This document shows positions 1 to 64,000 of a DNA stretch of 64,000 nucleotides, piece by piece (within the stretch, counting starts at the first letter, position 1; each line of letters begins with the position of its first letter). The notes beneath the pieces were generated by a model. That model saw nothing but the letters and a program-made list of their open reading frames with translations. It was not told the DNA's origin and ran no database searches. Origin of the DNA: Bradyrhizobium sp. WBOS07 (GTDB lineage: Bacteria > Pseudomonadota > Alphaproteobacteria > Rhizobiales > Xanthobacteraceae); NCBI RefSeq assembly GCF_024585165.1, contig NZ_CP029008.1, positions 4,278,001 to 4,342,000 on the forward strand. Direction: 5' to 3'. The position numbers and the translations under genes are program-made.

Positions 1-27
1 CCCAAGGCAACATAGGAACGCTGTGAT

Positions 28-94
28 ATGGGCCCCGGCTCTGCAGCGCACCGCGAAGACGCGCTGCGCCGCGTCCGGGGCACGGACGTATCGT
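28..94. repeat. Half copy of dispersed palindromic repeat (family A)
   Basis: This stretch carries the core GGCCCCGGCTCTGCAGCGCA followed by a GTCCGGGGCACG end. Fuller copies of the same element occur at 9907-10025, 47648-47790 and 54918-55072, where a left arm CCCGGAC...GCAGAGCCGGGAC pairs with a right arm like this one. Only the right arm is present here. It is noncoding and lies upstream of the first small gene. Confidence 0.7.
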
Positions 95-168
95 CCAGCG
101 ACAAGGAACCGCCCCTCCATTCGCCCGTTAGCCCTTCGACACCTGCAACATGCGCAGAGCATCGAGCC

Positions 169-378
169 ATGTCGGATGCCTACGATTATTTTCGCGCGCA
201 CGCGATCGCCGCCCTGCGCAAGGCGCGGGCGCTGCCGCCTGGGCGATCGAAGCAGAAGCAGCGCACGGTGGCGCGGGTCTATCACCTGCTGTCCAGGGAG
301 GCCGCTCTGGCGCCGAACATCCAACACCTCGACGATTTTCGCACGGCACGGCAGCTCGAGCGGCAGATTGGCCACTGA
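169..378 (+). CDS. Small conserved hypothetical protein
   Basis: Sixty-nine residues, basic and probably alpha-helical, with no signal peptide or membrane segment. A central KQKQR stretch and a Gln/Arg-rich C-terminus are the only notable features. I chose the ATG at 169 because longer in-frame versions run into the dispersed repeat upstream; no strong ribosome binding site is visible. It is followed by a 142-base gap and then the sugar dehydrogenase gene. I do not recognise a function. Codon use resembles that of the neighbours, so a short real gene is plausible, but a chance frame cannot be excluded. Confidence 0.5.
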   Translation: MSDAYDYFRAHAIAALRKARALPPGRSKQKQRTVARVYHLLSREAALAPNIQHLDDFRTARQLERQIGH

Positions 379-520
379 TCTCCGGGCACGACTCCCCGAC
401 GCTTCTCCCATGCAAATTCGATCGGCTGCCATTCCGCGGGATTAGGCCCCGGCGGCAGGCCGCACCGGTTGACGTCTGCCGCGCCAGCCAGTTGGATGCG
501 CGCGCAAACAGGGGCTCCTC

Positions 521-1825
521 ATGACCTTCTCCAGCATCTTCGCGCAGTTCGTCGCGATCATCGGCGGCGTGGCGCTGCAATGGCGCAAGATGACGGGCAC
601 CGAGCCCGCGCCGGCTTGGGGAGGGACCCCCGCCATTCCGGAAGCGAAGCCGCAAGGCGCGATCCCGACCTTGAAGATGCCGACCGCGCGCGGCTGGAGC
701 GAGGGCCAGAAGCCGACCGTTGCTCCCGGACTCAAGGTCAATGCGTTCGCGACCGGGCTCGACCATCCGCGCTGGATCGAGGTGCTGCCGAACGGCGACG
801 TGCTGATCGCGGAAGCGACCCAGATCGCAGGCGCCCCCCGCAGCGTGTTCCACTATGCGATGCAGGCGACGATGCGCCGCGCCGCCGCGCTTGGCGTGTC
901 CGCCGACCGCATCACGCTCTTGCGCGACAAGGACGGCGACGGCGTCGCCGAACACCGCGGCGCCTTCATGGAGAACCTCAGCCAGCCCTTCGGCATGGCG
1001 CTGGTCGGCGACACCTTCTATGTCGGCAACACCGACGGCGTGATGGCGTTTCCCTATGTCGCGGGCGCCGACCGCATCACCGCGCCGGGCAGAAGGCTCA
1101 CGACCTTCAAGCCGGGCGGACACTGGACGCGCAGCCTGCTCGCCAGTCCCGACGGCAAGAAGCTCTATGCCGGCGTCGGCTCGCTCAGCAACATCGCCGA
1201 GATGGGCATGGAGGTCGAGGAAGGTCGTGCCGCGGTGTACGAGCTCGACCTCGTCGCCGGCACGCACCGCATCTTCGGCGCGGGCCTGCGCAATCCCGTG
1301 GGCCTTGCCTGGGAGCCGAGCACGAACGTGCTCTGGACCGTCGTCAACGAGCGCGACGGGCTCGGCGACGAGACGCCGCCGGATTATCTCACCTCGGTGC
1401 GCGACGGCGGCTTCTACGGCTGGCCCTATTGCTATTGGGGCAAGACGGTGGACGACCGCGTGCCGCAGGATCCGGCGATGGTCGCCAAGGCGCTTCAGCC
1501 GGACTACGCGCTTGGCGGCCACACCGCCTCGCTCGGCCTGTGCTGGATGCCCGCAGGAACCCTGCCCGGCTTCGGCGACGGCATGGTGATCGGCCAGCAC
1601 GGCTCGTGGAATCGCAGCAAGCTGTCCGGCTACAAGCTGGTGTTCGTCCCGTTCGAGAACGGAAAGCCGTCCGGTCCCGGTCGCGACATCCTGTCGGGCT
1701 TCCTGTCACCCGACGAGAAGGAATCCTATGGCCGCCCGGTCGGCGTTGCGATCGGCCCCGACAAGACGTCGCTGCTGATGGCCGACGACGTCGGCAACGT
1801 GATCTGGCGTGTGACGGGGGCGTAG
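521..1825 (+). CDS. PQQ-dependent sugar (sorbosone-type) dehydrogenase
   Basis: 434 residues of the glucose/sorbosone dehydrogenase beta-propeller family, which oxidises aldose sugars or sorbosone with PQQ on the periplasmic side. The N-terminus has a hydrophobic segment (residues 1-21) that may act as an export signal or anchor. The propeller begins near residue 70 with FATGLDHPRWIEVLPNGDVL, and the family hallmarks GAGLRNPVGLAWEP, VNERDGLGDE and GWPYCYWG follow. AGGGG lies about 6 bases before the ATG. It converges on the aspartate dehydrogenase gene with only 4 bases between them. The exact substrate cannot be told from sequence. Confidence 0.85.
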   Translation: MTFSSIFAQFVAIIGGVALQWRKMTGTEPAPAWGGTPAIPEAKPQGAIPTLKMPTARGWSEGQKPTVAPGLKVNAFATGLDHPRWIEVLPNGDVLIAEATQIAGAPRSVFHYAMQATMRRAAALGVSADRITLLRDKDGDGVAEHRGAFMENLSQPFGMALVGDTFYVGNTDGVMAFPYVAGADRITAPGRRLTTFKPGGHWTRSLLASPDGKKLYAGVGSLSNIAEMGMEVEEGRAAVYELDLVAGTHRIFGAGLRNPVGLAWEPSTNVLWTVVNERDGLGDETPPDYLTSVRDGGFYGWPYCYWGKTVDDRVPQDPAMVAKALQPDYALGGHTASLGLCWMPAGTLPGFGDGMVIGQHGSWNRSKLSGYKLVFVPFENGKPSGPGRDILSGFLSPDEKESYGRPVGVAIGPDKTSLLMADDVGNVIWRVTGA

Positions 1826-1829
1826 GAGC

Positions 1830-2654
1830 TCACGTCCCCACGCACAGCGTGGCGCGCTGCTTGCGCAGCAGCGCAATCACCGAAAGCGCAGTGATCAGGC
1901 CGGTCTTGGGATTCTCCGACGGGATATTCTCGATGCCCATCGAGAACCGCGCCGAATCCGCCTCGACCTCGATGCGGTGAACGTTGCGCGTCACGGTCGG
2001 GTCGGCCCAAACCTGGATCCGGGTCCGATCGGGACCGATGCCCGCCAGCGACAGCGCGACGGCGACGTTGACGTTCGCCGGAAAGCCCTTCGCCGCTTCG
2101 CGCGCGCTGCCTTCGAACAGCTTGAGCGGCTCGCGCAGATTGTCGATGTCGATGTTGTTCTGCACGATGAACGGCGCGCCCTTCAGCCCGTCGATCGGCT
2201 TGCGAGTCACCATCTGCACCGAACGGATGGTGCCGACCGCGGCGGCGTTGACGGCATCGAGCCCGATCAGCGCGCCGGTCGGCACGAGAATGCGGCCGCC
2301 ATTGGCGCGGGCGAGATCGACGAGGTCGAAATTGTCGAGCAGGCCGCCGACGCTGACCACGACCGCGGCCTTGCCGCGCTTCACCGCCGGCTCGACGATG
2401 GACCGCAGATGATGGCTCGGCGCGCATTCGACCACGATGTCGGCAGCATCGCCGAGCTGCTCGATCGGCAGAACTTGCGGCGGGCGGCGCAGGCTGCTGA
2501 TGAAAGCCTGATGCTTGGCGGGATCGCGCACGGCGACGGCCGACAGGCTCAGTCCTTCGATGCCCTGATCGAGCGCGGTCGCGACCTTGGTGCCGATCGA
2601 GCCCAGCCCTGCGATGGCAACCCGCAATTCGTTCGAGGCTTCCTGTCCAGCCAT
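1830..2654 (-). CDS. L-aspartate dehydrogenase
   Basis: 274 residues. An N-terminal Rossmann fold carries GLGSIG at residues 16-21. The C-terminal domain has the family signature RNVHRIEVEADS, with the catalytic histidine, and NPKTGLITALSVIALL, matching the aspartate dehydrogenase / DUF108 family. These enzymes interconvert L-aspartate and iminoaspartate/oxaloacetate with NAD(P), and iminoaspartate is the substrate of NadA. The gene is divergent from tartrate dehydrogenase (154-base gap). No NadQ-type CTCA-N3-TGAG palindrome is visible in that gap, unlike upstream of nadA in this window. A role in NAD synthesis rather than aspartate catabolism is inference. Confidence 0.88.
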   Translation of the reverse strand: MAGQEASNELRVAIAGLGSIGTKVATALDQGIEGLSLSAVAVRDPAKHQAFISSLRRPPQVLPIEQLGDAADIVVECAPSHHLRSIVEPAVKRGKAAVVVSVGGLLDNFDLVDLARANGGRILVPTGALIGLDAVNAAAVGTIRSVQMVTRKPIDGLKGAPFIVQNNIDIDNLREPLKLFEGSAREAAKGFPANVNVAVALSLAGIGPDRTRIQVWADPTVTRNVHRIEVEADSARFSMGIENIPSENPKTGLITALSVIALLRKQRATLCVGT

Positions 2655-2808
2655 GGCATCCTGCTTTCTCGTTGGCTGATGTCATAGCGCAACATTTTCT
2701 GTATAAGCCAGCCCGAATTGGTTTGCCTTGCCAGCCTACCAGGCCTTGCTGCGGCCTGGAGCGCGACCCGCCGGCGCGAACCGCTGATGTGTCCCGATGG
2801 AGGTCCTC

Positions 2809-3882
2809 ATGCGCACTCATTCGATCGCAGCCATTCCCGCCGACGGCATCGGCCCCGAGGTGATCTCGGCCGGGATCCGCGTGCTGGAGGCTCTGGCAAA
2901 GCGCAGCGGCGATCTCGCCTTCAACGTCAAGACGTTCGACTGGGGTTCGGACTATTACAAGAAGCACGGCGTCATGATGCCGGCCGACGGTCTCGCCGAG
3001 TTGAAGAAGTTCGACGCGATCTATTTCGGCGCGGTCGGCGCGCCTGATGTGCCCGATCACATCACGCTGTGGGGGCTGCGCCTGCCGATCTGCCAGGGCT
3101 TCGACCAATACGCCAATGTGCGGCCGACGAAGATCCTGCCCGGCGTCGCCTCGCCGCTGCGCAATGTCGGTGTCGGCGACCTCGATTGGGTGATCGTGCG
3201 CGAGAATTCGGAAGGCGAATATGCCGGCATGGGCGGTCGCGCCCACAAGGGCCTGCCGGAAGAGGTCGGCACCGAAGTCGCCGTGTTCACCCGCGTCGGC
3301 GTCACCCGCATCATGCGCTATGCCTTCCAGCTCGCGCAGTCGCGCCCGCGCAAATTCCTGACCGTGGTGACCAAGTCGAACGCCCAGCGCCACGGCATGG
3401 TGATGTGGGACGAGATCGCCGCCGAGGTCGCGAGCGAATTCCCCGACGTCACCTGGGACAAGATGCTGGTCGACGCCATGACGGTGCGCATGACGCTGCA
3501 TCCGAAGAGCCTCGACACCATCGTCGCGACCAATCTGCACGCCGACATCCTCTCGGACCTTGCCGGTGCGCTGGCGGGAAGCCTCGGCGTGGCGCCGACC
3601 GGCAACATCGATCCGCAGCGCCGCTTCCCCTCGATGTTCGAGCCGATCCACGGTTCGGCCTTCGACATCACCGGCAAGGGCATCGCCAACCCGGTCGCGA
3701 CCTTCTGGACCGGCGCGCAGATGCTCGAGCATCTCGGCGAGAAGGACGCCGCAGCCCGCCTGATGGCGGCGGTCGAGCGCGTCTGCGCGGCCGGCGTGCT
3801 GACGCCCGACGTCGGCGGCAAGGCGACGACGAAGGAAGTCACGGACGCCGTGGTCGAGGCGATCCACGGAACGAATGAGTAG
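2809..3882 (+). CDS. ttuC: Tartrate dehydrogenase/decarboxylase (isopropylmalate dehydrogenase family)
   Basis: 357 residues of the decarboxylating beta-hydroxyacid dehydrogenase family. It begins IPADGIGPEVISAG, has the substrate-binding region RENSEGEYAGMGG and Lys/Asp catalytic regions near VTKSNAQRHG and DAMTVRM, and ends with the FEPIHGSAFDITGKGIANP signature typical of the tartrate/D-malate branch rather than LeuB. It probably oxidises tartrate or D-malate with NAD. I place the start at ATG 2809 because GGAGG at 2799-2803 sits 5 bases before it; the in-frame ATG at 2797 overlaps that ribosome binding site. D-malate dehydrogenase (DmlA) is the main alternative. Confidence 0.85.
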   Translation: MRTHSIAAIPADGIGPEVISAGIRVLEALAKRSGDLAFNVKTFDWGSDYYKKHGVMMPADGLAELKKFDAIYFGAVGAPDVPDHITLWGLRLPICQGFDQYANVRPTKILPGVASPLRNVGVGDLDWVIVRENSEGEYAGMGGRAHKGLPEEVGTEVAVFTRVGVTRIMRYAFQLAQSRPRKFLTVVTKSNAQRHGMVMWDEIAAEVASEFPDVTWDKMLVDAMTVRMTLHPKSLDTIVATNLHADILSDLAGALAGSLGVAPTGNIDPQRRFPSMFEPIHGSAFDITGKGIANPVATFWTGAQMLEHLGEKDAAARLMAAVERVCAAGVLTPDVGGKATTKEVTDAVVEAIHGTNE

Positions 3883-3914
3883 CGCTCTCCTCTCCTCGCA
3901 TGGGAGGAGGAGCG
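3883..3914. terminator. Bidirectional hairpin between convergent genes
   Basis: CGCTCTCCTC...GAGGAGGAGCG forms a stem with small bulges around a GCAT loop. It lies exactly between the stop codons of tartrate dehydrogenase and the convergent LysM hydrolase gene, so it probably ends both transcripts. There is no strong T-run. Confidence 0.6.
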
Positions 3915-3920
3915 AAGCAG

Positions 3921-4862
3921 CTACTTCCGCTTTGCCGGAGCCGCCGGCGGCATCGCCATCGCGGCTGCTGGCTCGGGCGGCGTCAGGTGGCGCGGGACGA
4001 TGATGGTTTGCCCGGGCGTGAGCTGTGCATTCTCCGCAAGCGAATTGCTCTGCGCGAGCGTCCACAGCGGCACGCGATTGGCGGCGGCGATGCTCTCCAT
4101 GGTGTCGCCGCGGCGCACCGGGACCCGCACACCGGAATCCCACAATTCGACCAACGTATCCGCGGGCACGAGATAACGCAGCGGCACGGCATCGGCTTCT
4201 GTCTGCGGTGGAATGCGCGGCAGCCGCGTCACCATCTCGACGATCTGGCGATGGATGTCGTCGGACTTCTCGATATTGATGTGGGAAACGCGCGCGTTTT
4301 CCTTCAGGTCGTAGCTCGCGTAATGGCCGCGGAATCCGGGCACCGCGACGACGTCGCCGCCGCCGAGCACGCTGTCGGACAGGAAGATGTTGATGAAGCG
4401 CTCGACATTGAGCGGCACGTCGCCGGTCGCGTGCGCGGGGTCGATGGCGATGACGAGGCTGATCGGAATGTTTTCCTTGGCCGCCATCTCGGAGATGACG
4501 ATCGAGCACAGCCCGCCCATGGAATGGCCGATCAACACGATCGGCGCCGGCGATTCCTTATAGCTGGAGATGGCGCGATCGCCGATCCACCGGCAGATGG
4601 TGAATTCGTAGACGTTGGCCGAGAAGCCAGCCTTCGTCAGTTTCTCTTCGAGCCGGTCCATCCCGGTCGAGAAGATCGGCCCCATGGCACCGCGGAACAG
4701 GTAGACCTTCGGCGGCGGCAACGGCTCGAATGGCGGGGGCGGCGGCGCGGCAGGTACGGCCGCATTGGTCTTGGACTTGGCGGGCGAGGCAGCGGCTACG
4801 CCGGGGCCCCAGGCGAGCAGCGCAATCGCTGCCAGCACGACTAGTCGCCTCAGATCAATCAT
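3921..4862 (-). CDS. Exported alpha/beta hydrolase with C-terminal LysM domain
   Basis: 313 residues. A signal peptide (about residues 1-25) is followed by a proline-rich linker (35-51), an alpha/beta hydrolase-like domain (52-215) and a LysM module (about 247-290, RRGDTMESIAAANRV...LTPGQTIIVP) that should bind peptidoglycan. The likely triad is Ser114 in GHSMGG, Asp141 in AIDPAH and His194 in SHINIEKSD. The neighbouring gene at 4979-5698 encodes a paralogous hydrolase domain without LysM, with the same VYL-RG start and Ser, Asp and His positions. This looks like tandem duplication. The substrate is unknown: a lipid, ester or cell-envelope component is possible. Confidence 0.75.
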   Translation of the reverse strand: MIDLRRLVVLAAIALLAWGPGVAAASPAKSKTNAAVPAAPPPPPFEPLPPPKVYLFRGAMGPIFSTGMDRLEEKLTKAGFSANVYEFTICRWIGDRAISSYKESPAPIVLIGHSMGGLCSIVISEMAAKENIPISLVIAIDPAHATGDVPLNVERFINIFLSDSVLGGGDVVAVPGFRGHYASYDLKENARVSHINIEKSDDIHRQIVEMVTRLPRIPPQTEADAVPLRYLVPADTLVELWDSGVRVPVRRGDTMESIAAANRVPLWTLAQSNSLAENAQLTPGQTIIVPRHLTPPEPAAAMAMPPAAPAKRK

Positions 4863-4978
4863 CAGTCCAGCAGTCCCACCGCGGGAGGCAAAGGCCTCCC
4901 CCGGGGCTTCATGACCGCGGATTTGGCGGATTTTGCGGCGCCGAAGCCGAGTCGATTTGCCTCAGCTCCTGGTTTGCC

Positions 4979-5698
4979 TCAGTTCCTGGCCGGGGCGGTC
5001 GCGGCCGCCGAGCGCGCCTGCCGCGGGGCGCCGTGTTCGGCGACCGGCAAGGCCGGAGCGCGCGAGCGCATGATCGCGGCATCGATCTCGGCGATGACGC
5101 GGCGCTGGATCGCCTCGTTCTTGTCGATCGAGATGTGACCGACGCCGGAGCCGCGCACGTCGACATTGTCGAGCTTGCCGCGAAGGCCCGCCGCGGCCCG
5201 CACCGGCTCGCCGGGACCGTCACCGATATAGATGTTGATGTAGCGCTCGGCCCCGGTCGAGAGCTTGGTCTTGAACACGGAGTCGAGACCGATCGCGAGC
5301 TTCACGGGCACGCCGAGCTGGTTGAGCTTGGCGATCATGTCCGGCAGCGCGGTCGCGCCGGAGGAATGGCCGACCAGGACGATGGTCTTGAGCCGGCCGG
5401 CCTTGTAGGCGGCCGCGGCTTCGTCGGCGAGCGAGGACCAGGACACGAAATTGGCGACCGTCACCGGGATGCCCTGCGCCTGGAGCCGGGCGCCGATCGT
5501 GTCGAGCCCGAGCGAGAAGATGTTGAGCACGCCACGGAGCAGATAGACGTGGGTGGTCGCGGCCGCGGCCTGGCTCGGCGCGGCCCTGGCGGGGGTCGGG
5601 TTGATGGCAACAGCTGACAGCAGGATCAGCCCCATCGCCCATGCACGGAGGGCGGACAACTGGCTGGCGCCGGCGGTGTGACGGCCGTTCGATCTCAT
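4979..5698 (-). CDS. Exported alpha/beta hydrolase, paralogue of the LysM hydrolase
   Basis: 239 residues from the chosen ATG. An N-terminal hydrophobic signal (about residues 17-40) precedes a hydrolase domain starting HVYLLRG. The likely triad is Ser112 in GHSSG, Asp139 in GLDSVF and His188 in GHISIDKNE, aligned with those of the downstream LysM paralogue. The C-terminal 30 residues are Ala/Arg-rich and low in complexity. It is transcribed toward the LysM gene with a 116-base gap, so the two may share an operon. The start at 5698 is supported by an AGGG ahead of it; an ATG at 5719 is possible. Function is not known. Confidence 0.72.
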   Translation of the reverse strand: MRSNGRHTAGASQLSALRAWAMGLILLSAVAINPTPARAAPSQAAAATTHVYLLRGVLNIFSLGLDTIGARLQAQGIPVTVANFVSWSSLADEAAAAYKAGRLKTIVLVGHSSGATALPDMIAKLNQLGVPVKLAIGLDSVFKTKLSTGAERYINIYIGDGPGEPVRAAAGLRGKLDNVDVRGSGVGHISIDKNEAIQRRVIAEIDAAIMRSRAPALPVAEHGAPRQARSAAATAPARN

Positions 5699-5984
5699 CG
5701 ATGTTTTCCCTGGAGACATACGCTGCGCGATTGGCCGGAATCGTAGCCACGGCCTGCTCGCAGACGCAACAAAGAGCCGCGTGAGCGACAATCTTAGCCG
5801 CGAGCAGTGACCATCGCGCAACACCCGCCTGAAACCTGCCACCGAAAGGCCTGTTTTGAGACCATTTTTCTCCGGGGAATTGCGGGCAGGCAAGTGCGTT
5901 CCTATTTCAGGGCTCCGCTGACCTCCCTCCGGGACCGGTCCGGCCTCCCTCCCCAACCTTTTGCCCCTCAGCCTTGCGGCCATC

Positions 5985-6904
<920 letters not shown>

Positions 6905-6908
<4 letters not shown>

Positions 6909-7666
6909 ATCACCGCGCCATTCGCGCCATCTATCTGTTCGAAATGGCGCGCACCTGGCGTACGCTGCTGCAAAGCATCGTCTCGCCGGTGGTCTCGACC
7001 TCGCTCTATTTCGTTGTGTTCGGCGCCGCGATCGGCTCGCGCATCAGCCAGGTCGAGGGCGTCAGCTACGGCACCTTCATCGTGCCGGGCCTGATCATGC
7101 TCTCGGTGCTGACGCAGAGCATTGCCAACGCCTCGTTCGGCATTTACTTTCCGAAGTTCACCGGCACGATCTACGAGATCCTGTCGGCGCCGATCTCCTA
7201 TTTCGAGATCGTGCTCGGCTATGTCGGCGCCGCCGCGACCAAGTCGATCATTCTGGGCCTGATCATCCTGGCGACCGCCGGCCTGTTCGTGCCGCTGCAT
7301 ATCCACCATCCCGTCTGGATGCTGGCCTTCCTGGTGCTGACGGCGGTGACGTTCAGCCTGTTCGGCTTCATCATCGGCATCTGGGCCGACGGCTTCGAGA
7401 AGCTGCAGATGATCCCGATGCTGGTGGTGACGCCGCTGACCTTCCTCGGCGGCAGCTTCTATTCGATCGACATGCTGCCGCCTGCCTGGCGCACGGTGGC
7501 GCTGCTCAACCCGGTGGTCTACCTGATCTCCGGCTTCCGCTGGAGCTTCTACGAGATTGCGGATGTCAGCATGGCCGTCAGCGTCGGCATGACGCTGGCG
7601 TTCCTGGTGATCTGCCTCGTCGTGATCTGGTGGATTTTCCGCACCGGGTATCGGCTGAAGAATTGA
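6905..7666 (+). CDS. ABC-2 type exporter, permease subunit
   Basis: 253 residues with about six hydrophobic segments and the ABC-2 membrane domain layout (YadH/NodJ-like). The motif [21 protein letters not shown] near residue 180 is typical, followed by a last helix and a short basic tail ending RTGYRLKN. The ATG overlaps the stop of the ATP-binding subunit in ATGA, indicating translational coupling. It is followed at once by a family B palindromic repeat that probably serves as terminator. Confidence 0.9.
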
Positions 7667-7673
7667 CCGCTCC

Positions 7674-7774
7674 GTCATTCCGGGGCGTGCGCAGCACGAG
7701 CCCGGAATCCATGGCGCGGCGGGTTGATGCATGAATGGATTCCGGGCTCGCCCTTCGGGCGCCCCGGAATGACG
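7674..7774. repeat. Dispersed palindromic repeat, family B (full copy)
   Basis: A long imperfect inverted repeat. GTCATTCCGGGGCG...GAGCCCGGAATCCAT on the left pairs with ATGGATTCCGGGCTC...GCCCCGGAATGACG on the right, around about 25 bases of unpaired sequence. A short version occurs at 12433-12473. It sits just after the ABC permease stop codon. Confidence 0.85.
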
Positions 7775-8049
7775 AGTGCGGCAGGCGCCGGGCTGACATC
7801 GTCAACGCGCCGCGCGGCCCGAATGGTTGCGCCATTGTGACGAATTGTCGGCGTCGAACGCACGTCCGGCTCGCGAAAATGTCAGCGTCGCCACGCGTGG
7901 CGCGGACCAACCGGCCTTGCTTACGCCCCGCATCACGTTAACGATGGGCAGGCTGGCCGCTGGAACCAAAGCCGGATTGCAGGCATATTGCACGCCGGGG
8001 ACGGAGAGCCGCGGCGGCTAGCGAGACAAGGCCGGAGGCCAGGATTCAA
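7775..8049. other. Intergenic leader of the L,D-transpeptidase gene
   Basis: No open frame looks like a gene in these 275 bases. A promoter for the transpeptidase gene must lie here or before it, but I cannot place -35 and -10 boxes with confidence. AGGA lies 6 bases before the ATG at 8050. Confidence 0.4.
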
Positions 8050-8847
8050 ATGCGTTTCCAGATGCGTTCATTTTTCATTGCTTTGACGTCCCTGATGCTT
8101 TTGAGCGCGGGTACCGCGCAGGCCAAGGTCGAGATCACCGTCGACAAGGATAATCAGCAGATGACCGTCGCGGTCGACGGCGTGGCGCGCTATCGCTGGC
8201 CGGTGTCGACCGGCGTCCCCTCGCGCGAGACGCCGAACGGCGCCTTCCGCGCCTTCCGCATGGAAGAGGATCACTATTCCAAGGAATTCGACGATGCGCC
8301 GATGCCGCACGCGATCTTCTTCACCAAGGTCGGCCACGCCATCCACGGCACGGACTCGGTCGGCCGGCTCGGCGCGCCGGCGTCGCACGGCTGCGTGCGG
8401 CTGTCGCGCCAGAACGCATCGACACTCTATGCGCTGGTGCAGCAGCAGGGCGTGCTCAACACGACGGTGACGCTGACCGGATCGGCGCAGGTGGCGCTGG
8501 CGCGCAATCCGCGTGGCCGCGCCAACGCTGCGGTGGCCCGCGCTCCGCAGCAGCCCGCCGAAGAGCAATACGCCACATCGGGCGATCCCGTGAACCTGTC
8601 ACCGCCGGCGCCGCCCGCGCGCCGCTACATGCCGCAGGACGACAATTACATCTATCCCGCCGACGGCAGCGACACCGGCGCGCGCTATCCGGCGCCGCGT
8701 TCGGTCACCCGCCCGCTCTATGACGCGCAGGTCTATCAGCAGCAACCGCAACCCTATTACGACCAGGGTTACGGCCAGCAGGGCTATTATCATCAGCCGC
8801 AGCCCCGGCAGGTTTATCAGCCGCGCGGTTATTACTACCAGAACTGA
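8050..8847 (+). CDS. L,D-transpeptidase (YkuD family) with Tyr/Gln-rich tail
   Basis: 265 residues. A signal peptide ends at about residue 25 (AGTAQAK). The YkuD catalytic domain covers about residues 26-140 with the hallmark HGTDSVGRLGAPASHGCVRLS; the cysteine of SHGCVRL is the nucleophile that forms 3-3 crosslinks or attaches proteins to peptidoglycan. Residues 150-265 form an unstructured tail rich in Pro, then Gln and Tyr, ending in QPRGYYYQN. The tail has no counterpart in short family members and resembles low-complexity adhesive or prion-like sequence. The gene appears to be transcribed alone. Confidence 0.9.
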   Translation: MRFQMRSFFIALTSLMLLSAGTAQAKVEITVDKDNQQMTVAVDGVARYRWPVSTGVPSRETPNGAFRAFRMEEDHYSKEFDDAPMPHAIFFTKVGHAIHGTDSVGRLGAPASHGCVRLSRQNASTLYALVQQQGVLNTTVTLTGSAQVALARNPRGRANAAVARAPQQPAEEQYATSGDPVNLSPPAPPARRYMPQDDNYIYPADGSDTGARYPAPRSVTRPLYDAQVYQQQPQPYYDQGYGQQGYYHQPQPRQVYQPRGYYYQN

Positions 8848-8886
8848 CGCAATCGCAGATCAATCGACCTTATCGGCCGAGGCACC

Positions 8887-9900
8887 ATGCCGTCACGCGC
8901 CGCAACCATCCTGACCGTGCTCTCGCTTCTCACCGCAGGACAAGCCATTGCAGGACGAGGCATCGTAGAACAAGCCATGGCCTTCGATCTCGAGGCGCAT
9001 CGCGGCGGGCGGGCGCTGCTGCCGGAAAACACCCTGCCCGCCTTCGCCAACGCGCTGTCGATGGGCGTGGACACGCTGGAGCTCGACGTCGGCGTCACCG
9101 CGGACGGCGAGATCGTCGTGTCGCATGAGCGCGGGCTCAATCCTGATCTTACACGCCGCGCCGACGGCACTTACATCACTCCGCCCGGCACACCCTTCGT
9201 CAAGCTGCGGCTGGACGAGGTCAGGACCTATGACGTCGGCCAGATCAGGCCGGATAGTGCTTACGCGAAACAATTCCCCGACCAGCGCGCGCTGCCGGGG
9301 ACGCGCATTCCGACCTTGCGCGAGCTGTTTGCGCTGGGAAGAAAATCCGGCAACGCGCGTGTGCGCTTCAACATCGAGACCAAGATCGATCCGAACCGTC
9401 CGGACGAAACGCTCGATCCGCAGGCCTTCGTCGCCAAGCTGCTGGCGCTGATCGAGACCGAAGCGTTGTCCGACAGGGTCATGATCCAGTCGTTCGACTG
9501 GCGGACCTTGCAGCTGGTCCAGCAGCAGGCGCCCAAGATGCCGACGGTGTACCTGACGCTCCAGCGCGGCTCGGCTCCGACGGTGGCGATGGACAAGGCG
9601 ACGAACTGGACGGCCGGCTTCAATCCGGCCGACCACGGCGGCTCGCTGCCGCGCACGATCAAGGCGGCGGGCGGCGCGATCTGGTCGCCCCATTTCGGCG
9701 ATGTCACCGCCGCGCTCGTCGCGGAGGCCCACGGACTCGGATTGCGCGTGGTGGTCTGGACGGTCAACAAGCGCGAAGACATGACGCGGATGATCGAGCT
9801 CGGCGTTGACGGCATCATTTCCGACAAACCCGACCTGCTGCGGCAGGTCGCCGGCGAAAAGGGAATAACGTTGCCAGCGGGGACGCCGGTCGCGCCGTAA
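8887..9900 (+). CDS. Periplasmic glycerophosphodiester phosphodiesterase
   Basis: 337 residues of the GDPD family, which releases glycerol-3-phosphate from glycerophosphodiesters. A hydrophobic N-terminus (residues 1-22) suggests export. Catalytic and metal-binding signatures are EAHRGGRALLPENT near residue 36 and the ELDVGVTADGEIVVSHE region near 60, then NIETKID, QSFDWRTL and VWTVNKREDM in the C-terminal half of the barrel. It follows the L,D-transpeptidase gene by 39 bases and could be co-transcribed. A family A repeat begins 6 bases after its stop. Confidence 0.88.
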   Translation: MPSRAATILTVLSLLTAGQAIAGRGIVEQAMAFDLEAHRGGRALLPENTLPAFANALSMGVDTLELDVGVTADGEIVVSHERGLNPDLTRRADGTYITPPGTPFVKLRLDEVRTYDVGQIRPDSAYAKQFPDQRALPGTRIPTLRELFALGRKSGNARVRFNIETKIDPNRPDETLDPQAFVAKLLALIETEALSDRVMIQSFDWRTLQLVQQQAPKMPTVYLTLQRGSAPTVAMDKATNWTAGFNPADHGGSLPRTIKAAGGAIWSPHFGDVTAALVAEAHGLGLRVVVWTVNKREDMTRMIELGVDGIISDKPDLLRQVAGEKGITLPAGTPVAP

Positions 9901-9906
9901 GACGGT

Positions 9907-10025
9907 CTCGTGTCCCGGACGCGGCGCGGCATGAAATGACGCGACGCAGAGCCGGGACCCAGGCCACGGCATGGGCCCCGGCTCTGCAGCGCATCACTTC
10001 GTGCTGCGCAGCGTCCGGGGCACGG
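9907..10025. repeat. Dispersed palindromic repeat, family A
   Basis: GTGTCCCGGACGC...GCAGAGCCGGGACCC on the left and GGGCCCCGGCTCTGC...GTCCGGGGCACG on the right form two interlocking inverted arms. It occupies the whole gap between the convergent glycerophosphodiesterase and spermidine-synthase-like genes and probably acts as a bidirectional terminator. Confidence 0.82.
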
Positions 10026-10038
10026 GGACGGAGTTTGC

Positions 10039-12318
10039 CTACTCCCCGTCCCGCAGACGCCGATGCAGCGCGCCCAGAATGTTGGAATAGTCGTCGGTCC
10101 AGACCCGCACCCTGTCGTCGGCTTCGGTCTGCTCCCACGACTTCGAGGCGGCGAGCCTGCCGATGTCGGCTTCCTCCCGCGCCGAGATGACGACGTCGGT
10201 CGAGAAGATGTAGTCGCTATCGCGCCCGGAATCCTCGTTGAAGACCCAGCTCTTGAGATCGTTGGCGTCGGCGATGCCGACCACGACGGTCTCGAGATCG
10301 AGATGCCGGTTGGAGACGTGCATCACCACGGCACCGTGCGGCGCGAGCTTGTCCTTGTAGATCTTCATCGCCTCTTCGGTGGCAAGATGGATCGGGATCG
10401 CATCCGACGAATAGGCATCGACGATAACGAGGTCATAGGCGCCGTCGGGCTCCTTGGCGAAGGTGAGGCGCGCGTCGCCGATCACGGGCTTCATATCCGG
10501 CATGCAGCTCGAGATGTAGCGGAAATTTTTGGGATCGCGGGCGGCATCGACCATCGACTGGTCGATCTCGAAGAATTTCCAGTCCTCGCCGGGCGCGGCG
10601 GCACAGGCGAGCGTGCCGGAGCCGACGCCGATCGCTGCGACCTTGAGCGGCGCGCCCTTGCGCTCGCGGATGGCGCTGACGGCCTGACCGATGCCGCCGT
10701 CCGCGTGATAGTAGGTGATCGGCTCGGGGCGGCCGGTCACCGGCGTGCCGTCATTGTTGCGGAAGCGCTCGGCGCCGTGAATCGTGGTGCCGTGCATCAG
10801 CACGTGGAAATAGCCGCCGGGCGTCACCACGATCTTGTGCACGCCGAAGAAACTGCGCACCGTCGTAACGCGGCCCTCGTCCGCGGGATAGACGCGGATC
10901 AAGGCCAGCGCGAGCACGACCGTGGCGAAGATCTTCCAGCGGCTGGCATTGAGCGACAGCGCCAGCAGTGCCGCGAGCACGCCGACGCTGCCGGCGACCC
11001 AGACGCGGTGATCCTCGAGCCAGGTCGATAGGCCGCCCGTGGTGGTGGACGGCACGATCAGCGCCACCGCGAGCGCGGCGAGCGCCAGCCAGTACCATTT
11101 GACGACACCGGCAAGCCGTTCGTTCGCAATCGGCCGGCACAGCGCGGCAAGCGCGACCAGGATCGGGTATTCGGCGATCCACGAGAAGGTGAAGGGAGCG
11201 AGGAGACCGGCAAAGAGGCCGCCGACCATGCCGCCGAACGACAGCGCGACATAGAAGCCGGTGAGATATTTGGCGGCCGGCCGAGTCCGCGCCAGTTCGC
11301 CGTGGCAGGCCATGGCGATGACGAAGAAGCACAATTGATGGCCGCCGAGCGTCAGCAGCAGATTCTGCTCGCCGCCGAAGGCGAGCAGGACGACAACGCC
11401 CGCGATCGCGACCGGCTGCAGCGTCAGCATCCATTTGTGCGGCAGCAGCGGCCGCGACTGGAACACGACGACCCAGGTCAGCAGATACAGCGACAGCGGC
11501 AGCACCCACAGCAGCGGCGCCGCCGCAACGTCGGTCGAGATGTGCGCGGTGACGGCGATGAGCAGGCCCGATGGCACCGCGGCAAGGAAGATCCAGCGCA
11601 GCCGCGTCAAGAAGGCCGGTGCCGGCGCATTCACGTCCTCGGTTTTCGCGTCGACCATCGCAAGTTTCGGCGAGCGCAGCAGCAATATACCGCAGGCGCC
11701 GATCAGCAGGATCAAGAGGGCATAGCCGCCGGTCCAGAGCTGGTTCTGCGTGTGCAGCGTAAACACCGGCTCCAGCAGGAACGGATAGGACAGCAGCGCG
11801 AGGAAGCTGCCGATGTTGGAGGAGGCATAGAGGAAATAGGGATCATGTCCGGCTGGATGGCGGGTGCGCACGAACCAGGCCTGCAACAGCGGATTGTTGG
11901 CCGCGAGCGCGAAGAACGGCAGGCCGATCGAGACCACGAACAGGCCGAGCAGCCAGAACGCATAGTTGGAAGCCGGCGGCTCGCCATAGCCGGAGGCGAT
12001 GCCGAGCGGCAGCATGGCGAAGGCCGCGATCAGCAGCACCAGATGCACGGCCACCGGAACGACGCGGCTCCTCGCCTGCATCAGGAAATGCGCATAGGCA
12101 TAGCCCGCCAGCAGCAGCGACTGGAAGAACACCATCGCCACCGACCACACCGCCGGCGAGCCGCCGAGCCGCGGCAGCACCATCTTCGTGAACAACGGCT
12201 GCACCGAGAACAGCAGCAGCGCGCTGACGAAGATCGCAGCGGTGTAGACCGTCAGCACCAGCCGGTTGCGCGAGGCGGACGGCTGCTCCGTGGCGGCGGG
12301 TTGCACGATCGAATCCAT
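10039..12318 (-). CDS. Membrane-fused spermidine-synthase-like protein
   Basis: 759 residues. The first 490 or so contain many hydrophobic helices, arranged like an MFS carrier. The C-terminal part (about 510-755) is a SAM/aminopropyltransferase fold with VGSGTLACAAAPGEDWKFFE, DARLTF, VDAYSSDAIPIHL and WTDDYSNILG. Such fused proteins are widespread in bacteria and poorly characterised. The Asp residues at the spermidine-synthase catalytic position are kept (VDAYSSD), so aminopropyl or methyl transfer at the membrane is possible. The gene is divergent from the FAD oxidoreductase, with a short family B repeat between them. Confidence 0.8.
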   Translation of the reverse strand: MDSIVQPAATEQPSASRNRLVLTVYTAAIFVSALLLFSVQPLFTKMVLPRLGGSPAVWSVAMVFFQSLLLAGYAYAHFLMQARSRVVPVAVHLVLLIAAFAMLPLGIASGYGEPPASNYAFWLLGLFVVSIGLPFFALAANNPLLQAWFVRTRHPAGHDPYFLYASSNIGSFLALLSYPFLLEPVFTLHTQNQLWTGGYALLILLIGACGILLLRSPKLAMVDAKTEDVNAPAPAFLTRLRWIFLAAVPSGLLIAVTAHISTDVAAAPLLWVLPLSLYLLTWVVVFQSRPLLPHKWMLTLQPVAIAGVVVLLAFGGEQNLLLTLGGHQLCFFVIAMACHGELARTRPAAKYLTGFYVALSFGGMVGGLFAGLLAPFTFSWIAEYPILVALAALCRPIANERLAGVVKWYWLALAALAVALIVPSTTTGGLSTWLEDHRVWVAGSVGVLAALLALSLNASRWKIFATVVLALALIRVYPADEGRVTTVRSFFGVHKIVVTPGGYFHVLMHGTTIHGAERFRNNDGTPVTGRPEPITYYHADGGIGQAVSAIRERKGAPLKVAAIGVGSGTLACAAAPGEDWKFFEIDQSMVDAARDPKNFRYISSCMPDMKPVIGDARLTFAKEPDGAYDLVIVDAYSSDAIPIHLATEEAMKIYKDKLAPHGAVVMHVSNRHLDLETVVVGIADANDLKSWVFNEDSGRDSDYIFSTDVVISAREEADIGRLAASKSWEQTEADDRVRVWTDDYSNILGALHRRLRDGE

Positions 12319-12432
12319 GGAAGCTCCGGCTCAATCCCGGCGGACGCCGGGCGCGCGCAATGGAGCACAAGGCGCCTGAACGGGCAACAAAGGGAGCGTG
12401 GTGTTGCAGCGTGAATTGCTTGATATAGAGAT

Positions 12433-12473
12433 GTCATTCCGGGGCGCCTCGAAGAGGCGAACCCGGAATGACG
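12433..12473. repeat. Dispersed palindromic repeat, family B (short copy)
   Basis: GTCATTCCGGGGCGCCTC...GAGGCGAACCCGGAATGAC is a compact hairpin with the same ends as the element at 7674-7774. It lies in the divergent promoter region and contains an in-frame ATG for the oxidoreductase gene. Confidence 0.8.
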
Positions 12474-12494
12474 GTGGAACAACTCGAAACTCTC

Positions 12495-14105
12495 ATGACC
12501 GAAACCGACGTCGTCATCATCGGCGCTGGCCATAACGGCCTCACCTGCGCGGCCTATCTCGCGAAAGCGGGTTTGCGGGTGCGCGTGGTCGAACGGCGCA
12601 AGGTGGTCGGCGGCGCCGCGGTCACCGAGGAGTTTCACCCCGGCTTCCGCAATTCGGTGGCGGCCTACACCGTGAGCCTGCTCAATCCGCAGGTGGTCCG
12701 CGACCTCAAGCTTGCCGAGCAGGGCCTGCGCATCGTGGAACGGCGCGCGCAGAATTTCCTGCCCGCGCCTGATGGCAACTATCTCCTCACCGGGGAGGGG
12801 CGGACCAAAGCCTCGGTCGCGCGGCTCAGCGCGCGCGATGCGGAGGCCCTCGACGACTTCTCGCGCGAGCTGGAAGACATCGCCGACGTGCTCAGGCAAT
12901 TCGTGCTGCGCGCGCCGCCGAACCTCGTCGACGGTTTTGGCACGGCGGCGTTGCGCGAAGGCGTCAACGCCTGGAAGACCGCCGGAATCCTGCGCGGCCT
13001 CACCCTGGAACAGAGCCGTAGCCTGCTCGATCTCTTCACCCGCTCAGCCGGCGAGATGCTGGATGAGCGTTTCGAGCATGATCTGGTCAAGGCGCTGTTC
13101 GGCTTCGATGCCATCGTCGGCAATTATGCCAGCCCCTACGCCGCCGGCTCGGCCTATGTGATGCTGCATCACGCCTTCGGCGAGGTGAACGGCAAGAAGG
13201 GCGTCTGGGGCCATGCCATCGGCGGCATGGGCGCGATCACGCAGGCGATGGCGCGCGCGGCGCGCGACCGCGGCGTCGTGATCGACACGGATGCCGGCGT
13301 GCGCGAAGTGATCGTCGAGCGCGACCGCGCCGTCGGAATCGTGCTGGAGAACGGCGAGGCGATCCGCGCGAAATATGTCGCGGCCAACGTCAATCCAAAG
13401 CTGCTCTACACGCTGCTGATCGCGGCCGAGGCGCTGCCTGCGGACTTCCTCGCCCGCATCCGGCACTGGAAGAACGGCTCCGGCACCTTCCGCATGAACG
13501 TGGCGCTGGATCGCCTGCCCTCGTTCACGGCGCTGCCGGGCGAAGGCGACCATCTCTCGTCCGGCATCATCCTGGCGCCGAGCCTTCCCTACATGGACCG
13601 CGCCTATCTCGATGCACGGGCGCAGGGCTGGAGCCGGGAGCCCGTGGTCGAGATGCTGATCCCCTCCACGCTCGACGACACGCTGGCGCCCACAGGACAG
13701 CACGTCGCGAGCCTGTTCTGCCAGCACGTCGCGCCGGAGCTTCCGGACGGAAAGTCGTGGGACGACCATCGCGAGGAGGTCGCCGATCTCATGATCGCGA
13801 CGGTGGACAAGTACGCGCCGGGTTTTGCGGCGAGCGTGCTGGGCCGCCAGATCCTGTCCCCGCTCGACCTCGAACGGCAGTTCGGCCTCGTCGGCGGCGA
13901 CATCTTCCATGGCGCGCTGACCTTGAACCAGCTGTTCTCGGCACGGCCGATGCTGGGCCATGCCGATTATCGCGGGCCGTTGCGAGGCCTCTATCATTGC
14001 GGCTCAGGCGCCCATCCCGGCGGCGGCGTCACCGGTGCGCCCGGCCATAACGCCGCACAGGCGATCCTGAGGGATCACCGCTCGCTGTTCGCACGCCGTG
14101 GATAG
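12495..14105 (+). CDS. FAD-dependent oxidoreductase, phytoene desaturase/PYROXD2-like
   Basis: About 536 residues. The N-terminal dinucleotide-binding motif is VVIIGAGHNGLTCAAYLAKAG, followed by the FAD-contacting VVGGAAVTEE. The C-terminus has the FAD signature GLYHCGSGAHPGGGVTGAPGHNAA. This is the CrtI-like / pyridine nucleotide-disulfide oxidoreductase domain 2 family; the substrate is unknown. I prefer ATG 12495 because the alternative ATG at 12468 is part of the palindromic repeat, but neither has a clear ribosome binding site. The stop codon merges into a run of GTGGATAA-like repeats. Confidence 0.85.
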   Translation: MTETDVVIIGAGHNGLTCAAYLAKAGLRVRVVERRKVVGGAAVTEEFHPGFRNSVAAYTVSLLNPQVVRDLKLAEQGLRIVERRAQNFLPAPDGNYLLTGEGRTKASVARLSARDAEALDDFSRELEDIADVLRQFVLRAPPNLVDGFGTAALREGVNAWKTAGILRGLTLEQSRSLLDLFTRSAGEMLDERFEHDLVKALFGFDAIVGNYASPYAAGSAYVMLHHAFGEVNGKKGVWGHAIGGMGAITQAMARAARDRGVVIDTDAGVREVIVERDRAVGIVLENGEAIRAKYVAANVNPKLLYTLLIAAEALPADFLARIRHWKNGSGTFRMNVALDRLPSFTALPGEGDHLSSGIILAPSLPYMDRAYLDARAQGWSREPVVEMLIPSTLDDTLAPTGQHVASLFCQHVAPELPDGKSWDDHREEVADLMIATVDKYAPGFAASVLGRQILSPLDLERQFGLVGGDIFHGALTLNQLFSARPMLGHADYRGPLRGLYHCGSGAHPGGGVTGAPGHNAAQAILRDHRSLFARRG

Positions 14106-14242
14106 GTCTGTGGATTGCTTGTGGACAGGCTGTTGAAGGGTCTGTGGGCAGGCCGCGGGATGCTTGGACCAAGGGCGTCGGGACGGCCGGGGGAAAGACG
14201 GTGGAAAATTGCAGGGACAATTGCGGGATAACCGGTGGATAA
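14098..14242. promoter_or_regulatory. Array of DnaA-box-like GTGGATAA repeats
   Basis: Six octamers of the form GTGGNNAN/GTGGATTG, all in the same orientation, lie at 14098, 14110, 14121, 14144, 14201 and 14235. The last one is GTGGATAA, the complement of TTATCCAC, matching 8 of 9 bases of the DnaA box TTATCCACA; the others differ at one to three positions. The first overlaps the oxidoreductase stop codon. The region has no gene. Binding is inferred, not shown. Confidence 0.4.
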
Positions 14243-14302
14243 GCGTCCCGGCGTGCAGCGTATAACCTGTGAATATCGAAATGCGGAGTCCAAGAACGAC
14301 CT

Positions 14303-14332
14303 CGCCCGCCAGGGGAAATCCCTTGGCGGGCG
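14303..14332 (-). terminator. Hairpin terminator of the pilin gene
   Basis: CGCCCGCCAGGGG and CCCTTGGCGGGCG pair into a stem of about 12 bp around an AAAT loop. On the minus strand it lies 56 bases after the pilin stop codon. It has no good T-run, so termination may be partial. Confidence 0.6.
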
Positions 14333-14388
14333 GTGATCAGAATAGCCTCAGAAGAAAAGCAGCCCCCGCTGGGAAATGGAGGCGGAAT

Positions 14389-14553
14389 TTACTTCAGGTT
14401 GGTGCTAATCGTCGTGAACTTGTCGTTCATGGTGCTGCCCAGGCTGTTCACCACGGTGATGATCGCCAGGGCGATGCCCGCGGCAATCAGACCGTACTCG
14501 ATCGCCGTCGCACCGGACTCATCCGACCAGAACTTCTGAATCATGCTCTTCAA
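14389..14553 (-). CDS. Flp/Fap-type pilin
   Basis: 54 residues. The protein has the short basic leader, the processing region and the hydrophobic stalk helix of Flp pilins: DESGATAIEYGLIAAGIALA. The TadV-type prepilin peptidase cuts before the hydrophobic stretch, and the protein assembles into tight-adherence pili. I choose the TTG at 14553 because GGAGG lies 6 bases ahead and it gives the usual MKS start; the next ATG (14544) would leave the ribosome binding site 15 bases away. No tad/cpa assembly genes are nearby, so this is an orphan pilin depending on a locus elsewhere. Confidence 0.85.
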   Translation of the reverse strand: MKSMIQKFWSDESGATAIEYGLIAAGIALAIITVVNSLGSTMNDKFTTISTNLK

Positions 14554-14707
14554 GACTCGCCTCCGTTTCAATTCCAAGCTGTGTTGGCTTCGTTCGACAT
14601 CCGAGAATGTACGGGGCGGAACCTTCAGCCGGGTAAACCCGGGAACCGCAACTTGCGCGGAAAATTGCCGGCAAAAATTGCAAAAATTCAACGCAACGGA
14701 ACCCTGA

Positions 14708-15595
14708 ATGCAGCCTGCTCCAACCCATCGCGCCAGCTTTTGGATCGGCAGCGAGGCCGACGCCAGGCGCGTCGTCGACGTGCTCACGGAGGTATTCTTC
14801 GAGGGCGACGCGGCGGTTGCGGCCTTCGAGCGACCGGACGGACAATGGGACGTCACGCTCCATTTCGCCGAGGCGCCTGATGCCACATGGCTGCGCGAAC
14901 TCATTGCAACATCAGCAGGAAATGAGATCGCCGCGACGCTCGCCTTCGACATTGTCGAGGCCAAGGACTGGGTCAAGGCCAGCCTGGAGGATCTCGTGCC
15001 GGTCCCGGCCGGGCGCTTCGTCGTGCACGGCAGTCACGACCGCGACCGCGTGGCGCCGAACAAGCTCGCCATCGAGATCGAGGCGGCGCTCGCCTTCGGC
15101 ACCGGCCATCACGGCACGACGCGTGGCTGTTTACTGTTGCTTGACCATGTCCTGAAGAGTTCCAGCCCGAGGAACCTGCTCGACCTCGGCACTGGGACCG
15201 GCGTGCTGGCGATCGCCGCGGCAAAGGCGCTGCATCGCGCCGTGCTCGCCTCCGACATCGATCCGCCCTCGGTGCGGGTGGCCTCCGAGAACGCCTCGCT
15301 GAATGAAGTCGGCAACCATGTGCGGGTGATCCGCGCCACCGGCTTCGGCGCGCCGGATTTTGGACGGGCCGGTCCGTTCGACCTGGTGCTGGCCAACATC
15401 CTCGCCAATCCGCTGCGGCAATTGGCGGGCCCGATGGCACGGCATCTCGCGCCCGGCGGACGCGTCATCCTCTCCGGCCTGCTGACGCACCAAGCCCCCG
15501 CCGTGATCGCCGCCTATCGCGCCCGCGGCCTCGTGCCGTTGAAGCATCTGCGGATCGAGGGGTGGAGCAGCCTGTTGCTGCGGAAGATGGGGTGA
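14708..15595 (+). CDS. prmA: Ribosomal protein L11 methyltransferase
   Basis: 295 residues of the PrmA family, which trimethylates ribosomal protein L11 in the cytoplasm. The substrate-recognition domain covers about residues 1-110. The SAM-binding core is LDLGTGTGVLAIAAAK (near 162), and DLVLANILANPL (near 226) is the catalytic-loop equivalent. The preceding ALAFGTGHHGTTRGCL matches the family. It is divergent from the pilin gene with a 154-base gap. A family E repeat starts 10 bases past the stop. Confidence 0.92.
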   Translation: MQPAPTHRASFWIGSEADARRVVDVLTEVFFEGDAAVAAFERPDGQWDVTLHFAEAPDATWLRELIATSAGNEIAATLAFDIVEAKDWVKASLEDLVPVPAGRFVVHGSHDRDRVAPNKLAIEIEAALAFGTGHHGTTRGCLLLLDHVLKSSSPRNLLDLGTGTGVLAIAAAKALHRAVLASDIDPPSVRVASENASLNEVGNHVRVIRATGFGAPDFGRAGPFDLVLANILANPLRQLAGPMARHLAPGGRVILSGLLTHQAPAVIAAYRARGLVPLKHLRIEGWSSLLLRKMG

Positions 15596-15605
15596 GCAAG
15601 GTGCT

Positions 15606-15699
15606 GTAGGGTGGGCAAAGCGAAGCGTGCCCACCATTCCGCCCCCGAAAAAAGCGAAGATGGTGGGCACGGCGCTTCGCGCCTTTGCCCACCCTGTAC
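15606..15699. repeat. Dispersed palindromic repeat, family E
   Basis: GTAGGGTGGGCAAAGCGAAG...GTGCCCACC pairs with GGTGGGCACGGCGCTTCGC...TTTGCCCACCCT. A nearly identical copy is at 25381-25469. It follows prmA and is a likely terminator. Confidence 0.88.
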
Positions 15700-15948
15700 C
15701 CTTCTGGCGTTCGGAGGCCAGTCAGTTGGTGTAGGCTGGTCGGCCGGGCCGATCCGCCGGGAGCCGCCTTGCCCACCTGTGCCTTGAGCACCGACGTAGG
15801 ACCCGCGCCCCAGCCGCTGTCCAGGATGCCATCGGCACCGGCGTAGCCGGCGCGAAGCGTCCTGGACTGCGGTGAGCACCGCGCTACCCTGGTTCACCAA
15901 GGCACGAAAGCTCTTGACCAAGGCTAGGAGGTCCTACGGCACTGCGGC
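15700..15948. other. Noncoding segment with a nested cruciform
   Basis: No convincing gene lies here; the open frame on the minus strand is Arg/Gln/Pro-rich, has no recognisable domain and runs through the repeat into prmA. The segment contains a two-tier hairpin: an 11-bp outer stem (15819-15829 with 15857-15867, GTCCAGGATGC/GCGTCCTGGAC) enclosing a second stem (15835-15842 with 15846-15853). Confidence 0.5.
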
Positions 15949-16707
15949 TTAGAACAACGACCCCTGCCCGTCATCCGACGATGCAGCGGCGACCCTCCGC
16001 GCCGCCTTCTTCGGCTTCGGCGCCTCCGCTTCCATCTGCTCCGGGCTGATCGGCAACACGAGCTGCTCGTCGTCATTGGCGACGCGGTTGACGCGGGTGG
16101 AGACCGGGTGCCAGGCGAATTCGCCCGGGCGCGGGGCGGTCATTAGCGGCAGGATCGCGTCGACCTCGTCACCGCTGACGTCGAGCCAGCGCTCGAAATC
16201 GCGCTCGCTGATGGTGACGGGCACGCGGTCATGCAGCGCGGCGAGGTCCTCGCCTGCCGCGGCCGTGACGATCGCGACGGTGTCGAGCTCCTCGCCGTTC
16301 GGCCCGGCCCAGGTCTCGAACAAGGCGGCGAAACCAAGCGGCGCGCCGTCGGCGCGGTGGATGAAGAACGGCTGCTTGCGGCCGCCTTCCGTCTTCCATT
16401 CATAATAGCCGTCGGCCGGGATCAGGCCGCGCCGGCGGCGAATCGCGTTCTTGAAGGCGGGCTTCTCCAGCACGGTTTCGGAGCGGGCGTTGATCAGCAG
16501 CGTAAACCCGCGGGGATCCTTGACCCAGGTCGGCAACAGGCCCCAGCGCATCAAGCGGAAATGCCGCGCGCCGTTCTCGATCAGAACGACCGGAACAGGT
16601 TGTGTCGGCGCCACGTTGTACCGAGGCGGGAAATTCGGCTGCTCGACATAGCCGAACAATTGCCGCAAGGCCGCGGGGGCCGAAGTTATGACGAAGCGTC
16701 CACACAT
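15949..16707 (-). CDS. SOS response-associated peptidase (YedK/HMCES family)
   Basis: 252 residues. After removal of Met1, Cys2 of MCGRFV is the catalytic nucleophile that crosslinks to abasic sites in single-stranded DNA. Other hallmarks are RYNVAPTQPVPVV (about residue 29), RWGLLPTW (about 54), INARSET (about 73) and the PADGYYEW block. The C-terminal 30 residues are Lys/Ala-rich, ending SSDDGQGSLF, and probably disordered. The gene is divergent from the next hypothetical gene with a 62-base gap. I looked for the alphaproteobacterial LexA box (GTTC-N7-GTTC) there and found none. Confidence 0.92.
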   Translation of the reverse strand: MCGRFVITSAPAALRQLFGYVEQPNFPPRYNVAPTQPVPVVLIENGARHFRLMRWGLLPTWVKDPRGFTLLINARSETVLEKPAFKNAIRRRRGLIPADGYYEWKTEGGRKQPFFIHRADGAPLGFAALFETWAGPNGEELDTVAIVTAAAGEDLAALHDRVPVTISERDFERWLDVSGDEVDAILPLMTAPRPGEFAWHPVSTRVNRVANDDEQLVLPISPEQMEAEAPKPKKAARRVAAASSDDGQGSLF

Positions 16708-16769
16708 CCAGGATGCCTATATAGGGTCCGTTCAGGTCCTTTTAACCCCGAACGTTAACACTGCGGCGG

Positions 16770-17270
16770 ATGAGCTCAACGGCCTCCCAACCCGCGCGGA
16801 CGCATGTACAGACGGGCCCCGAGGCCGCCGCCTGGGCCGAGCGGCTGCGCGTGGCCAACATCAACCCGCGGACCGGGCTTGCCACCGACTATCTCAACCA
16901 TTTCAATGAAGCCGTGATGCTGCTGGAAATGGTTCCGGACATGCCGGAATGCGCGGACGATTTCTTGACCTGGACGCCGCTATCTTACGCCGAGCATTTT
17001 ACGGCCTCCAACTTCAAGGCGCGCGACCTCGCCATCGAGGCCTATGAGAAGGCCGATCCCAACGTGCGCGCCCAGTTCGACCACATCACCGATACCATGA
17101 CCTCGATCCTGACCGCGGTCGGCTCGGCCATGCGCGAGGTCGAGAAGGATACGACCCGAATCCGCCTCGCCGAGCAGGCCGCGCTCTGGGTGAAGCCGCT
17201 GATCGCGGCCTGCGGCGGCATCATCCATGGCGGGGCCGAAGCCGACGTCGACACTATCATGGCGAACTGA
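16770..17270 (+). CDS. Conserved hypothetical protein
   Basis: 166 residues, mostly alpha-helical, without signal peptide or membrane helices. A central block ANINPRTGLATDYLNHFNEA and a C-terminal ACGGIIHGG stand out. It resembles an uncharacterised family in alphaproteobacteria, and I do not know its role. It precedes the Nudix gene by 18 bases, so the two could be co-transcribed. Confidence 0.75.
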   Translation: MSSTASQPARTHVQTGPEAAAWAERLRVANINPRTGLATDYLNHFNEAVMLLEMVPDMPECADDFLTWTPLSYAEHFTASNFKARDLAIEAYEKADPNVRAQFDHITDTMTSILTAVGSAMREVEKDTTRIRLAEQAALWVKPLIAACGGIIHGGAEADVDTIMAN

Positions 17271-17288
17271 GCCGGGTGCTTGAAGAAA

Positions 17289-17721
17289 ATGGCTTCGCCC
17301 GTTCAGCCCCCACCCCCAGCTCGCCGTCAGTGCCGCGATCTTCCGCGACGGCAAGGTGCTGCTGACCCGCCGCGCCCGCTCGCCGGCGAAGGGGTTCTAT
17401 TCGCTGCCCGGCGGCCGGGTCGAGTTCGGCGAATCGCTGCACCAGGCCCTGAGCCGCGAGGTCGCGGAGGAAACCGGGCTCGACATCGCGATCGTCGGCC
17501 TTGCCGGCTGGCGCGAGGTGCTGCCCGCCGCGCCCGGCGCCGGCCATTACCTCATCATGTCGTTTGCGGCCCGCTGGGTGGCCAAGGAGCCGGTCCTGAA
17601 CGACGAGCTCGACGACTACCGCTGGATCGCCCCGGACGCCCTGGCGGGCCTGGATGGCCTCAAGCTGACCGGGGGATTGGACGAGGTGATCCAGTCCGCC
17701 GCGCGGCTGATCGCGGCCTGA
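17289..17721 (+). pseudogene. Nudix hydrolase with an apparent frameshift near its start
   Basis: The Nudix box GGRVEFGESLHQALSREVAE with ETG after it (G-x5-E-x7-REVAEETGL) is intact, so the catalytic core is a nucleoside-diphosphate-X hydrolase. The uninterrupted frame, however, has no ATG: it opens after a TGA at 17281 and its first usual start is GTG 17356, which would drop the first beta strand (LAVSAAIFRDGKVL). A good ATG at 17289 (MASPVQPP) reaches that strand only if one C is lost from the tract CAGCCCCCACCCCCAGC. This is a sequencing error, a recent lesion or slippage. The shortest intact reading is 17356-17721 (121 residues). Confidence 0.72.
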
Positions 17722-17767
17722 CGGCTCGCCTTGCGTCTCCGGCCTCGACGCGGCATACACCCCGCCG

Positions 17768-18145
17768 ATGTCCACGCGAATTCTGGCCGTTTTTGTCCTG
17801 ATTCTCGCCTGCGCCTGCGGCCCCGCCAGGGCTCAGGACGTGGCGGCGCCGTTCGACGCCGATTTGCAGCGTCTGGCCGAGATTCTCGGCGGGCTGCACT
17901 ATCTGCGCGGCATCTGCGGGGCCAATGAGGGCAACAGGTGGCGCAACGAGATGCAGGCGCTGATCGATGCCGAAACCCCCTCCGGGGAGCGCCGCACCCG
18001 CATGATCGCCGGTTTCAACCGCGGCTATAACGGCTTTCAGCAGACCTACCGGAGCTGCACGCCGGCCGCGACGGTGGCGATCCGCCGCTATATCGAGGAA
18101 GGCTCGAAGATCTCGCGGGACCTGACGGCGCGCTACGCGAACTAG
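17768..18145 (+). CDS. Secreted TIGR02301 family protein
   Basis: 125 residues with a clear signal peptide (about 1-22, cleavage after ARA). The mature part has conserved cysteines in RGICGANEGN and YRSCTPAAT and the motif RMIAGFNRGYNGFQQTY, which matches the TIGR02301 (DUF2385) family of alphaproteobacteria. It is expected in the periplasm, and its function is unknown. It lies 46 bases after the Nudix gene. A family H repeat follows 30 bases after the stop. Confidence 0.82.
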   Translation: MSTRILAVFVLILACACGPARAQDVAAPFDADLQRLAEILGGLHYLRGICGANEGNRWRNEMQALIDAETPSGERRTRMIAGFNRGYNGFQQTYRSCTPAATVAIRRYIEEGSKISRDLTARYAN

Positions 18146-18174
18146 GTTCATTCAATCACGTCTGCGCTGTGAAT

Positions 18175-18287
18175 TCCTCATCCTGAGGAGCCGCGAAGCG
18201 GCGTCTCGAAGGATGAAAGGCCCGGCTGCGGCAGCGGGACCTCCATGGTTCGAGACGGCGCTTGCGCGCCTCCTCACCATGAGGGTT
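18175..18287. repeat. Dispersed palindromic repeat, family H
   Basis: CCTCATCCTGAGGAGC...GTCTCGAAGGATG pairs imperfectly with CCATGGTTCGAGAC...CTCCTCACCATGAGG. A related element is at 54655-54782. It fills the gap after the TIGR02301 gene. Confidence 0.75.
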
Positions 18288-18436
18288 TGGCTGTCGGGCG
18301 CGGGAACACTGTCATCGACTTTGTTCACAGCCGTTAACCGTTCTTAAAGATGTGGCCTAGCGGTCGTTAACGCCCGTGCTAAACCTTTTTGCACAGCGCA
18401 TCGCCGTGGATCGCGCCCCAGCCCTGATCGAGTTTC

Positions 18437-18703
18437 ATGAGCCAGCCGATTTCCTACTCCCCCGCCCGCGCGCCGCTGCCCGACCACGAGCAGAAGCAGG
18501 CCGCACTGAGCTATCTCAACGAGGCCTGGGCCGAGGCGCGCCATGACGGCGTCGACGGTGACTGCCTGGCACAGGCGAGCCTGTTTGCAGCCTTTGCCGA
18601 GCTGGTCGGCACCTATGGCGAGGACGCGGTCGCCAAGTTCGTCGAAGGCTTTCCCGGCCGCATCCGCAACGGCGAGTTCTCGGTCGACATCTGCAGGCAG
18701 TAG
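18437..18703 (+). CDS. Small conserved hypothetical protein
   Basis: 88 residues, acidic and helical, with no signal or membrane segment. The block ALSYLNEAWAEARHDGVDGD and the C-terminal VEGFPGRIRNGEFS look conserved. I do not recognise a domain. The hairpin at 18720-18738 lies just downstream and supports this as a transcribed unit. Confidence 0.68.
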   Translation: MSQPISYSPARAPLPDHEQKQAALSYLNEAWAEARHDGVDGDCLAQASLFAAFAELVGTYGEDAVAKFVEGFPGRIRNGEFSVDICRQ

Positions 18704-18719
18704 GGCCTGCCGAAAATGA

Positions 18720-18738
18720 CCCCGCCACGCGGGCGGGG
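18720..18738 (+). terminator. Strong GC hairpin after the 88-residue gene
   Basis: CCCCGCC and GGCGGGG form a perfect 7-bp stem around ACGCG, 17 bases after the stop codon. There is no T-run. Confidence 0.5.
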
Positions 18739-18893
18739 CCAGTCAACGGATGAATGACTTTGCAAAGCGAATCTGGCGAATAGCTTCGCGAAGTCTGCAG
18801 GCATTGTCGCACGGAAGCCGCTTCCCCCCGACAAGCATTAGTCTCGCAACGGCCGGGAGATGTTCCTGCCGGGCTCGGGAATGCGCTTACTTC

Positions 18894-19214
18894 TCACGGC
18901 TCGACCTTGAGCGTCGCCTTCATGTTGGGATGATAGCGGCAGTCATACTCGACCGTTCCCGCCTTCTTCAGAACTGATGTCGCCGATGTCTTCGGCGGCA
19001 GCGTCACGTCGAAATCACCGTTCTTCGCGGTGGCGGTATGGGCAAAGACGTCCTTGTTGATCCACGTGACGGTGTCGCCGACCTTGGCTGATACCTCAGC
19101 CGGCGAGATCACGAGGTTCTCCATCGTGATCTCGATCGTCGCGGCGCGCGCAGGGACGGCCATCGCCGCGACGACAAGCACGACAGGAAGCGAAAACGGC
19201 TGCCCCGACATCAT
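18894..19214 (-). CDS. Cupredoxin (plastocyanin/amicyanin-like) protein
   Basis: 106 residues with a signal peptide (about 1-24). The blue-copper ligands are visible: His in DVFAHTATA near residue 59, then Cys, His and Met in YDCRYHPNMKATL near the C-terminus. It should be a periplasmic single-copper electron carrier or copper-binding protein. It lies 10 bases after the DUF4142 gene, which follows an ECF sigma gene, so the three form a probable operon. The partner redox enzyme is not in the window. Confidence 0.9.
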   Translation of the reverse strand: MMSGQPFSLPVVLVVAAMAVPARAATIEITMENLVISPAEVSAKVGDTVTWINKDVFAHTATAKNGDFDVTLPPKTSATSVLKKAGTVEYDCRYHPNMKATLKVEP

Positions 19215-19224
19215 CGCACACTCC

Positions 19225-19758
19225 TTATTTCAGCTCGGCCGCGACGTGCTCGGCGTGTTGCTGATGGCCCTGAAAAATCTTCAGGCCGGTCTGCAGCAGG
19301 CTCTTCAGCTCGGCATTGCCGGCCGACGGAATCAGCTGGGTCTCCAGCGCGCCGTTGACCTGCTTGTGGAAGGCGACCTCGTTGGCGACATAGGCCTTGT
19401 CGAAGGCAGCACCGCTCAGCTTATCGAGCTCGGCGAGCTTGTCGCTGGCCTGCTTGGACAGTGCCTTGCTGGCGTCGTTGTCTTCAGGGCTGACGTTCAG
19501 CTTCTTGACCAGCGCGAGCGCCTGCTGGTTGACGGCCTCGTGGTCGCGCAGCATATCCTCGGCAAACGCCTTGACGTCCTTGTTCTTGGCCTTCTTCTGC
19601 GCCTGCTTGGCGGCGTTGATGTCGATCACGCCCGCAGTGTAGGCGATATGGGCGATCTGCGGATCGGTGGGCTTGTCGGCGGCGTCGGCGCTTTGCAGCA
19701 GCGCGGGACTGGACAACAGAAAGGCCGCGGCGATCGCCGCGCTCGGTCGGGTGAACAT
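19225..19758 (-). CDS. Exported DUF4142 (ferritin-like fold) protein
   Basis: 177 residues with a signal peptide (about 1-27). The mature part is a four-helix bundle of the DUF4142 family (MLRDHEAVNQQALALVKKLN is the conserved His block). I set the start at 19758 because AGGAG lies 9-10 bases ahead; a longer in-frame version to 19860 would overlap the sigma factor gene. These proteins often accompany ECF sigma factors and envelope-stress genes, and biochemical function is unknown. Confidence 0.85.
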   Translation of the reverse strand: MFTRPSAAIAAAFLLSSPALLQSADAADKPTDPQIAHIAYTAGVIDINAAKQAQKKAKNKDVKAFAEDMLRDHEAVNQQALALVKKLNVSPEDNDASKALSKQASDKLAELDKLSGAAFDKAYVANEVAFHKQVNGALETQLIPSAGNAELKSLLQTGLKIFQGHQQHAEHVAAELK

Positions 19759-19843
19759 GGCTTGATGCTCCTGTGGTGCCGGCGTGGGCCGGCGTTGCTT
19801 CACAGGGATTGGATGGGCATTTTTCGCGAACGTTCCCGAAAAA

Positions 19844-20536
19844 TCATGCGCCGATGCCAAGACGCCTGAGCACGGCCTCGGTCAGGCGCTCGCAACGCTG
19901 CCCGGCGAACGGAAATGCGTCCAAGACGACGGGACCGATCTTCTTCTCGACGTTCTCGCGGAGCAGGGTGCGCGCACGATGCAACCGCGTCTTGACGGTT
20001 TCCGGCTTGATGCCGAGCAGCTCGGCGGTCTCCTCCATGCTCATCCCCTCCATCACGCGCGCGATGAAGACCATGCGGAAGGCATCGGGCAATTCATCGA
20101 TCGCATGTTCGACGACGCGCTGGATCTCGCGTTGGGCCATGGATTTTTCCGGATCGGTTGCGGCGGTCGAAACGGGAAACTTGATGATCTGGGCTTCGAG
20201 CGTTGCCTCCGGCACCGATCCCAGTTCGACCTGCGGCCTCCGACTGCGCAGGCGCCCGAGCGCTTCGTTGATCGCGATGCGCGACAACCAGGTCGACAGC
20301 GCGGCGTCACCGAGAAAACCGTCGAGATGCATGAAGGCGCGGACATAGGTTTCCTGCACCACGTCCTCGGTCTCGCTGTCACTGCGCAGGATGCCGCGGG
20401 CGAGGCGGTAGAGCCTGCGGTTGTTGGCCTGCATGATCTCGCGGAGCGCAGCCTCCTCGCGGCGCCGCGCGCGCTCGATCAGCTCGGCTTCCGGCGTCCT
20501 GATGCCGGTGGTCAGGCCGGCTGCGGTCCCTGGCAT
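19844..20536 (-). CDS. ECF-type RNA polymerase sigma factor
   Basis: 230 residues. Region 2 (about 28-95, RLYRLARGILRSDSETEDVVQE, then YVRAF) and region 4 (about 150-205, EETAELLGIKPETVKTRLHR) are complete. The linker is longer than usual (about 55 residues), and a C-terminal 25-residue extension ends RLTEAVLRRLGIGA. There is no adjacent anti-sigma gene; DUF4142 and cupredoxin follow on the same strand and may be its targets. A large palindromic repeat lies upstream. Confidence 0.9.
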   Translation of the reverse strand: MPGTAAGLTTGIRTPEAELIERARRREEAALREIMQANNRRLYRLARGILRSDSETEDVVQETYVRAFMHLDGFLGDAALSTWLSRIAINEALGRLRSRRPQVELGSVPEATLEAQIIKFPVSTAATDPEKSMAQREIQRVVEHAIDELPDAFRMVFIARVMEGMSMEETAELLGIKPETVKTRLHRARTLLRENVEKKIGPVVLDAFPFAGQRCERLTEAVLRRLGIGA

Positions 20537-20616
20537 GGGGGTACCCTATCTCCATTGGTTCCGGACGTTGGATGCAGGCGAAGGGAAAAGGTTCCCGAAT
20601 TTTCTTCTCTGGGATC

Positions 20617-20778
20617 TTACCCTCCCCTGGAGGGGGAGGGTCGCTTCGCATCGAGCGAAGCGAGAGGTGAAGCGGGGTGGGGTGATCTCTCCACACGGGC
20701 ACCGCCGAGGCCGAGAGACCGTCACCCCACCCCGCTCGCGCTGCGCGCGATCGACCCTCCCCCTCCAGGGGAGGGTAA
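20617..20778. repeat. Dispersed palindromic repeat, family G
   Basis: TTACCCTCCCCTGGAGGGGGAGGGTCG on the left is the inverted copy of CGACCCTCCCCCTCCAGGGGAGGGTAA on the right. Between them GAAGCGGGGTGGGGTGA pairs with TCACCCCACCCCGCTC. The element is about 160 bases and sits between the sulfurtransferase gene and the sigma gene upstream region. Confidence 0.88.
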
Positions 20779-20791
20779 GAGCAGCGCGCTC

Positions 20792-21661
20792 CTAATCCGT
20801 CTCGATCGGCAGCGCCGCATCCCTCGCCCATTCGCCCATCGAGGCGTCGTAGAGCGTCAGCTTGTCGTAGCCGAGCTGCGTCAACAGAAACAAATCGATC
20901 GTCGCCGAGATGCCGCCGCCGCAATAGAGAATCACGTTCTTGTCGCGCGTGACGCCCGCAGCAGAAAATTTGGCTTCGGCATCGGCAAGCGTGGTCAACG
21001 TCTTGTCGGCATTGACGAGCGTCGCAGCCGACACGTTGACGCTGCCGGGAATACGGCCGGGCCGGCCGTAGCGGCTCGGCTCGAGGCCGCGATGAAACTG
21101 CGGCCCGAGCGCGTTGACGATCATGGTCGAGGGATCGCCGATCCGCGCCTTCACCACATCCTTGTCGACGAAGAAGCCGGCGCGCGGCGCGGCCTTGAAG
21201 GTCGTGGCCGGATAGCCTTCCGATGCGCCTGTTGCGACCGGTCGTCCCTCCTGCTTCCATTTGTCGAAGCCGCCGTCGAGCACCAGCGCATCGACGCCGA
21301 GCGAGCGCAGCATCCACCAGAACCGTGTCGCCCACATCATGGTGCCGATGCTGTAGAGCACGACGGTCTTGCCCGCATCGAGGCCGTGCCGGCCGAAGGC
21401 GGCCTCCAGCTGGGCGACATCCGGCATCATGAAGAATTGTTGCGACGAGGTGTCGGAGAACTCGCCTTGCAAATCGAGGAAATCGGCGCCCGGAATGTGG
21501 CCGGCCGCAAACGTCTTGTCGCCTGGCACCGCGCGGTAAGGCACGTCGCTGCCGGCCGGTACCGGCTCGTTGTAGGTCGTGCAATCATAGAGGCGCAGCT
21601 TGGGATCGCCGAGGAGGCCGGCGAGCTGCTCGGTGGTGATGAGGGCCGTTGGCTGGGACAT
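20792..21661 (-). CDS. sseA: 3-mercaptopyruvate/thiosulfate sulfurtransferase
   Basis: 289 residues made of two rhodanese domains. The N-terminal domain (about 10-140) is non-catalytic: it has YSIGTMMWATR where an active cysteine loop would be. The C-terminal domain has VILYCGGGISATID, so the active-site loop is CGGGIS rather than the common CGSGVT. It transfers sulfur from 3-mercaptopyruvate or thiosulfate to an acceptor such as cyanide or thioredoxin. The start is ATG 21661. A family C repeat lies 40 bases upstream, between this gene and the dihydroorotase gene on the same strand. Confidence 0.85.
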   Translation of the reverse strand: MSQPTALITTEQLAGLLGDPKLRLYDCTTYNEPVPAGSDVPYRAVPGDKTFAAGHIPGADFLDLQGEFSDTSSQQFFMMPDVAQLEAAFGRHGLDAGKTVVLYSIGTMMWATRFWWMLRSLGVDALVLDGGFDKWKQEGRPVATGASEGYPATTFKAAPRAGFFVDKDVVKARIGDPSTMIVNALGPQFHRGLEPSRYGRPGRIPGSVNVSAATLVNADKTLTTLADAEAKFSAAGVTRDKNVILYCGGGISATIDLFLLTQLGYDKLTLYDASMGEWARDAALPIETD

Positions 21662-21700
21662 TGTTCTCTCCCAATTTGCGCTTGTGCTTCGTGGCACACT

Positions 21701-21802
21701 GTCATTGCCCGCGAAGGCGGGCAATCCAGTATTCCAGAGGTGGCAGAGCTTGAATCGAGAGGCCGCGGCGTACTGGATGCCCCGCCTACGCGGGGCATGA
21801 CA
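21701..21802. repeat. Dispersed palindromic repeat, family C
   Basis: GTCATTGCCCGCGAAGGCGGGCAATCCAGTA and TACTGGATGCCCCGCCTACG...GGCATGAC are the two arms, each with its own small hairpin. A second copy with the arms in the opposite order is at 43408-43510. Confidence 0.85.
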
Positions 21803-21821
21803 GCGCGGCGCAATTCTTGCC

Positions 21822-23156
21822 TTACGGCTTCAGCGTTTCCAGAAACCGCACCGCCTCGCCCTGCGCGGGCGTCACCAGCTCGCCTTGCCACATCACGCGG
21901 CGGCCGCGGATGAAGGTGCCGACGGGCCAGCCGGTGACGCGCAAGCCGTCATAAGGCGTCCAGCCGGCCTTGGACGCCACCCATTGATTGGTGATGGTCT
22001 CGCTGCGCTTGAGGTCGACGATGGTGAAGTCGGCGTCGTAGCCGGCGGCGATGCGGCCCTTGCAGGCCATGTTGTAGAGGCGCGCGGGACCGGCGCTGGT
22101 GAGGTCGACGAAGCGCGCCAGCGAGAGCCGGCCCGCGTTGACGTGGTCGAGCATCAGCGGCACCAGCGTCTGCACGCCGGTCATGCCGGAGGGCGAAGCG
22201 GGATAGGTCTTCTGCTTCTCCTCCAGCGTATGGGGGGCGTGGTCGGAGCCGAGCACGTCGATGATGCCCTGCTCGATGCCGCGCCAGATCCCGGCGCGGT
22301 GATCGGCACCGCGCACCGGCGGATTCATCTGCGCCAGCGTGCCAAGCCGCTCGTAGCATTCGGGAGCAGCCAGCGTGAGATGGTGCGGCGTCGCCTCGCA
22401 GGAGGCGACGTCCTTGTGGTCGCGCAGGAACTCGATCTCTTCCTTGGTGGAGATGTGCAGCACATGAATGCGCCTTCCGGTCTCGTGCGCGAGCTTGACC
22501 AGGCGCTGCGTCGCCATCAGCGCCGCGGTTTCGTCGCGCCACACCGGATGCGAGCGGGCGTCGCCCTCGATGCGCAGCGATTTGCGGTCGTTGAGGCGGT
22601 ACTCGTCCTCGGCATGGAAGGCGGCGCGGCGGCGGATCACCTGGAAGATGCGGCGCAGGCTTTCGTCGTCCTCGACCAGCAGCGCGCCGGTCGAGGAGCC
22701 GATGAACACCTTGACGCCGGCACAGCCGGGCGCGCGCTCCAGCACCGGCAGATCCTGCACGTTCTCGCGGGTGCCGCCGATGAAGAAGGCGAAATCGCAA
22801 TGCATGCGGTGATGGGCGCGCTTCACCTTGTCGGTGAACTCGGCCTCCGTCACCGTCAGCGGCGCCGTGTTCGGCATCTCGAACACCGCGGTGACGCCGC
22901 CCATCACGGCGCTGCGCGAACCGGTCTCGAGGTCTTCCTTGTGCGTCAGGCCGGGCTCGCGGAAATGCACTTGCGTGTCCATCACGCCGGGCAGGATGTG
23001 CAGGCCCTTGCAGTCGATCGTTTCGGCGGCGGAGGCGTGCGACAAAGGACCCAGCTCGGCAATGCGGCCACCGGCAATGCCGATATCGCGAACACCCTCG
23101 CCGTCCTGGTTGACGACGGTGCCATTCTTGAGGATCACATCGAAGCGCTGGGTCAT
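21822..23156 (-). CDS. pyrC: Dihydroorotase (class I amidohydrolase)
   Basis: 444 residues of the amidohydrolase superfamily. Metal ligands fall in DTQVHFREPG (near residue 62), the carboxylated lysine in GVKVFIGSS (near 148), HAEDE, HVLHIST, and the catalytic aspartate in GSDHAPHT (near 305). It should cyclise carbamoyl aspartate to dihydroorotate in pyrimidine synthesis. No pyrB is next to it; allantoinase or another cyclic amidohydrolase is the main alternative. It is divergent from the ygfZ-like gene with a 101-base gap. Confidence 0.82.
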   Translation of the reverse strand: MTQRFDVILKNGTVVNQDGEGVRDIGIAGGRIAELGPLSHASAAETIDCKGLHILPGVMDTQVHFREPGLTHKEDLETGSRSAVMGGVTAVFEMPNTAPLTVTEAEFTDKVKRAHHRMHCDFAFFIGGTRENVQDLPVLERAPGCAGVKVFIGSSTGALLVEDDESLRRIFQVIRRRAAFHAEDEYRLNDRKSLRIEGDARSHPVWRDETAALMATQRLVKLAHETGRRIHVLHISTKEEIEFLRDHKDVASCEATPHHLTLAAPECYERLGTLAQMNPPVRGADHRAGIWRGIEQGIIDVLGSDHAPHTLEEKQKTYPASPSGMTGVQTLVPLMLDHVNAGRLSLARFVDLTSAGPARLYNMACKGRIAAGYDADFTIVDLKRSETITNQWVASKAGWTPYDGLRVTGWPVGTFIRGRRVMWQGELVTPAQGEAVRFLETLKP

Positions 23157-23257
23157 GGCTGAAGGCCTCTCTCGTCCCCAAGCGCAGGGCTCGAGGTCTT
23201 GTCGTTTATGCCTCGCGGGCTTACGTTCCGGAGCAACATGTCGCAAGAGATTTTCGC

Positions 23258-24133
23258 ATGAAATCAGCGTTTCTTCCCGACCGGGGCGTGGTCAAGGTCG
23301 CGGGCGAGGATGCGCGCAACTTCCTCAACGGCCTGGTCACGACCGATCTCGACAGGCTGAAGCCGGGCCTGGGGCGATTCGGCGCGCTGCTGACGCCGCA
23401 GGGCAAGATCATCGTCGATTTCCTGATCACCGAGGTGCCCGCGGGCCATGGCGGCGGGTTCCTGATCGACTGCCCGAAGGCGCTGGCAGAGAGCCTCGCC
23501 ACCAAGCTGAAATTCTACAAGCTGCGCGCCAAGGTCACGGTGGAAAACCTCGATCTCGGCGTGCTCGCGGCCTGGGACGGCCAGCCTGCGGCGCAGCCGG
23601 ACCTTGCCTTCGCCGACCCGCGCAACGATGCGCTCGGCCTTCGCATCCTGATTCCCGAGGATCTCAAGCAGAAGCTGTCCGACCTCATCGGCGCCGACCT
23701 GGTTGACGCCGCCGAATACGAGGCGCACCGCATCGCGCTCGGCGTGCCGCGCGGCGGGCTCGATTTCATGTACGGCGACGCCTTTCCGCACGAGACCAAC
23801 ATGGACCGCCTTGCCGGCGTCGATTTCGACAAGGGCTGCTATGTCGGCCAGGAGGTCGTCTCGCGCATGCAGCACCGCGGCACCGCGCGCACCCGCAGCG
23901 TGCAGGTGCTGCTCGACGGCGCCTCGCCCGAAGCCGGCGCGACCATCCTCGCCGGCGACAAGCCGGTCGGCACGATCGGCTCGACGTCCGGCGGCAAGGG
24001 TATCGCCCTGGTGCGCATCGACCGTGTCGCGGACGCGCTCGATGCCGGCCAGCCCCTCACCGCCGGCGGGCTCGCCTTGAAACTCGCAGATCCCGACGTC
24101 GTGCGCATTCCAGCCAAGCACCCCATCGCATGA
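23258..24133 (+). CDS. ygfZ: Folate-binding YgfZ/CAF17-like protein
   Basis: 291 residues related to the GcvT fold. The signature KGCYVGQEVVSRMQHRG near residue 195 is the YgfZ/IBA57 motif with its conserved cysteine. Members bind tetrahydrofolate and assist maturation or repair of certain Fe-S proteins. It overlaps the 3-methyladenine glycosylase gene by ATGA, and that gene overlaps the HD-domain gene the same way, giving a tight three-gene operon that starts here. Confidence 0.9.
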   Translation: MKSAFLPDRGVVKVAGEDARNFLNGLVTTDLDRLKPGLGRFGALLTPQGKIIVDFLITEVPAGHGGGFLIDCPKALAESLATKLKFYKLRAKVTVENLDLGVLAAWDGQPAAQPDLAFADPRNDALGLRILIPEDLKQKLSDLIGADLVDAAEYEAHRIALGVPRGGLDFMYGDAFPHETNMDRLAGVDFDKGCYVGQEVVSRMQHRGTARTRSVQVLLDGASPEAGATILAGDKPVGTIGSTSGGKGIALVRIDRVADALDAGQPLTAGGLALKLADPDVVRIPAKHPIA

Positions 24134-24756
24134 GCCGCGCTCCCCGCCTGCATCCCGACGGCCTGACACGTTGCCCCTGGCCGGGCGATGATCCGCTCTA
24201 TGTCGCCTATCACGACACCGAATGGGGCGTGCCGGAATATGACGACCGCGCGCTGTACGAGAAGCTGATGCTCGACGGTTTCCAGGCTGGCCTGTCCTGG
24301 ATCACGATCCTGCGCAAGCGCGACAATTTCCGCAAAGCCTTCGACGATTTCCAGCCGGAGAAGATCGCGCGATACAATGCCAAGAAGGTCCATGCGCTGA
24401 TGGACGATGCCGGCATCGTCCGCAACAAGGCCAAGATCGACGGCGCGATCCTCAGCGCCAAGTCTTATCTCGACATCATGGAGAAGGGTCCGGGCTTCTC
24501 GAAGCTGCTGTGGGACTTCATGGACGGAAGGCCGCTGGTCAACAAGTTCAAGACCACCGCGAGCGTGCCCACCTCGACCCCGCTGTCGGTGCAGATCTCC
24601 AAGGAGCTGTCCTCGCGCGGCTTCAAGTTCGTCGGCCCGACCATCGTCTATGCCTTCATGCAGGCGACCGGCATGGTCAACGACCATCTCGTCGACTGCC
24701 ATTGCCACGCGACCTGCGGCAAGACGCAGCGCAAGCCGCGCCTCAAGGCCAGATGA
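24130..24756 (+). CDS. tag: DNA-3-methyladenine glycosylase I
   Basis: 208 residues. The Tag signatures are CPWPGDDPLYVAYHDTEWG near the N-terminus, with the zinc ligand Cys and His, DGFQAGLSWITILRKRDNFR, and the C-terminal zinc-binding HLVDCHCHATC. It removes 3-methyladenine from alkylated DNA. It is translationally coupled to ygfZ upstream and to the HD phosphohydrolase downstream by ATGA overlaps. Confidence 0.95.
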   Translation: MSRAPRLHPDGLTRCPWPGDDPLYVAYHDTEWGVPEYDDRALYEKLMLDGFQAGLSWITILRKRDNFRKAFDDFQPEKIARYNAKKVHALMDDAGIVRNKAKIDGAILSAKSYLDIMEKGPGFSKLLWDFMDGRPLVNKFKTTASVPTSTPLSVQISKELSSRGFKFVGPTIVYAFMQATGMVNDHLVDCHCHATCGKTQRKPRLKAR

Positions 24757-25367
24757 CCGCGAAGAAGACCGCGCGCGAAACGCAGTCCCGCGCCTGGCAG
24801 CGCATGCTGTCGGGCCGGCGGCTCGATCTGCTCGATCCCTCGCCGCTCGATATCGAGATCGCCGACATCGCGCACGGGCTGGCGCGCGTCGCGCGCTGGA
24901 ACGGGCAGACCATCGGGGCGCATATCTTCTCGGTGGCGCAGCACACGCTGCTGGTGGAGACCGTGCTGCGGCACGAGATGCCGCGCGCCGATCAGCGCAT
25001 GCGGCTCGCCGCATTGCTGCACGATGCGCCGGAATATGTGATCGGCGACATGATCTCGCCGTTCAAGGCGGTGCTCGACGGCCATTACAAGGCCGTGGAG
25101 AAACGCCTGCTCGGCGCCATCCATATCCGCTTCGGACTGTCGCCGGTGCTGCCGGAGGAGATCACGCAGGCCATCAAGGCCGCCGATCGCGGCGCGGCCT
25201 ATCTGGAAGCAACCGAGCTTGCCGGCTTCAGCGAAAGCGAGGCAAGGCGCCTGTTCGGCAAGGATCCCGGCCTCACCGACAGCGTCCGGCGCGACTACCT
25301 GACGCCCTGGACCGCGGCACGGGCCGAGAAGCAGTTTCTGGAGCGGTTTGGCGCGGTGTTTGCGTAG
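24753..25367 (+). CDS. HD-domain phosphohydrolase (YfbR-like)
   Basis: 204 residues. The HD metal site is built from HIFSVAQHTLLVE (His), LLHDAPEYVIGDM (His-Asp) and the downstream AADRGAAYLEA (Asp), as in YfbR 5'-deoxynucleotidases. It probably dephosphorylates deoxynucleoside monophosphates. It is the last gene of the ygfZ-tag operon; a family E repeat begins 14 bases after its stop and may terminate it. Confidence 0.83.
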   Translation: MTAKKTARETQSRAWQRMLSGRRLDLLDPSPLDIEIADIAHGLARVARWNGQTIGAHIFSVAQHTLLVETVLRHEMPRADQRMRLAALLHDAPEYVIGDMISPFKAVLDGHYKAVEKRLLGAIHIRFGLSPVLPEEITQAIKAADRGAAYLEATELAGFSESEARRLFGKDPGLTDSVRRDYLTPWTAARAEKQFLERFGAVFA

Positions 25368-25380
25368 GCGTCCTCCCTTC

Positions 25381-25469
25381 GTAGGGTGGGCAAAGCGAAG
25401 CGTGCCCACCACCTCTTGCGATTGAGAAAGGTCGTGGGCACGGCGCTACGCGCCTTTGCCCACCCTACG
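25381..25469. repeat. Dispersed palindromic repeat, family E
   Basis: The first 30 bases are nearly identical to those at 15606 (GTAGGGTGGGCAAAGCGAAG, then CGTGCCCACC), and the right arm ends TTTGCCCACCCTAC. The unpaired centre differs between the two copies, as expected for arms maintained by structure. Confidence 0.88.
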
Positions 25470-25501
25470 GGCCACGGCTATAATCAAGAAAAAGGGCCGC
25501 C

Positions 25502-26008
25502 ATGATCCACGTCTGTTCCCTCGCCGCGCTTCCCGAAACCGTCCGTCTCACCGGGGCCAGCCATGTGCTGACCGTGATGGCCAATGTCGAGCAGGTGGCG
25601 CGGCCGGTCTCCGTGCTGCCGGCCAATCATCTCAAGGTGTCGATGGACGACATTACCGAGGAGCTGGACGGGTTCGTCGCACCGTCCGAGGCGCATATCG
25701 ATCTAGTGCTGAACTTCGTGCGCGGCTGGGACCGCAGCGCGCCGCTGGTGGTGCATTGCTATGCCGGCATCAGCCGCTCCACCGCGAGCGCGTTTGCGGC
25801 GGTCTGCGCGCTCAATCCAAACCGCGACGAACTCGAGATCGCCAGGAAGATCCGCGCGGCCTCGCCGATCGCCTCGCCGAACCGGCGCATCGTCGGCCTT
25901 GCCGACCGCGCCCTCGGCCGCAACGGCCGCATGCTGCGCGCGCTCGACGAGATCGGCCCGGGCGCGATGATGGTCGAGGGCCGCCCCTTCGTGATCGAGC
26001 TCGAATGA
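25502..26008 (+). CDS. Protein tyrosine phosphatase family protein
   Basis: 168 residues. The P-loop HCYAGISRSTA (near residue 85) is the Cys-x5-Arg phosphatase motif, preceded by VVHC. Overall length and layout match the small dual-specificity-like phosphatases of alphaproteobacteria; the substrate is unknown. There is no signal peptide, so it is cytoplasmic. A family F repeat follows 36 bases after the stop. Confidence 0.82.
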   Translation: MIHVCSLAALPETVRLTGASHVLTVMANVEQVARPVSVLPANHLKVSMDDITEELDGFVAPSEAHIDLVLNFVRGWDRSAPLVVHCYAGISRSTASAFAAVCALNPNRDELEIARKIRAASPIASPNRRIVGLADRALGRNGRMLRALDEIGPGAMMVEGRPFVIELE

Positions 26009-26044
26009 GAAGAGCGCCGAATAGCAGCCGCGACGGGACTGCGC

Positions 26045-26166
26045 CCCCTCTCCCGCTTGCGGGAGAGGGTCGGGGAGAGGGTGTCTCCGCAGCGGGACAA
26101 TCCCCTAGAGGAGAAAGCCCTCTCCCGGCGCTACGCGCCGACCTCTCCCGCAAGCGGGAGAGGTTA
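26045..26166. repeat. Dispersed palindromic repeat, family F
   Basis: CCCTCTCCCGCTTGCGGGAG and CTCTCCCGCAAGCGGGAGAG are inverted arms, each also a hairpin in itself, flanking GGCGCTACGCGCC. A related copy is at 50932-51050. Confidence 0.88.
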
Positions 26167-26237
26167 CAGCGAACCCGCGGAGAACCCGCCGTAATCGATT
26201 GGCACATCTCTCCCTCACCACCTGCGATCATCACCGC

Positions 26238-27206
26238 ATGAGCGAGACGCTCCTGACGCCGATCGAGATCGGCCTGACCGCGGCGATCGTCGCGATCGAG
26301 GGCCATGAGCCGCTGATCCTGACCGCGCGCGGCAGCGACGGGCTGGCCGGCCTGCCGTTCGGCCCGTTCGACGCGCTCGCGCACCGCACCTTCGAGATCG
26401 GCCTGCGCGCCTGGGTCGAGGAGCAGGCGGGCCTGCGGCTCGGCTATGTCGAGCAGCTCTACACCTTCGGCGATCGCGGCCGTCATGCCGAGGCCGGCGA
26501 CACCGGAGCGCATATGGTGTCGATCGGCTATCTCGCGCTGACGCGGGCGGTGGATGGCGAGCTCGCAGCCAACGCGGCGAGCTTCGCCCCATGGTATCGC
26601 TTCTTCCCCTGGGAAGACTGGCGCGAAGAGCCGCCGGCGATCATCGCCCGCGACATCATCCCCGCGCTGACCGAGTGGGCCGCGGAGGAGACGCCGGAAA
26701 CGACGCGCGCGCTGCCGCGCAAGGATCGCGTGCGGTTCTGTTTCGGCCTCGAGGGAGCAGCCTGGGACGAGGAGCGCGTGCTCGACCGCTACGAGCTGCT
26801 GTACGAGGCCGGGCTGGTCGAGGAGGCGCGGCGCGACGGCCGGCCTGCGGCATTAGCGCGCAAGACGCTGCCTCCGCTCGGGACCTCGATGCGGTTCGAC
26901 CATCGCCGGATTCTCGCTACGGCGATCGCGCGGCTGCGTGCAAAACTGAAGTATCGTCCTGTCGTGTTTGAACTTTTGCCGCCCGAATTCACACTTACCG
27001 AACTGCAGCATACGGTGGAGGCGATCTCCGGCCGGCACCTGCACAAGCAGAATTTCCGCCGCCTGGTCGAAATGGAGGCCCTGGTCGAACCGACCGGGGT
27101 GATGTCGACACAGACGGGCGGACGGCCGGCGGCGCTCTACCGTTTCCGCCGCGACGTGCTTCAGGAGCGGCCCGCACCGGGCTTGCGCGTACGCTCCCGG
27201 CGCTAG
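26238..27206 (+). CDS. nadQ: NAD metabolism repressor with Nudix-like and winged-helix domains
   Basis: About 322 residues from the chosen ATG. The N-terminal two thirds is a Nudix-like ligand domain that lacks a canonical Nudix box; residues 155-240 carry a linking domain; the C-terminal 90 residues are a winged helix (FTLTELQHTVEAISGRHLHK, then QNFRRLVEMEALVEPTG and GRPAALYRF). This is the layout of the NrtR/NadQ family; NadQ is the NAD-synthesis repressor described for alphaproteobacteria. Two matching operator-like palindromes precede nadA in this window (37625 and 37698). No such site is seen before this gene. Assignment to NadQ rather than NrtR rests on lineage and target, so it is inference. 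Confidence 0.78.
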   Translation: MSETLLTPIEIGLTAAIVAIEGHEPLILTARGSDGLAGLPFGPFDALAHRTFEIGLRAWVEEQAGLRLGYVEQLYTFGDRGRHAEAGDTGAHMVSIGYLALTRAVDGELAANAASFAPWYRFFPWEDWREEPPAIIARDIIPALTEWAAEETPETTRALPRKDRVRFCFGLEGAAWDEERVLDRYELLYEAGLVEEARRDGRPAALARKTLPPLGTSMRFDHRRILATAIARLRAKLKYRPVVFELLPPEFTLTELQHTVEAISGRHLHKQNFRRLVEMEALVEPTGVMSTQTGGRPAALYRFRRDVLQERPAPGLRVRSRR

Positions 27207-27257
27207 ATCCTGAGATTTGCGCGATCGGCCCCTGCCCGCCGGTCGCCTGGAGGCTTC

Positions 27258-29975
27258 ATGTTCGACGGCCCGTTTGACGTCTTTGCGCTGATCATCGCGA
27301 TCGTCGCCTTCCTGATCGCAATCAAGGCCTCCAGCCAGGCGGCCGAGCTGCGCCGGCGACTGAACGCACTCGAAGCGATGTCTTATGCGCAACGGCCGGT
27401 GCAGCCGCCGCCGCTCATGCCGGTGCAGGAGGAGGCGCCTGCTTCTGCGGCGATGGCGGCCGAGCGGCCGCTTGCGCCTGAGGCCGAGCCGGCGCCGCCT
27501 CCGCTCGACACCGACCAGGCGTCCCCGCCGCCGCTCGCGGCGGGCGTCTCCGCCGATGCGCCGCCTCCCCTGCCTGCGCCCGCGCCCGACATTCGAGAAC
27601 CTGGCTTCGAGGAGCAGCTCGGCACGCGCTGGGTGGTGTGGATCGGCGGCCTTGCGCTCGCGCTCGGCGGCTTCTTCATGGTGCGCTATTCGATCGAGGC
27701 CGGTCTTCTCGGCCCCGGCGTGCGCGTGTTCCTGGGCGGCCTGTTCGCAGCCGCGCTGCTGGGCGCCGGCGAATGGACCCGGCGCAAGGAGAGCATCTCC
27801 AACATCGCGGCGCTGCCGATCGCCAACATCCCGGCGATCCTCACCGCGGCCGGAACGGCGGTGGCGTTCGCCACCATCTACGCCGCCTACGCGCTCTACG
27901 GCTTCCTGGTGCCCGCCACCGCCTTCGTGCTGCTCGGCATCGTGGCGATGTGCACGCTGGCTGCCGCGCTGCTGCACGGACCGGCGCTCGCCGGCCTCGG
28001 CGTGGTCGGCGCCTTCGTGACGCCGGTGCTCGTCTCCAGCGGCAAGCCCGATTATTGGGCGCTCTACATCTATCTCGCCGTCGTCACCGCCGCGAGCTTC
28101 GGCCTCGCCCGCATCCGGCTGTGGCGCTGGCTTGCGGTCACCACGATCGCCTTCGCCGTGCTCTGGCTCTTGCCCGGTCTCGACGCCGAGCAGCTCCAGG
28201 TCGCACCGCACGCCTTCCACGTCATCGCCGGCTTCGTGCTGGCCGCGCTGCTCGTCGTCTGCGGCTTCATGTTCGGGCCTGCAATCGAGGACGGCGAGAT
28301 CGAGCCGATCTCGTCGGGCTCGCTCGGCGCCTATCTGTTCGGCGCGATGCTGATCGTGCTGTCGAGCGCGCATGCGGACCTCGCGCTGATCGCGTTTGCG
28401 CTGCTGGTCGGCGGCACGCTGCTCGTCGCCTGGCGCGCCCCGGCGGCGACCGGCGCGCTCGGCGCGGCTGCGGCGACCGTCTTCATCGTGTTCGCCGAAT
28501 GGGCGGTGCGTGCCAATCCCGACATGCTGGTGCTGCCGGGCGGTGCGATGTCCGGCGTCGGGCCCAGCGCGATCGACAGCTCGGTGACGCTGCATCTGGT
28601 GACGGCCGCGCTTTTCGCCGCCGGCTTCGGAATTGCCGGCTTCCTGGCGCAGGGCCGCTCGAACTCGGCGATCATCCCCGTGGTGTGGTCGGCTGCTGCG
28701 GTCGCAACGCCGATCGCGATCCTGGTCGCGCTCTACGCGCGTATCGCCCATCTCGACCGCTCGATCCCCTTTGCGATCCTCGCGGTGCTGCTCGCAGCAA
28801 GCTTTGGCGCGGCGACCGAGGCGCTGACGCGCCGCGAGACCCGGCCGGGCAGCATGATCTCGACCGCCTTGTTCGCGACCGGCACGCTCGGTGCGCTGGC
28901 GCTGGCGCTGACCTTCGCGCTGGAAAAGGGCTGGCTGACGATCGCGCTGGCGCTGATGTCGCTCGGCACCGCCTGGATCTCGCTGCAGCGGCCGATCCCG
29001 TTCCTGCGCTGGCTCGCCGCCATTTTCGCCGCGCTCGTCACCGCGCGCATCGCCTATGACCCACGCATCGTCGGCGATGCCGTCGGCACCACGCCGATCT
29101 TCAATTGGCTGCTCTGGGGCTACGGCCTGCCGGCGGCCTCGTTCTGGGGCGCGAGCATCTTCCTGCGCCGCCGCGCCGACGATCCGCCGTTGCGCATGGT
29201 CGAGACGGCCGCGATCCTGTTCACCGCGCTGCTCGCTTTCATGGAGATCCGGCACTTTGCGACCGGTGGCCGCATGACGGCCGGCCCCTCGCTGCTCGAA
29301 TTCGCGCTGCAGGTCTGCGTCACGCTCGCGATGGCGATCGGGCTGGAGCGGCTGCGGCTGAGGAGCCAGAGCATCGTGCACAATGTCGGCGCCGTCGTGC
29401 TCACGGCGATTGCCGGATTCATCGCATTGTTCGGTCTCTTGATCCTGGAGAATCCAATGGTGCTCTCCAGCGTCAATGTCGGCGGCCTCGTCTTCAACCT
29501 GCTGCTGCTCGGCTACGCGCTGCCGGCGGTGCTGATGCTGCTGCTGTCCTATGCGGTGGCGGGCCACCGCTCCGTCGCCTACGCCAACACGATCGCGGGC
29601 GGCGCGCTGGTGTTCGCGCTCAGCTATGTGACGCTGGAGATCCGCCGCTTCTATCACGGCCCGGTGCTGCTCTACGGCGGCACCACGAGCGCGGAGCAAT
29701 ATACCTATTCGATCGGCTGGCTGGCGTTCGGGGTGGTGCTGCTCGGCGCGGGTATCCTGTTCAATTCGGAGCGTGCGCGACTGGCCTCTGCCGCCGTCAT
29801 CGCGCTGACCATCCTCAAGGCCTTCGCAATCGACGTGTGGACGCTGACAGGCGTCTACCGCGCGCTGTCGTTCATGTGCCTCGGCGTCGTGCTGGTGGCG
29901 ATCGGCTGGCTGTACCAGCGCATCCTGTTCCGGCGGCAGGTCGTGCCGCCGCCGGCCGCGCCGACCAGCAGCTGA
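27258..29975 (+). CDS. DUF2339 polytopic membrane protein
   Basis: 905 residues. An N-terminal helix and short charged segment (1-45) are followed by a long Pro/Ala-rich linker (about 48-115), then the family signature GTRWVVWIGGLALALGGFFM and MVRYSIEAGLLGPGVRVFLG. About 24 further hydrophobic helices fill the rest. The function of DUF2339 is unknown; an envelope or transport role is possible. It begins 51 bases after the NadQ-like gene and could be read from the same transcript. Confidence 0.85.
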   Translation: MFDGPFDVFALIIAIVAFLIAIKASSQAAELRRRLNALEAMSYAQRPVQPPPLMPVQEEAPASAAMAAERPLAPEAEPAPPPLDTDQASPPPLAAGVSADAPPPLPAPAPDIREPGFEEQLGTRWVVWIGGLALALGGFFMVRYSIEAGLLGPGVRVFLGGLFAAALLGAGEWTRRKESISNIAALPIANIPAILTAAGTAVAFATIYAAYALYGFLVPATAFVLLGIVAMCTLAAALLHGPALAGLGVVGAFVTPVLVSSGKPDYWALYIYLAVVTAASFGLARIRLWRWLAVTTIAFAVLWLLPGLDAEQLQVAPHAFHVIAGFVLAALLVVCGFMFGPAIEDGEIEPISSGSLGAYLFGAMLIVLSSAHADLALIAFALLVGGTLLVAWRAPAATGALGAAAATVFIVFAEWAVRANPDMLVLPGGAMSGVGPSAIDSSVTLHLVTAALFAAGFGIAGFLAQGRSNSAIIPVVWSAAAVATPIAILVALYARIAHLDRSIPFAILAVLLAASFGAATEALTRRETRPGSMISTALFATGTLGALALALTFALEKGWLTIALALMSLGTAWISLQRPIPFLRWLAAIFAALVTARIAYDPRIVGDAVGTTPIFNWLLWGYGLPAASFWGASIFLRRRADDPPLRMVETAAILFTALLAFMEIRHFATGGRMTAGPSLLEFALQVCVTLAMAIGLERLRLRSQSIVHNVGAVVLTAIAGFIALFGLLILENPMVLSSVNVGGLVFNLLLLGYALPAVLMLLLSYAVAGHRSVAYANTIAGGALVFALSYVTLEIRRFYHGPVLLYGGTTSAEQYTYSIGWLAFGVVLLGAGILFNSERARLASAAVIALTILKAFAIDVWTLTGVYRALSFMCLGVVLVAIGWLYQRILFRRQVVPPPAAPTSS

Positions 29976-30038
29976 ACGGTTGGAGCGTGATCTGTGCGGA
30001 AAGCCGCGTCACGCGTTTCCGGATCATGCTCCTGAAGA

Positions 30039-31727
30039 TCAGGCCGCGCGGACCGATTCCAGGAACTGCGCGACCTCGACCTTCAGGCGGGTGCTGTCGG
30101 TCGCCAGCGACTTCGCGGCCGAAAGCACCTCACCGGAGGCCGAGCCGGTGTCGATCGCGCCGCGCTGCACGTTGGTGATGTTGGACGAGACCTCCTGGGT
30201 GCCGAGGGCAGCCTGCTGGACGTTGCGCGAAATCTCCTGCGTCGCGGCGCCCTGCTCCTCGACAGCGGCGGCGATGGCCGAGGCCACCTCGGACAGCCGC
30301 TCGATGGTGCCGCCGATCTCTTGGATGGCGCTGACGGATTCCTGCGTCGCGGCCTGAATCCCCGCGACCTGCGCCCCGATCTCGCCGGTCGCCTTCGCGG
30401 TCTGCTCGGCCAGTGCCTTGACCTCCGATGCGACGACGGCAAAGCCGCGGCCGGCTTCGCCGGCGCGCGCCGCCTCGATGGTCGCATTCAGCGCCAGCAG
30501 GTTGGTCTGGCCCGCGATGGTGTTGATGAGCTCGACGACGTCGCCGATGCGAGAGGCCGCCTGCGACAGCGCGTTGACGCGATCGTTGGTCCGCGCCGCC
30601 TGCTCGACGGCTTCCGCAGCCATCCGCGCCGAATCCTGCACGCGGCGGCTGATCTCTGTGATCGAGGACGACAGCTCTTCCGAGGCGGACGCCACGGCCT
30701 GGACGTTAGTGGAGGCTTCCTCGGACGCAGCCGCAACGACGGTTGCGAGCTGCTGGCCGCGCTGCGCCGTACCGCTCAGCGTGGCCGCGGAAGCCTCGAG
30801 CTCGGTCGAGGCCGACGACACGGTCTCGACGACCTCGCCGATCATGACCTCGAAATTGCGCGTGATGGCATCGACACGGCGGCCGCGTTCGATCTTGGCC
30901 TCGGCGTCGCGCGCGGCAGCCTCGTCGGCGGCCTTCTTGGCGATCAACGCCTCCTTGAAGATCTGCAGCGCGTCCGCCATCGAACCGATCTCGGTCTTCT
31001 CGCCGCGATGCGGCACCTCGGCCGAGAGGTCGCCTTCGCCGAGCGACTGCATCGGCCGGATGATCGAGGCGATGCCGCGAGAGACGTCACGCACGAGATA
31101 ATAGGCGGCGCCGATCGCGATCACGACGGCTGCAACGATGATGCCGACGAGCACGCGGAAGATGGTGGCGTAGCTGTCGGCCGCCTCCTTCGTTTCAGCT
31201 TCGGCGCCGCTGTTGTTGAGCTCGATGCTCTTCAGGAGCAGAGGATCCGCCGCCTGAGCCATCTTCGCGACCTTGGTCTGCAACAGTTCGTTGGCCTCCG
31301 TCGGAAAACGGCCGGGGCTCTTGCGCGACAGCGCCATCGTCTCCTGAACCCCGCTCAGGTAGTCGGCCCAGGCCTTGGTCCATTGTTCATAGATCTGGCG
31401 TTCCTCCGGCAACGTAATCAGGCCTTCGTAGACCTTGCGCGTCTTCTCGATGCGCTCGCGTAGCGGGGCCATGCGCTTCTCGGCGGCGTCCTTGCCTTCA
31501 ATGCTCTCCTGCATCAGGTGCAGGCGCAGCACGACGCGCAGCTCGTTGATGTCGGCGCGCATGGAGCCGAGCGCGCGCACGCTCGGCAGCCAGCTCTCCG
31601 CGATCTCGACCGTGTGGGCGTTGATGTTCTGCATGGTGCAGATCGCCATCACGCCGACACCGGCGAGCGAGAGAACGAGGACCGACAACACGGTCAAGAG
31701 CTTGAAGACGATCGACAGTTTCGACAT
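30039..31727 (-). CDS. Methyl-accepting chemotaxis protein (4HB sensor)
   Basis: 562 residues. TM1 lies at about 9-31, a periplasmic four-helix-bundle sensor domain at 33-190, TM2 at about 191-213 (RVLVGIIVAAVVIAIGAAYY), then HAMP (about 214-266) and a signalling domain. The hairpin tip has [20 protein letters not shown], followed by [20 protein letters not shown]. The ligand is unknown. The C-terminus is EVAQFLESVRAA. I use ATG 31727, which puts the first helix at the N-terminus. The next gene upstream encodes a second receptor in the same orientation. Confidence 0.9.
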   Translation of the reverse strand: MSKLSIVFKLLTVLSVLVLSLAGVGVMAICTMQNINAHTVEIAESWLPSVRALGSMRADINELRVVLRLHLMQESIEGKDAAEKRMAPLRERIEKTRKVYEGLITLPEERQIYEQWTKAWADYLSGVQETMALSRKSPGRFPTEANELLQTKVAKMAQAADPLLLKSIELNNSGAEAETKEAADSYATIFRVLVGIIVAAVVIAIGAAYYLVRDVSRGIASIIRPMQSLGEGDLSAEVPHRGEKTEIGSMADALQIFKEALIAKKAADEAAARDAEAKIERGRRVDAITRNFEVMIGEVVETVSSASTELEASAATLSGTAQRGQQLATVVAAASEEASTNVQAVASASEELSSSITEISRRVQDSARMAAEAVEQAARTNDRVNALSQAASRIGDVVELINTIAGQTNLLALNATIEAARAGEAGRGFAVVASEVKALAEQTAKATGEIGAQVAGIQAATQESVSAIQEIGGTIERLSEVASAIAAAVEEQGAATQEISRNVQQAALGTQEVSSNITNVQRGAIDTGSASGEVLSAAKSLATDSTRLKVEVAQFLESVRAA

Positions 31728-32008
31728 CACACACATCCTAACGAAGCCTGGCAACGCGCACGTCACCTGCGCCACAGCGTCCCGATGGACGACCGAGCGA
31801 GGTCAGTTCAACAATGCTGGCTGGTTCTTATCCCGTAAGATTGCCTCCATAGTTGCAAACAGGCGTTAACAGGAAGCTACGTTGAATTACGGAATTCGGC
31901 AGCGCCGACTTTATATGTTCCGCAACCATCTATGCGGGACGGCAGCGATCGCGCAGCGCCATACCACGGCACCGCCCCCGGGTATTTCGAACAGGCATGA
32001 CAGGCGGC

Positions 32009-32045
32009 TCAGGCCGCCCGCACCGTCTCCAGGAAGTGCGCGCCG
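32009..32045 (-). pseudogene. Remnant of a chemoreceptor C-terminus
   Basis: Reading the minus strand, this short stretch encodes AHFLETVRAA and a stop codon just after the stop of the upstream-encoded receptor (32046), in a different frame. It resembles the tail FLESVRAA of the receptor at 30039-31727. It looks like a leftover of a third receptor gene or of recombination between tandem copies. Confidence 0.6.
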
Positions 32046-33782
32046 TCAGGCGGCGCGTACGGTGCGGACAAACTTGTCGACTTCGAGCTTGAGGCGGTTG
32101 CTGTCGCCGGACAGCATCTGGGCGGCGGACAGCACCTGCGAGGAGGCCGAGCCGGTCTCGCTCGCGCCGTGCTGCACGTCGGTGATGTTGGACGACACCT
32201 GATGGGTGCCTGCCGCCGCCTGCTGCACGTTGCGGGAGATCTCCTGCGTCGCCGCGCCCTGCTCTTCGACGGCAGCCGCGATCGTCGAGGAGATCTCCGA
32301 CAGTTTTTCGATGGTGTGGCTGATGTCCTTGATCGCGCCGACGGAATGTTCGGTGGCGGTCTGGATGCTGGCGATCTGCTGGCCGATCTCGCCGGTCGCC
32401 TTCGCGGTCTGCTCGGCGAGCGCCTTGACTTCGGAGGCGACGACGGCAAAGCCGCGGCCGGCCTCGCCGGCGCGCGCGGCCTCGATGGTTGCATTGAGCG
32501 CCAGGAGATTGGTCTGACCGGCGATGGTGTTGATCAGCTCGACCACGTCGCCGATCCGCGCCGCAGCGGCGGAGAGCTCCCCCACGCGGTCGGTCGTGGT
32601 GCGGGCCTGGCTCACCGCTTCGCCCGCGACGCGAGCGGATTCCTGCACCTGGCGGCTGATCTCGGTGATCGACGACGACAGCTCTTCGGTCGCCGAGGCC
32701 ACCGACTGCACGTTGGTGGACGCTTCCTCGGAGGCGGAAGCAACCATCGTGGTGAGCTGCTGGCCACGCGCCGCGGTCGATGTGAGCGTCGAGGCCGAGG
32801 CTTCCAGTTCGGTCGCCGCCGAGGACACGGTATCGACGATCTCGCCGATCGCGGCTTCGAAGCCGTCAGCAAGCTTGTGCATCTCGGCCGTGCGCTGCGC
32901 GGCCGCGATTTGATCCTGCCTGATCTTGGCCTCGGCCTCTTCGCGCGCCTTCTGTTCCGAGACGATCTTGAATTTCTCGACGGCCGCAGCGACGCCGCCA
33001 ACCTCGTCCTTGCGTCCGAGGCCGGGCAGCACCACCGAGAAATCGCCGCCGGCGAGCCTGTCCATGGCCACGGTGAGCGCCCGAATTGGGCGGGCGATGG
33101 TCACGAACGACATCAGCCAGGAGCCGACGAGGACGAGCATGGCGAGTGCGCCGACCAGGATCGCAAGCTGCTCGCTCGATTTCATCTGGGCAGCGGACGC
33201 AGCATTTTTCTCGTCGGATTTGTGTCTCGCGTAATCGGCAATCTGACGGATCAGCACATCGAGCTCGCCGGCGATCGGCAGGGTCACCTCGCGTGCGATG
33301 CGAATGACGTCTTCGTTGAGCTTGGCAGCACGCGCCGGGCCGTCTGCACCGCTGGCGGCCAAGGCTTCGCCGCGCACGCCCGCGATCTGCTGCGCCGCCT
33401 TTGCGTAGTTGGCGGCCAGCGATCTCAGTTTCTCCATGCGAGCGCGATTCTCGGGCTCTTGAGAAAGCTTCAGCATCTGATCGACCAGCAGGTTCGTCGA
33501 TTTCTGCTGGTCGCCCAGGCTCGTGGTGGCCTTTTGAATGTCGGCCAAGCTATTGGCGAGACGAAGGTCGCGTACGGCGAGCTGCATGCCGCGAACCGTC
33601 ACCTCGGCCTCAACTGCGTCGCGCGCGATCTGCTGCTGCGCAAGCGCGCTCTGGCTGCTCTCTCGGATGCTCGCATTGCCGAGCATCTGACTTGCGATCA
33701 TGGCGCCGACCAGGAGTACCCCTAGTGCAGACGCAATCGCCAGCTTGGTCCCGATCTTCAGATTCTGAACAAGGCTCAACAT
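32046..33782 (-). CDS. Methyl-accepting chemotaxis protein
   Basis: 578 residues. TM1 is at about 12-34 and a helical periplasmic domain covers 35-200. TM2 ([20 protein letters not shown]) is followed by HAMP with [20 protein letters not shown], and the signalling domain has the same hairpin tip as the neighbouring receptor. From about residue 330 onward the two are nearly identical. The C-terminus is [12 protein letters not shown]. The start is set at ATG 33782. No che genes are nearby, so both receptors must work with a pathway encoded elsewhere. Confidence 0.9.
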
Positions 33783-33986
33783 GGCATGTTTCCCCCGGAG
33801 GAAATCCGCAACCGAGTCATTGTCGGCCGCCCGGCGTCGACTGCGCCGTTGCACAAAAATTGAGCGCCTCACGTTCCGATTTGGTTAACGGAATCCCTCG
33901 CAGAAATACTCAGTTTCTTCGCTAAATGATTGAAGCCGAAGGGAAATGATCTCGCCCTAGTTGTAAAATGCAGCCTCAGGTCGGAT

Positions 33987-34232
33987 CTAGGAAGCCTTGC
34001 ATCCGGCGCTCTCGCCGACAAGGCTGATGCGGAAGACCGGCTTCTTGTTCTCGTCGAGCAGCTCCATGCACCACTCGGCGTTCGGCTTCAGGCTGCGCGC
34101 GATGCCGCCGAGCAAATTGGCGCAGACCTCCGTCATCTCGGTCCAGGCGGCCGCGCGATCCTCGAACTCATATGGCTGGTCGGCGGCGCCGGAATAGCGA
34201 CCGGTACTGATGCGGAAGAAGTACAGCGACAT
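33987..34232 (-). CDS. DUF6894-like small protein
   Basis: 81 residues beginning MSLYFFRIS and containing DQPYEFEDRAAAWTEMTEVCANL, a layout shared by many small rhizobial proteins assigned to DUF6894. It is cytoplasmic, with no signal. The function is unknown. The last residues (GCKAS) are atypical but codon use is normal. Confidence 0.75.
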   Translation of the reverse strand: MSLYFFRISTGRYSGAADQPYEFEDRAAAWTEMTEVCANLLGGIARSLKPNAEWCMELLDENKKPVFRISLVGESAGCKAS

Positions 34233-34360
34233 CGTTGAACCCTTTTATCGGGCCGCGCCCCCCGGCCGTACGCAAACTGAAGCGCGAACCGCTACCAACG
34301 CATGAAAGCCGCCGTCCGTATGACTACGGCACGGCAGCTTCATGTTCGAAGGAGGTCTTC

Positions 34361-34388
34361 AATAAAAAAGTGTGCGGGCGTCCCGCAC
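34361..34388 (-). terminator. Rho-independent terminator of the secreted Cys-rich protein gene
   Basis: On the minus strand GTGCGGG-ACG-CCCGCAC forms a perfect 7-bp stem, followed by ACTTTTTTATT. It lies 8 bases after the stop codon of the gene at 34396-35007. This is one of the clearest intrinsic terminators in the window. Confidence 0.88.
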
Positions 34389-34395
34389 GGCCGTC

Positions 34396-35007
34396 TCACT
34401 GGGTGGAGCGGCGCAGCTCCAGCGGGGCCTCGTTCTTGGCGGGCTCGGACCTCACTTCGGCCTTGGCCTCCGCCTTCACCGGCTCGAGCCGGCTGCTCTC
34501 GACACGCGGCGTCTCCACGCGCGCGGCGACCTCGGTGTTGGCCGGGCTGACCGAACCGGTGTGCTCCGGCCTGTGCAGCGAGCGCGGCCGCGCTGCAGCG
34601 CGGGCCATCAGCATCTGGTTGCCGCCCTGGTGACGGAAGTCGCAATAGGCGAAGCCCATGCCCGACACGGAGCCGCGGAAGCTGCGATCGTCCGTCTTTT
34701 CCAGGTTGAAACAGGGCTCGAACGGAATCCCTTTGATCGAGGCGCAGACATTCTGGCCGCGGATCTGGAGCGTATTGCCGGGCAGGCGGAGATGCTTGAC
34801 CGGGCCCGCACCCGAGAACTGCACCGCACCAGCGGCGCCGAGATCGTCGAGGATGCGGCCTGCACCGCGGGTGCCGTCGAAACAGGTGAAGGCAAACACT
34901 TTGCCGGCGACGAAGCGACGCGCCTCGTCGGCGTTCATGCTTCCGGCAACGGCCGGCGCAAACGTTGCTGCCGCCGTGACAGCCCCCAACACAAAACGCG
35001 CAAGCAT
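34396..35007 (-). CDS. Exported hypothetical protein with conserved cysteines
   Basis: 203 residues from ATG 35007, with a signal peptide (1-22). The mature N-terminal part (about 23-130) has cysteines in FAFTCFDGTRGAGR, GQNVCASIKG, FEPCFNLEK and FAYCDFRH, which may form disulfides. The C-terminal 70 residues are low-complexity, rich in Glu, Pro and Ala. It probably acts in the periplasm and its function is unknown. A good intrinsic terminator follows. Confidence 0.75.
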   Translation of the reverse strand: MLARFVLGAVTAAATFAPAVAGSMNADEARRFVAGKVFAFTCFDGTRGAGRILDDLGAAGAVQFSGAGPVKHLRLPGNTLQIRGQNVCASIKGIPFEPCFNLEKTDDRSFRGSVSGMGFAYCDFRHQGGNQMLMARAAARPRSLHRPEHTGSVSPANTEVAARVETPRVESSRLEPVKAEAKAEVRSEPAKNEAPLELRRSTQ

Positions 35008-35120
35008 GCTCAACTCCGAACCCAACCCCGCAGCGGGCGATGCCTTATCTCTTTACCCGCTGCTTACCATACGAACCATGGCGACATTGAAGCAGCTTGG
35101 TTGGTAAAGTCTGAACGCCG

Positions 35121-36107
35121 TTAGACAATTTTTACCACGATACGGCCGCGCACCGCACCGGCCAGAATCTTGGCGCCCCAATCCGAAACCTCGGCAAGCG
35201 AAATTTCCTTAGTGATTTCAGCTAGTTTTGTCCGATCGAGATCGGATGCGAGGCGCTGCCAGGCGGCCTTTCTGGGCTCGATCGGACACATCACCGAATC
35301 GATGCCGAGAAGGCACACTCCGCGCAAAATAAACGGTGCCACCGAGGACGGCAGGTCCATGCCCGCCGCCAGGCCACACGCCGCGATCGCTCCGCCATAT
35401 CGCGTCATCGAGAGCAGATTGGCGAGGGTGGTCGAGCCGACGCTGTCGACGCCACCGGCCCAGCGCTCCTTGGCGAGAGGTTTGGCCGAACCGGACAGTT
35501 CGTTACGGTCGATGATTTCGGCAGCGCCCAGGTGCTTCAGATAGTCGGCCTCAGAGGCCCGGCCGGTCGAGGCGATGACGTGGTAGCCGAGCTTGGAGAG
35601 CACGGCGATCGCGACCGAGCCGACGCCGCCGGCGGCACCGGTCACCACCACCGGGCCGCTCTTCGGCGACAAACCGTGCTTCTCCAGTGCCAGCACCGCG
35701 AGCATCGCGGTGAAGCCGGCGGTGCCGATCGCCATGGCATCGCGCGCCGAGAGCCCCTCCGGCAAGGCGACCAGCCAGTCGCCCTTCACCCGTGCCTTCT
35801 CGGCATAGGCGCCGAGATGGGTCTCGCCCATGCCCCATCCAGTGCAGACCACCTTGTCGCCGGCCTTCCACTGCGGATGCGAGGAGGCCTCGACCGTACC
35901 GGCGAAGTCGATGCCGGCGATCATCGGGAAGCGGCGCACTACCGGCGCCTTGCCGGTGAGCGCAAGGCCGTCCTTGTAGTTCAGCGTCGACCATTCGACC
36001 CGGACGGTGACATCGCCGTCCATCAGCTCGGCTTCATCGAACTGCGTGAGCGCGGCAACGGTGCCCTTGTCCGCCTTGTCGATCCGGATCGCCTTGAATG
36101 TGGCCAC
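35121..36107 (-). CDS. acuI: Acrylyl-CoA reductase-like MDR oxidoreductase (AcuI/YhdH)
   Basis: 328 residues of the medium-chain reductase superfamily, AcuI/YhdH branch. Substrate-domain motifs [18 protein letters not shown] and [13 protein letters not shown] are followed by the NADPH-binding [23 protein letters not shown] and the [17 protein letters not shown] block. AcuI reduces acryloyl-CoA to propionyl-CoA with NADPH and protects cells from this electrophile. It follows the MFS gene by 41 bases on the same strand and is probably co-transcribed with it. Confidence 0.88.
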
Positions 36108-36148
36108 GACTGAACTCCCTGACTTGTCTGTCCGGGATGTTTAGCCGA

Positions 36149-37402
36149 TCAGGCGGGCTGCGCAACCGCCCGTGCCACGGGTTTCTCCACGATCGGAAGA
36201 TTGATCAGCGCGGAGAGCACGCCGAACAGGATCGAAAGCCACCAGATCGGCGTGTAGGAACCGAATTTCTCGAACACGATGCCCCCGAGCCAGACGCCGA
36301 GGAAGCCACCGACCTGATGGCTGACGAAGGCGAAGCCGTAGAGCGTGGCAAGCCAGCGCGTGCCGAACATCAGCGCCACCAGCGCCGAGGTCGGCGGCAC
36401 CGTGGAGAGCCAGGTCAGGCCGGAGATCGCACCGAACGCAATCGCCGAGAACGGCGTGATCGGGAACGAGATGAAGGCGAGTGTCGCCAGCGCGCGCGTG
36501 AAGTAGATGGTCGAGAGGATGTAGCGCTTGGGCAGTGAGTTCTGGAGATAGCCGACGCTGAGCGAGCCCACGATGTTGAACAGACCGATCGCCGCGATCA
36601 CCCAGCCGCCGGTTTGTGCGGTGATGCCGCGATCGACCAGGAAGGCCGGCAGATGCACGGTAATGAAGGCGAGCTGGAAGCCGCAGGTGAAGAAGCCGAG
36701 CACCAAGAGCACATAGGAGCGGTGGCCGAAGGCCTCCGCAAGCGCCTTTGTAATGGTCTGCTCATCGGCAGGCGCCGTATTGGCCGTGTTTGCGACAGGC
36801 GGCGTCGAGAGCGCCAGCGACAGCGGGATGATCAGCAGCATCAGGAAGCCGAACACTGAGAGCGCCTGCTGCCAGCCGAAATTGTCGATCAGCGCGACGC
36901 CGATCGGCGCGAACAGGAACTGCCCGAACGAACCCGCAGCGGTGCCGGCGCCGAGCGCGATGCCGCGCTTCTCCGCGGGCAAGAGCTTGGTGAAGGCCGA
37001 CAGCACCAGGTTGAACGAGCAGCCGGCCAGACCTAAGCCGATCATCACGCCGGCCCCCATGTTGAGGGACAGCGGCGTCGAGGAATAGCGCATCAGGAGC
37101 AGCCCGCCGGCATAGAGGAGCGCGCCGACGCACATCACCCGGAACAGGCCGAAGCGATCGGCCACGGCTCCAGCGAAAGGCTGGCCCAGGCCCCACAGCA
37201 GGTTCTGCACGGCGATCGCGAGGCCAAACACGTCGCGGCCCCAGGAGAATTCGTGGCTCATCGGCTGCACGAAGAAGCCGAGCGCCGAGCGCGGACCGAA
37301 GCCGAGCATGCCGATCGCACAGCCGCACAGAATGATGATGGCCGGGGTGCGCCAATTGGAGGAACGTGGGGCCGGAGCAAATTCGCTCACTGATGTCGAC
37401 AT
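36149..37402 (-). CDS. MFS transporter
   Basis: 417 residues with twelve predicted membrane helices and the MFS motif GAVADRFGLFRV after helix 2. It resembles the oxalate/formate-antiporter-like branch of MFS carriers; the substrate is not known. It precedes acuI in a likely two-gene operon, which hints at import of an organic acid or thiolated precursor, but this is speculative. Upstream, at 37452-37467, GTGCCATTTAATGCAC is an imperfect palindrome that might be an operator. Confidence 0.82.
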   Translation of the reverse strand: MSTSVSEFAPAPRSSNWRTPAIIILCGCAIGMLGFGPRSALGFFVQPMSHEFSWGRDVFGLAIAVQNLLWGLGQPFAGAVADRFGLFRVMCVGALLYAGGLLLMRYSSTPLSLNMGAGVMIGLGLAGCSFNLVLSAFTKLLPAEKRGIALGAGTAAGSFGQFLFAPIGVALIDNFGWQQALSVFGFLMLLIIPLSLALSTPPVANTANTAPADEQTITKALAEAFGHRSYVLLVLGFFTCGFQLAFITVHLPAFLVDRGITAQTGGWVIAAIGLFNIVGSLSVGYLQNSLPKRYILSTIYFTRALATLAFISFPITPFSAIAFGAISGLTWLSTVPPTSALVALMFGTRWLATLYGFAFVSHQVGGFLGVWLGGIVFEKFGSYTPIWWLSILFGVLSALINLPIVEKPVARAVAQPA

Positions 37403-37620
37403 GGTGCTCCTCGTTTGTCATTGGCGGAGTGGCGAAGCAGCCGCCGCGAACGTGCCATTTAATGCACTTGCATGAAAATCCCAAGTCAAAAACGGTTGCA
37501 TTCCACGAGGAGCTGCCGCGGGAGCATTGCATTTCAATGTGGCCTCACCTGACCCTCCGGACCTGACGGAAATGTGTGCGGCTGGATCTGGCAATCCCCG
37601 GTAGAGCATGTTATGTTAGA
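37403..37620. other. Divergent intergenic region between the MFS and nadA genes
   Basis: No gene is seen. It is less GC-rich than its surroundings and should hold the MFS promoter. The imperfect palindrome at 37452-37467 is the only small feature I can point to here; the nadA operators follow directly. Confidence 0.4.
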
Positions 37621-37621
37621 T

Positions 37622-37638
37622 TTGCTCATAATGAGTAT
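37622..37638 (+). promoter_or_regulatory. Putative NadQ operator 1
   Basis: The core CTCATAATGAG (37625-37635) is a perfect inverted repeat around one base, in the context TTTGCTCATAATGAGTATAT. Its centre (37630) is 73 bp, about seven helical turns, from the centre of a second site with the same flanks in the opposite orientation. Both lie before nadA. Confidence 0.72.
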
Positions 37639-37694
37639 ATAAAACCCGAAGACATCCGCGCTGGCCTCTCGGCCGGCATTTTCGGATCTCATAT

Positions 37695-37711
37695 ATACTC
37701 AAATTGAGCAT
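37695..37711 (+). promoter_or_regulatory. Putative NadQ operator 2
   Basis: The core CTCAAATTGAG (37698-37708) lies within TATACTCAAATTGAGCATA. Its reverse complement reads TGCTCAATTTGAGTATA, matching the first operator TGCTCATAATGAGTATA except at the centre. It ends 25 bases before the nadA start codon, so a bound repressor could block the promoter or early elongation. Confidence 0.72.
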
Positions 37712-37735
37712 AATTAATCTGCAAGGGAGGCTTCG

Positions 37736-38842
37736 ATGCCGATCGCTGGAATTTACGGCCCCGACGACTTTGCCAACCGGCCCCAGGGCCAAGTCAGCGC
37801 CTTCCCCCGGGCCGCACCCGCACGAACGGAAGCCAGGCTGCCGACGCCCTCGCTGACATGGACGCCGGAGGTCGCCCGCGCGACTGCGCCGCTCTATGAG
37901 CGCGTGAAGCATGTGATCCCGCCGATCGAGTGGCCGCTGATGGCGCCGACGATCCTGGCGATCAACGAGCTGAAGCGCGCCCGCGGCGCGGTGATCCTCG
38001 CGCACAATTACCAGTCCCCCGAGATCTTCCACTGCGTCGCCGATATCGGCGGCGATTCGCTGCAGCTCGCCGTCGAAGCCACCAAGGTGAAGGCCGACAT
38101 CATCGTCCAATGCGGCGTGCATTTCATGGCGGAGACCTCGAAACTGCTCAACCCCGACAAGACGGTGCTGATTCCCGACGCAAGCGCCGGCTGCTCGCTC
38201 GCCGCCAGCATCACCGGCGCCGACGTCCGCCTGCTGCGCGAGAGATTTCCCGGTGTGCCGGTCGTCGCTTACGTCAACACCTCGGCCGAGGTGAAGGCCG
38301 AGGTCGACATCTGCTGCACCTCCTCGAACGCGGTGCAGGTGGTCGAGAGCCTTGGCGCTCCAAGCGTGATCTTCCTGCCCGATCGCTATCTCGCAACTTA
38401 CGTGGCCTCGAAGACCGACGTGAAAATCATCGCCTGGAAAGGCGCCTGCGAAGTACACGAGCGTTTCAAGGGCGAAGAGCTGCGCGCTTTCCGCGAGGCC
38501 GATCCGTCGGTGCAGATCATCGCGCATCCCGAATGTCCGCCGGACGTGCTGGCGGAAGCCGACTTCACCGGCTCGACCGCGCACATGATCAACTGGGTGC
38601 GTGAGCGGCGGCCGCGGCGGCTGGTGATGATCACGGAATGCTCGATGGCCGACAATGTGCGCGCCGAGCTGCCCGACGTCGAGATGCTGCGCCCCTGCAA
38701 TCTCTGCCCGCATATGAAGCGCATCACGCTCGCCAACATCCTGGACAGCCTGCTGACGCTCCGTGAGGAGGTAACGATCGATCCCGCGCTCGCGGAGAGG
38801 GCAAGGCGATCGGTCGAGCGGATGATCAATCTGAAGAACTGA
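37736..38842 (+). CDS. nadA: Quinolinate synthase
   Basis: 368 residues. NadA condenses iminoaspartate with dihydroxyacetone phosphate to quinolinate using a [4Fe-4S] cluster. The three cluster cysteines fall in [13 protein letters not shown] (near 123), the CCTSSNA segment (near 190) and [10 protein letters not shown] (near 322). The first 45 residues are a variable extension. AAGGGAGG lies 5 bases before the ATG. It is the first gene of nadABC and is preceded by the two putative NadQ operators. Confidence 0.95.
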
Positions 38843-38869
38843 GTACGAGGATCAGCAACAACCACAGCT

Positions 38870-39034
38870 GTCGTCCCGGACAAGCGCGCCTCAAGCGCGC
38901 GCAGATCCGGGATCCCCGCGCGAGCGCTCGCGCTCGTCGCGACCACAGGCAGATGTTTGGCGACGACTCGGAGTGACGAGCTCGCGTCACGACTCCTCCC
39001 TGGGGTTATGGGTCCCTGCGTTCGCAGGGACGAC
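38870..39034. repeat. Palindromic repeat between nadA and nadB
   Basis: GTCGTCCCGGACAAGCGCGC...CCGGGATCCCC opens the segment, and GGGTCCCTGCGTTCGCAGGGACGAC closes it with its own hairpin. Two further inverted segments (GACGACTCGGAGTGACGAGC and the GTCACGACTC nearby) lie inside. It belongs to the same class of dispersed elements as the others in the window but sits inside an operon. Confidence 0.7.
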
Positions 39035-39056
39035 GGCGGAGTGAACGGAGAGAACA

Positions 39057-40661
39057 ATGACCAACAACATCCACGACCTCATCCGCACCGACGACATCGT
39101 CATCGTGGGCGGCGGTCTTGCCGGACTGTTCTGCGCGCTCAAGCTCGCGCCGCGTCCGGTGACGCTGATCTCGGCGGCACCGCTCGGACAGGGCGCATCA
39201 TCCGCATGGGCGCAGGGCGGCATCGCCGCCGCGGTGGCCGAGGGCGACACGCCGGAGGCGCATGCTGCCGACACGATCGCGGTCGGTGGCGGCCTCGTCG
39301 ACGAGGCGGTCGCACTCGGGATCGCACGCGAGGCGGCGCCGCGCATCCACGACCTGCTCGCCTATGGCGTGCCGTTCGATCGCGATCTCGAAGGAAAGCT
39401 TGCGGTCGGGCGGGAAGCTGCGCACTCGGCCCGGCGCATCGTGCATGTGCGCGGCGACGGGGCGGGCGCCGCGATCATCGCGGCCTTGAGCGATGCGGTG
39501 CGCCGGACGCGGTCGATCCGCGTGATCGAAAGCCTCGTCGCCGAAGCCCTCTTGACCGAAGATGGCGTCGTCTCCGGGCTTCAGTTGCGCGAAGCCGGCA
39601 ATCCCGCGGCACGGCCGCTCCTGCTCGCCGCGCGTGCGGTGGTGCTTGCCACCGGCGGGATCGGACACCTCTATGCCGTCACCACCAATCCGTTTGAAGC
39701 CAACGGCTCGGGCCTTGCCATCGCGGCCCGCGCCGGCGCCGCGATCGCCGACCCCGAATTCGTTCAGTTCCACCCGACCGCCATCATGACCGGAGGCGAT
39801 CCGGCACCGCTCGCCACCGAAGCCCTGCGCGGCGAAGGCGCGACGCTGATCAACGGCAACGGCGAGCGCTTCATGGCGGCGCGCCATCCGCTCGCCGAGC
39901 TCGCGCCACGCGACATCGTGGCCCGCGGCGTGTTCGCCGAGATCGCGGCCGGGCGCGGCGCCTTCCTCGACGCACGGGCGGCGCTCGGCGCGCGCTTCGC
40001 CGACAGATTCCCGACCGTGCATGCGAGCTGCATCGCCGCCGGCATCGATCCGGCGAGGCAGGCCATCCCGGTCGCGCCCGCCGCGCACTACCATATGGGC
40101 GGCATCGCGGTGGACGGCCGCGGCCGCAGCTCGATCGAGGGGCTCTGGGCCGGCGGCGAGGTGTCGTCGACCGGCGCGCACGGCGCCAACCGGCTGGCCT
40201 CGAATTCGCTGCTGGAGGCGGTGGTCTATGCCGCGCGCATCGCCGACGACATCGCCGGCCGTATTCTTCCCTCCCCTGCCCGCCTTCCCGAGGCATTGGT
40301 GACACCGCGCGGCGGCGCGCCGGATGCTGCTGCCGTGCGGCGGTTGCGGGCGACGATGAGCTCCTGCGTCGGTGTGATCCGCGACGATGGCGGCCTGGTG
40401 GAAGCCGTGCACCACTTCGCCGCGCTCGAACGCGAGGCGACGAGCACCACGCTGCGCAACATGGCCACCGCAGCCCTGCTTGCCGCCGCCTCGGCGTGGA
40501 GCCGGCGCGAAAGCCGCGGGGCGCATTTCCGCATCGACCACCCGACGGAGGTGCCCGCGCTGGCGCAGCGAACGATGACCACCCTCGCCGCGATGCGCGA
40601 GGCCGCCGAGAGCCTGAACGAGCGGCCAGTATCGCGCAGCGCCCAACCCCTGACTGCCTGA
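39057..40661 (+). CDS. nadB: L-aspartate oxidase
   Basis: 534 residues. FAD-dependent enzyme that oxidises aspartate to iminoaspartate. The FAD motif [16 protein letters not shown] is at residues 15-30, [13 protein letters not shown] near 45, and the substrate region [10 protein letters not shown] near 235; [20 protein letters not shown] (near 365) is the succinate-dehydrogenase-like signature. A GGAG lies about 8 bases before the ATG. It is separated from nadA by 214 bases that include a palindromic repeat, and from nadC by 11 bases. Confidence 0.95.
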
Positions 40662-40672
40662 AGGAAGCCCCG

Positions 40673-41548
40673 ATGACCCCGACCTCACTGCTCTATCCCG
40701 ATGCCTTCCTCTCGCCGCTCGCAATCGACGCGGCCGTTCAGCGCGCGCTCGACGAGGACCTCGGCCGCGCCGGCGACATCACCTCGCTTGCGACGATCCC
40801 GGAAGCGACCAAGGCGCAGGCAGTCCTGGTCGCGCGCCAGTCCGGCGTGATCGCCGGCCTGCCGCTTGCGCTGGCGACGCTGCAAAAGCTCTCGGCCGAC
40901 ATCGATGTGCGCGCCCATGTCCGCGACGCCGCTCGCGTCGCCCGCGGACAGCAGGTGCTGACGATCTCGGGCCCCGCGCGCGCCATCCTCACCGCGGAGC
41001 GAACCGCGCTGAACTTCGTCGGCCGCCTGTCGGGCGTTGCGACATTGACGGCGGATTATGTCGCGCGCACCGAAGGCACGAAGATGCGCATCTGCTGCAC
41101 GCGCAAGACCACGCCGGGGCTGAGGGCGCTGGAGAAATACGCGGTGCGCTGCGGCGGCGGCTTCAACCACCGCTTCGGTCTCGACGATGCGATCCTGATC
41201 AAGGACAACCACATCGCGGTCGCCGGCGGCATCCGTCCGGTGCTGGAGCGCGCCCGCGCCCATGCCGGCCATCTCGTCAAGATCGAGATCGAGGTCGATA
41301 CGTTGTCGCAATTGCGCGAGGTGCTCGACAGCGGGCTGGCCGACGCCGTGCTGCTCGACAACATGGATCTTGCGACGCTGCGGGAGGCCGTCAGGCTCAA
41401 CGAGGGCCGCCTCGAGCTCGAGGCGTCCGGCGGGGTCACGCGCGAGTCGATCGCCGCCATTGCCGCCACCGGCGTCGATTACGCCTCGGCCGGCGCGCTG
41501 ACGCATTCCGCGCCGAATTTCGACTGCGCGCTGGATATTGAGATGTGA
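40673..41548 (+). CDS. nadC: Nicotinate-nucleotide pyrophosphorylase (carboxylating)
   Basis: 291 residues. Quinolinate phosphoribosyltransferase with the characteristic [15 protein letters not shown] (near 24), [13 protein letters not shown] (near 110), [20 protein letters not shown] (near 142) and IKDNHI (near 176) motifs. It converts quinolinate and PRPP to nicotinate mononucleotide. It is the last gene of the nadABC operon; a palindromic repeat follows 12 bases after the stop. Confidence 0.95.
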
Positions 41549-41560
41549 GGCGGTCTTTCC

Positions 41561-41645
41561 GTCATGGCCGGGCTTGTCCCGACCATCCCTGTCTTGCCCC
41601 ACGGCACGGAGAACGTGGATGCCCGGGACAAGCCCCGGGCATGAC
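41561..41645. repeat. Palindromic repeat between nadC and the SleB-type gene
   Basis: GTCATGGCCGGGCTTGTCCCGACCAT and GTGGATGCCCGGGACAAGCC...GGGCATGAC are the arms. It lies between two convergent genes and can serve as a bidirectional terminator. It is related to family C by its ends. Confidence 0.8.
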
Positions 41646-41651
41646 GACTTT

Positions 41652-43106
41652 CTACCTCCGCTCGCTCGTACCCATCTCGGCGGAGCTCTTGGCTTCCTGG
41701 GCGAGCTCGGCGGAGAGTGCGGCGGTCTGGGCCGGCGTGCCCCAGCTCGGCTCTTCGCTGCCATCGCCCCAGGCGCGAGGGCGGTAGAAGGTGTGCACGC
41801 CGGTCTTGTACATCTTCTTCATCTCGGCGACCCAGGACGGACGCACCCAATAGGCATGATAGTGCGTGGACTTGCCGACCTCGGGCAGCCAGATCTGGCC
41901 GTCGAGCATGGCCTTGGCGATCTTCTTGGCGCGCTCCCACATCTCGGGCTCGCGGATCACGTCGGTATTGTTGTCGCAGGCGAAGGTGAATTGGCAGGCG
42001 AGATGACGATGCTTGTTCTGATAGACCGCGCCGCACACGGTGTCGGGATATTTGCCGGAGAACACGCGGTTCATCACGACCTGCGCGACGGCCATCTGGC
42101 CGCGGACGGCCTCGCCGCGGGCTTCGAAATAGACCGCTTCGGCGAGGCACTTTTCGGACTTGGCGCGCGACTTGTCGTCGAGCGCGAGCCGTTCCGCCGG
42201 CGACCTCGTGCGCTGGTTGTCGGCATTGACCTCGCCCTTCGGCGCAACGCTCTCGCCGCTCTCGATGTCCTTGGCGATCTCCACCGTCGGCGGCGTCAGC
42301 GAGGCCGTCGCCTTCATGTCGGGATCGGGCATCACGATCAGCGGCTCGGCGCCGGGCTGCCAGCTCTCGATGCTCTCCAGATTGCCGCCGAGCGAGGAGC
42401 TGCCGAAGAACAGGCTGGAGGTCTTGACGCTGAAGGGATCACGCACCGGCGTCGTCGGCGCGGTGGTCCGCTTAAGCGCCTCGAGCGGCGCGGTCGCGAG
42501 CGCACGCGCGGCGTCACTGGCCTGCGGCGCGTTGGTGTATTGCGGCAGCGGCGGCGCGCGCAGCGCTTCCTGGAGCTCGGGGTCGAGCGCGGCCGCGGAT
42601 TCCGGCGACATCGGCAGTGGTAGGGCGGCGGTCTTGGCACCGAACACCGAGCTGTTCGAGGTCGCGGGATCTTCCTGCGCCGGTGCCGCAGCGGGCGCAG
42701 CCGTCTCTGGAGCCTGGCCCGGTGTAACAATTGCGAGGCGATCACCCTTCATGGAGCGATCGACCTTGGGAAAGTCGGATGCCTGATAGCGCGGCACGGT
42801 CTGCAGCGCCGGATTGCGGCGGATCGCACCGGTGACGTCGCGGCCATCGAGGCTCGCGAGGCGCACCATCGCGCTCTGCGGAACCGAGGTGCCGATGGGG
42901 CGGGAAAAGCTGTAGGTCGCGAGCTGGATCGAGGACGCCGCGGAGAACACCTGCTTCTGCCAACGCTCGGCGACGCCGGGTTGGCGCGCCAGCAAGGAGG
43001 CAATGTCCTGATAGCCGGTCTCTCTCGGCATCAATGCGAAGATGCAGAGACCGATGCCGAAGGACGCGAACCGCGCGCCCTTCGGATGGTTACGCAACAC
43101 TGACAT
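41652..43106 (-). CDS. Cell wall hydrolase, SleB family
   Basis: 484 residues from ATG 43106 (an upstream in-frame start at 43163 is possible). A hydrophobic N-terminal segment (about 13-25) suggests export. Residues 110-340 are low-complexity, Pro/Ala/Ser-rich and poorly conserved. The hydrolase domain is at about 345-465: CLAEAVYFEARGE, with its catalytic glutamate, then AVAQVVMNRVFSGKYPDTVC and CQFTFACD. SleB-like enzymes are lytic transglycosylases or amidases; here the protein probably remodels peptidoglycan. It faces nadC. Confidence 0.87.
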   Translation of the reverse strand: MSVLRNHPKGARFASFGIGLCIFALMPRETGYQDIASLLARQPGVAERWQKQVFSAASSIQLATYSFSRPIGTSVPQSAMVRLASLDGRDVTGAIRRNPALQTVPRYQASDFPKVDRSMKGDRLAIVTPGQAPETAAPAAAPAQEDPATSNSSVFGAKTAALPLPMSPESAAALDPELQEALRAPPLPQYTNAPQASDAARALATAPLEALKRTTAPTTPVRDPFSVKTSSLFFGSSSLGGNLESIESWQPGAEPLIVMPDPDMKATASLTPPTVEIAKDIESGESVAPKGEVNADNQRTRSPAERLALDDKSRAKSEKCLAEAVYFEARGEAVRGQMAVAQVVMNRVFSGKYPDTVCGAVYQNKHRHLACQFTFACDNNTDVIREPEMWERAKKIAKAMLDGQIWLPEVGKSTHYHAYWVRPSWVAEMKKMYKTGVHTFYRPRAWGDGSEEPSWGTPAQTAALSAELAQEAKSSAEMGTSERR

Positions 43107-43407
43107 CAACACGCTCACGCTACGCTTACGCCAGACAAACCGAACCGCAGTACATCCGTGCAATTCGATCTTTATCGTAAGTATCCAATTTAGGTTGCCG
43201 GGGCGTTAATCGGCGTTGCGCGTTCGGCACACTCAAGCGAACACAGGTGTTTTCACGGAGCGATGCTGCGCGTTGGTAAACGCGTCGTCACGCCAAGCGG
43301 TAAACAAGAGGTCAACGCGAATGGTGAAGGAACTCTTGACGGCGCGTAGCAATACGGGGCGCAGGATAGTTCCCGGTGTTGCAGGAGGTATCGCGACATA
43401 CACGAAT
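43107..43407. other. Upstream region of the SleB-type gene
   Basis: No gene is seen in these 300 bases. The part next to the gene (about 43150-43200) is AT-richer (ATCTTTATCGTAAGTATCCA) and is the likely promoter site, but I cannot define the boxes. Confidence 0.4.
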
Positions 43408-43510
43408 GTCATGCCCCGACTTGATCGGGGCATCCAGTACGCCGCAGCTTCTTGGATCAACCACGAACGTCGCGGCGTACTGGATCGCCCGGTCAAGCCG
43501 GGCGATGACA
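43408..43510. repeat. Dispersed palindromic repeat, family C
   Basis: GTCATGCCCCGACTTGATCG, then GGGCATCCAGTACGCC and GGCGTACTGGATCGCCCGG...GGGCGATGAC, are the arms. It matches the element at 21701-21802 with the CCCCG and CCCG arms exchanged. Confidence 0.85.
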
Positions 43511-43543
43511 GCGCGTGTGTGGGGAGCGCGTTCAACGATCTGC

Positions 43544-43659
43544 GTCATTGCGAGCGCAGCGAAGCAATCCAGAATCATTCCGCGGAGGGATTCTGGATTG
43601 CTTCGTCGCATCAGCGCAAAATTGCTACGCAATTTTGTCGCGAGCTCCTCGCAATGACG
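43544..43659. repeat. Dispersed palindromic repeat, family D
   Basis: GTCATTGCGAGCGCAGCGAAGC...CCAGAATC and GATTCTGGATTGCTTCGTCG...GCTCCTCGCAATGAC form a long cruciform, with an extra AAATTGCTACGCAATTTT hairpin in the right arm. A shorter copy is at 54813-54886. Confidence 0.85.
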
Positions 43660-43684
43660 TGGAGAGAGATCGTCGTGCATAATG

Positions 43685-43712
43685 AGAGAGGCGGGGTTGC
43701 CCCCGCCTCTCT
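43685..43712 (-). terminator. Terminator of the pyruvate phosphate dikinase gene
   Basis: AGAGAGGCGGGG-TTGC-CCCCGCCTCTCT is a perfect 12-bp stem lying about 43 bases after the stop codon of the gene on the minus strand. It has no T-run but is very stable. Confidence 0.75.
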
Positions 43713-43754
43713 GCATTCCAGCATTTTAATTCTGCTTACGCCTGTGAGCCCTGC

Positions 43755-46682
<2,928 letters not shown>

Positions 46683-46778
46683 AGCTTGCACACAACCTGC
46701 GAGAGGAATGGGAAATCGCGGGCCTTACACCACTTTGGGCGGGCCCGCGCAAGTCGAACAGTTCCGAAAAGTGAACGC

Positions 46779-46934
46779 CTAGAAGCGGAGCCACTTCAGG
46801 AGCCCGAGCCCGATCGCGCCGTTCACGATGAGGAAGATCGCGACGATCAGGTTCAGCAGCCGCGGCATGATCAGGATGAGCACACCCGCAATCAGCGACA
46901 GGATCGGCGAAATGTGGGCGACGGTGATGTGCAT
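46779..46934 (-). CDS. DUF3096 small membrane protein
   Basis: 51 residues, MHITVAHISPILSLIAGVLI onward, with two hydrophobic segments around MPRLLNLIV and a C-terminal GLLKWLRF. It matches the DUF3096 family of two-helix membrane peptides found in many proteobacteria; the function is unknown. It is in the same orientation as ppdK, 96 bases upstream of it, and too short to stand out among larger frames. Confidence 0.8.
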   Translation of the reverse strand: MHITVAHISPILSLIAGVLILIMPRLLNLIVAIFLIVNGAIGLGLLKWLRF

Positions 46935-47157
46935 GAACTATCTTTCTGTGGAGGGGGCGAATCGCGGGCGGATCATAGCCCTCCCGGTTCCGCGAGTAGA
47001 GACGCGCAACGGGCGAGGCAGGTTCCGCCGCCCACGAAAACTGCCTGAAATTGCCGCTGATACGGCAGGGCTTTTCCCGGAACATTGCCGACACGCATGC
47101 ATTGGCAACCGGTCGCGCCTGTTGCGCGTCCGAACCATCACGTCGAAGGAGTTGTCC

Positions 47158-47511
47158 ATGCGGAACAGGATTCTTGGTCTTGCAGCGCTCGCGGCCGCGA
47201 TCGGCTCGCCTCTGGCGGCGCAGGCGCAAACCAGTGTCACCGTCGGACGCGCGCCCGCCGTGGTCGACAGCGGCCCAACCATCGCCGTCGAGCATCGGCC
47301 GGCTTTCCGCGACTACGTCGTCGAACAGCGCGTGCCGGCCTTCAGCATCCCCGATCGCGTCGTGGTCGGCACCACCTTACCCGAGGCGGGCGTCACCTAT
47401 TACGACGTGCCGCAACGTTTCGGCGCCACCACCTATCGCTACACCGTCGTGAACGGCGAGACCGTGCTGGTCGAACCGCGCTCGCGCCGCATCGTCGAGG
47501 TGCTGGACTGA
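47158..47511 (+). CDS. Exported DUF1236-type protein
   Basis: 117 residues with a signal peptide (1-23, cleavage near AQAQT). The C-terminal part, GVTYYDVPQRFGATTYRYTV and VEPRSRRIVEVLD, is the DUF1236 motif common in Bradyrhizobium secreted proteins. A GAAGGAG lies 7 bases before the ATG. The gene is followed by an intrinsic terminator at 47587-47627. It is a periplasmic protein of unknown role. Confidence 0.83.
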   Translation: MRNRILGLAALAAAIGSPLAAQAQTSVTVGRAPAVVDSGPTIAVEHRPAFRDYVVEQRVPAFSIPDRVVVGTTLPEAGVTYYDVPQRFGATTYRYTVVNGETVLVEPRSRRIVEVLD

Positions 47512-47586
47512 GACGGACCAAGTGAGACCGACTAGATGTCCGGCGCGTCACATCAGGCTGGCGCGAGCAGTTGAATCGGACATCAG

Positions 47587-47627
47587 GCCCCGCCCGGTTT
47601 TCCCCCCGCCGGGCGGGGCACCTTTTT
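47587..47627 (+). terminator. Intrinsic terminator of the DUF1236 gene
   Basis: GCCCCGCCCGG and CCGGGCGGGGC form a perfect 11-bp stem around an 11-base loop, followed by ACCTTTTT. It is about 75 bases after the stop codon. Confidence 0.85.
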
Positions 47628-47647
47628 ACGCTTCGTGTTTGAGCCTG

Positions 47648-47790
47648 TGTCCCGGACAAGGCGCAATGCGCAGCATTGCGACGCAGAGCCGGGACCCAAG
47701 ACGCTGCGAGCACGCGGCCTTCCTGGGCCCCGGCTCTGCAGCGCATCACGCCGCGAAGACGCGGCGAGCTGCGCTGCGTCCGGGGCACGA
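47648..47790. repeat. Dispersed palindromic repeat, family A
   Basis: TGTCCCGGACAAGGCGC...GCAGAGCCGGGACCC pairs with GGGCCCCGGCTCTGCAGCGC...GTCCGGGGCACG. Like the copy at 9907-10025, it separates convergent genes (DUF1236 and glyS). Confidence 0.85.
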
Positions 47791-47807
47791 GGCCGCACTA
47801 CCGTAGC

Positions 47808-49907
47808 TCAATCCTGGATCTTGGAGAAATCCGCCACCGCGCGCGTGGCGCTGCGGATCTCGTTCAGGAGCTTCAGCCGGTTCTCGCGCACCTTGGCATC
47901 GTCGTCATTGACGCGAACCTTGTCGAAGAACGCATCGACCGGCGGACGCAGCTTCGCCATCGCGCTCATCGCGGCGGCAAAATTCTCCTTGGCGACCGCG
48001 GCGCCGGCTTCCGCCTTCACCTCGTCGATCGCCTTCGCCAGCGCCTTCTCCTCGGCGAGGCTGTAGAGCGCGGCGTCGGGCGTGCCGTCGAAGCTGCGCT
48101 TGTCCTTCTTTTCCTCGATCGACAGGATGTTGCTGGCGCGCTTGGTGCCGGCGAGCAGGTTCTTGCCGTCGTCAGTGTCGAGGAATTTTCCGAGCGCCTC
48201 GACCCGGCGGACGATCATCAGCAGGTCGTCTTGGCCGCCGAGCGCGAACACGGCATCGACGAGATCGTGCCGCGCGCCCTGCTCGCGGAGCTGGACCTTG
48301 AGGCGATCGGCGAAGAAGGCGAGGAGGTCGATCGGGAGCTTGGAGGTATCGGCCGGCTGCGCCGACAAGCCAGCGAGCGCGGACGCCGCCACCTTCATGA
48401 GCGAGAGACGCAACGCGTTCTCGGCGATCAGCCTGATCACGCCCAGCGCCGCGCGGCGTAGCGCATACGGGTCCTTGCTGCCTGTCGGCTTCTCGTCGAT
48501 GGCCCAGAAGCCGACGAGCGTATCGAGCTTGTCGGCGAGCGCCACCGCGATGCTGACCGGATCGGTCGGCACGCGATCGGCAGGGCCTTGCGGCTTGTAG
48601 TGCTCCTCGCAGGCGGCGGCGATGGAGGCATCCTCGCCCTGGGCCAGCGCGTAGTACTTGCCCATCAGGCCCTGCACCTCCGGGAATTCGCCGACGACCT
48701 CGGTCAGCAAATCGGTCTTCGCCAGATGCGCGGCCCGCGCGGTCTTGGCGACATCGGCGCCGACCAGCGGCGCGATCTCGCCGGCGAGGCGCTCGATGCG
48801 CTTGATGCGTGCAGCCTGCGTTCCGAGCTTCTCGTGGAACACGATCTGCTCGAACTTCGGCAGCCGCTCTTCGAGCTTCGTCTTCAGATCCGTCTCGTAG
48901 AAGAACTTCGCATCCGACAGCCGCGCGCGGATCACGCGCTCGTTGCCGGCAATGATGGTCTTGCCGCCGTCGGTGGCCTCGATGTTGGCGACCAGGATGA
49001 ACTTGTTGGCGAGCTTGCCCGTCTTGGGGTCGCGCACCACGAAGCACTTCTGGTTGTTGCGGATGGTGGCGCGGATCACTTCGGCCGGCGTCGCCAGGAA
49101 TTCCGGCTCGAACGAGCCCATCAGCACCACCGGCCATTCAACGAGACCTGCGACCTCATCGAGCAGGTTCTGGTCCTCGACCAGCTCGAAGCCCTGCGCA
49201 AACGCGAGCTGCTTGGCGTCGGTGAGGATCGCGTCCTTGCGGCGCTCGGAGTCGAGCACGACCTTGGCATCCAGCAGCTTTGCTTCGTAATCCTCGAAGC
49301 GGCGCACCTGAATCGGCGCCGGCGCGAGGAAACGGTGGCCGTACGTGGTCTGGCCGCTCGCGATGCCGTCCACCTCGAACTTCACGACATCGGGCTCTTC
49401 GGTCTCGAGCCCGAAGGTCGCGGTGATCGCGTGCAGCGGCCGCACCCAGTTCAGCGAACCTGGCTTGCCCGAGCGCGCGCCCCAGCGCATCGATTTCGGC
49501 CAGGGGAAGGTGCGGATGATGACGGGCAGGATTTCGGCGAGCACGTCGATCGCGTCGCGGCCGGGCTTCTCGATCAAGCCGATGTAGAAGCCGCCCTTGG
49601 GATCGCGCTGGATTTTTGCTTCGTCCAGCGACTTCAATCCCGTCGCTTTCAGGAAGCCCTGCACGGCCGCATCGGGCGCACCGACTTTCGGGCCGCGGCG
49701 CTCGGTCTTCAGGTCGGGCTGGCGCGCCGGGATGCCGTGCACGGTGAGCGCGAGGCGGCGCGGCGTCGCGAACGCCTTGGCGCCCTCGTAGACCAGGCCT
49801 TCGGCGACGAGCTTGTCGGTGACCATGCGGCGCAGATCGTCCGCCGCCTTGGCTTGCATGCGCGCGGGAATCTCTTCGGAGAACAGTTCAAGCAAAAGAT
49901 CGGGCAT
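47808..49907 (-). CDS. glyS: Glycyl-tRNA synthetase beta subunit
   Basis: 699 residues. The N-terminus [18 protein letters not shown] is typical, a HD-like helical region follows, and the DALR-type tRNA-binding domain is at the C-terminus. The beta subunit binds tRNA and pairs with GlyQ as an alpha2-beta2 enzyme that charges tRNA-Gly. Its ATG shares one base with the glyQ stop (TGATG), so the two are translationally coupled. Confidence 0.95.
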
Positions 49908-50845
49908 CAGGCCGCTCCGCCCGCTTCAGTATGGATCCAGGCCTCGCCGCAGGCCTTTGCCAGCTCGCGCACCCGAAGAATGTAGCTCTGCCGCTCGGTC
50001 ACCGAGATCACGCCGCGCGCGTCTAGCAGGTTGAAGACGTGGCTGGCCTTGATGCACTGGTCGTAGGCCGGCAGCGCCATCAGATGCTGCTTCTTGTTGC
50101 CGCCGTCGCGCCAGCCGGCGTCGAGATATTTCCTGCAGGCCGCTTCCGCCATCTTGAACTGCTCGAACAGCATCGCGGTGTCGGCATGTTCAAAATTATG
50201 GCGCGAATATTCCTGCTCCGCCTGCAGGAAGACGTCGCCATAAGTGACCTTCTGGTCGCCGTCGCGGCCATTGAAGTTGAGGTCGTAGACGCGGTCGACG
50301 CCCTGCACATACATCGCAAGACGCTCGAGCCCGTAGGTGAGCTCGCCCGCGACCGGCGCGCATTCGAAACCGGCGACCTGCTGGAAGTAGGTGAACTGGC
50401 TCACCTCCATACCGTCGCACCAGCACTCCCAACCGAGGCCCCAGGCGCCCAGCGTCGGGCTCTCCCAATCGTCCTCGACGAAGCGGATATCGTGCACGGC
50501 GGAATCGATGCCGATCGCGGCCAGCGACTTCAGGTACAGCTCCTGAAGGTTCGGCGGCGACGGCTTCATGATCACCTGGAACTGGTAGTAATGCTGCATC
50601 CGGTTCGGATTCTCGCCGTAGCGGCCGTCCTTGGGCCGGCGCGAGGGCTGCACATAGGCCGCGTTCCAGGGCTTCGGCCCGAGCGCGCGTAGCGTGGTCG
50701 CCGGATGGAAGGTGCCCGCGCCCATCTCCATGTCGTAGGGCTGCAGGATCACGCAGCCCTGCTCGGCCCAGAACCGCTGGAGCGCGAGGATGAAGCCCTG
50801 GAACGAGCGTTCCGGGCGCATATGGGCGGGCAAGGAGGCGTCCAT
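49907..50845 (-). CDS. glyQ: Glycyl-tRNA synthetase alpha subunit
   Basis: 312 residues from ATG 50845. The class II synthetase core is seen in [40 protein letters not shown] (motif 2), and [17 protein letters not shown] (motif 3). It makes glycyl-adenylate and, with GlyS, charges tRNA-Gly. An in-frame upstream start adds 23 residues that do not belong to the family, so I chose [15 protein letters not shown] family F repeat lies upstream. Confidence 0.95.
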
Positions 50846-50931
50846 CGTCAGATCGGGCTCTCGCGGGGGTTTTGAATCGCGCGGGACCGTATCGACGGCG
50901 GGGGTGGGAATCAAGGCAAAGGGGCCTTCTT

Positions 50932-51050
50932 ACCTCTCCCGCTTGCGGGAGAGGTCGGCGCGGAGCGCCGGGTGAGGGCTTTCTCCTCTTGGGGGTTCTC
51001 GCTTGTGGAGAGAACCCCCTCCCCAGCCCTCCCCCGCAAGCGGGAGAGGG
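50932..51050. repeat. Dispersed palindromic repeat, family F
   Basis: TTACCTCTCCCGCTTGCGGG at the left and CTCCCCCGCAAGCGGGAGAG at the right are inverted copies, with GGGGGTTCTCGC...GAGAACCCCC in between. Sequence arms match the element at 26045-26166. Confidence 0.87.
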
Positions 51051-51069
51051 AGCGCACCGAGTATGGGGG

Positions 51070-51261
51070 CTAACCCGGCCTGTACGCCCCGGTGACGGGG
51101 TCACGCTTCAGCTTCTGGATATCCCCCATGCGGGCGGTCTCGGCGACGCGCGACAGGCGCATCTCCTCCAGCTCCTGGTTGATCTTGACGGCGGTCTTGT
51201 AGGCCCAGCGGACCACGGCAAGCCCACCCAGCACGCCCGCAAAAGCGACGAACGGCGGCAT
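51070..51261 (-). CDS. Small single-pass membrane protein
   Basis: 63 residues. An N-terminal hydrophobic helix (about 3-20, FVAFAGVLGGLAVVRWAY) is followed by a charged cytoplasmic-looking helix with NQELEEMRLSRVAE and a C-terminal KLKRDPVTGAYRPG. It resembles short conserved rhizobial proteins of unknown function. It is upstream of glyQ on the same strand, separated by a repeat. Confidence 0.7.
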   Translation of the reverse strand: MPPFVAFAGVLGGLAVVRWAYKTAVKINQELEEMRLSRVAETARMGDIQKLKRDPVTGAYRPG

Positions 51262-51366
51262 CGGTCGATCCTTGTCTAGTGCTCAGCCCCCACGCGCATT
51301 GTCGCGCAGTCCGGGCCGCGCCGCAATTGGCATGGCGAGGGGCGAAATGGCGCGGGACGGCGCCGG

Positions 51367-52275
51367 CTAGAACCCGAATTTCGCCCAGATCGCCCGCGTC
51401 TCGACCGCCGAGATCAGATCGTCCGGCAACCGGGCGATCGATTCCAGCGCCGAAAGCTGCCCTGCGCCGGGCGATTTCCGTCCCAAAAGGCCGGACAGCA
51501 GCCCGGTCGGCTGCGCGATCACGGGGGTGAGAACCTTCTCGCCATAGCGGGCACGAAGAGTTGAGCGCAGATCGCCGATGCTGTCGGCAAGCCCCAGCGC
51601 GACCGAACTGTCGCCGGCCCAGTATTCGCCCGTGAACAGCGTATCGTCCGAGCCCTTGAGGCGCGCACCGCGGCTCTCCTTCACCAGCGAGATGAAGATC
51701 TGGTGGATCTCGCGCTGGATCGCCTTCAGCTTGGCGACGTCTTCAGGATTTTCGGGCAGGAACGGGTCGAGCATCGCCTTGTGCTCGCCCGACGTGTAGA
51801 GCCGCCGCTCGATTCCGAGTCGCTTGATCGCCTCCTGGAAGCCGAAGCTGCCGCCGACCACGCCGATCGAGCCGAGGATCGATGAGGGATCGCAGATGAT
51901 CTCGTCGCCGGCGCAGGCGATCATGTAGCCGCCGGAGGCCGCAACGTCCTCGACGAACACCAGCACCGGCAGCTTCTTCTCCGCCGCGAGCTGCTTGATG
52001 CGCAGATAGATCTGGCGCGACTGCACCGGCGAGCCGCCGGGCGAATTGATCACCAGCGCCACCGCCTTGGCGTGACGATACGAGAACGCGCGCTCCAGCA
52101 CTCTCGCGACTCCCGCAAGCGTCAGACCGGGTCGCAGCGGCGTCACCGCGCCGATCACGCCCGATAGCCGCACCACCGGCACCACCGCGGTGCCGGGGCG
52201 GAAGCGCGCCGGCAGATATTGCATGAGCTTGTCGGCCAGGCCGGAACTCTCACGATCGTTCAATTGTTCGGCCAT
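51367..52275 (-). CDS. S49 family serine peptidase (SppA/SohB-like)
   Basis: 302 residues. The S49 fold shows VVRLSGVIG near the start, INSPGGSPVQSRQIY, the nucleophile in VAASGGYMIACAGDEI (Ser near 124) and the base lysine in YTSGEHKAMLDPF. The length is that of the short SppA or SohB type. No clear signal peptide or transmembrane helix is seen, so it may act in the cytoplasm or associate peripherally with the membrane. It digests signal peptides or other short peptides in related systems. Confidence 0.87.
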   Translation of the reverse strand: MAEQLNDRESSGLADKLMQYLPARFRPGTAVVPVVRLSGVIGAVTPLRPGLTLAGVARVLERAFSYRHAKAVALVINSPGGSPVQSRQIYLRIKQLAAEKKLPVLVFVEDVAASGGYMIACAGDEIICDPSSILGSIGVVGGSFGFQEAIKRLGIERRLYTSGEHKAMLDPFLPENPEDVAKLKAIQREIHQIFISLVKESRGARLKGSDDTLFTGEYWAGDSSVALGLADSIGDLRSTLRARYGEKVLTPVIAQPTGLLSGLLGRKSPGAGQLSALESIARLPDDLISAVETRAIWAKFGF

Positions 52276-52386
52276 GCCGTTACCTCTGATTAACCATTTT
52301 TTATCACGCGACTGTCATTGGAAGTGCCTGGAACGTGTTTTGCAGATTTTCCCTTGGGAGGCTGCAATGAGGCGGCGGAGAACACC

Positions 52387-52485
52387 ATGAAAATCTATCT
52401 TCTGATGCTGCTGATCGGCGCGCTGTTCATGGCGATCCGCCTGACCTCGCCGCACGAGCAGCGATCGGAATCGCTTCCCCGGTAA
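52387..52485 (+). CDS. Very small membrane peptide
   Basis: 32 residues beginning MKIYLLMLLIGALFMAIRL, then TSPHEQRSESLPR: one hydrophobic helix followed by a polar tail. GGAG lies 7 bases before the ATG. It sits alone between the S49 peptidase gene (divergent) and the methyltransferase gene (convergent, 4 bases away). Similar one-helix peptides exist in Bradyrhizobium, but I cannot name a family. Confidence 0.6.
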   Translation: MKIYLLMLLIGALFMAIRLTSPHEQRSESLPR

Positions 52486-52489
52486 GCCG

Positions 52490-53254
52490 TCAAGGTTCCA
52501 CCAGCGGCAAGGCCGCTCTCCCCTCCAAAATCTCCGTCATCTCGCTGCTTGATACGCGCGTCTCGTCGTTGAGCATGAGGCCCGGCAGCAATCGCGTCGG
52601 GGCCCGGCCGCCTTTGACCGCGCGCACCAGCACGCGGATCGCAGGCCGCCCCGCTTCGCCGTGAACCGGCAGGATCGCGAGGCTGCCAAAGCCGCGCGAC
52701 AATGCCGCCAGGACGTCGGCGATGCCGTCCGCACGCCAGATCAACGTCAGCACACCGTTCGATCGGAGGATGCGCCGCGCTGCATGCACCCACGCATGCA
52801 GAGTCTCCTCCGTCGCCACATGCGCGATGTGACGCGCCTGATCCGGCGAGCCGCGATGCCGGGCCGGATCGTTGAACGGCGGATTCATCAGCACCACGTC
52901 GACGCTGTCGGGCGGCAGCCCATTCGCGGCAAAGGCCTCGGCGCCGGAAGTGACGTCGAGCACGATCGTCTCGGCGGCGATCGCATTCGCCGCCGCGTTG
53001 CTGCGCGCGAGCCCGGCCAGCTCCGGATCGATCTCGACCAGGCTGAGGGCGACCCCGGGGACGCGGCTGGCGAGCGCCAGCCCGGCCGTCCCGACGCCGG
53101 CTCCGAAATCGATCACGCGGTCTCCGCTGCGGGCCTCGGTCGCCGCCGCGAGCAGGATGGCGTCATGCCCGGCGCGATGGCCGGACCGCTTCTGCCTCAG
53201 GCGTAACCGGCCGCCGAGAAAGGCGTCCTCGGTAATATCTGCAGCCTCACTCAT
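52490..53254 (-). CDS. N6-adenine methyltransferase (TrmN6-like)
   Basis: 254 residues with a Rossmann SAM-binding motif DFGAGVGTAGLALASR near residue 47 and the NPPF catalytic motif in VVLMNPPFNDPARHR, typical of N6-adenine methyltransferases. It is closest to the tRNA1(Val) A37 methyltransferase family. The ATG at 53254 overlaps the DUF2007 stop by 8 bases (ATGAGTGA), so the two are coupled. The C-terminal extension ends GRAALPLVEP. Confidence 0.85.
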   Translation of the reverse strand: MSEAADITEDAFLGGRLRLRQKRSGHRAGHDAILLAAATEARSGDRVIDFGAGVGTAGLALASRVPGVALSLVEIDPELAGLARSNAAANAIAAETIVLDVTSGAEAFAANGLPPDSVDVVLMNPPFNDPARHRGSPDQARHIAHVATEETLHAWVHAARRILRSNGVLTLIWRADGIADVLAALSRGFGSLAILPVHGEAGRPAIRVLVRAVKGGRAPTRLLPGLMLNDETRVSSSEMTEILEGRAALPLVEP

Positions 53255-53474
53255 CGCCGCGCAGTTCGTGGCTGAGGCCGGCTTGGGTGAGGAGTTCCCT
53301 CGCCTCCTGGACATCGTCCTCATGGACGAGGATGCGCCGTGGCAAGATTCCGAGCGAGCCCTCGATGATGCTCATGTTCTGGTCGAGCACCAGATGATGG
53401 ATATTGGCGCCATCGAGCAGCGCGCCGATCGCCGACACCAGCACCATGTCGTTGGTCCGAACCAGTTCACGCAA
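53247..53474 (-). CDS. DUF2007 small protein (TTG start)
   Basis: 75 residues, MRELVRTNDMVLVSAIGALL onward, with ILVHEDDVQEARELLTQAGL at the C-terminus, the DUF2007 signal-transducing-protein-like domain. I use the TTG at 53474 because it gives the usual MRELVRTND start and AGGAG lies about 9 bases ahead. It is the first gene of a two-gene unit with the methyltransferase gene and is divergent from the polyprenyl synthase gene (132-base gap). Confidence 0.83.
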   Translation of the reverse strand: MRELVRTNDMVLVSAIGALLDGANIHHLVLDQNMSIIEGSLGILPRRILVHEDDVQEARELLTQAGLSHELRGDE

Positions 53475-53606
53475 ATCCCAGGTCTCCTGCCTGAAAACGG
53501 GGCAGCGGCAAATGTCAATGGTTCCGCAGCACTTGCCGCACCCGCCGCCAGTTTCTATTGTCTTTCCGTCAGAATAGCCCTTCCGGGGCAAATATTGGAG
53601 ACCGGC

Positions 53607-54614
53607 GTGGCCGTCATCGTACCTTTCGAAACTCCCGGCGCGTCGATCGAACAGCTCGTTGCCCTTGTCGCCCCTGACATGGAGCGCGTCAACGCCACGA
53701 TCCTGTCGCGGACCGGCTCCGACGTGACCATGATCCCGGAGGTCGCCAACCATCTGATCTCCTCCGGGGGCAAGCGGCTGCGGCCGATGCTGACGCTCGC
53801 CATGGCCAACCTCGCCGGCTACACCGGCGACGGCCACATCAAGCTCGCTGCCTCCGTCGAGTTCATGCATACCGCCACGCTGCTGCACGACGACGTCGTG
53901 GACGAGAGCGAGATGCGCCGCGGCAAACTGTCGGCGCGCATGCTCTGGGGCAATGAGGCCAGCGTCCTGGTCGGCGACTTCCTGCTCGGCCAGGCCTTTC
54001 GCATGATGGTCGAGGTCGGCTCGCTCCGCGCGCTCGACATCCTCTCCGCGGCGGCCGCCACCATCGCCGAGGGCGAGGTGATGCAGCTCGCCGCCGCCAA
54101 GAACACCGCGACCACCGAGGACGAATATCTCGCCGTGATCCGCGGCAAGACCGCTGAGCTATTCGCCGCCGCCTGCGAGGTCGGCCCCGTCATCGCCAAC
54201 CGCCCGAAGGCGGAGCAGACCGCCTGCCGCTCGGTCGGCATGAATCTCGGCATCGCCTTCCAGCTCGTCGACGACGTGCTCGACTATGGCGGCAAGAGCG
54301 CCAAGCTCGGCAAAAACACCGGCGACGATTTCCGCGAGGGCAAGATCACCCTGCCCGTCGTGCTCGCCTTCCGCCGCGGCAACGACACCGAGCGCGCCTT
54401 CTGGATCCGGGCGCTGGAGCGCGGCGAGATCGGCGATTCCGATCTCGATCACGCCATCGGCCTCATGAACAAGCACCGCGCGCTGGAGGACACGCTGAGC
54501 CGCGCCCAGCACTACGGCGCCATGGCCGTCGACGCGCTGGCGCTGTTCCCGTCCTCGCCGATGAAGAGCGCGCTGGAGCAGGTGGTGGCGTTCTGCCTGG
54601 CGCGGTCGCACTAG
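53607..54614 (+). CDS. ispB: Polyprenyl (octa/decaprenyl) diphosphate synthase
   Basis: 335 residues from the GTG at 53607 (GGAG 7 bases ahead). Both Asp-rich motifs are present: LLHDDVVDESEMRRG (DDxxD, near 96) and FQLVDDVLDYGGK (near 224); SSGGKRLRPMLTL precedes the first. It elongates isoprenoid chains to make the ubiquinone side chain. Chain length cannot be told from sequence. Repeats of families H, D and A fill the gap after its stop. Confidence 0.9.
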   Translation: MAVIVPFETPGASIEQLVALVAPDMERVNATILSRTGSDVTMIPEVANHLISSGGKRLRPMLTLAMANLAGYTGDGHIKLAASVEFMHTATLLHDDVVDESEMRRGKLSARMLWGNEASVLVGDFLLGQAFRMMVEVGSLRALDILSAAAATIAEGEVMQLAAAKNTATTEDEYLAVIRGKTAELFAAACEVGPVIANRPKAEQTACRSVGMNLGIAFQLVDDVLDYGGKSAKLGKNTGDDFREGKITLPVVLAFRRGNDTERAFWIRALERGEIGDSDLDHAIGLMNKHRALEDTLSRAQHYGAMAVDALALFPSSPMKSALEQVVAFCLARSH

Positions 54615-54654
54615 GCGGCTAGAGCTCCTATCATCGCGGCACAATCGTTGACCC

Positions 54655-54782
54655 GTCATCCTGAGGCGCGAGTGACGCGATGCATTGCATCGCGCCGCGA
54701 GCCTCGAAGGATGCACGGCCAAGCTGCAGCTGGGCCTTCGCCCTTCGAGGGCCGCCGAAGAAGCGGCCGCCTCAGGTGACGG
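54655..54782. repeat. Dispersed palindromic repeat, family H
   Basis: CGTCATCCTGAGGCGCGAGTGACGCGATGC...CTCGAAGGATGCA and a right arm GGCCTTCGCCCTTCGAGG...GCCGCCTCAGGTGACGG form an extended imperfect inverted repeat related to the element at 18175-18287. Confidence 0.75.
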
Positions 54783-54812
54783 TGATGGACTGCAGCGCGC
54801 TGCATCAACATC

Positions 54813-54886
54813 GTCATTGCGAGCGAAGCGAAGCAATCCAGAATCCCTCCGCGGAAACAGCCTGGATCGCTACGCTCGCAATGACG
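54813..54886. repeat. Dispersed palindromic repeat, family D (short copy)
   Basis: GTCATTGCGAGCGAAGCGAAGC...CCAGAATCCCTCCGCGG and CTGGATCGCTACGCTCGCAATGAC are its arms. It is the shorter relative of 43544-43659. Confidence 0.85.
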
Positions 54887-54917
54887 GAGCAAGATGCAGC
54901 AGCACCACTCCCTCTCA

Positions 54918-55072
54918 TGTCCCGGACGCGCAGCAGCGTGAAACGCTGTTGTGCAGAGCCGGGACCATGCGACACCCAGAGATCAGCAACATGGGCCCCG
55001 GCTCTGCAGCGCAGCGCTGCACCGGACGATGCTTCGCATCGCCGGGGAAGCGCTGCGCTCCGTCCGGGACGC
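54918..55072. repeat. Dispersed palindromic repeat, family A
   Basis: TGTCCCGGACGCGCAGCAG...GCAGAGCCGGGACC pairs with GGGCCCCGGCTCTGCAGCGC...GTCCGGGACGCG. It is the third repeat family in the same 530-base gap between the polyprenyl synthase gene and the HxlR gene, and no gene lies there. Confidence 0.85.
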
Positions 55073-55108
55073 GAGAGCGGCGCAGCCTCGGCCCCGCCTG
55101 CCTAGTCA

Positions 55109-55123
55109 CTTGCATTTTGCAAG
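55109..55123 (+). promoter_or_regulatory. Palindromic operator candidate upstream of the HxlR gene
   Basis: CTTGCATTTTGCAAG is a perfect inverted repeat (CTTGCA / TGCAAG around TTT), and another CACTTGC half-site follows at 55125-55131. It ends 21 bases before the HxlR start codon, so autoregulation by HxlR is likely. Confidence 0.6.
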
Positions 55124-55144
55124 CCACTTGCCTAACTTCCGCCC

Positions 55145-55660
55145 ATGCAGCCCAAATCCCCCTCCATCCAGGAATGCCCGGTCGGCCGTGCCGTCGAGAC
55201 GGTCGGCGAGTGGTGGAGCATCCTGATCCTGCGCGATGCGTTTCAGGGCGTGACGAAATTCGACGAATTCGCGCAGAGCCTCGGCATCGCGCCGAACATC
55301 CTGTCGCGTCGCCTCGCCCATCTCACCGCATCGGGCATGTTCGTCCGCCGCCGCTATCATGAACGGCCGCCGCGTTACGAATATGTGCTGACGGACAAGG
55401 CGCGGGACTTCTTTCCCGTGATCGTGGCGCTGCTGGCCTGGGGCAACAGCCACCTCGCGCCCAAAGGCGAATCCATCGTGCTGGCGAACCGCAACGACCG
55501 CCGCCCGCTTGATCCGGTCGTGGTCGACGCCGCCGACATGCAGCCGATCACGCTCGCCAATGCGGTCGTGATCGCAGGTCCCCGCGCCAGCCGCGGGATG
55601 CGCACACGGCTCGCTTCGCTCAAGGCCATGAACCCGGCCGTCGCGCCGGCTGGAGACTGA
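55145..55660 (+). CDS. HxlR family transcriptional regulator
   Basis: 171 residues. The HxlR winged helix covers about residues 9-95: ECPVGRAVETVGEWWSILIL, FQGVTKFDEFAQSLGIAPNI, then LSRRLAHLTASGMFVRRRY. The Cys11 near the start is a conserved family position that senses redox or electrophiles in some members. The C-terminal 75 residues are a poorly conserved tail. It overlaps no other gene but is 1 base from the ketoacyl synthase gene start, so the two are co-transcribed; a palindrome precedes it. Confidence 0.9.
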   Translation: MQPKSPSIQECPVGRAVETVGEWWSILILRDAFQGVTKFDEFAQSLGIAPNILSRRLAHLTASGMFVRRRYHERPPRYEYVLTDKARDFFPVIVALLAWGNSHLAPKGESIVLANRNDRRPLDPVVVDAADMQPITLANAVVIAGPRASRGMRTRLASLKAMNPAVAPAGD

Positions 55661-55661
55661 C

Positions 55662-56924
55662 ATGCGCCGTATCGTCGTCACGGGAATGGGCGCGGTGTCG
55701 CCGCTGGCTTGCAGTGTCGAGCTGTCCTGGCGCCGGCTGCTCGCCGGCCAAAGCGGGTTGCGCCCGCTGCCCGAATGGGCGCAGGTGCTGCCGGCACGCA
55801 TTGCCGGGCTCGTGCCTGACAAGGCCGACGATGCAGACGGCGGCTTCGATCCCGCGCAAGCTGCCGCGCCAAAAGACCAGCGCAAGATGGACCGCTTCAT
55901 CCTGTTCGCGCTGCTCGCCACGGCAGAAGCAGTGGCGCAGGCGAGATGGACGCCGCAGGACGCAGGCGCGCTCGAGCGGACTGCGACGATCATCGGCTCC
56001 GGCGTCGGCGGCTTCCCGGCGATGGCGGAGGCGGTGCGCATCACCGAGCAGCGCGGCGTACGCCGGCTGTCGCTGTTCACGATCCCCTCGTTCCTGGCCA
56101 ACCTCGCCGCCGGCCACGTCTCGATCAGATACGGCTATAAGGGCCCGCTGGGCACACCGGTCACCGCCTGCGCCGCCGGCGTGCAGGCGATCGGCGATGC
56201 CGCGCGCATGATCCGCGCAGGCGAGGCCGATGTCGCGATCTGCGGCGGCGCGGAGGCCTGCATCGACATCGTCAGCCTCGGCGGCTTTGCAGCGGCCCGC
56301 GCGCTGTCGAGCGGCTTCAACGAGGAGCCCGCACGCGCCTCGCGCCCGTTCGACCGCAAGCGCGACGGTTTCGTGATGGGCGAAGGCGCCGGCATCCTGG
56401 TGATCGAGGCGCTCGAGCATGCGCTTGCGCGCGGCGCGAGGCCGATCGCGGAGATCGTCGGCTACGGCACGACGGCGGACGCCTACCACATGACATCGGG
56501 TCCGCCCGATGGTGAGGGTGCCCGCCGCGCCATGGAGATCGCGCTGCGTCAGGCAAGGCTTGCACCCACGGATCTGCAGCACCTGAATGCGCACGCGACC
56601 TCGACGCCCGCCGGCGACGAGAGCGAGCTCGGCGCGATCGCCGCGCTGTTCGGCCGCAACCGCGGCATTGCCGTCAGCGCGACCAAATCGGCCACCGGCC
56701 ATCTGCTCGGCGCCGCCGGCGGCCTGGAGGCGATCTTCACCGTGCTCGCCTTGCGCGACCAGATCGCGCCGCCGACGCTCAATCTCGAAGACCCCGATGC
56801 AGGCGGCGATGGCATCGACATCGTCGCCGGCACCGCGCGGCCGATGCCGATGCAGCATGCCATCTCCAACGGCTTTGGCTTCGGCGGGGTGAATGCCAGC
56901 GTGATCTTCCGCCGCATGGATTAA
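55662..56924 (+). CDS. Beta-ketoacyl-ACP synthase II (FabF-like)
   Basis: 420 residues with the full thiolase-fold synthase triad: Cys in VTACAAGVQAIGDAA (near 166), His in HLNAHATSTPAGDESELGA (near 306) and His in SATGHLLGAAGGLEA (near 345). It elongates acyl-ACP chains. Its association with an HxlR regulator, rather than a fab operon, suggests a specialised function, such as modification of an unusual lipid or resistance to an electrophile. A LysE carrier gene follows after 59 bases. Confidence 0.88.
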   Translation: MRRIVVTGMGAVSPLACSVELSWRRLLAGQSGLRPLPEWAQVLPARIAGLVPDKADDADGGFDPAQAAAPKDQRKMDRFILFALLATAEAVAQARWTPQDAGALERTATIIGSGVGGFPAMAEAVRITEQRGVRRLSLFTIPSFLANLAAGHVSIRYGYKGPLGTPVTACAAGVQAIGDAARMIRAGEADVAICGGAEACIDIVSLGGFAAARALSSGFNEEPARASRPFDRKRDGFVMGEGAGILVIEALEHALARGARPIAEIVGYGTTADAYHMTSGPPDGEGARRAMEIALRQARLAPTDLQHLNAHATSTPAGDESELGAIAALFGRNRGIAVSATKSATGHLLGAAGGLEAIFTVLALRDQIAPPTLNLEDPDAGGDGIDIVAGTARPMPMQHAISNGFGFGGVNASVIFRRMD

Positions 56925-56983
56925 ACGAGGGCTCTTCGAACCTGAAGACTTGCAATCGCGGTGCGCTGCGCTACGAAAACAGG

Positions 56984-57616
56984 ATGGTTGAAACCAAGTT
57001 CTGGCTGTTCCTGGCCGCAGCCTGTCTCATCGCCGCCGTGCCCGGTCCCGGCATCTTCTACGTTGCGGCACGGACCTTGTCCGATGGGCGCGCCAGCGGC
57101 TTTGCATCGACCGCGGGCACCGCGCTGGGCGGGCTGGTTCATGTGGTGGCGGGCAGCCTCGGCATCTCCGCAATCATCCTCGCCAGCGCCGAGTTGTTCG
57201 CCGCCGTCAAATTCGTCGGCGCGCTCTATCTGGTCTGGCTTGGCATCAAGACGTTTCGGGGCGCCAGCTACGTATTGTCGCGCGAGAGTGAAGCTGCCGG
57301 CGACGATCACGCGTTCCGCGACGGCGTGCTGGTCGAGGCGCTGAACCCGAAGACCGCCGCGTTCTTCCTCGCCTTCATTCCGCAATTCCTCGATCCCGCG
57401 GGATCGAGCCCCACGCTGCAATTCATCATGCTAGGTGCGATCTCGGTGGCGTTGAACACGCTCGCCGATGTCGTCGTGGTGCTGATGGCCTCCGCGACCC
57501 GGACGCAGCTGATCGGACGGCCGCATCTGATGCGGCGTCTCACCCAGGGCTCCGGCGTCTTCATCGCGGGTCTCGGCCTGTCGCTTGCATTGGCGCGGCG
57601 GCCGGCAAATGGTTAG
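56984..57616 (+). CDS. LysE family amino acid exporter
   Basis: 210 residues with about six hydrophobic helices. The family motif PGPGIFYVAARTLSDGRASG near residue 19 and the central ALYLVWLGIKTFRG are typical; such carriers export amino acids or their derivatives. Its stop overlaps the ATG of the following hydrolase by eight bases (ATGGTTAG), so it belongs to the same transcript. Confidence 0.88.
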   Translation: MVETKFWLFLAAACLIAAVPGPGIFYVAARTLSDGRASGFASTAGTALGGLVHVVAGSLGISAIILASAELFAAVKFVGALYLVWLGIKTFRGASYVLSRESEAAGDDHAFRDGVLVEALNPKTAAFFLAFIPQFLDPAGSSPTLQFIMLGAISVALNTLADVVVVLMASATRTQLIGRPHLMRRLTQGSGVFIAGLGLSLALARRPANG

Positions 57617-58484
57617 CATCCCGCAGAGCCGCTTCTATGAATCGCACGGTCTGCGGCTGCATTACGCCGATTGGGGCAACGAGAGCGCGCCGCCCCTCAT
57701 CCTGGTCCATGGCGGCCGCGATCATTGCCGGAGCTGGGACGTCATCGCCCGGTCGTTGCAACGCCATTTCCACGTGATCGCACCGGACCTGCGCGGCCAC
57801 GGCGATTCCGACTGGACCCGAGGCGGCAGCTACGCCCTGACCGAATACGTCTACGATCTCACCCAGCTCGTCCGTGTCATCGCTGCGCCTCGGATCACCC
57901 TGATCGGCCATTCGATGGGCGGCATGGTGAGCCTGATCTTTTCAGGATCGTTCCCTGAACAGGTCGCAAAGCTGGTCGTGCTCGACGGCGTGACCATGCT
58001 GCCGGACGCGCCGAAGCCGCCGGCGCATGAGCGCATCGGCAAATGGGTCGGCCAGCTCGACAGGCTGCACGACCGCACGCCGCGCCGCTACGCGACGCTC
58101 GAAGACGCAGCGGCGCAGATGATGCTCCACAACAAGCGGCTCGCCCGCGACCTCGCGCTGCATCTCGCCACCCACGGCGCGCGGCAGAATGAGGACGGCA
58201 GCTACAGCTGGAAGTTCGATCCGTATCAGCGCGTATCGGCGCCGCACCGGCTCTGGCCGGACGATCATCTCGCGCTGTGGTCGCGCATCGCCTGCCCGAC
58301 CTTGCTGCTCAACGCCAGCGAAAGCTTTCTCGCCGGCGCCAGGGCCGCGGGCCTGGAGCGCTATTTCCGGGAGGCGCGTGTCGAGACCATCGCCGGCGCG
58401 GGCCATTGGCTGCAGCACGACAAGCCGCAGGAGGTGCTGGGCGAGATCAGGCGGTTTCTGGGATTGGCTGAGGACAACGGCTAG
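57609..58484 (+). CDS. Alpha/beta hydrolase
   Basis: 291 residues. HGGRDHCRSWD is the oxyanion region, the nucleophile lies in IGHSMGGMVSLIF (near residue 103), the acid is probably in the NASESF region (near 238), and the base His is in AGAGHWLQHDKP. It belongs to the general hydrolase/epoxide-hydrolase group and the substrate is unknown. It overlaps the LysE gene at its start and the convergent ispE gene by 4 bases at its end. Confidence 0.85.
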   Translation: MVSIPQSRFYESHGLRLHYADWGNESAPPLILVHGGRDHCRSWDVIARSLQRHFHVIAPDLRGHGDSDWTRGGSYALTEYVYDLTQLVRVIAAPRITLIGHSMGGMVSLIFSGSFPEQVAKLVVLDGVTMLPDAPKPPAHERIGKWVGQLDRLHDRTPRRYATLEDAAAQMMLHNKRLARDLALHLATHGARQNEDGSYSWKFDPYQRVSAPHRLWPDDHLALWSRIACPTLLLNASESFLAGARAAGLERYFREARVETIAGAGHWLQHDKPQEVLGEIRRFLGLAEDNG

Positions 58485-59374
58485 CTCAACGTCCCCGCAT
58501 GCACCCACCAGCCGGGGTGATCGCGACGAATCCTTTCGGCGGCGGCATGCGCTTCGTTTGCCGCGCCATAGATCGCAAAGCACGTCGCGCCCGAGCCGGA
58601 CATGCGGGCGAGCTGGACGCCGGCGGTGCCGCGCAAGGCCTCCAGCACCTCGCCGATCACCGGCTGGATGCGCAGCGCAGGCGCTTCGAGATCGTTGGGA
58701 ACGCGTTCGAGCACTGCGACCCAATCGGCAGTCGATCCGCCCTCGTCCGGCCAGGCCGGAGCGCGGATGACGTCGGTGACGCCGACCAGCAACTCACCGT
58801 TGCGCAGGCCGAGCTCCTGAAACACGTCCTTGGTGGCGACGGGCACGCGCGGATTGACCATGACGCAGGGCATGCTCGGCAGGCTCAGCGGCAGCAGCTG
58901 CTCGCCGACGCCGGTCATGTCGCAGGCGCGCGAGACGAGGCACACCGGCACGTCGGCGCCGGTCGCGAGCGCGACCTTCTGCAGCCTGGGATCGTCGAGC
59001 GAGAGATCGTTGAGACGCGCGAGCAGCCGTAGCGCGGCCGCGGCGTCGGCCGAGCCGCCGCCGATGCCGGCGGCCACCGGCAGCACCTTGTCGAGCGCGA
59101 ACGCGCCGAGCTTCAGGCCCGGCACCGCTTCGGCGAGCAGCCTGGCGGCCTTGAGCACGAGATTGTCGGCGGTATCGCCGCAGGCCGCGGCCAGCGGCCC
59201 GGTGGCGGTGAGCTTCAGCTCGCCTCCCGGCTCCAGCGTGAGCCGGTCGGCGCAGTCGGCGAACGCGACCACGCTTTCGAGATCATGATAGCCATCGGCA
59301 CGACGGCCCACCACGCGAAGGCTCAAGTTGACCTTCGCCCGTCCTTGTTCGATCAACGCCGGCATCGGCGACAC
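58481..59374 (-). CDS. ispE: 4-diphosphocytidyl-2-C-methyl-D-erythritol kinase
   Basis: 297 residues of the GHMP kinase superfamily. AKVNLSLRVVGRRADGYHD is the N-terminal motif, LPVAAGIGGGSADAAAALRL (near 98) the ATP-binding glycine loop, and ARMSGSGATCFAIY (near 256) the C-terminal motif. It phosphorylates CDP-methylerythritol in the non-mevalonate isoprenoid pathway. It lies 15 bases after the TPR gene on the same strand, and its 3' end overlaps the convergent hydrolase gene by four bases. Confidence 0.94.
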   Translation of the reverse strand: MSPMPALIEQGRAKVNLSLRVVGRRADGYHDLESVVAFADCADRLTLEPGGELKLTATGPLAAACGDTADNLVLKAARLLAEAVPGLKLGAFALDKVLPVAAGIGGGSADAAAALRLLARLNDLSLDDPRLQKVALATGADVPVCLVSRACDMTGVGEQLLPLSLPSMPCVMVNPRVPVATKDVFQELGLRNGELLVGVTDVIRAPAWPDEGGSTADWVAVLERVPNDLEAPALRIQPVIGEVLEALRGTAGVQLARMSGSGATCFAIYGAANEAHAAAERIRRDHPGWWVHAGTLS

Positions 59375-59389
59375 GCCCCCAACAAAACC

Positions 59390-61189
59390 TCAGCCGCCCC
59401 TGCCGTCGTCCTTCTTCTTGTCCGCCTGCGCGGCCGAAGAGTTCGAATTGTCGTCGGCGAGACCATTGGCGATCTTGGCCTCGATCTTCGGAAGCTCTTC
59501 CGGCTCGGGCTTGAGGTCGCGGGCGTGCGACCACTGGAATTTGGCTTCGAGCGTGCGCCCGACCCGCCAATAGGCATCGCCAAGGTGATCGTTGATGGTG
59601 GGATCCTCGGGCTTGAGGTCGATCGCGCGCTCGAGGTTCTTCACCGCCTCCTCGTAATTGCCGATGCGGTAATAGGCCCAGCCGAGGGAATCGACGATAT
59701 AGCCGTCGTCGGGGCGCTGCTCGACGGCGCGCTTGATCATCTTCATGCCTTCGTCGAGGTTGATGCCCTGGTCGATCCAGGAATAGCCGAGATAGTTGAG
59801 GACGTGCGGCTGGTCGGGCTGCAGCTCGAGCGCCTTCTTCATGTCGGCTTCGGCCTTGGCCCACTGCTTGGAGCGCTCCTCGCAGATGCCGCGATAATAG
59901 TACCAGACGCTGTTGGCCTTGTCGTTGCCGGGCGTCAGGGCGTCGATGCCTCGCGAATAGGTCGCGCCGCAGTCGCTGAACCGCTTGCGGCCGCGCTCGA
60001 TGTTGCCGAGCGCCATGATGGCTTCGAGATCCTTGGGATCCTCCGCGGTGACGCCCTTGAGGATCTTGATCGCCTCCTCGGTGCGGTCGGCGGAATCCAG
60101 ATCGATGGCGAGCTGGATCTGCGCATTGCGCTTGAGCGGCGAGGTCGCGGGCACGCGCTCATAGACCTTGATCGCCATCTTCGGCCGCTTCACCGATTCA
60201 TAGAGATCGGCGAGCGAGAGCAGCGCCAGCGGGTGCGTCGGCTGCAGGTAGAGCGAAAGCTGGAGATAGACCAGCGCCAGATCCTCGCCGCCGCGGCGGG
60301 TCAGCGTGGCGCCGATGCCGTAGAGGGCTTCGGCGGCGCCGGCCTGCGCGGAATCGACCAGCGGCGGCATCTTCTTGCCGGCCCTGGTCTCGCGCAGGCC
60401 TTCCTGGATCAGCGGATGGCGCGCGAGCTTCTTGTCGAAGGCCTGATAGACATTGGTCGCGGCAGCCGAGTCCTTGTTGTTGCGCGACAGCCAGCGCGCA
60501 TAGGCCTCGGTCACGCGTAGCATGGAATCGTCGAGCTTGTAGGCGCGCTCGAAGCGGGTGCCGGCGTCCTTCTCCTTGCCGGAGAGTTCGAGGATCATGC
60601 CGGCGTGAAGGTCCTTGAACAGCGGATACCATTCGGGACCTGCCAGCTTGTCGATGGTGGCGACGCCGCCCTTGGCATCGCCGGCCCCATAGGCGGCCCA
60701 CCCCGACAGCAGCGTGGCGACGAGGTCGGTGATCGGACCGCGGATCGACTGGCTGATGTTGGTCTGCGCGGCCGCGTACTTCTTCACCTTGAGATCGTGG
60801 ACGCCGACGACGAGACGGGCGACGCGGTTGGTCTTGTCGATGGTGAGGATGCGCTCGGCGAGCTTGACCGCTTCGTCGATGTCACCGTCGGCGACCGACG
60901 AGATGAAGGCGCGGTCGAGCAGCTCGTTGTTCTTGGGATCGGTGCGCAGAGCCGAGCGGTAGAATGCGGCGGCAGAAGCCGCGTCGCGCTCGACGCTGGC
61001 GTGACGGGCGGCAAGATAGCTGCCGGCACCGGTCAGCGACTTCAGGTCGTTTCGGGTCGGAAACTGCGCCGCCGTGTCGGAGGGATGATCCGGCGTCTGC
61101 GCCAGCACCCTGCCGGGGACGGCCGCGATCGCTGTGCCCACGAGGGCGATGGCGGCAACAGTCCAGCGGTTGAAACGATTTGAAAACAT
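59390..61189 (-). CDS. Exported tetratricopeptide repeat protein
   Basis: About 599 residues. A signal peptide (about 1-30) is followed by some ten helix pairs of TPR type; the best repeats are at 440-560 (AEADMKKALELQPDQPHVLN, GWAYYRIGNYEEAVKNLERA). The C-terminal 25 residues are charged and disordered. It is probably a periplasmic or membrane-attached scaffold for protein complexes. The start at 61189 is preceded by a weak ribosome binding site; longer in-frame versions lack a signal peptide. It is transcribed with ispE downstream. Confidence 0.82.
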   Translation of the reverse strand: MFSNRFNRWTVAAIALVGTAIAAVPGRVLAQTPDHPSDTAAQFPTRNDLKSLTGAGSYLAARHASVERDAASAAAFYRSALRTDPKNNELLDRAFISSVADGDIDEAVKLAERILTIDKTNRVARLVVGVHDLKVKKYAAAQTNISQSIRGPITDLVATLLSGWAAYGAGDAKGGVATIDKLAGPEWYPLFKDLHAGMILELSGKEKDAGTRFERAYKLDDSMLRVTEAYARWLSRNNKDSAAATNVYQAFDKKLARHPLIQEGLRETRAGKKMPPLVDSAQAGAAEALYGIGATLTRRGGEDLALVYLQLSLYLQPTHPLALLSLADLYESVKRPKMAIKVYERVPATSPLKRNAQIQLAIDLDSADRTEEAIKILKGVTAEDPKDLEAIMALGNIERGRKRFSDCGATYSRGIDALTPGNDKANSVWYYYRGICEERSKQWAKAEADMKKALELQPDQPHVLNYLGYSWIDQGINLDEGMKMIKRAVEQRPDDGYIVDSLGWAYYRIGNYEEAVKNLERAIDLKPEDPTINDHLGDAYWRVGRTLEAKFQWSHARDLKPEPEELPKIEAKIANGLADDNSNSSAAQADKKKDDGRGG

Positions 61190-61476
61190 CAGGGCTCGCC
61201 TTGAGTTGGTAGTGCCTGGGTTTGCAGCAATGGCCATATCGCATGCGGACGCTGCCGGAGGCATCCGGGCCCGGAATTGTTGGGCCGACAATGCCGCTTT
61301 TGGCGCTTCGCCGCAAGGATTCGGACCCGACGATCCCCGCCACGCGGGCCAAATCGGCAAGTAAATCCGCCAACAGCGCCCCAAGACGCCGCCACTATGG
61401 CCTTATCGTGGCCGCGGCGGGTGGCCGCAGCCTGCTCCTCACGCGAACGTGCGGCAGATCCCGGGCGTGACCTACT

Positions 61477-63138
61477 TTACATCGCCTCGTAATTCGGGCC
61501 GCCGCCGCCCTCCGGGGGAACCCAGGTGATGTTGCCGTTGGGATCCTTCACGTCGCAGGTTTTGCAGTGGACGCAGTTCTGGGCGTTGATCTGGAAACGC
61601 GGACCCGATCCCTCCTCGATCCACTCATAGACGCCGGCGGGGCAATAGCGATTCGAGGGACCGGCGAAGACGTCGTGCTCGGAGGTCTTCTGCAGGTTCA
61701 TGTCGGTCACCTTGAGATGGACCGGCTGGTCCTCCTCATGGTTGGTGTTGGACAGGAACACCGAGGACAGCTTGTCGAAGGAGATCTTCCCGTCCGGCTT
61801 CGGGTAGTTCCTGGGCGCGTGCTGCTTGGCCGGATCGAGCGTGGCGCGGTCATGCTTGACGTGTGACTGGGTGCCGAACAGCGAAGCGCCGAACAGCGTG
61901 TTGCACCACATGTCGAAACCGCCGAGCGCGACGCCGATCACCGTGCCGAACTTCGACCACAGCGGCTTGACGTTGCGGACCAGGAAGAGGTCCTTGCCGA
62001 CCGAGGAGGACCGCCAGGCGTTCTCGTATTCGACGAGCTCGTCATTGGCGCGATCGGCGGCAAGCGCGGCTGCGGCATGCTCGGCCGCGAGCATGCCGGT
62101 GCCCATGGCATTGTGCACGCCCTTGATGCGCGGCACGTTGACGAAACCGGCCGCGCAGCCGATCAGCGCGCCGCCTGGGAAGCTGAGCTTCGGCACCGAC
62201 TGATAACCGCCCTCGGTGATGGCGCGCGCGCCGTAAGCGAGCCGCTTGGCGCCTTCGAAAGTGCCGCGGATCGAGGGATGGGTCTTGAAGCGCTGAAACT
62301 CGTCGAACGGCGAGAGATAGGGATCGTCGTAGTTGAGGTGGACGACGAAGCCGACGGCGACGAGATTGTCGTCGTAATGATAGAGGAACGAGCCGCCGCC
62401 GGTCTTCATGTCGAGCGGCCAGCCGAAGGAATGCTGGATCAGGCCCTTCTGATGCTTGGCGGGGTCGATCTGCCAGACTTCCTTGAGGCCGATGCCGAAT
62501 TTCGGCGGCTCGCTGTTGGCGTCCAGCGCAAACTTGTTGATGAGCTGCTTGGTCAGGCTGCCGCGGGCGCCTTCGGCGAACAGCGTGTACTTGCCGAGCA
62601 ATTCCATGCCGCGGGTGAAGGAGTCCTTCGGCTTGCCGTCGCGGCCGATGCCCATGTCGCCGGTGGCGATACCCTTGACGTTGCCCGCCTCGTCGTAGAG
62701 CACCTCGGCCGCGGCAAAGCCCGGATAGATCTCGACGCCGAGCGCTTCGGCCTTGCGCGCCAGCCAGCGGCAGACATTGCCGAGCGAGCCGATATAGCAG
62801 TGATGGTTGTTCATCAGCGGCGGCATCAGGAAGTTCGGCAGCTTGATCGCGCCGGCGCCCGTCATCCAGTAGAAGCGGTCGTCCTTCACCTGAGTCTTGA
62901 GCGGGCAGTCGGAATCCTCGCGCCAGTCCGGGAGCAGCTTGTCGAGCCCGGCCGGATCGATCACCGCACCGGAGAGAATATGCGCGCCTACCTCGGAGCC
63001 CTTCTCCACCACGACGACGTTGAGGTCGGCGTTGAGCTGCTTCAACCGGATCGCGGCCGCCAGGCCCGAGGGGCCGGCGCCGACGATGACGACGTCGAAT
63101 TCCATGGATTCGCGCGGGGGAAGTTCTTCGGTGCTCAT
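61477..63138 (-). CDS. etfD: Electron transfer flavoprotein-ubiquinone oxidoreductase
   Basis: 553 residues. The FAD motif VVIVGAGPSGLAAAIRLKQL is near the N-terminus, and the 4Fe-4S cysteines are in CPAGVYEW and QNCVHCKTCDVKDP near the C-terminus. The ubiquinone-binding membrane surface lies between. It passes electrons from ETF to ubiquinone, linking fatty-acid and amino-acid oxidation to the respiratory chain. It is divergent from the uracil-DNA glycosylase gene with a 134-base gap. Confidence 0.94.
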   Translation of the reverse strand: MSTEELPPRESMEFDVVIVGAGPSGLAAAIRLKQLNADLNVVVVEKGSEVGAHILSGAVIDPAGLDKLLPDWREDSDCPLKTQVKDDRFYWMTGAGAIKLPNFLMPPLMNNHHCYIGSLGNVCRWLARKAEALGVEIYPGFAAAEVLYDEAGNVKGIATGDMGIGRDGKPKDSFTRGMELLGKYTLFAEGARGSLTKQLINKFALDANSEPPKFGIGLKEVWQIDPAKHQKGLIQHSFGWPLDMKTGGGSFLYHYDDNLVAVGFVVHLNYDDPYLSPFDEFQRFKTHPSIRGTFEGAKRLAYGARAITEGGYQSVPKLSFPGGALIGCAAGFVNVPRIKGVHNAMGTGMLAAEHAAAALAADRANDELVEYENAWRSSSVGKDLFLVRNVKPLWSKFGTVIGVALGGFDMWCNTLFGASLFGTQSHVKHDRATLDPAKQHAPRNYPKPDGKISFDKLSSVFLSNTNHEEDQPVHLKVTDMNLQKTSEHDVFAGPSNRYCPAGVYEWIEEGSGPRFQINAQNCVHCKTCDVKDPNGNITWVPPEGGGGPNYEAM

Positions 63139-63272
63139 CTGATCTCAGCCCTCGAGACGGTCCTCGGTCGTTTGCGCCCTCTTGTTTCCGATTTTTCCGG
63201 GCAGGACAACAGCGGAAATGCATTTCGCTGGGATGCAAGGCGCCCCAAACTGATATAAAAGTCTGACTTTCC

Positions 63273-64000
63273 ATGATCCCCGAACCCGCACCCACCGTCC
63301 GAGAGCTTCTTGCCTTCTATCTGGAGGCCGGTGTCGACTGCGCGCTCGCCGAGGAACCGATCGACCGCCTGGCGGAATTGGATGCTCCCCCGGCGGCCCC
63401 GCGCATCGCACCTGCGATCGAGGTGCCGCGGCCGCTCACCGCGCCGGCGGTGATGCGCGGCGAAGCCGCGCCGGCTCCCGACATCGCCATCGCCTCCGCG
63501 CGCGAAGCCGCACGCACCGCGCCGACGCTGGAAGCGCTGCGCGAGCTGATGCAGAATTTCGAAGGCTGCGCGCTGAAGCACACCGCGACGCGGCTGGTGT
63601 TCGCCGACGGCAACCCGCAGGCACGCATCATGTTCGTCGGCGAGGCGCCGGGCCGCGACGAGGACATCGAGGGCCTGCCCTTCGTCGGGCGCAGCGGCAA
63701 GCTGCTCGATCTGATGATCGGCGCCATCGGCCTCAACCGCAGCACCGCCTACATCGCCAACGTCATTCCCTGGCGGCCGCCCGGCAACCGCACGCCGACG
63801 CCGCAGGAAACGCAGATCTGCCTGCCCTTCATCCAGCGCCAGATCGAGCTGGTGAATCCGGATGTGCTGGTGACGCTCGGCAACCCCTCGACCCAGACGC
63901 TGCTGGGAACGCGCGAGGGCATCATGCGCACCCGCGGGCGCTGGTTCGACTACGAGACCGGCGCACGCACCATCCGGGCGCTGCCGACGTTCCATCCCGC
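63273..64000 (+). CDS. Uracil-DNA glycosylase, family 4 type (partial, cut by the window end)
   Basis: The first 242 codons are visible; the 3' end lies outside the window. After a low-complexity N-terminus (about 1-95) the glycosylase core starts with EGCALKHTAT and LVFADGNPQARIMFVGEAPG, then RDEDIEGLPFVGRSGKLLD, NVIPWRPPGNRTPTPQE and the FHP of LPTFHPA. This is the family 4 or 5 layout with an iron-sulfur cluster. It removes uracil from DNA. Start: ATG 63273, without a strong ribosome binding site. Confidence 0.88.
   Translation, partial: MIPEPAPTVRELLAFYLEAGVDCALAEEPIDRLAELDAPPAAPRIAPAIEVPRPLTAPAVMRGEAAPAPDIAIASAREAARTAPTLEALRELMQNFEGCALKHTATRLVFADGNPQARIMFVGEAPGRDEDIEGLPFVGRSGKLLDLMIGAIGLNRSTAYIANVIPWRPPGNRTPTPQETQICLPFIQRQIELVNPDVLVTLGNPSTQTLLGTREGIMRTRGRWFDYETGARTIRALPTFHP

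Follow-up and report, generated by a model that had tools for sequence, protein, structure and literature searches.

Control of NAD synthesis by NadQ is described in a comparative study by Leyn et al. This work of 2016 predicted NadQ (COG4111) to regulate NAD synthesis in alphaproteobacteria and in several beta- and gammaproteobacteria; its main text gives ttATRCTCannntGAGYATaa as the consensus of the binding sites and nadABC as the core targets (PMC5343134). In the title of Minazzato et al. 2022, NadQ is called Nudix-like and ATP-responsive, and it is from this title only that we take ATP as a possible effector. A DNA-bound repressor located downstream of the transcription start can stop the RNA polymerase, as described in passages on LacI, for example (PMC4132739, PMC10310618). 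In Bradyrhizobium diazoefficiens, table 2 of a study on nasT lists nadA, nadB and nadC as down-regulated 2.5-3.3 fold in the mutant under denitrifying conditions; among all genes with lowered expression, however, the authors recognised clear NasT hairpins at coxS and nirA alone (PMC6759348).

We analysed a DNA stretch of 64,000 nucleotides from Bradyrhizobium sp. WBOS07, hereafter the window, which harbors a nadABC cluster and a nadQ gene (Table 1). The three nad genes, whose identities were confirmed by family models, lie on one strand downstream of two palindromic sites. The next gene upstream of nadA is a divergent MFS ORF (36149-37402, minus strand). The twelve best named relatives of the window NadA all belong to Bradyrhizobium (88-94% identity). 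The nadQ product matched PDB 7q91, a "NADQ transcription factor", over residues 13-318 of 322 (E 9.6e-81) and also 7q92-7q94. It contains a winged helix of the NrtR type (PF21906 NrtR_WHD, E 4.8e-23, residues 243-303). At E up to 0.001 it was the only NadQ match in the genome, and at the same threshold Pfam called two winged-helix models and no Nudix domain in it. The preliminary description had named a NadQ-like protein here; the near full-length PDB match and the winged helix support its assignment as a NadQ.

Table 1. Predicted elements and genes of the nadQ/nadABC region in the window
Feature	Position	Strand	Basis
nadQ, predicted repressor of NAD synthesis (literature: COG4111)	26238..27206	+	PDB 7q91, PF21906
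NadQ operator 1 (TTGCTCATAATGAGTAT), predicted	37622..37638, centre 37630	+	1 mismatch to ATRCTCANNNTGAGYAT
GC-rich hairpin	37660..37677 (arms 37660-37666 and 37671-37677, loop 37667-37670)	+	7 pairs, -14.2 kcal/mol, z -2.63
Weak T-tract ATTTTCGG, 4 of 8 T	37678..37685	+	sequence
NadQ operator 2 (ATACTCAAATTGAGCAT), predicted	37695..37711, centre 37703	+	0 mismatches to the consensus ATRCTCANNNTGAGYAT; proximal site kept across the class
nadA, quinolinate synthase	37736..38842	+	TIGR00550, NF006878, PF02445
nadB, L-aspartate oxidase	39057..40661	+	NF005701, E 3.3e-225
nadC, quinolinate phosphoribosyltransferase	40670..41548 (start putative)	+	TIGR00078, E 2.1e-95

The two palindromes, CTCATAATGAG (37625-37635) and CTCAAATTGAG (37698-37708), each consist of two 5-bp arms and one central base. 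Together with their flanks they give exact TGCTCA-N3-TGAGTATA matches at 37623-37639 on the plus strand and 37694-37710 on the minus strand. Thus, the two perfect inverted repeats with matching flanks in opposite orientations, on which the preliminary description was built, were located exactly, with their centres 73 bp apart and that of site 2 situated 33 bp 5' of the nadA start. From the 17-bp core of the published consensus the predicted operators deviate by 0 and 1 mismatch. The 17-mer TGCTCANNNTGAGTATA, with which a scan of the genome had been proposed, occurs exactly at only two places in 6,727,433 bp, both in the region upstream of nadA, at a chance expectation of about 0.05 (14 fixed bases, two strands, 6.7 Mb; our own arithmetic). 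At up to 3 mismatches, the genome contained 55 forward and 58 reverse matches, whereas the reversed pattern, used as a control, gave 24 and 28. The symmetric consensus ATRCTCANNNTGAGYAT disclosed two further places with 1 mismatch (2749228 and 4801541) and, at up to 2 mismatches, 36 places (34 besides the two sites) versus 7 for the control. No NAD gene was recognised in the listed surroundings of eight of the weaker genomic matches. Within the window, six matches with up to 3 mismatches were found, four of them at the two sites (100 shuffles: mean 0.89, largest 5), and there was no such NadQ site near the nadQ gene, which lies 10.5 kb from the nadABC sites; both facts speak against the operator reading. 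A stretch at 46866-46884 resembles a NadQ site, matching with three mismatches on both strands.

The occurrence of the sites was compared with that of NadQ in other bacteria. Among named relatives, represented by the best 80 of the 595 NadA matches kept, 77 of the 80 nadA loci had at least one site at up to 2 mismatches in the scanned stretch; the misses were L069, L076 and L053, the last of which offered only 62 bp for scanning. A class-wide sample of 114 genomes comprised 30 with NadQ, 44 with a NadA match (45 places) and 19 with the exact core. NadQ was encoded in 15 of these 19 genomes, and in 13 of the 15 the site preceded the start of the NadA match by no more than 90 bp. NadA matches were absent from the four genomes with the exact core and without NadQ (G445, G468, G485 and G487). 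When 44 nadA upstream stretches (the window's own left out) were scanned with up to 2 mismatches, a site was detected in 26 of 27 from NadQ-bearing genomes, the best site having at most 1 mismatch in each case, and in none of 17 from NadQ-less genomes (16 genomes, one with two places). This contrast gave a Fisher p of 2.6e-11, the shuffles predicting about 0.16 and 0.13. The sole miss, G437, possesses NadQ and no site upstream of nadA at that threshold. A strict two-operator pattern was found in one of 397 genomes across the order, and a looser version in 35 of 147 across the genus.

Within the genus sample of 147 genomes (E up to 1e-50 for NadA and up to 1e-20 for NadQ), two kinds of NadA and NadQ were distinguished. 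In kind A, to which the window belongs, NadA is 80-100% and NadQ 81-100% identical to the window proteins; the respective values for kind B are 64-69% and 51-56%. No mixed genome was observed, since NadA of kind A was accompanied by NadQ of kind A in 88 of 88 cases and that of kind B by its own kind in 52 of 52. A NadA match was absent from seven genomes, six of which also had no NadQ match, and the seventh (G536) retained just a 201-bp NadQ match (residues 236-304) with a stop. The matched kinds suggest that regulator and target operon were replaced or lost as one unit. A search for the origin of kind B returned, among the best 120 of 7897 protein matches, mostly unnamed proteins and otherwise Bradyrhizobium names. 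In the kind-B stretches examined, nadQ is located directly upstream of nadA with the operators in between. Leaders from 19 of the 52 genomes (L260-L278) exhibited sites 27 bp apart in 16 cases and 22 bp apart in two, and one had a single site (up to 2 mismatches). At a distance of 27 bp, the place of the hairpin is occupied by the other operator. Taken together, the published consensus, the co-occurrence in the class and the joint replacement or loss in the genus corroborate the earlier proposal that the palindromes are NadQ-type operators of nadABC; very probably they are the binding sites of this known repressor of NAD synthesis. This reading is well supported but already published in kind.

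It would be very improbable that the palindromes instead act as hairpins or another element at the RNA level, even though they can fold as RNA, too. In the non-core set, the dyad of the sites extends to ±10, where 58 of 85 rows are paired (shuffles: mean 41.6, largest 55). The R/Y position ±6 of this set leans to pairing as well (59 of 85; mean 51.1, largest 61). At the same position, however, Bradyrhizobium rows showed no covariation (28 of 79, duplicates retained; shuffled mean 30.5). Beyond ±10 pairing remained within the shuffles in both sets, and the presence of the site tracks the NadQ gene. No Rfam match was obtained at E up to 1 in the window region 37300-38000, nor any in 13 related leaders, by which a known RNA family or riboswitch, including the NAD riboswitch, was rejected as well. 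The dyad test gave no support for an RNA role, and the palindromes, whose symmetry ends at about ±10, behave like DNA operators.

The distance of 73 bp had been interpreted as about seven helical turns, which would place two NadQ dimers on one face of the DNA. For this, 77 distinct kind-A leaders were compared (68 of 89 other places, the window and 13 named loci, minus 5 identical rows). In 66 of them both sites (up to 2 mismatches) lie 63-77 bp apart, namely 63 (1 leader), 64 (6), 65 (1), 67 (1), 69 (1), 70 (1), 71 (2), 73 (10), 74 (19), 75 (15), 76 (8) and 77 bp (1). In a divergent group of nine leaders, the upstream match carries 1-3 mismatches and is separated from site 2 by 125-138 bp. 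The last two are nadA copies in two-nadA genomes with one weak site each. These two copies, L187 (G638:C129) and L197 (G626:C2), keep the leader hairpin; at up to 3 mismatches, just one NadQ site was detected in each, with 2 mismatches. Since spacings of 73-77 bp (53 of 66) and 63-65 bp (8 of 66) are about one turn apart, the bimodal distribution looked phase-like and might suggest a helically phased DNA loop or a same-face cooperation of two dimers. Yet, the remaining five spacings of 67-71 bp each arose by a separate change on the flank tree, on which only three changes led to 63-65 bp (26 of 63 inner branches well supported). Moreover, the resultant length at 10.5 bp (0.733) was not above that at 11.0 bp (0.740) and equalled that at 12.1 bp (0.732), and arrangements with 27, 22 or 125-138 bp exist besides. 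Helical phasing was rejected on these grounds, and we regard a phased loop or same-face cooperation as improbable. The proposal of two dimers on one face found no support: given the spread of 63-77 bp and the changes on the tree, the spacing is loosely kept and not locked to the helix. For the operator reading itself, the varying spacing argues against a tight cooperative geometry.

Between the two sites the leaders contain a GC-rich hairpin. The preliminary description had passed over this element, whose distance to site 2 is the part of the arrangement that is kept. When the best 6-bp stem was determined for each of the 66 leaders with two sites, its right arm started exactly 32 bp upstream of the site 2 centre in 64 of them. 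Of these 64 stems, 61 are fully paired. Stems with six of six pairs, at least five of them GC, were present in 61 of the 66 leaders versus 210 of 3300 shuffles. Loop length at that place varies between 3 and 6 bases, which is more in keeping with a hairpin formed in RNA than with the binding site of a protein. The pattern CCGGCCN{2,6}GGCCGGATTTCTC yielded 12 matches in 12 of 41 genus genomes, all of them in nadA leaders; the window version differs and is not included. For a wider comparison, a hairpin was defined by a minimum of 4 pairs and of 4 GC, a loop of 3-8 bases and an end 30-25 bp before the centre of the proximal operator. By this definition, 72 of 74 Bradyrhizobium leaders possess it (82 leaders, of which 5 identical ones and 3 without a site at up to 1 mismatch were left out), with at least 4 T in 58 and at least 5 T in just one. 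A second set consisted of 94 other loci (67 from named relatives, 27 class-wide; L048 and L057 are MAGs titled Bradyrhizobium), of which 86 were examined, seven having no site at up to 1 mismatch and L053 too little sequence. Here the hairpin was found in 58 of 86 loci or, after dropping a duplicate (L107 equals L137) and with L048 and L057 included, in 57 of 85. These 57 distinct loci carry 37 different stems.

The hairpin is often followed by a T-tract. Counted over eight bases beginning 0-2 bases after the hairpin, at least 4 T were present in 57 and at least 5 T in 49 of the 86 other loci. Six control offsets gave 0-9 hairpins, of which 0-1 had at least 4 T, and three further ones gave 0, 2 and 0 hairpins with at least 4 T. 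A per-base histogram over 94 loci, which include eight divergent Bradyrhizobium leaders, peaked at -28 and -27 with 57 and 56 loci, compared to about 1 in shuffles. When the arms were redealt among the loci, the inner four pairs were fully paired in a mean of 17.9 of 57 (maximum 25) versus 57 observed; as the stems had been selected for pairing, a fairer comparison is provided by the histogram shuffles and the control offsets. At positions -26 to -19, loci with the hairpin have on average 5.69 T of 8, those without it 3.29. The window T-tract stays below the level of at least 5 of 8 T, and a terminator scan called nothing in the window leader; other families have stronger tracts at the corresponding place, such as TTTTCTTT in L102. 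Judging by these T-tail counts and the missing call, many relatives possess a terminator-like element, of which the window has a weak version. This terminator-like hairpin at a near-fixed distance before the second site, found in many related bacteria, is the new part of our analysis. No earlier description of it was found in Rfam or by a literature search, which included text of PMC5343134, PMC12421817, PMC11452294, PMC5082802 and PMC6759348, with supplements and RegPrecise outside its reach; in the parts of PMC5082802 covered, nadA goes unmentioned.

Attempts were also made to locate promoters. A standard promoter scan found none in the window at 37400-37760, and no clear promoter was seen in Bradyrhizobium leaders. 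A simple sigma-70 scan upstream of the hairpin in 58 loci (L107 and L137 both counted) called a promoter in 20 and none in the remaining 38. Of the 20 called loci, 18 have no more than 20 bp between the end of the -10 box and the hairpin, and in 15 this distance amounts to 6-9 bp; exactly 7 bp were found in 10 loci versus 0.8 expected from shuffles. Where a promoter can be recognised, transcripts probably begin near the hairpin. According to our reading of the calls, eight loci have an upstream NadQ-like site, at a distance of 59-71 bp from the proximal site, whose right half contains the -10 hexamer (TAGCAT in seven, CTATAT in one), so that NadQ bound at this upstream site would block initiation. 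Because the -10 box lies outside any such site in the other 12, a promoter role of operator 1 rests on these eight loci, and in the window, where no promoter was called, operator 1 is placed in the promoter by analogy. Upstream of site 1 (about 37563-37623), two blocks are strongly conserved in 66 leaders, TTGACGggAATGTGTGCGGC, which reads CTGACGGAAATGTGTGCGGC in the window, and CGTGtTATcTTtGATTT; they may represent a promoter or the site of another regulator.

The calls just described could also be explained by a hairpin that, placed at the start of the transcript, guards the 5'-end of the mRNA against decay, with operator 2 as an independent roadblock: in 15 of the 20 called loci, the -10 box precedes the hairpin by 6-9 bp, which would put the likely first base at or near the hairpin. 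We consider such a stabiliser unlikely. It would not need a T-tract, yet T is enriched in the hairpin loci (5.69 versus 3.29), and it would leave the distance to operator 2 unfixed.

Among 43 hairpin loci whose flanks were long enough, a rough heuristic assigned a divergent nearest upstream ORF to 22 and a co-directional one to 21. Because of the 22 divergent cases, the ending of an upstream gene is no general explanation of the hairpin. Nevertheless, the co-directional loci would be compatible with a hairpin and T-tract that stop stray transcription from upstream and insulate a second promoter, which overlaps operator 2 and drives nadABC. The end of the T-tract would then double as part of the -35 box, and the fixed distance would follow from promoter spacing. 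Indeed, in several loci of Rhizobiaceae type we read a TTGAYC whose first base precedes the centre of the proximal operator by 20 or 19 bp (TTGACC in L103, TTGATC in L092 and L102). However, by the same reading Bradyrhizobium leaders and many other rows contain no TTGAC-like box there, the window, too, has a divergent upstream ORF, and in 18 of 58 hairpin loci the called promoter ends no more than 20 bp upstream of the hairpin. We hold an insulated second promoter to be possible but doubtful, and the same applies to the shared -35 box and to promoter spacing as the origin of the fixed distance.

A model has to start from what can be read from the DNA itself, i.e. both sites, the NadQ gene, their co-occurrence, their joint replacement and the hairpin at a near-fixed offset; what the hairpin does, we infer. 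A useful model must account for the near-fixed distance between hairpin and operator. With high confidence, we propose that the NadQ encoded in the window represses nadABC through the palindromes as its operators, with roles at the promoter and at the hairpin. NadQ very likely binds to both operators and thereby represses the operon. Operator 1 is probably located at the promoter, a position adopted for the window genome from its relatives, and NadQ bound there would compete with initiation. Operator 2 follows just downstream of the terminator-like hairpin, so that a NadQ dimer at this site would obstruct a polymerase that has escaped, which would thereby be retained on the hairpin and T-tract. 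Judging from the sequence, the hairpin may serve to terminate transcription, to protect the message or to insulate a promoter at operator 2.

A more specific and rather speculative form of the operator model is a promoter-proximal terminator that is gated by the repressor and widespread in nadABC leaders of Alphaproteobacteria. The RNA from a NadQ-controlled promoter would fold almost immediately into the hairpin. NadQ at the second operator, a near-fixed distance of about 26 bp further on, would halt the polymerase as it reaches the T-tract. The halted polymerase would release a very short RNA, and without NadQ it would continue through. The weak T-tracts of Bradyrhizobium might then work only while the polymerase is held there. 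If this were true, one repressor would act at initiation and at early elongation.

The operator pair is a well-supported addition to the published regulon, and the hairpin is the part worth following. The window agrees with the NadQ regulon in consensus, nadABC target, NrtR-like winged helix and alphaproteobacterial host, and in the regulon autoregulation of NadQ is confined to some groups (PMC5343134); paired sites and a leader hairpin go unmentioned in main-text passages of that study, whose supplement, or RegPrecise, may list both sites. The crystallised NadQ (PDB 7q91-7q94) is homologous to the window protein over nearly the full length; it is another protein, whose effector and operator affinity the window protein may share. 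NrtR, the Nudix-related NAD regulator, shares the C-terminal winged helix PF21906 with the window NadQ. Its model NF050029, however, scores the window protein with 65.4 of 400 bits, far under the cut-off and over residues 217-306 only, and unlike NrtR the window protein has no Nudix domain called by Pfam. With intrinsic terminators and attenuators, the leaders of many nadA relatives have a GC stem, a short loop and a T-rich tail in common. They differ from them by the near-fixed offset of the hairpin to a repressor operator and by the weak T-tract in Bradyrhizobium, and from an attenuator in that, in 18 loci, the hairpin is predicted to begin no further than about 20 bp from the -10 box, so that an alternative antiterminator would hardly fit in. 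A hairpin and T-tract at nearly the same base pair from a repressor site, over differing stems, points to the step between initiation and elongation. NadQ may control this step, and the near-fixed offset marks a precise place for testing. The passages on repressor roadblocks describe no coupling to a hairpin and T-tract (PMC4132739, PMC10310618); at nadA, the operator would stop the polymerase right at such an element.
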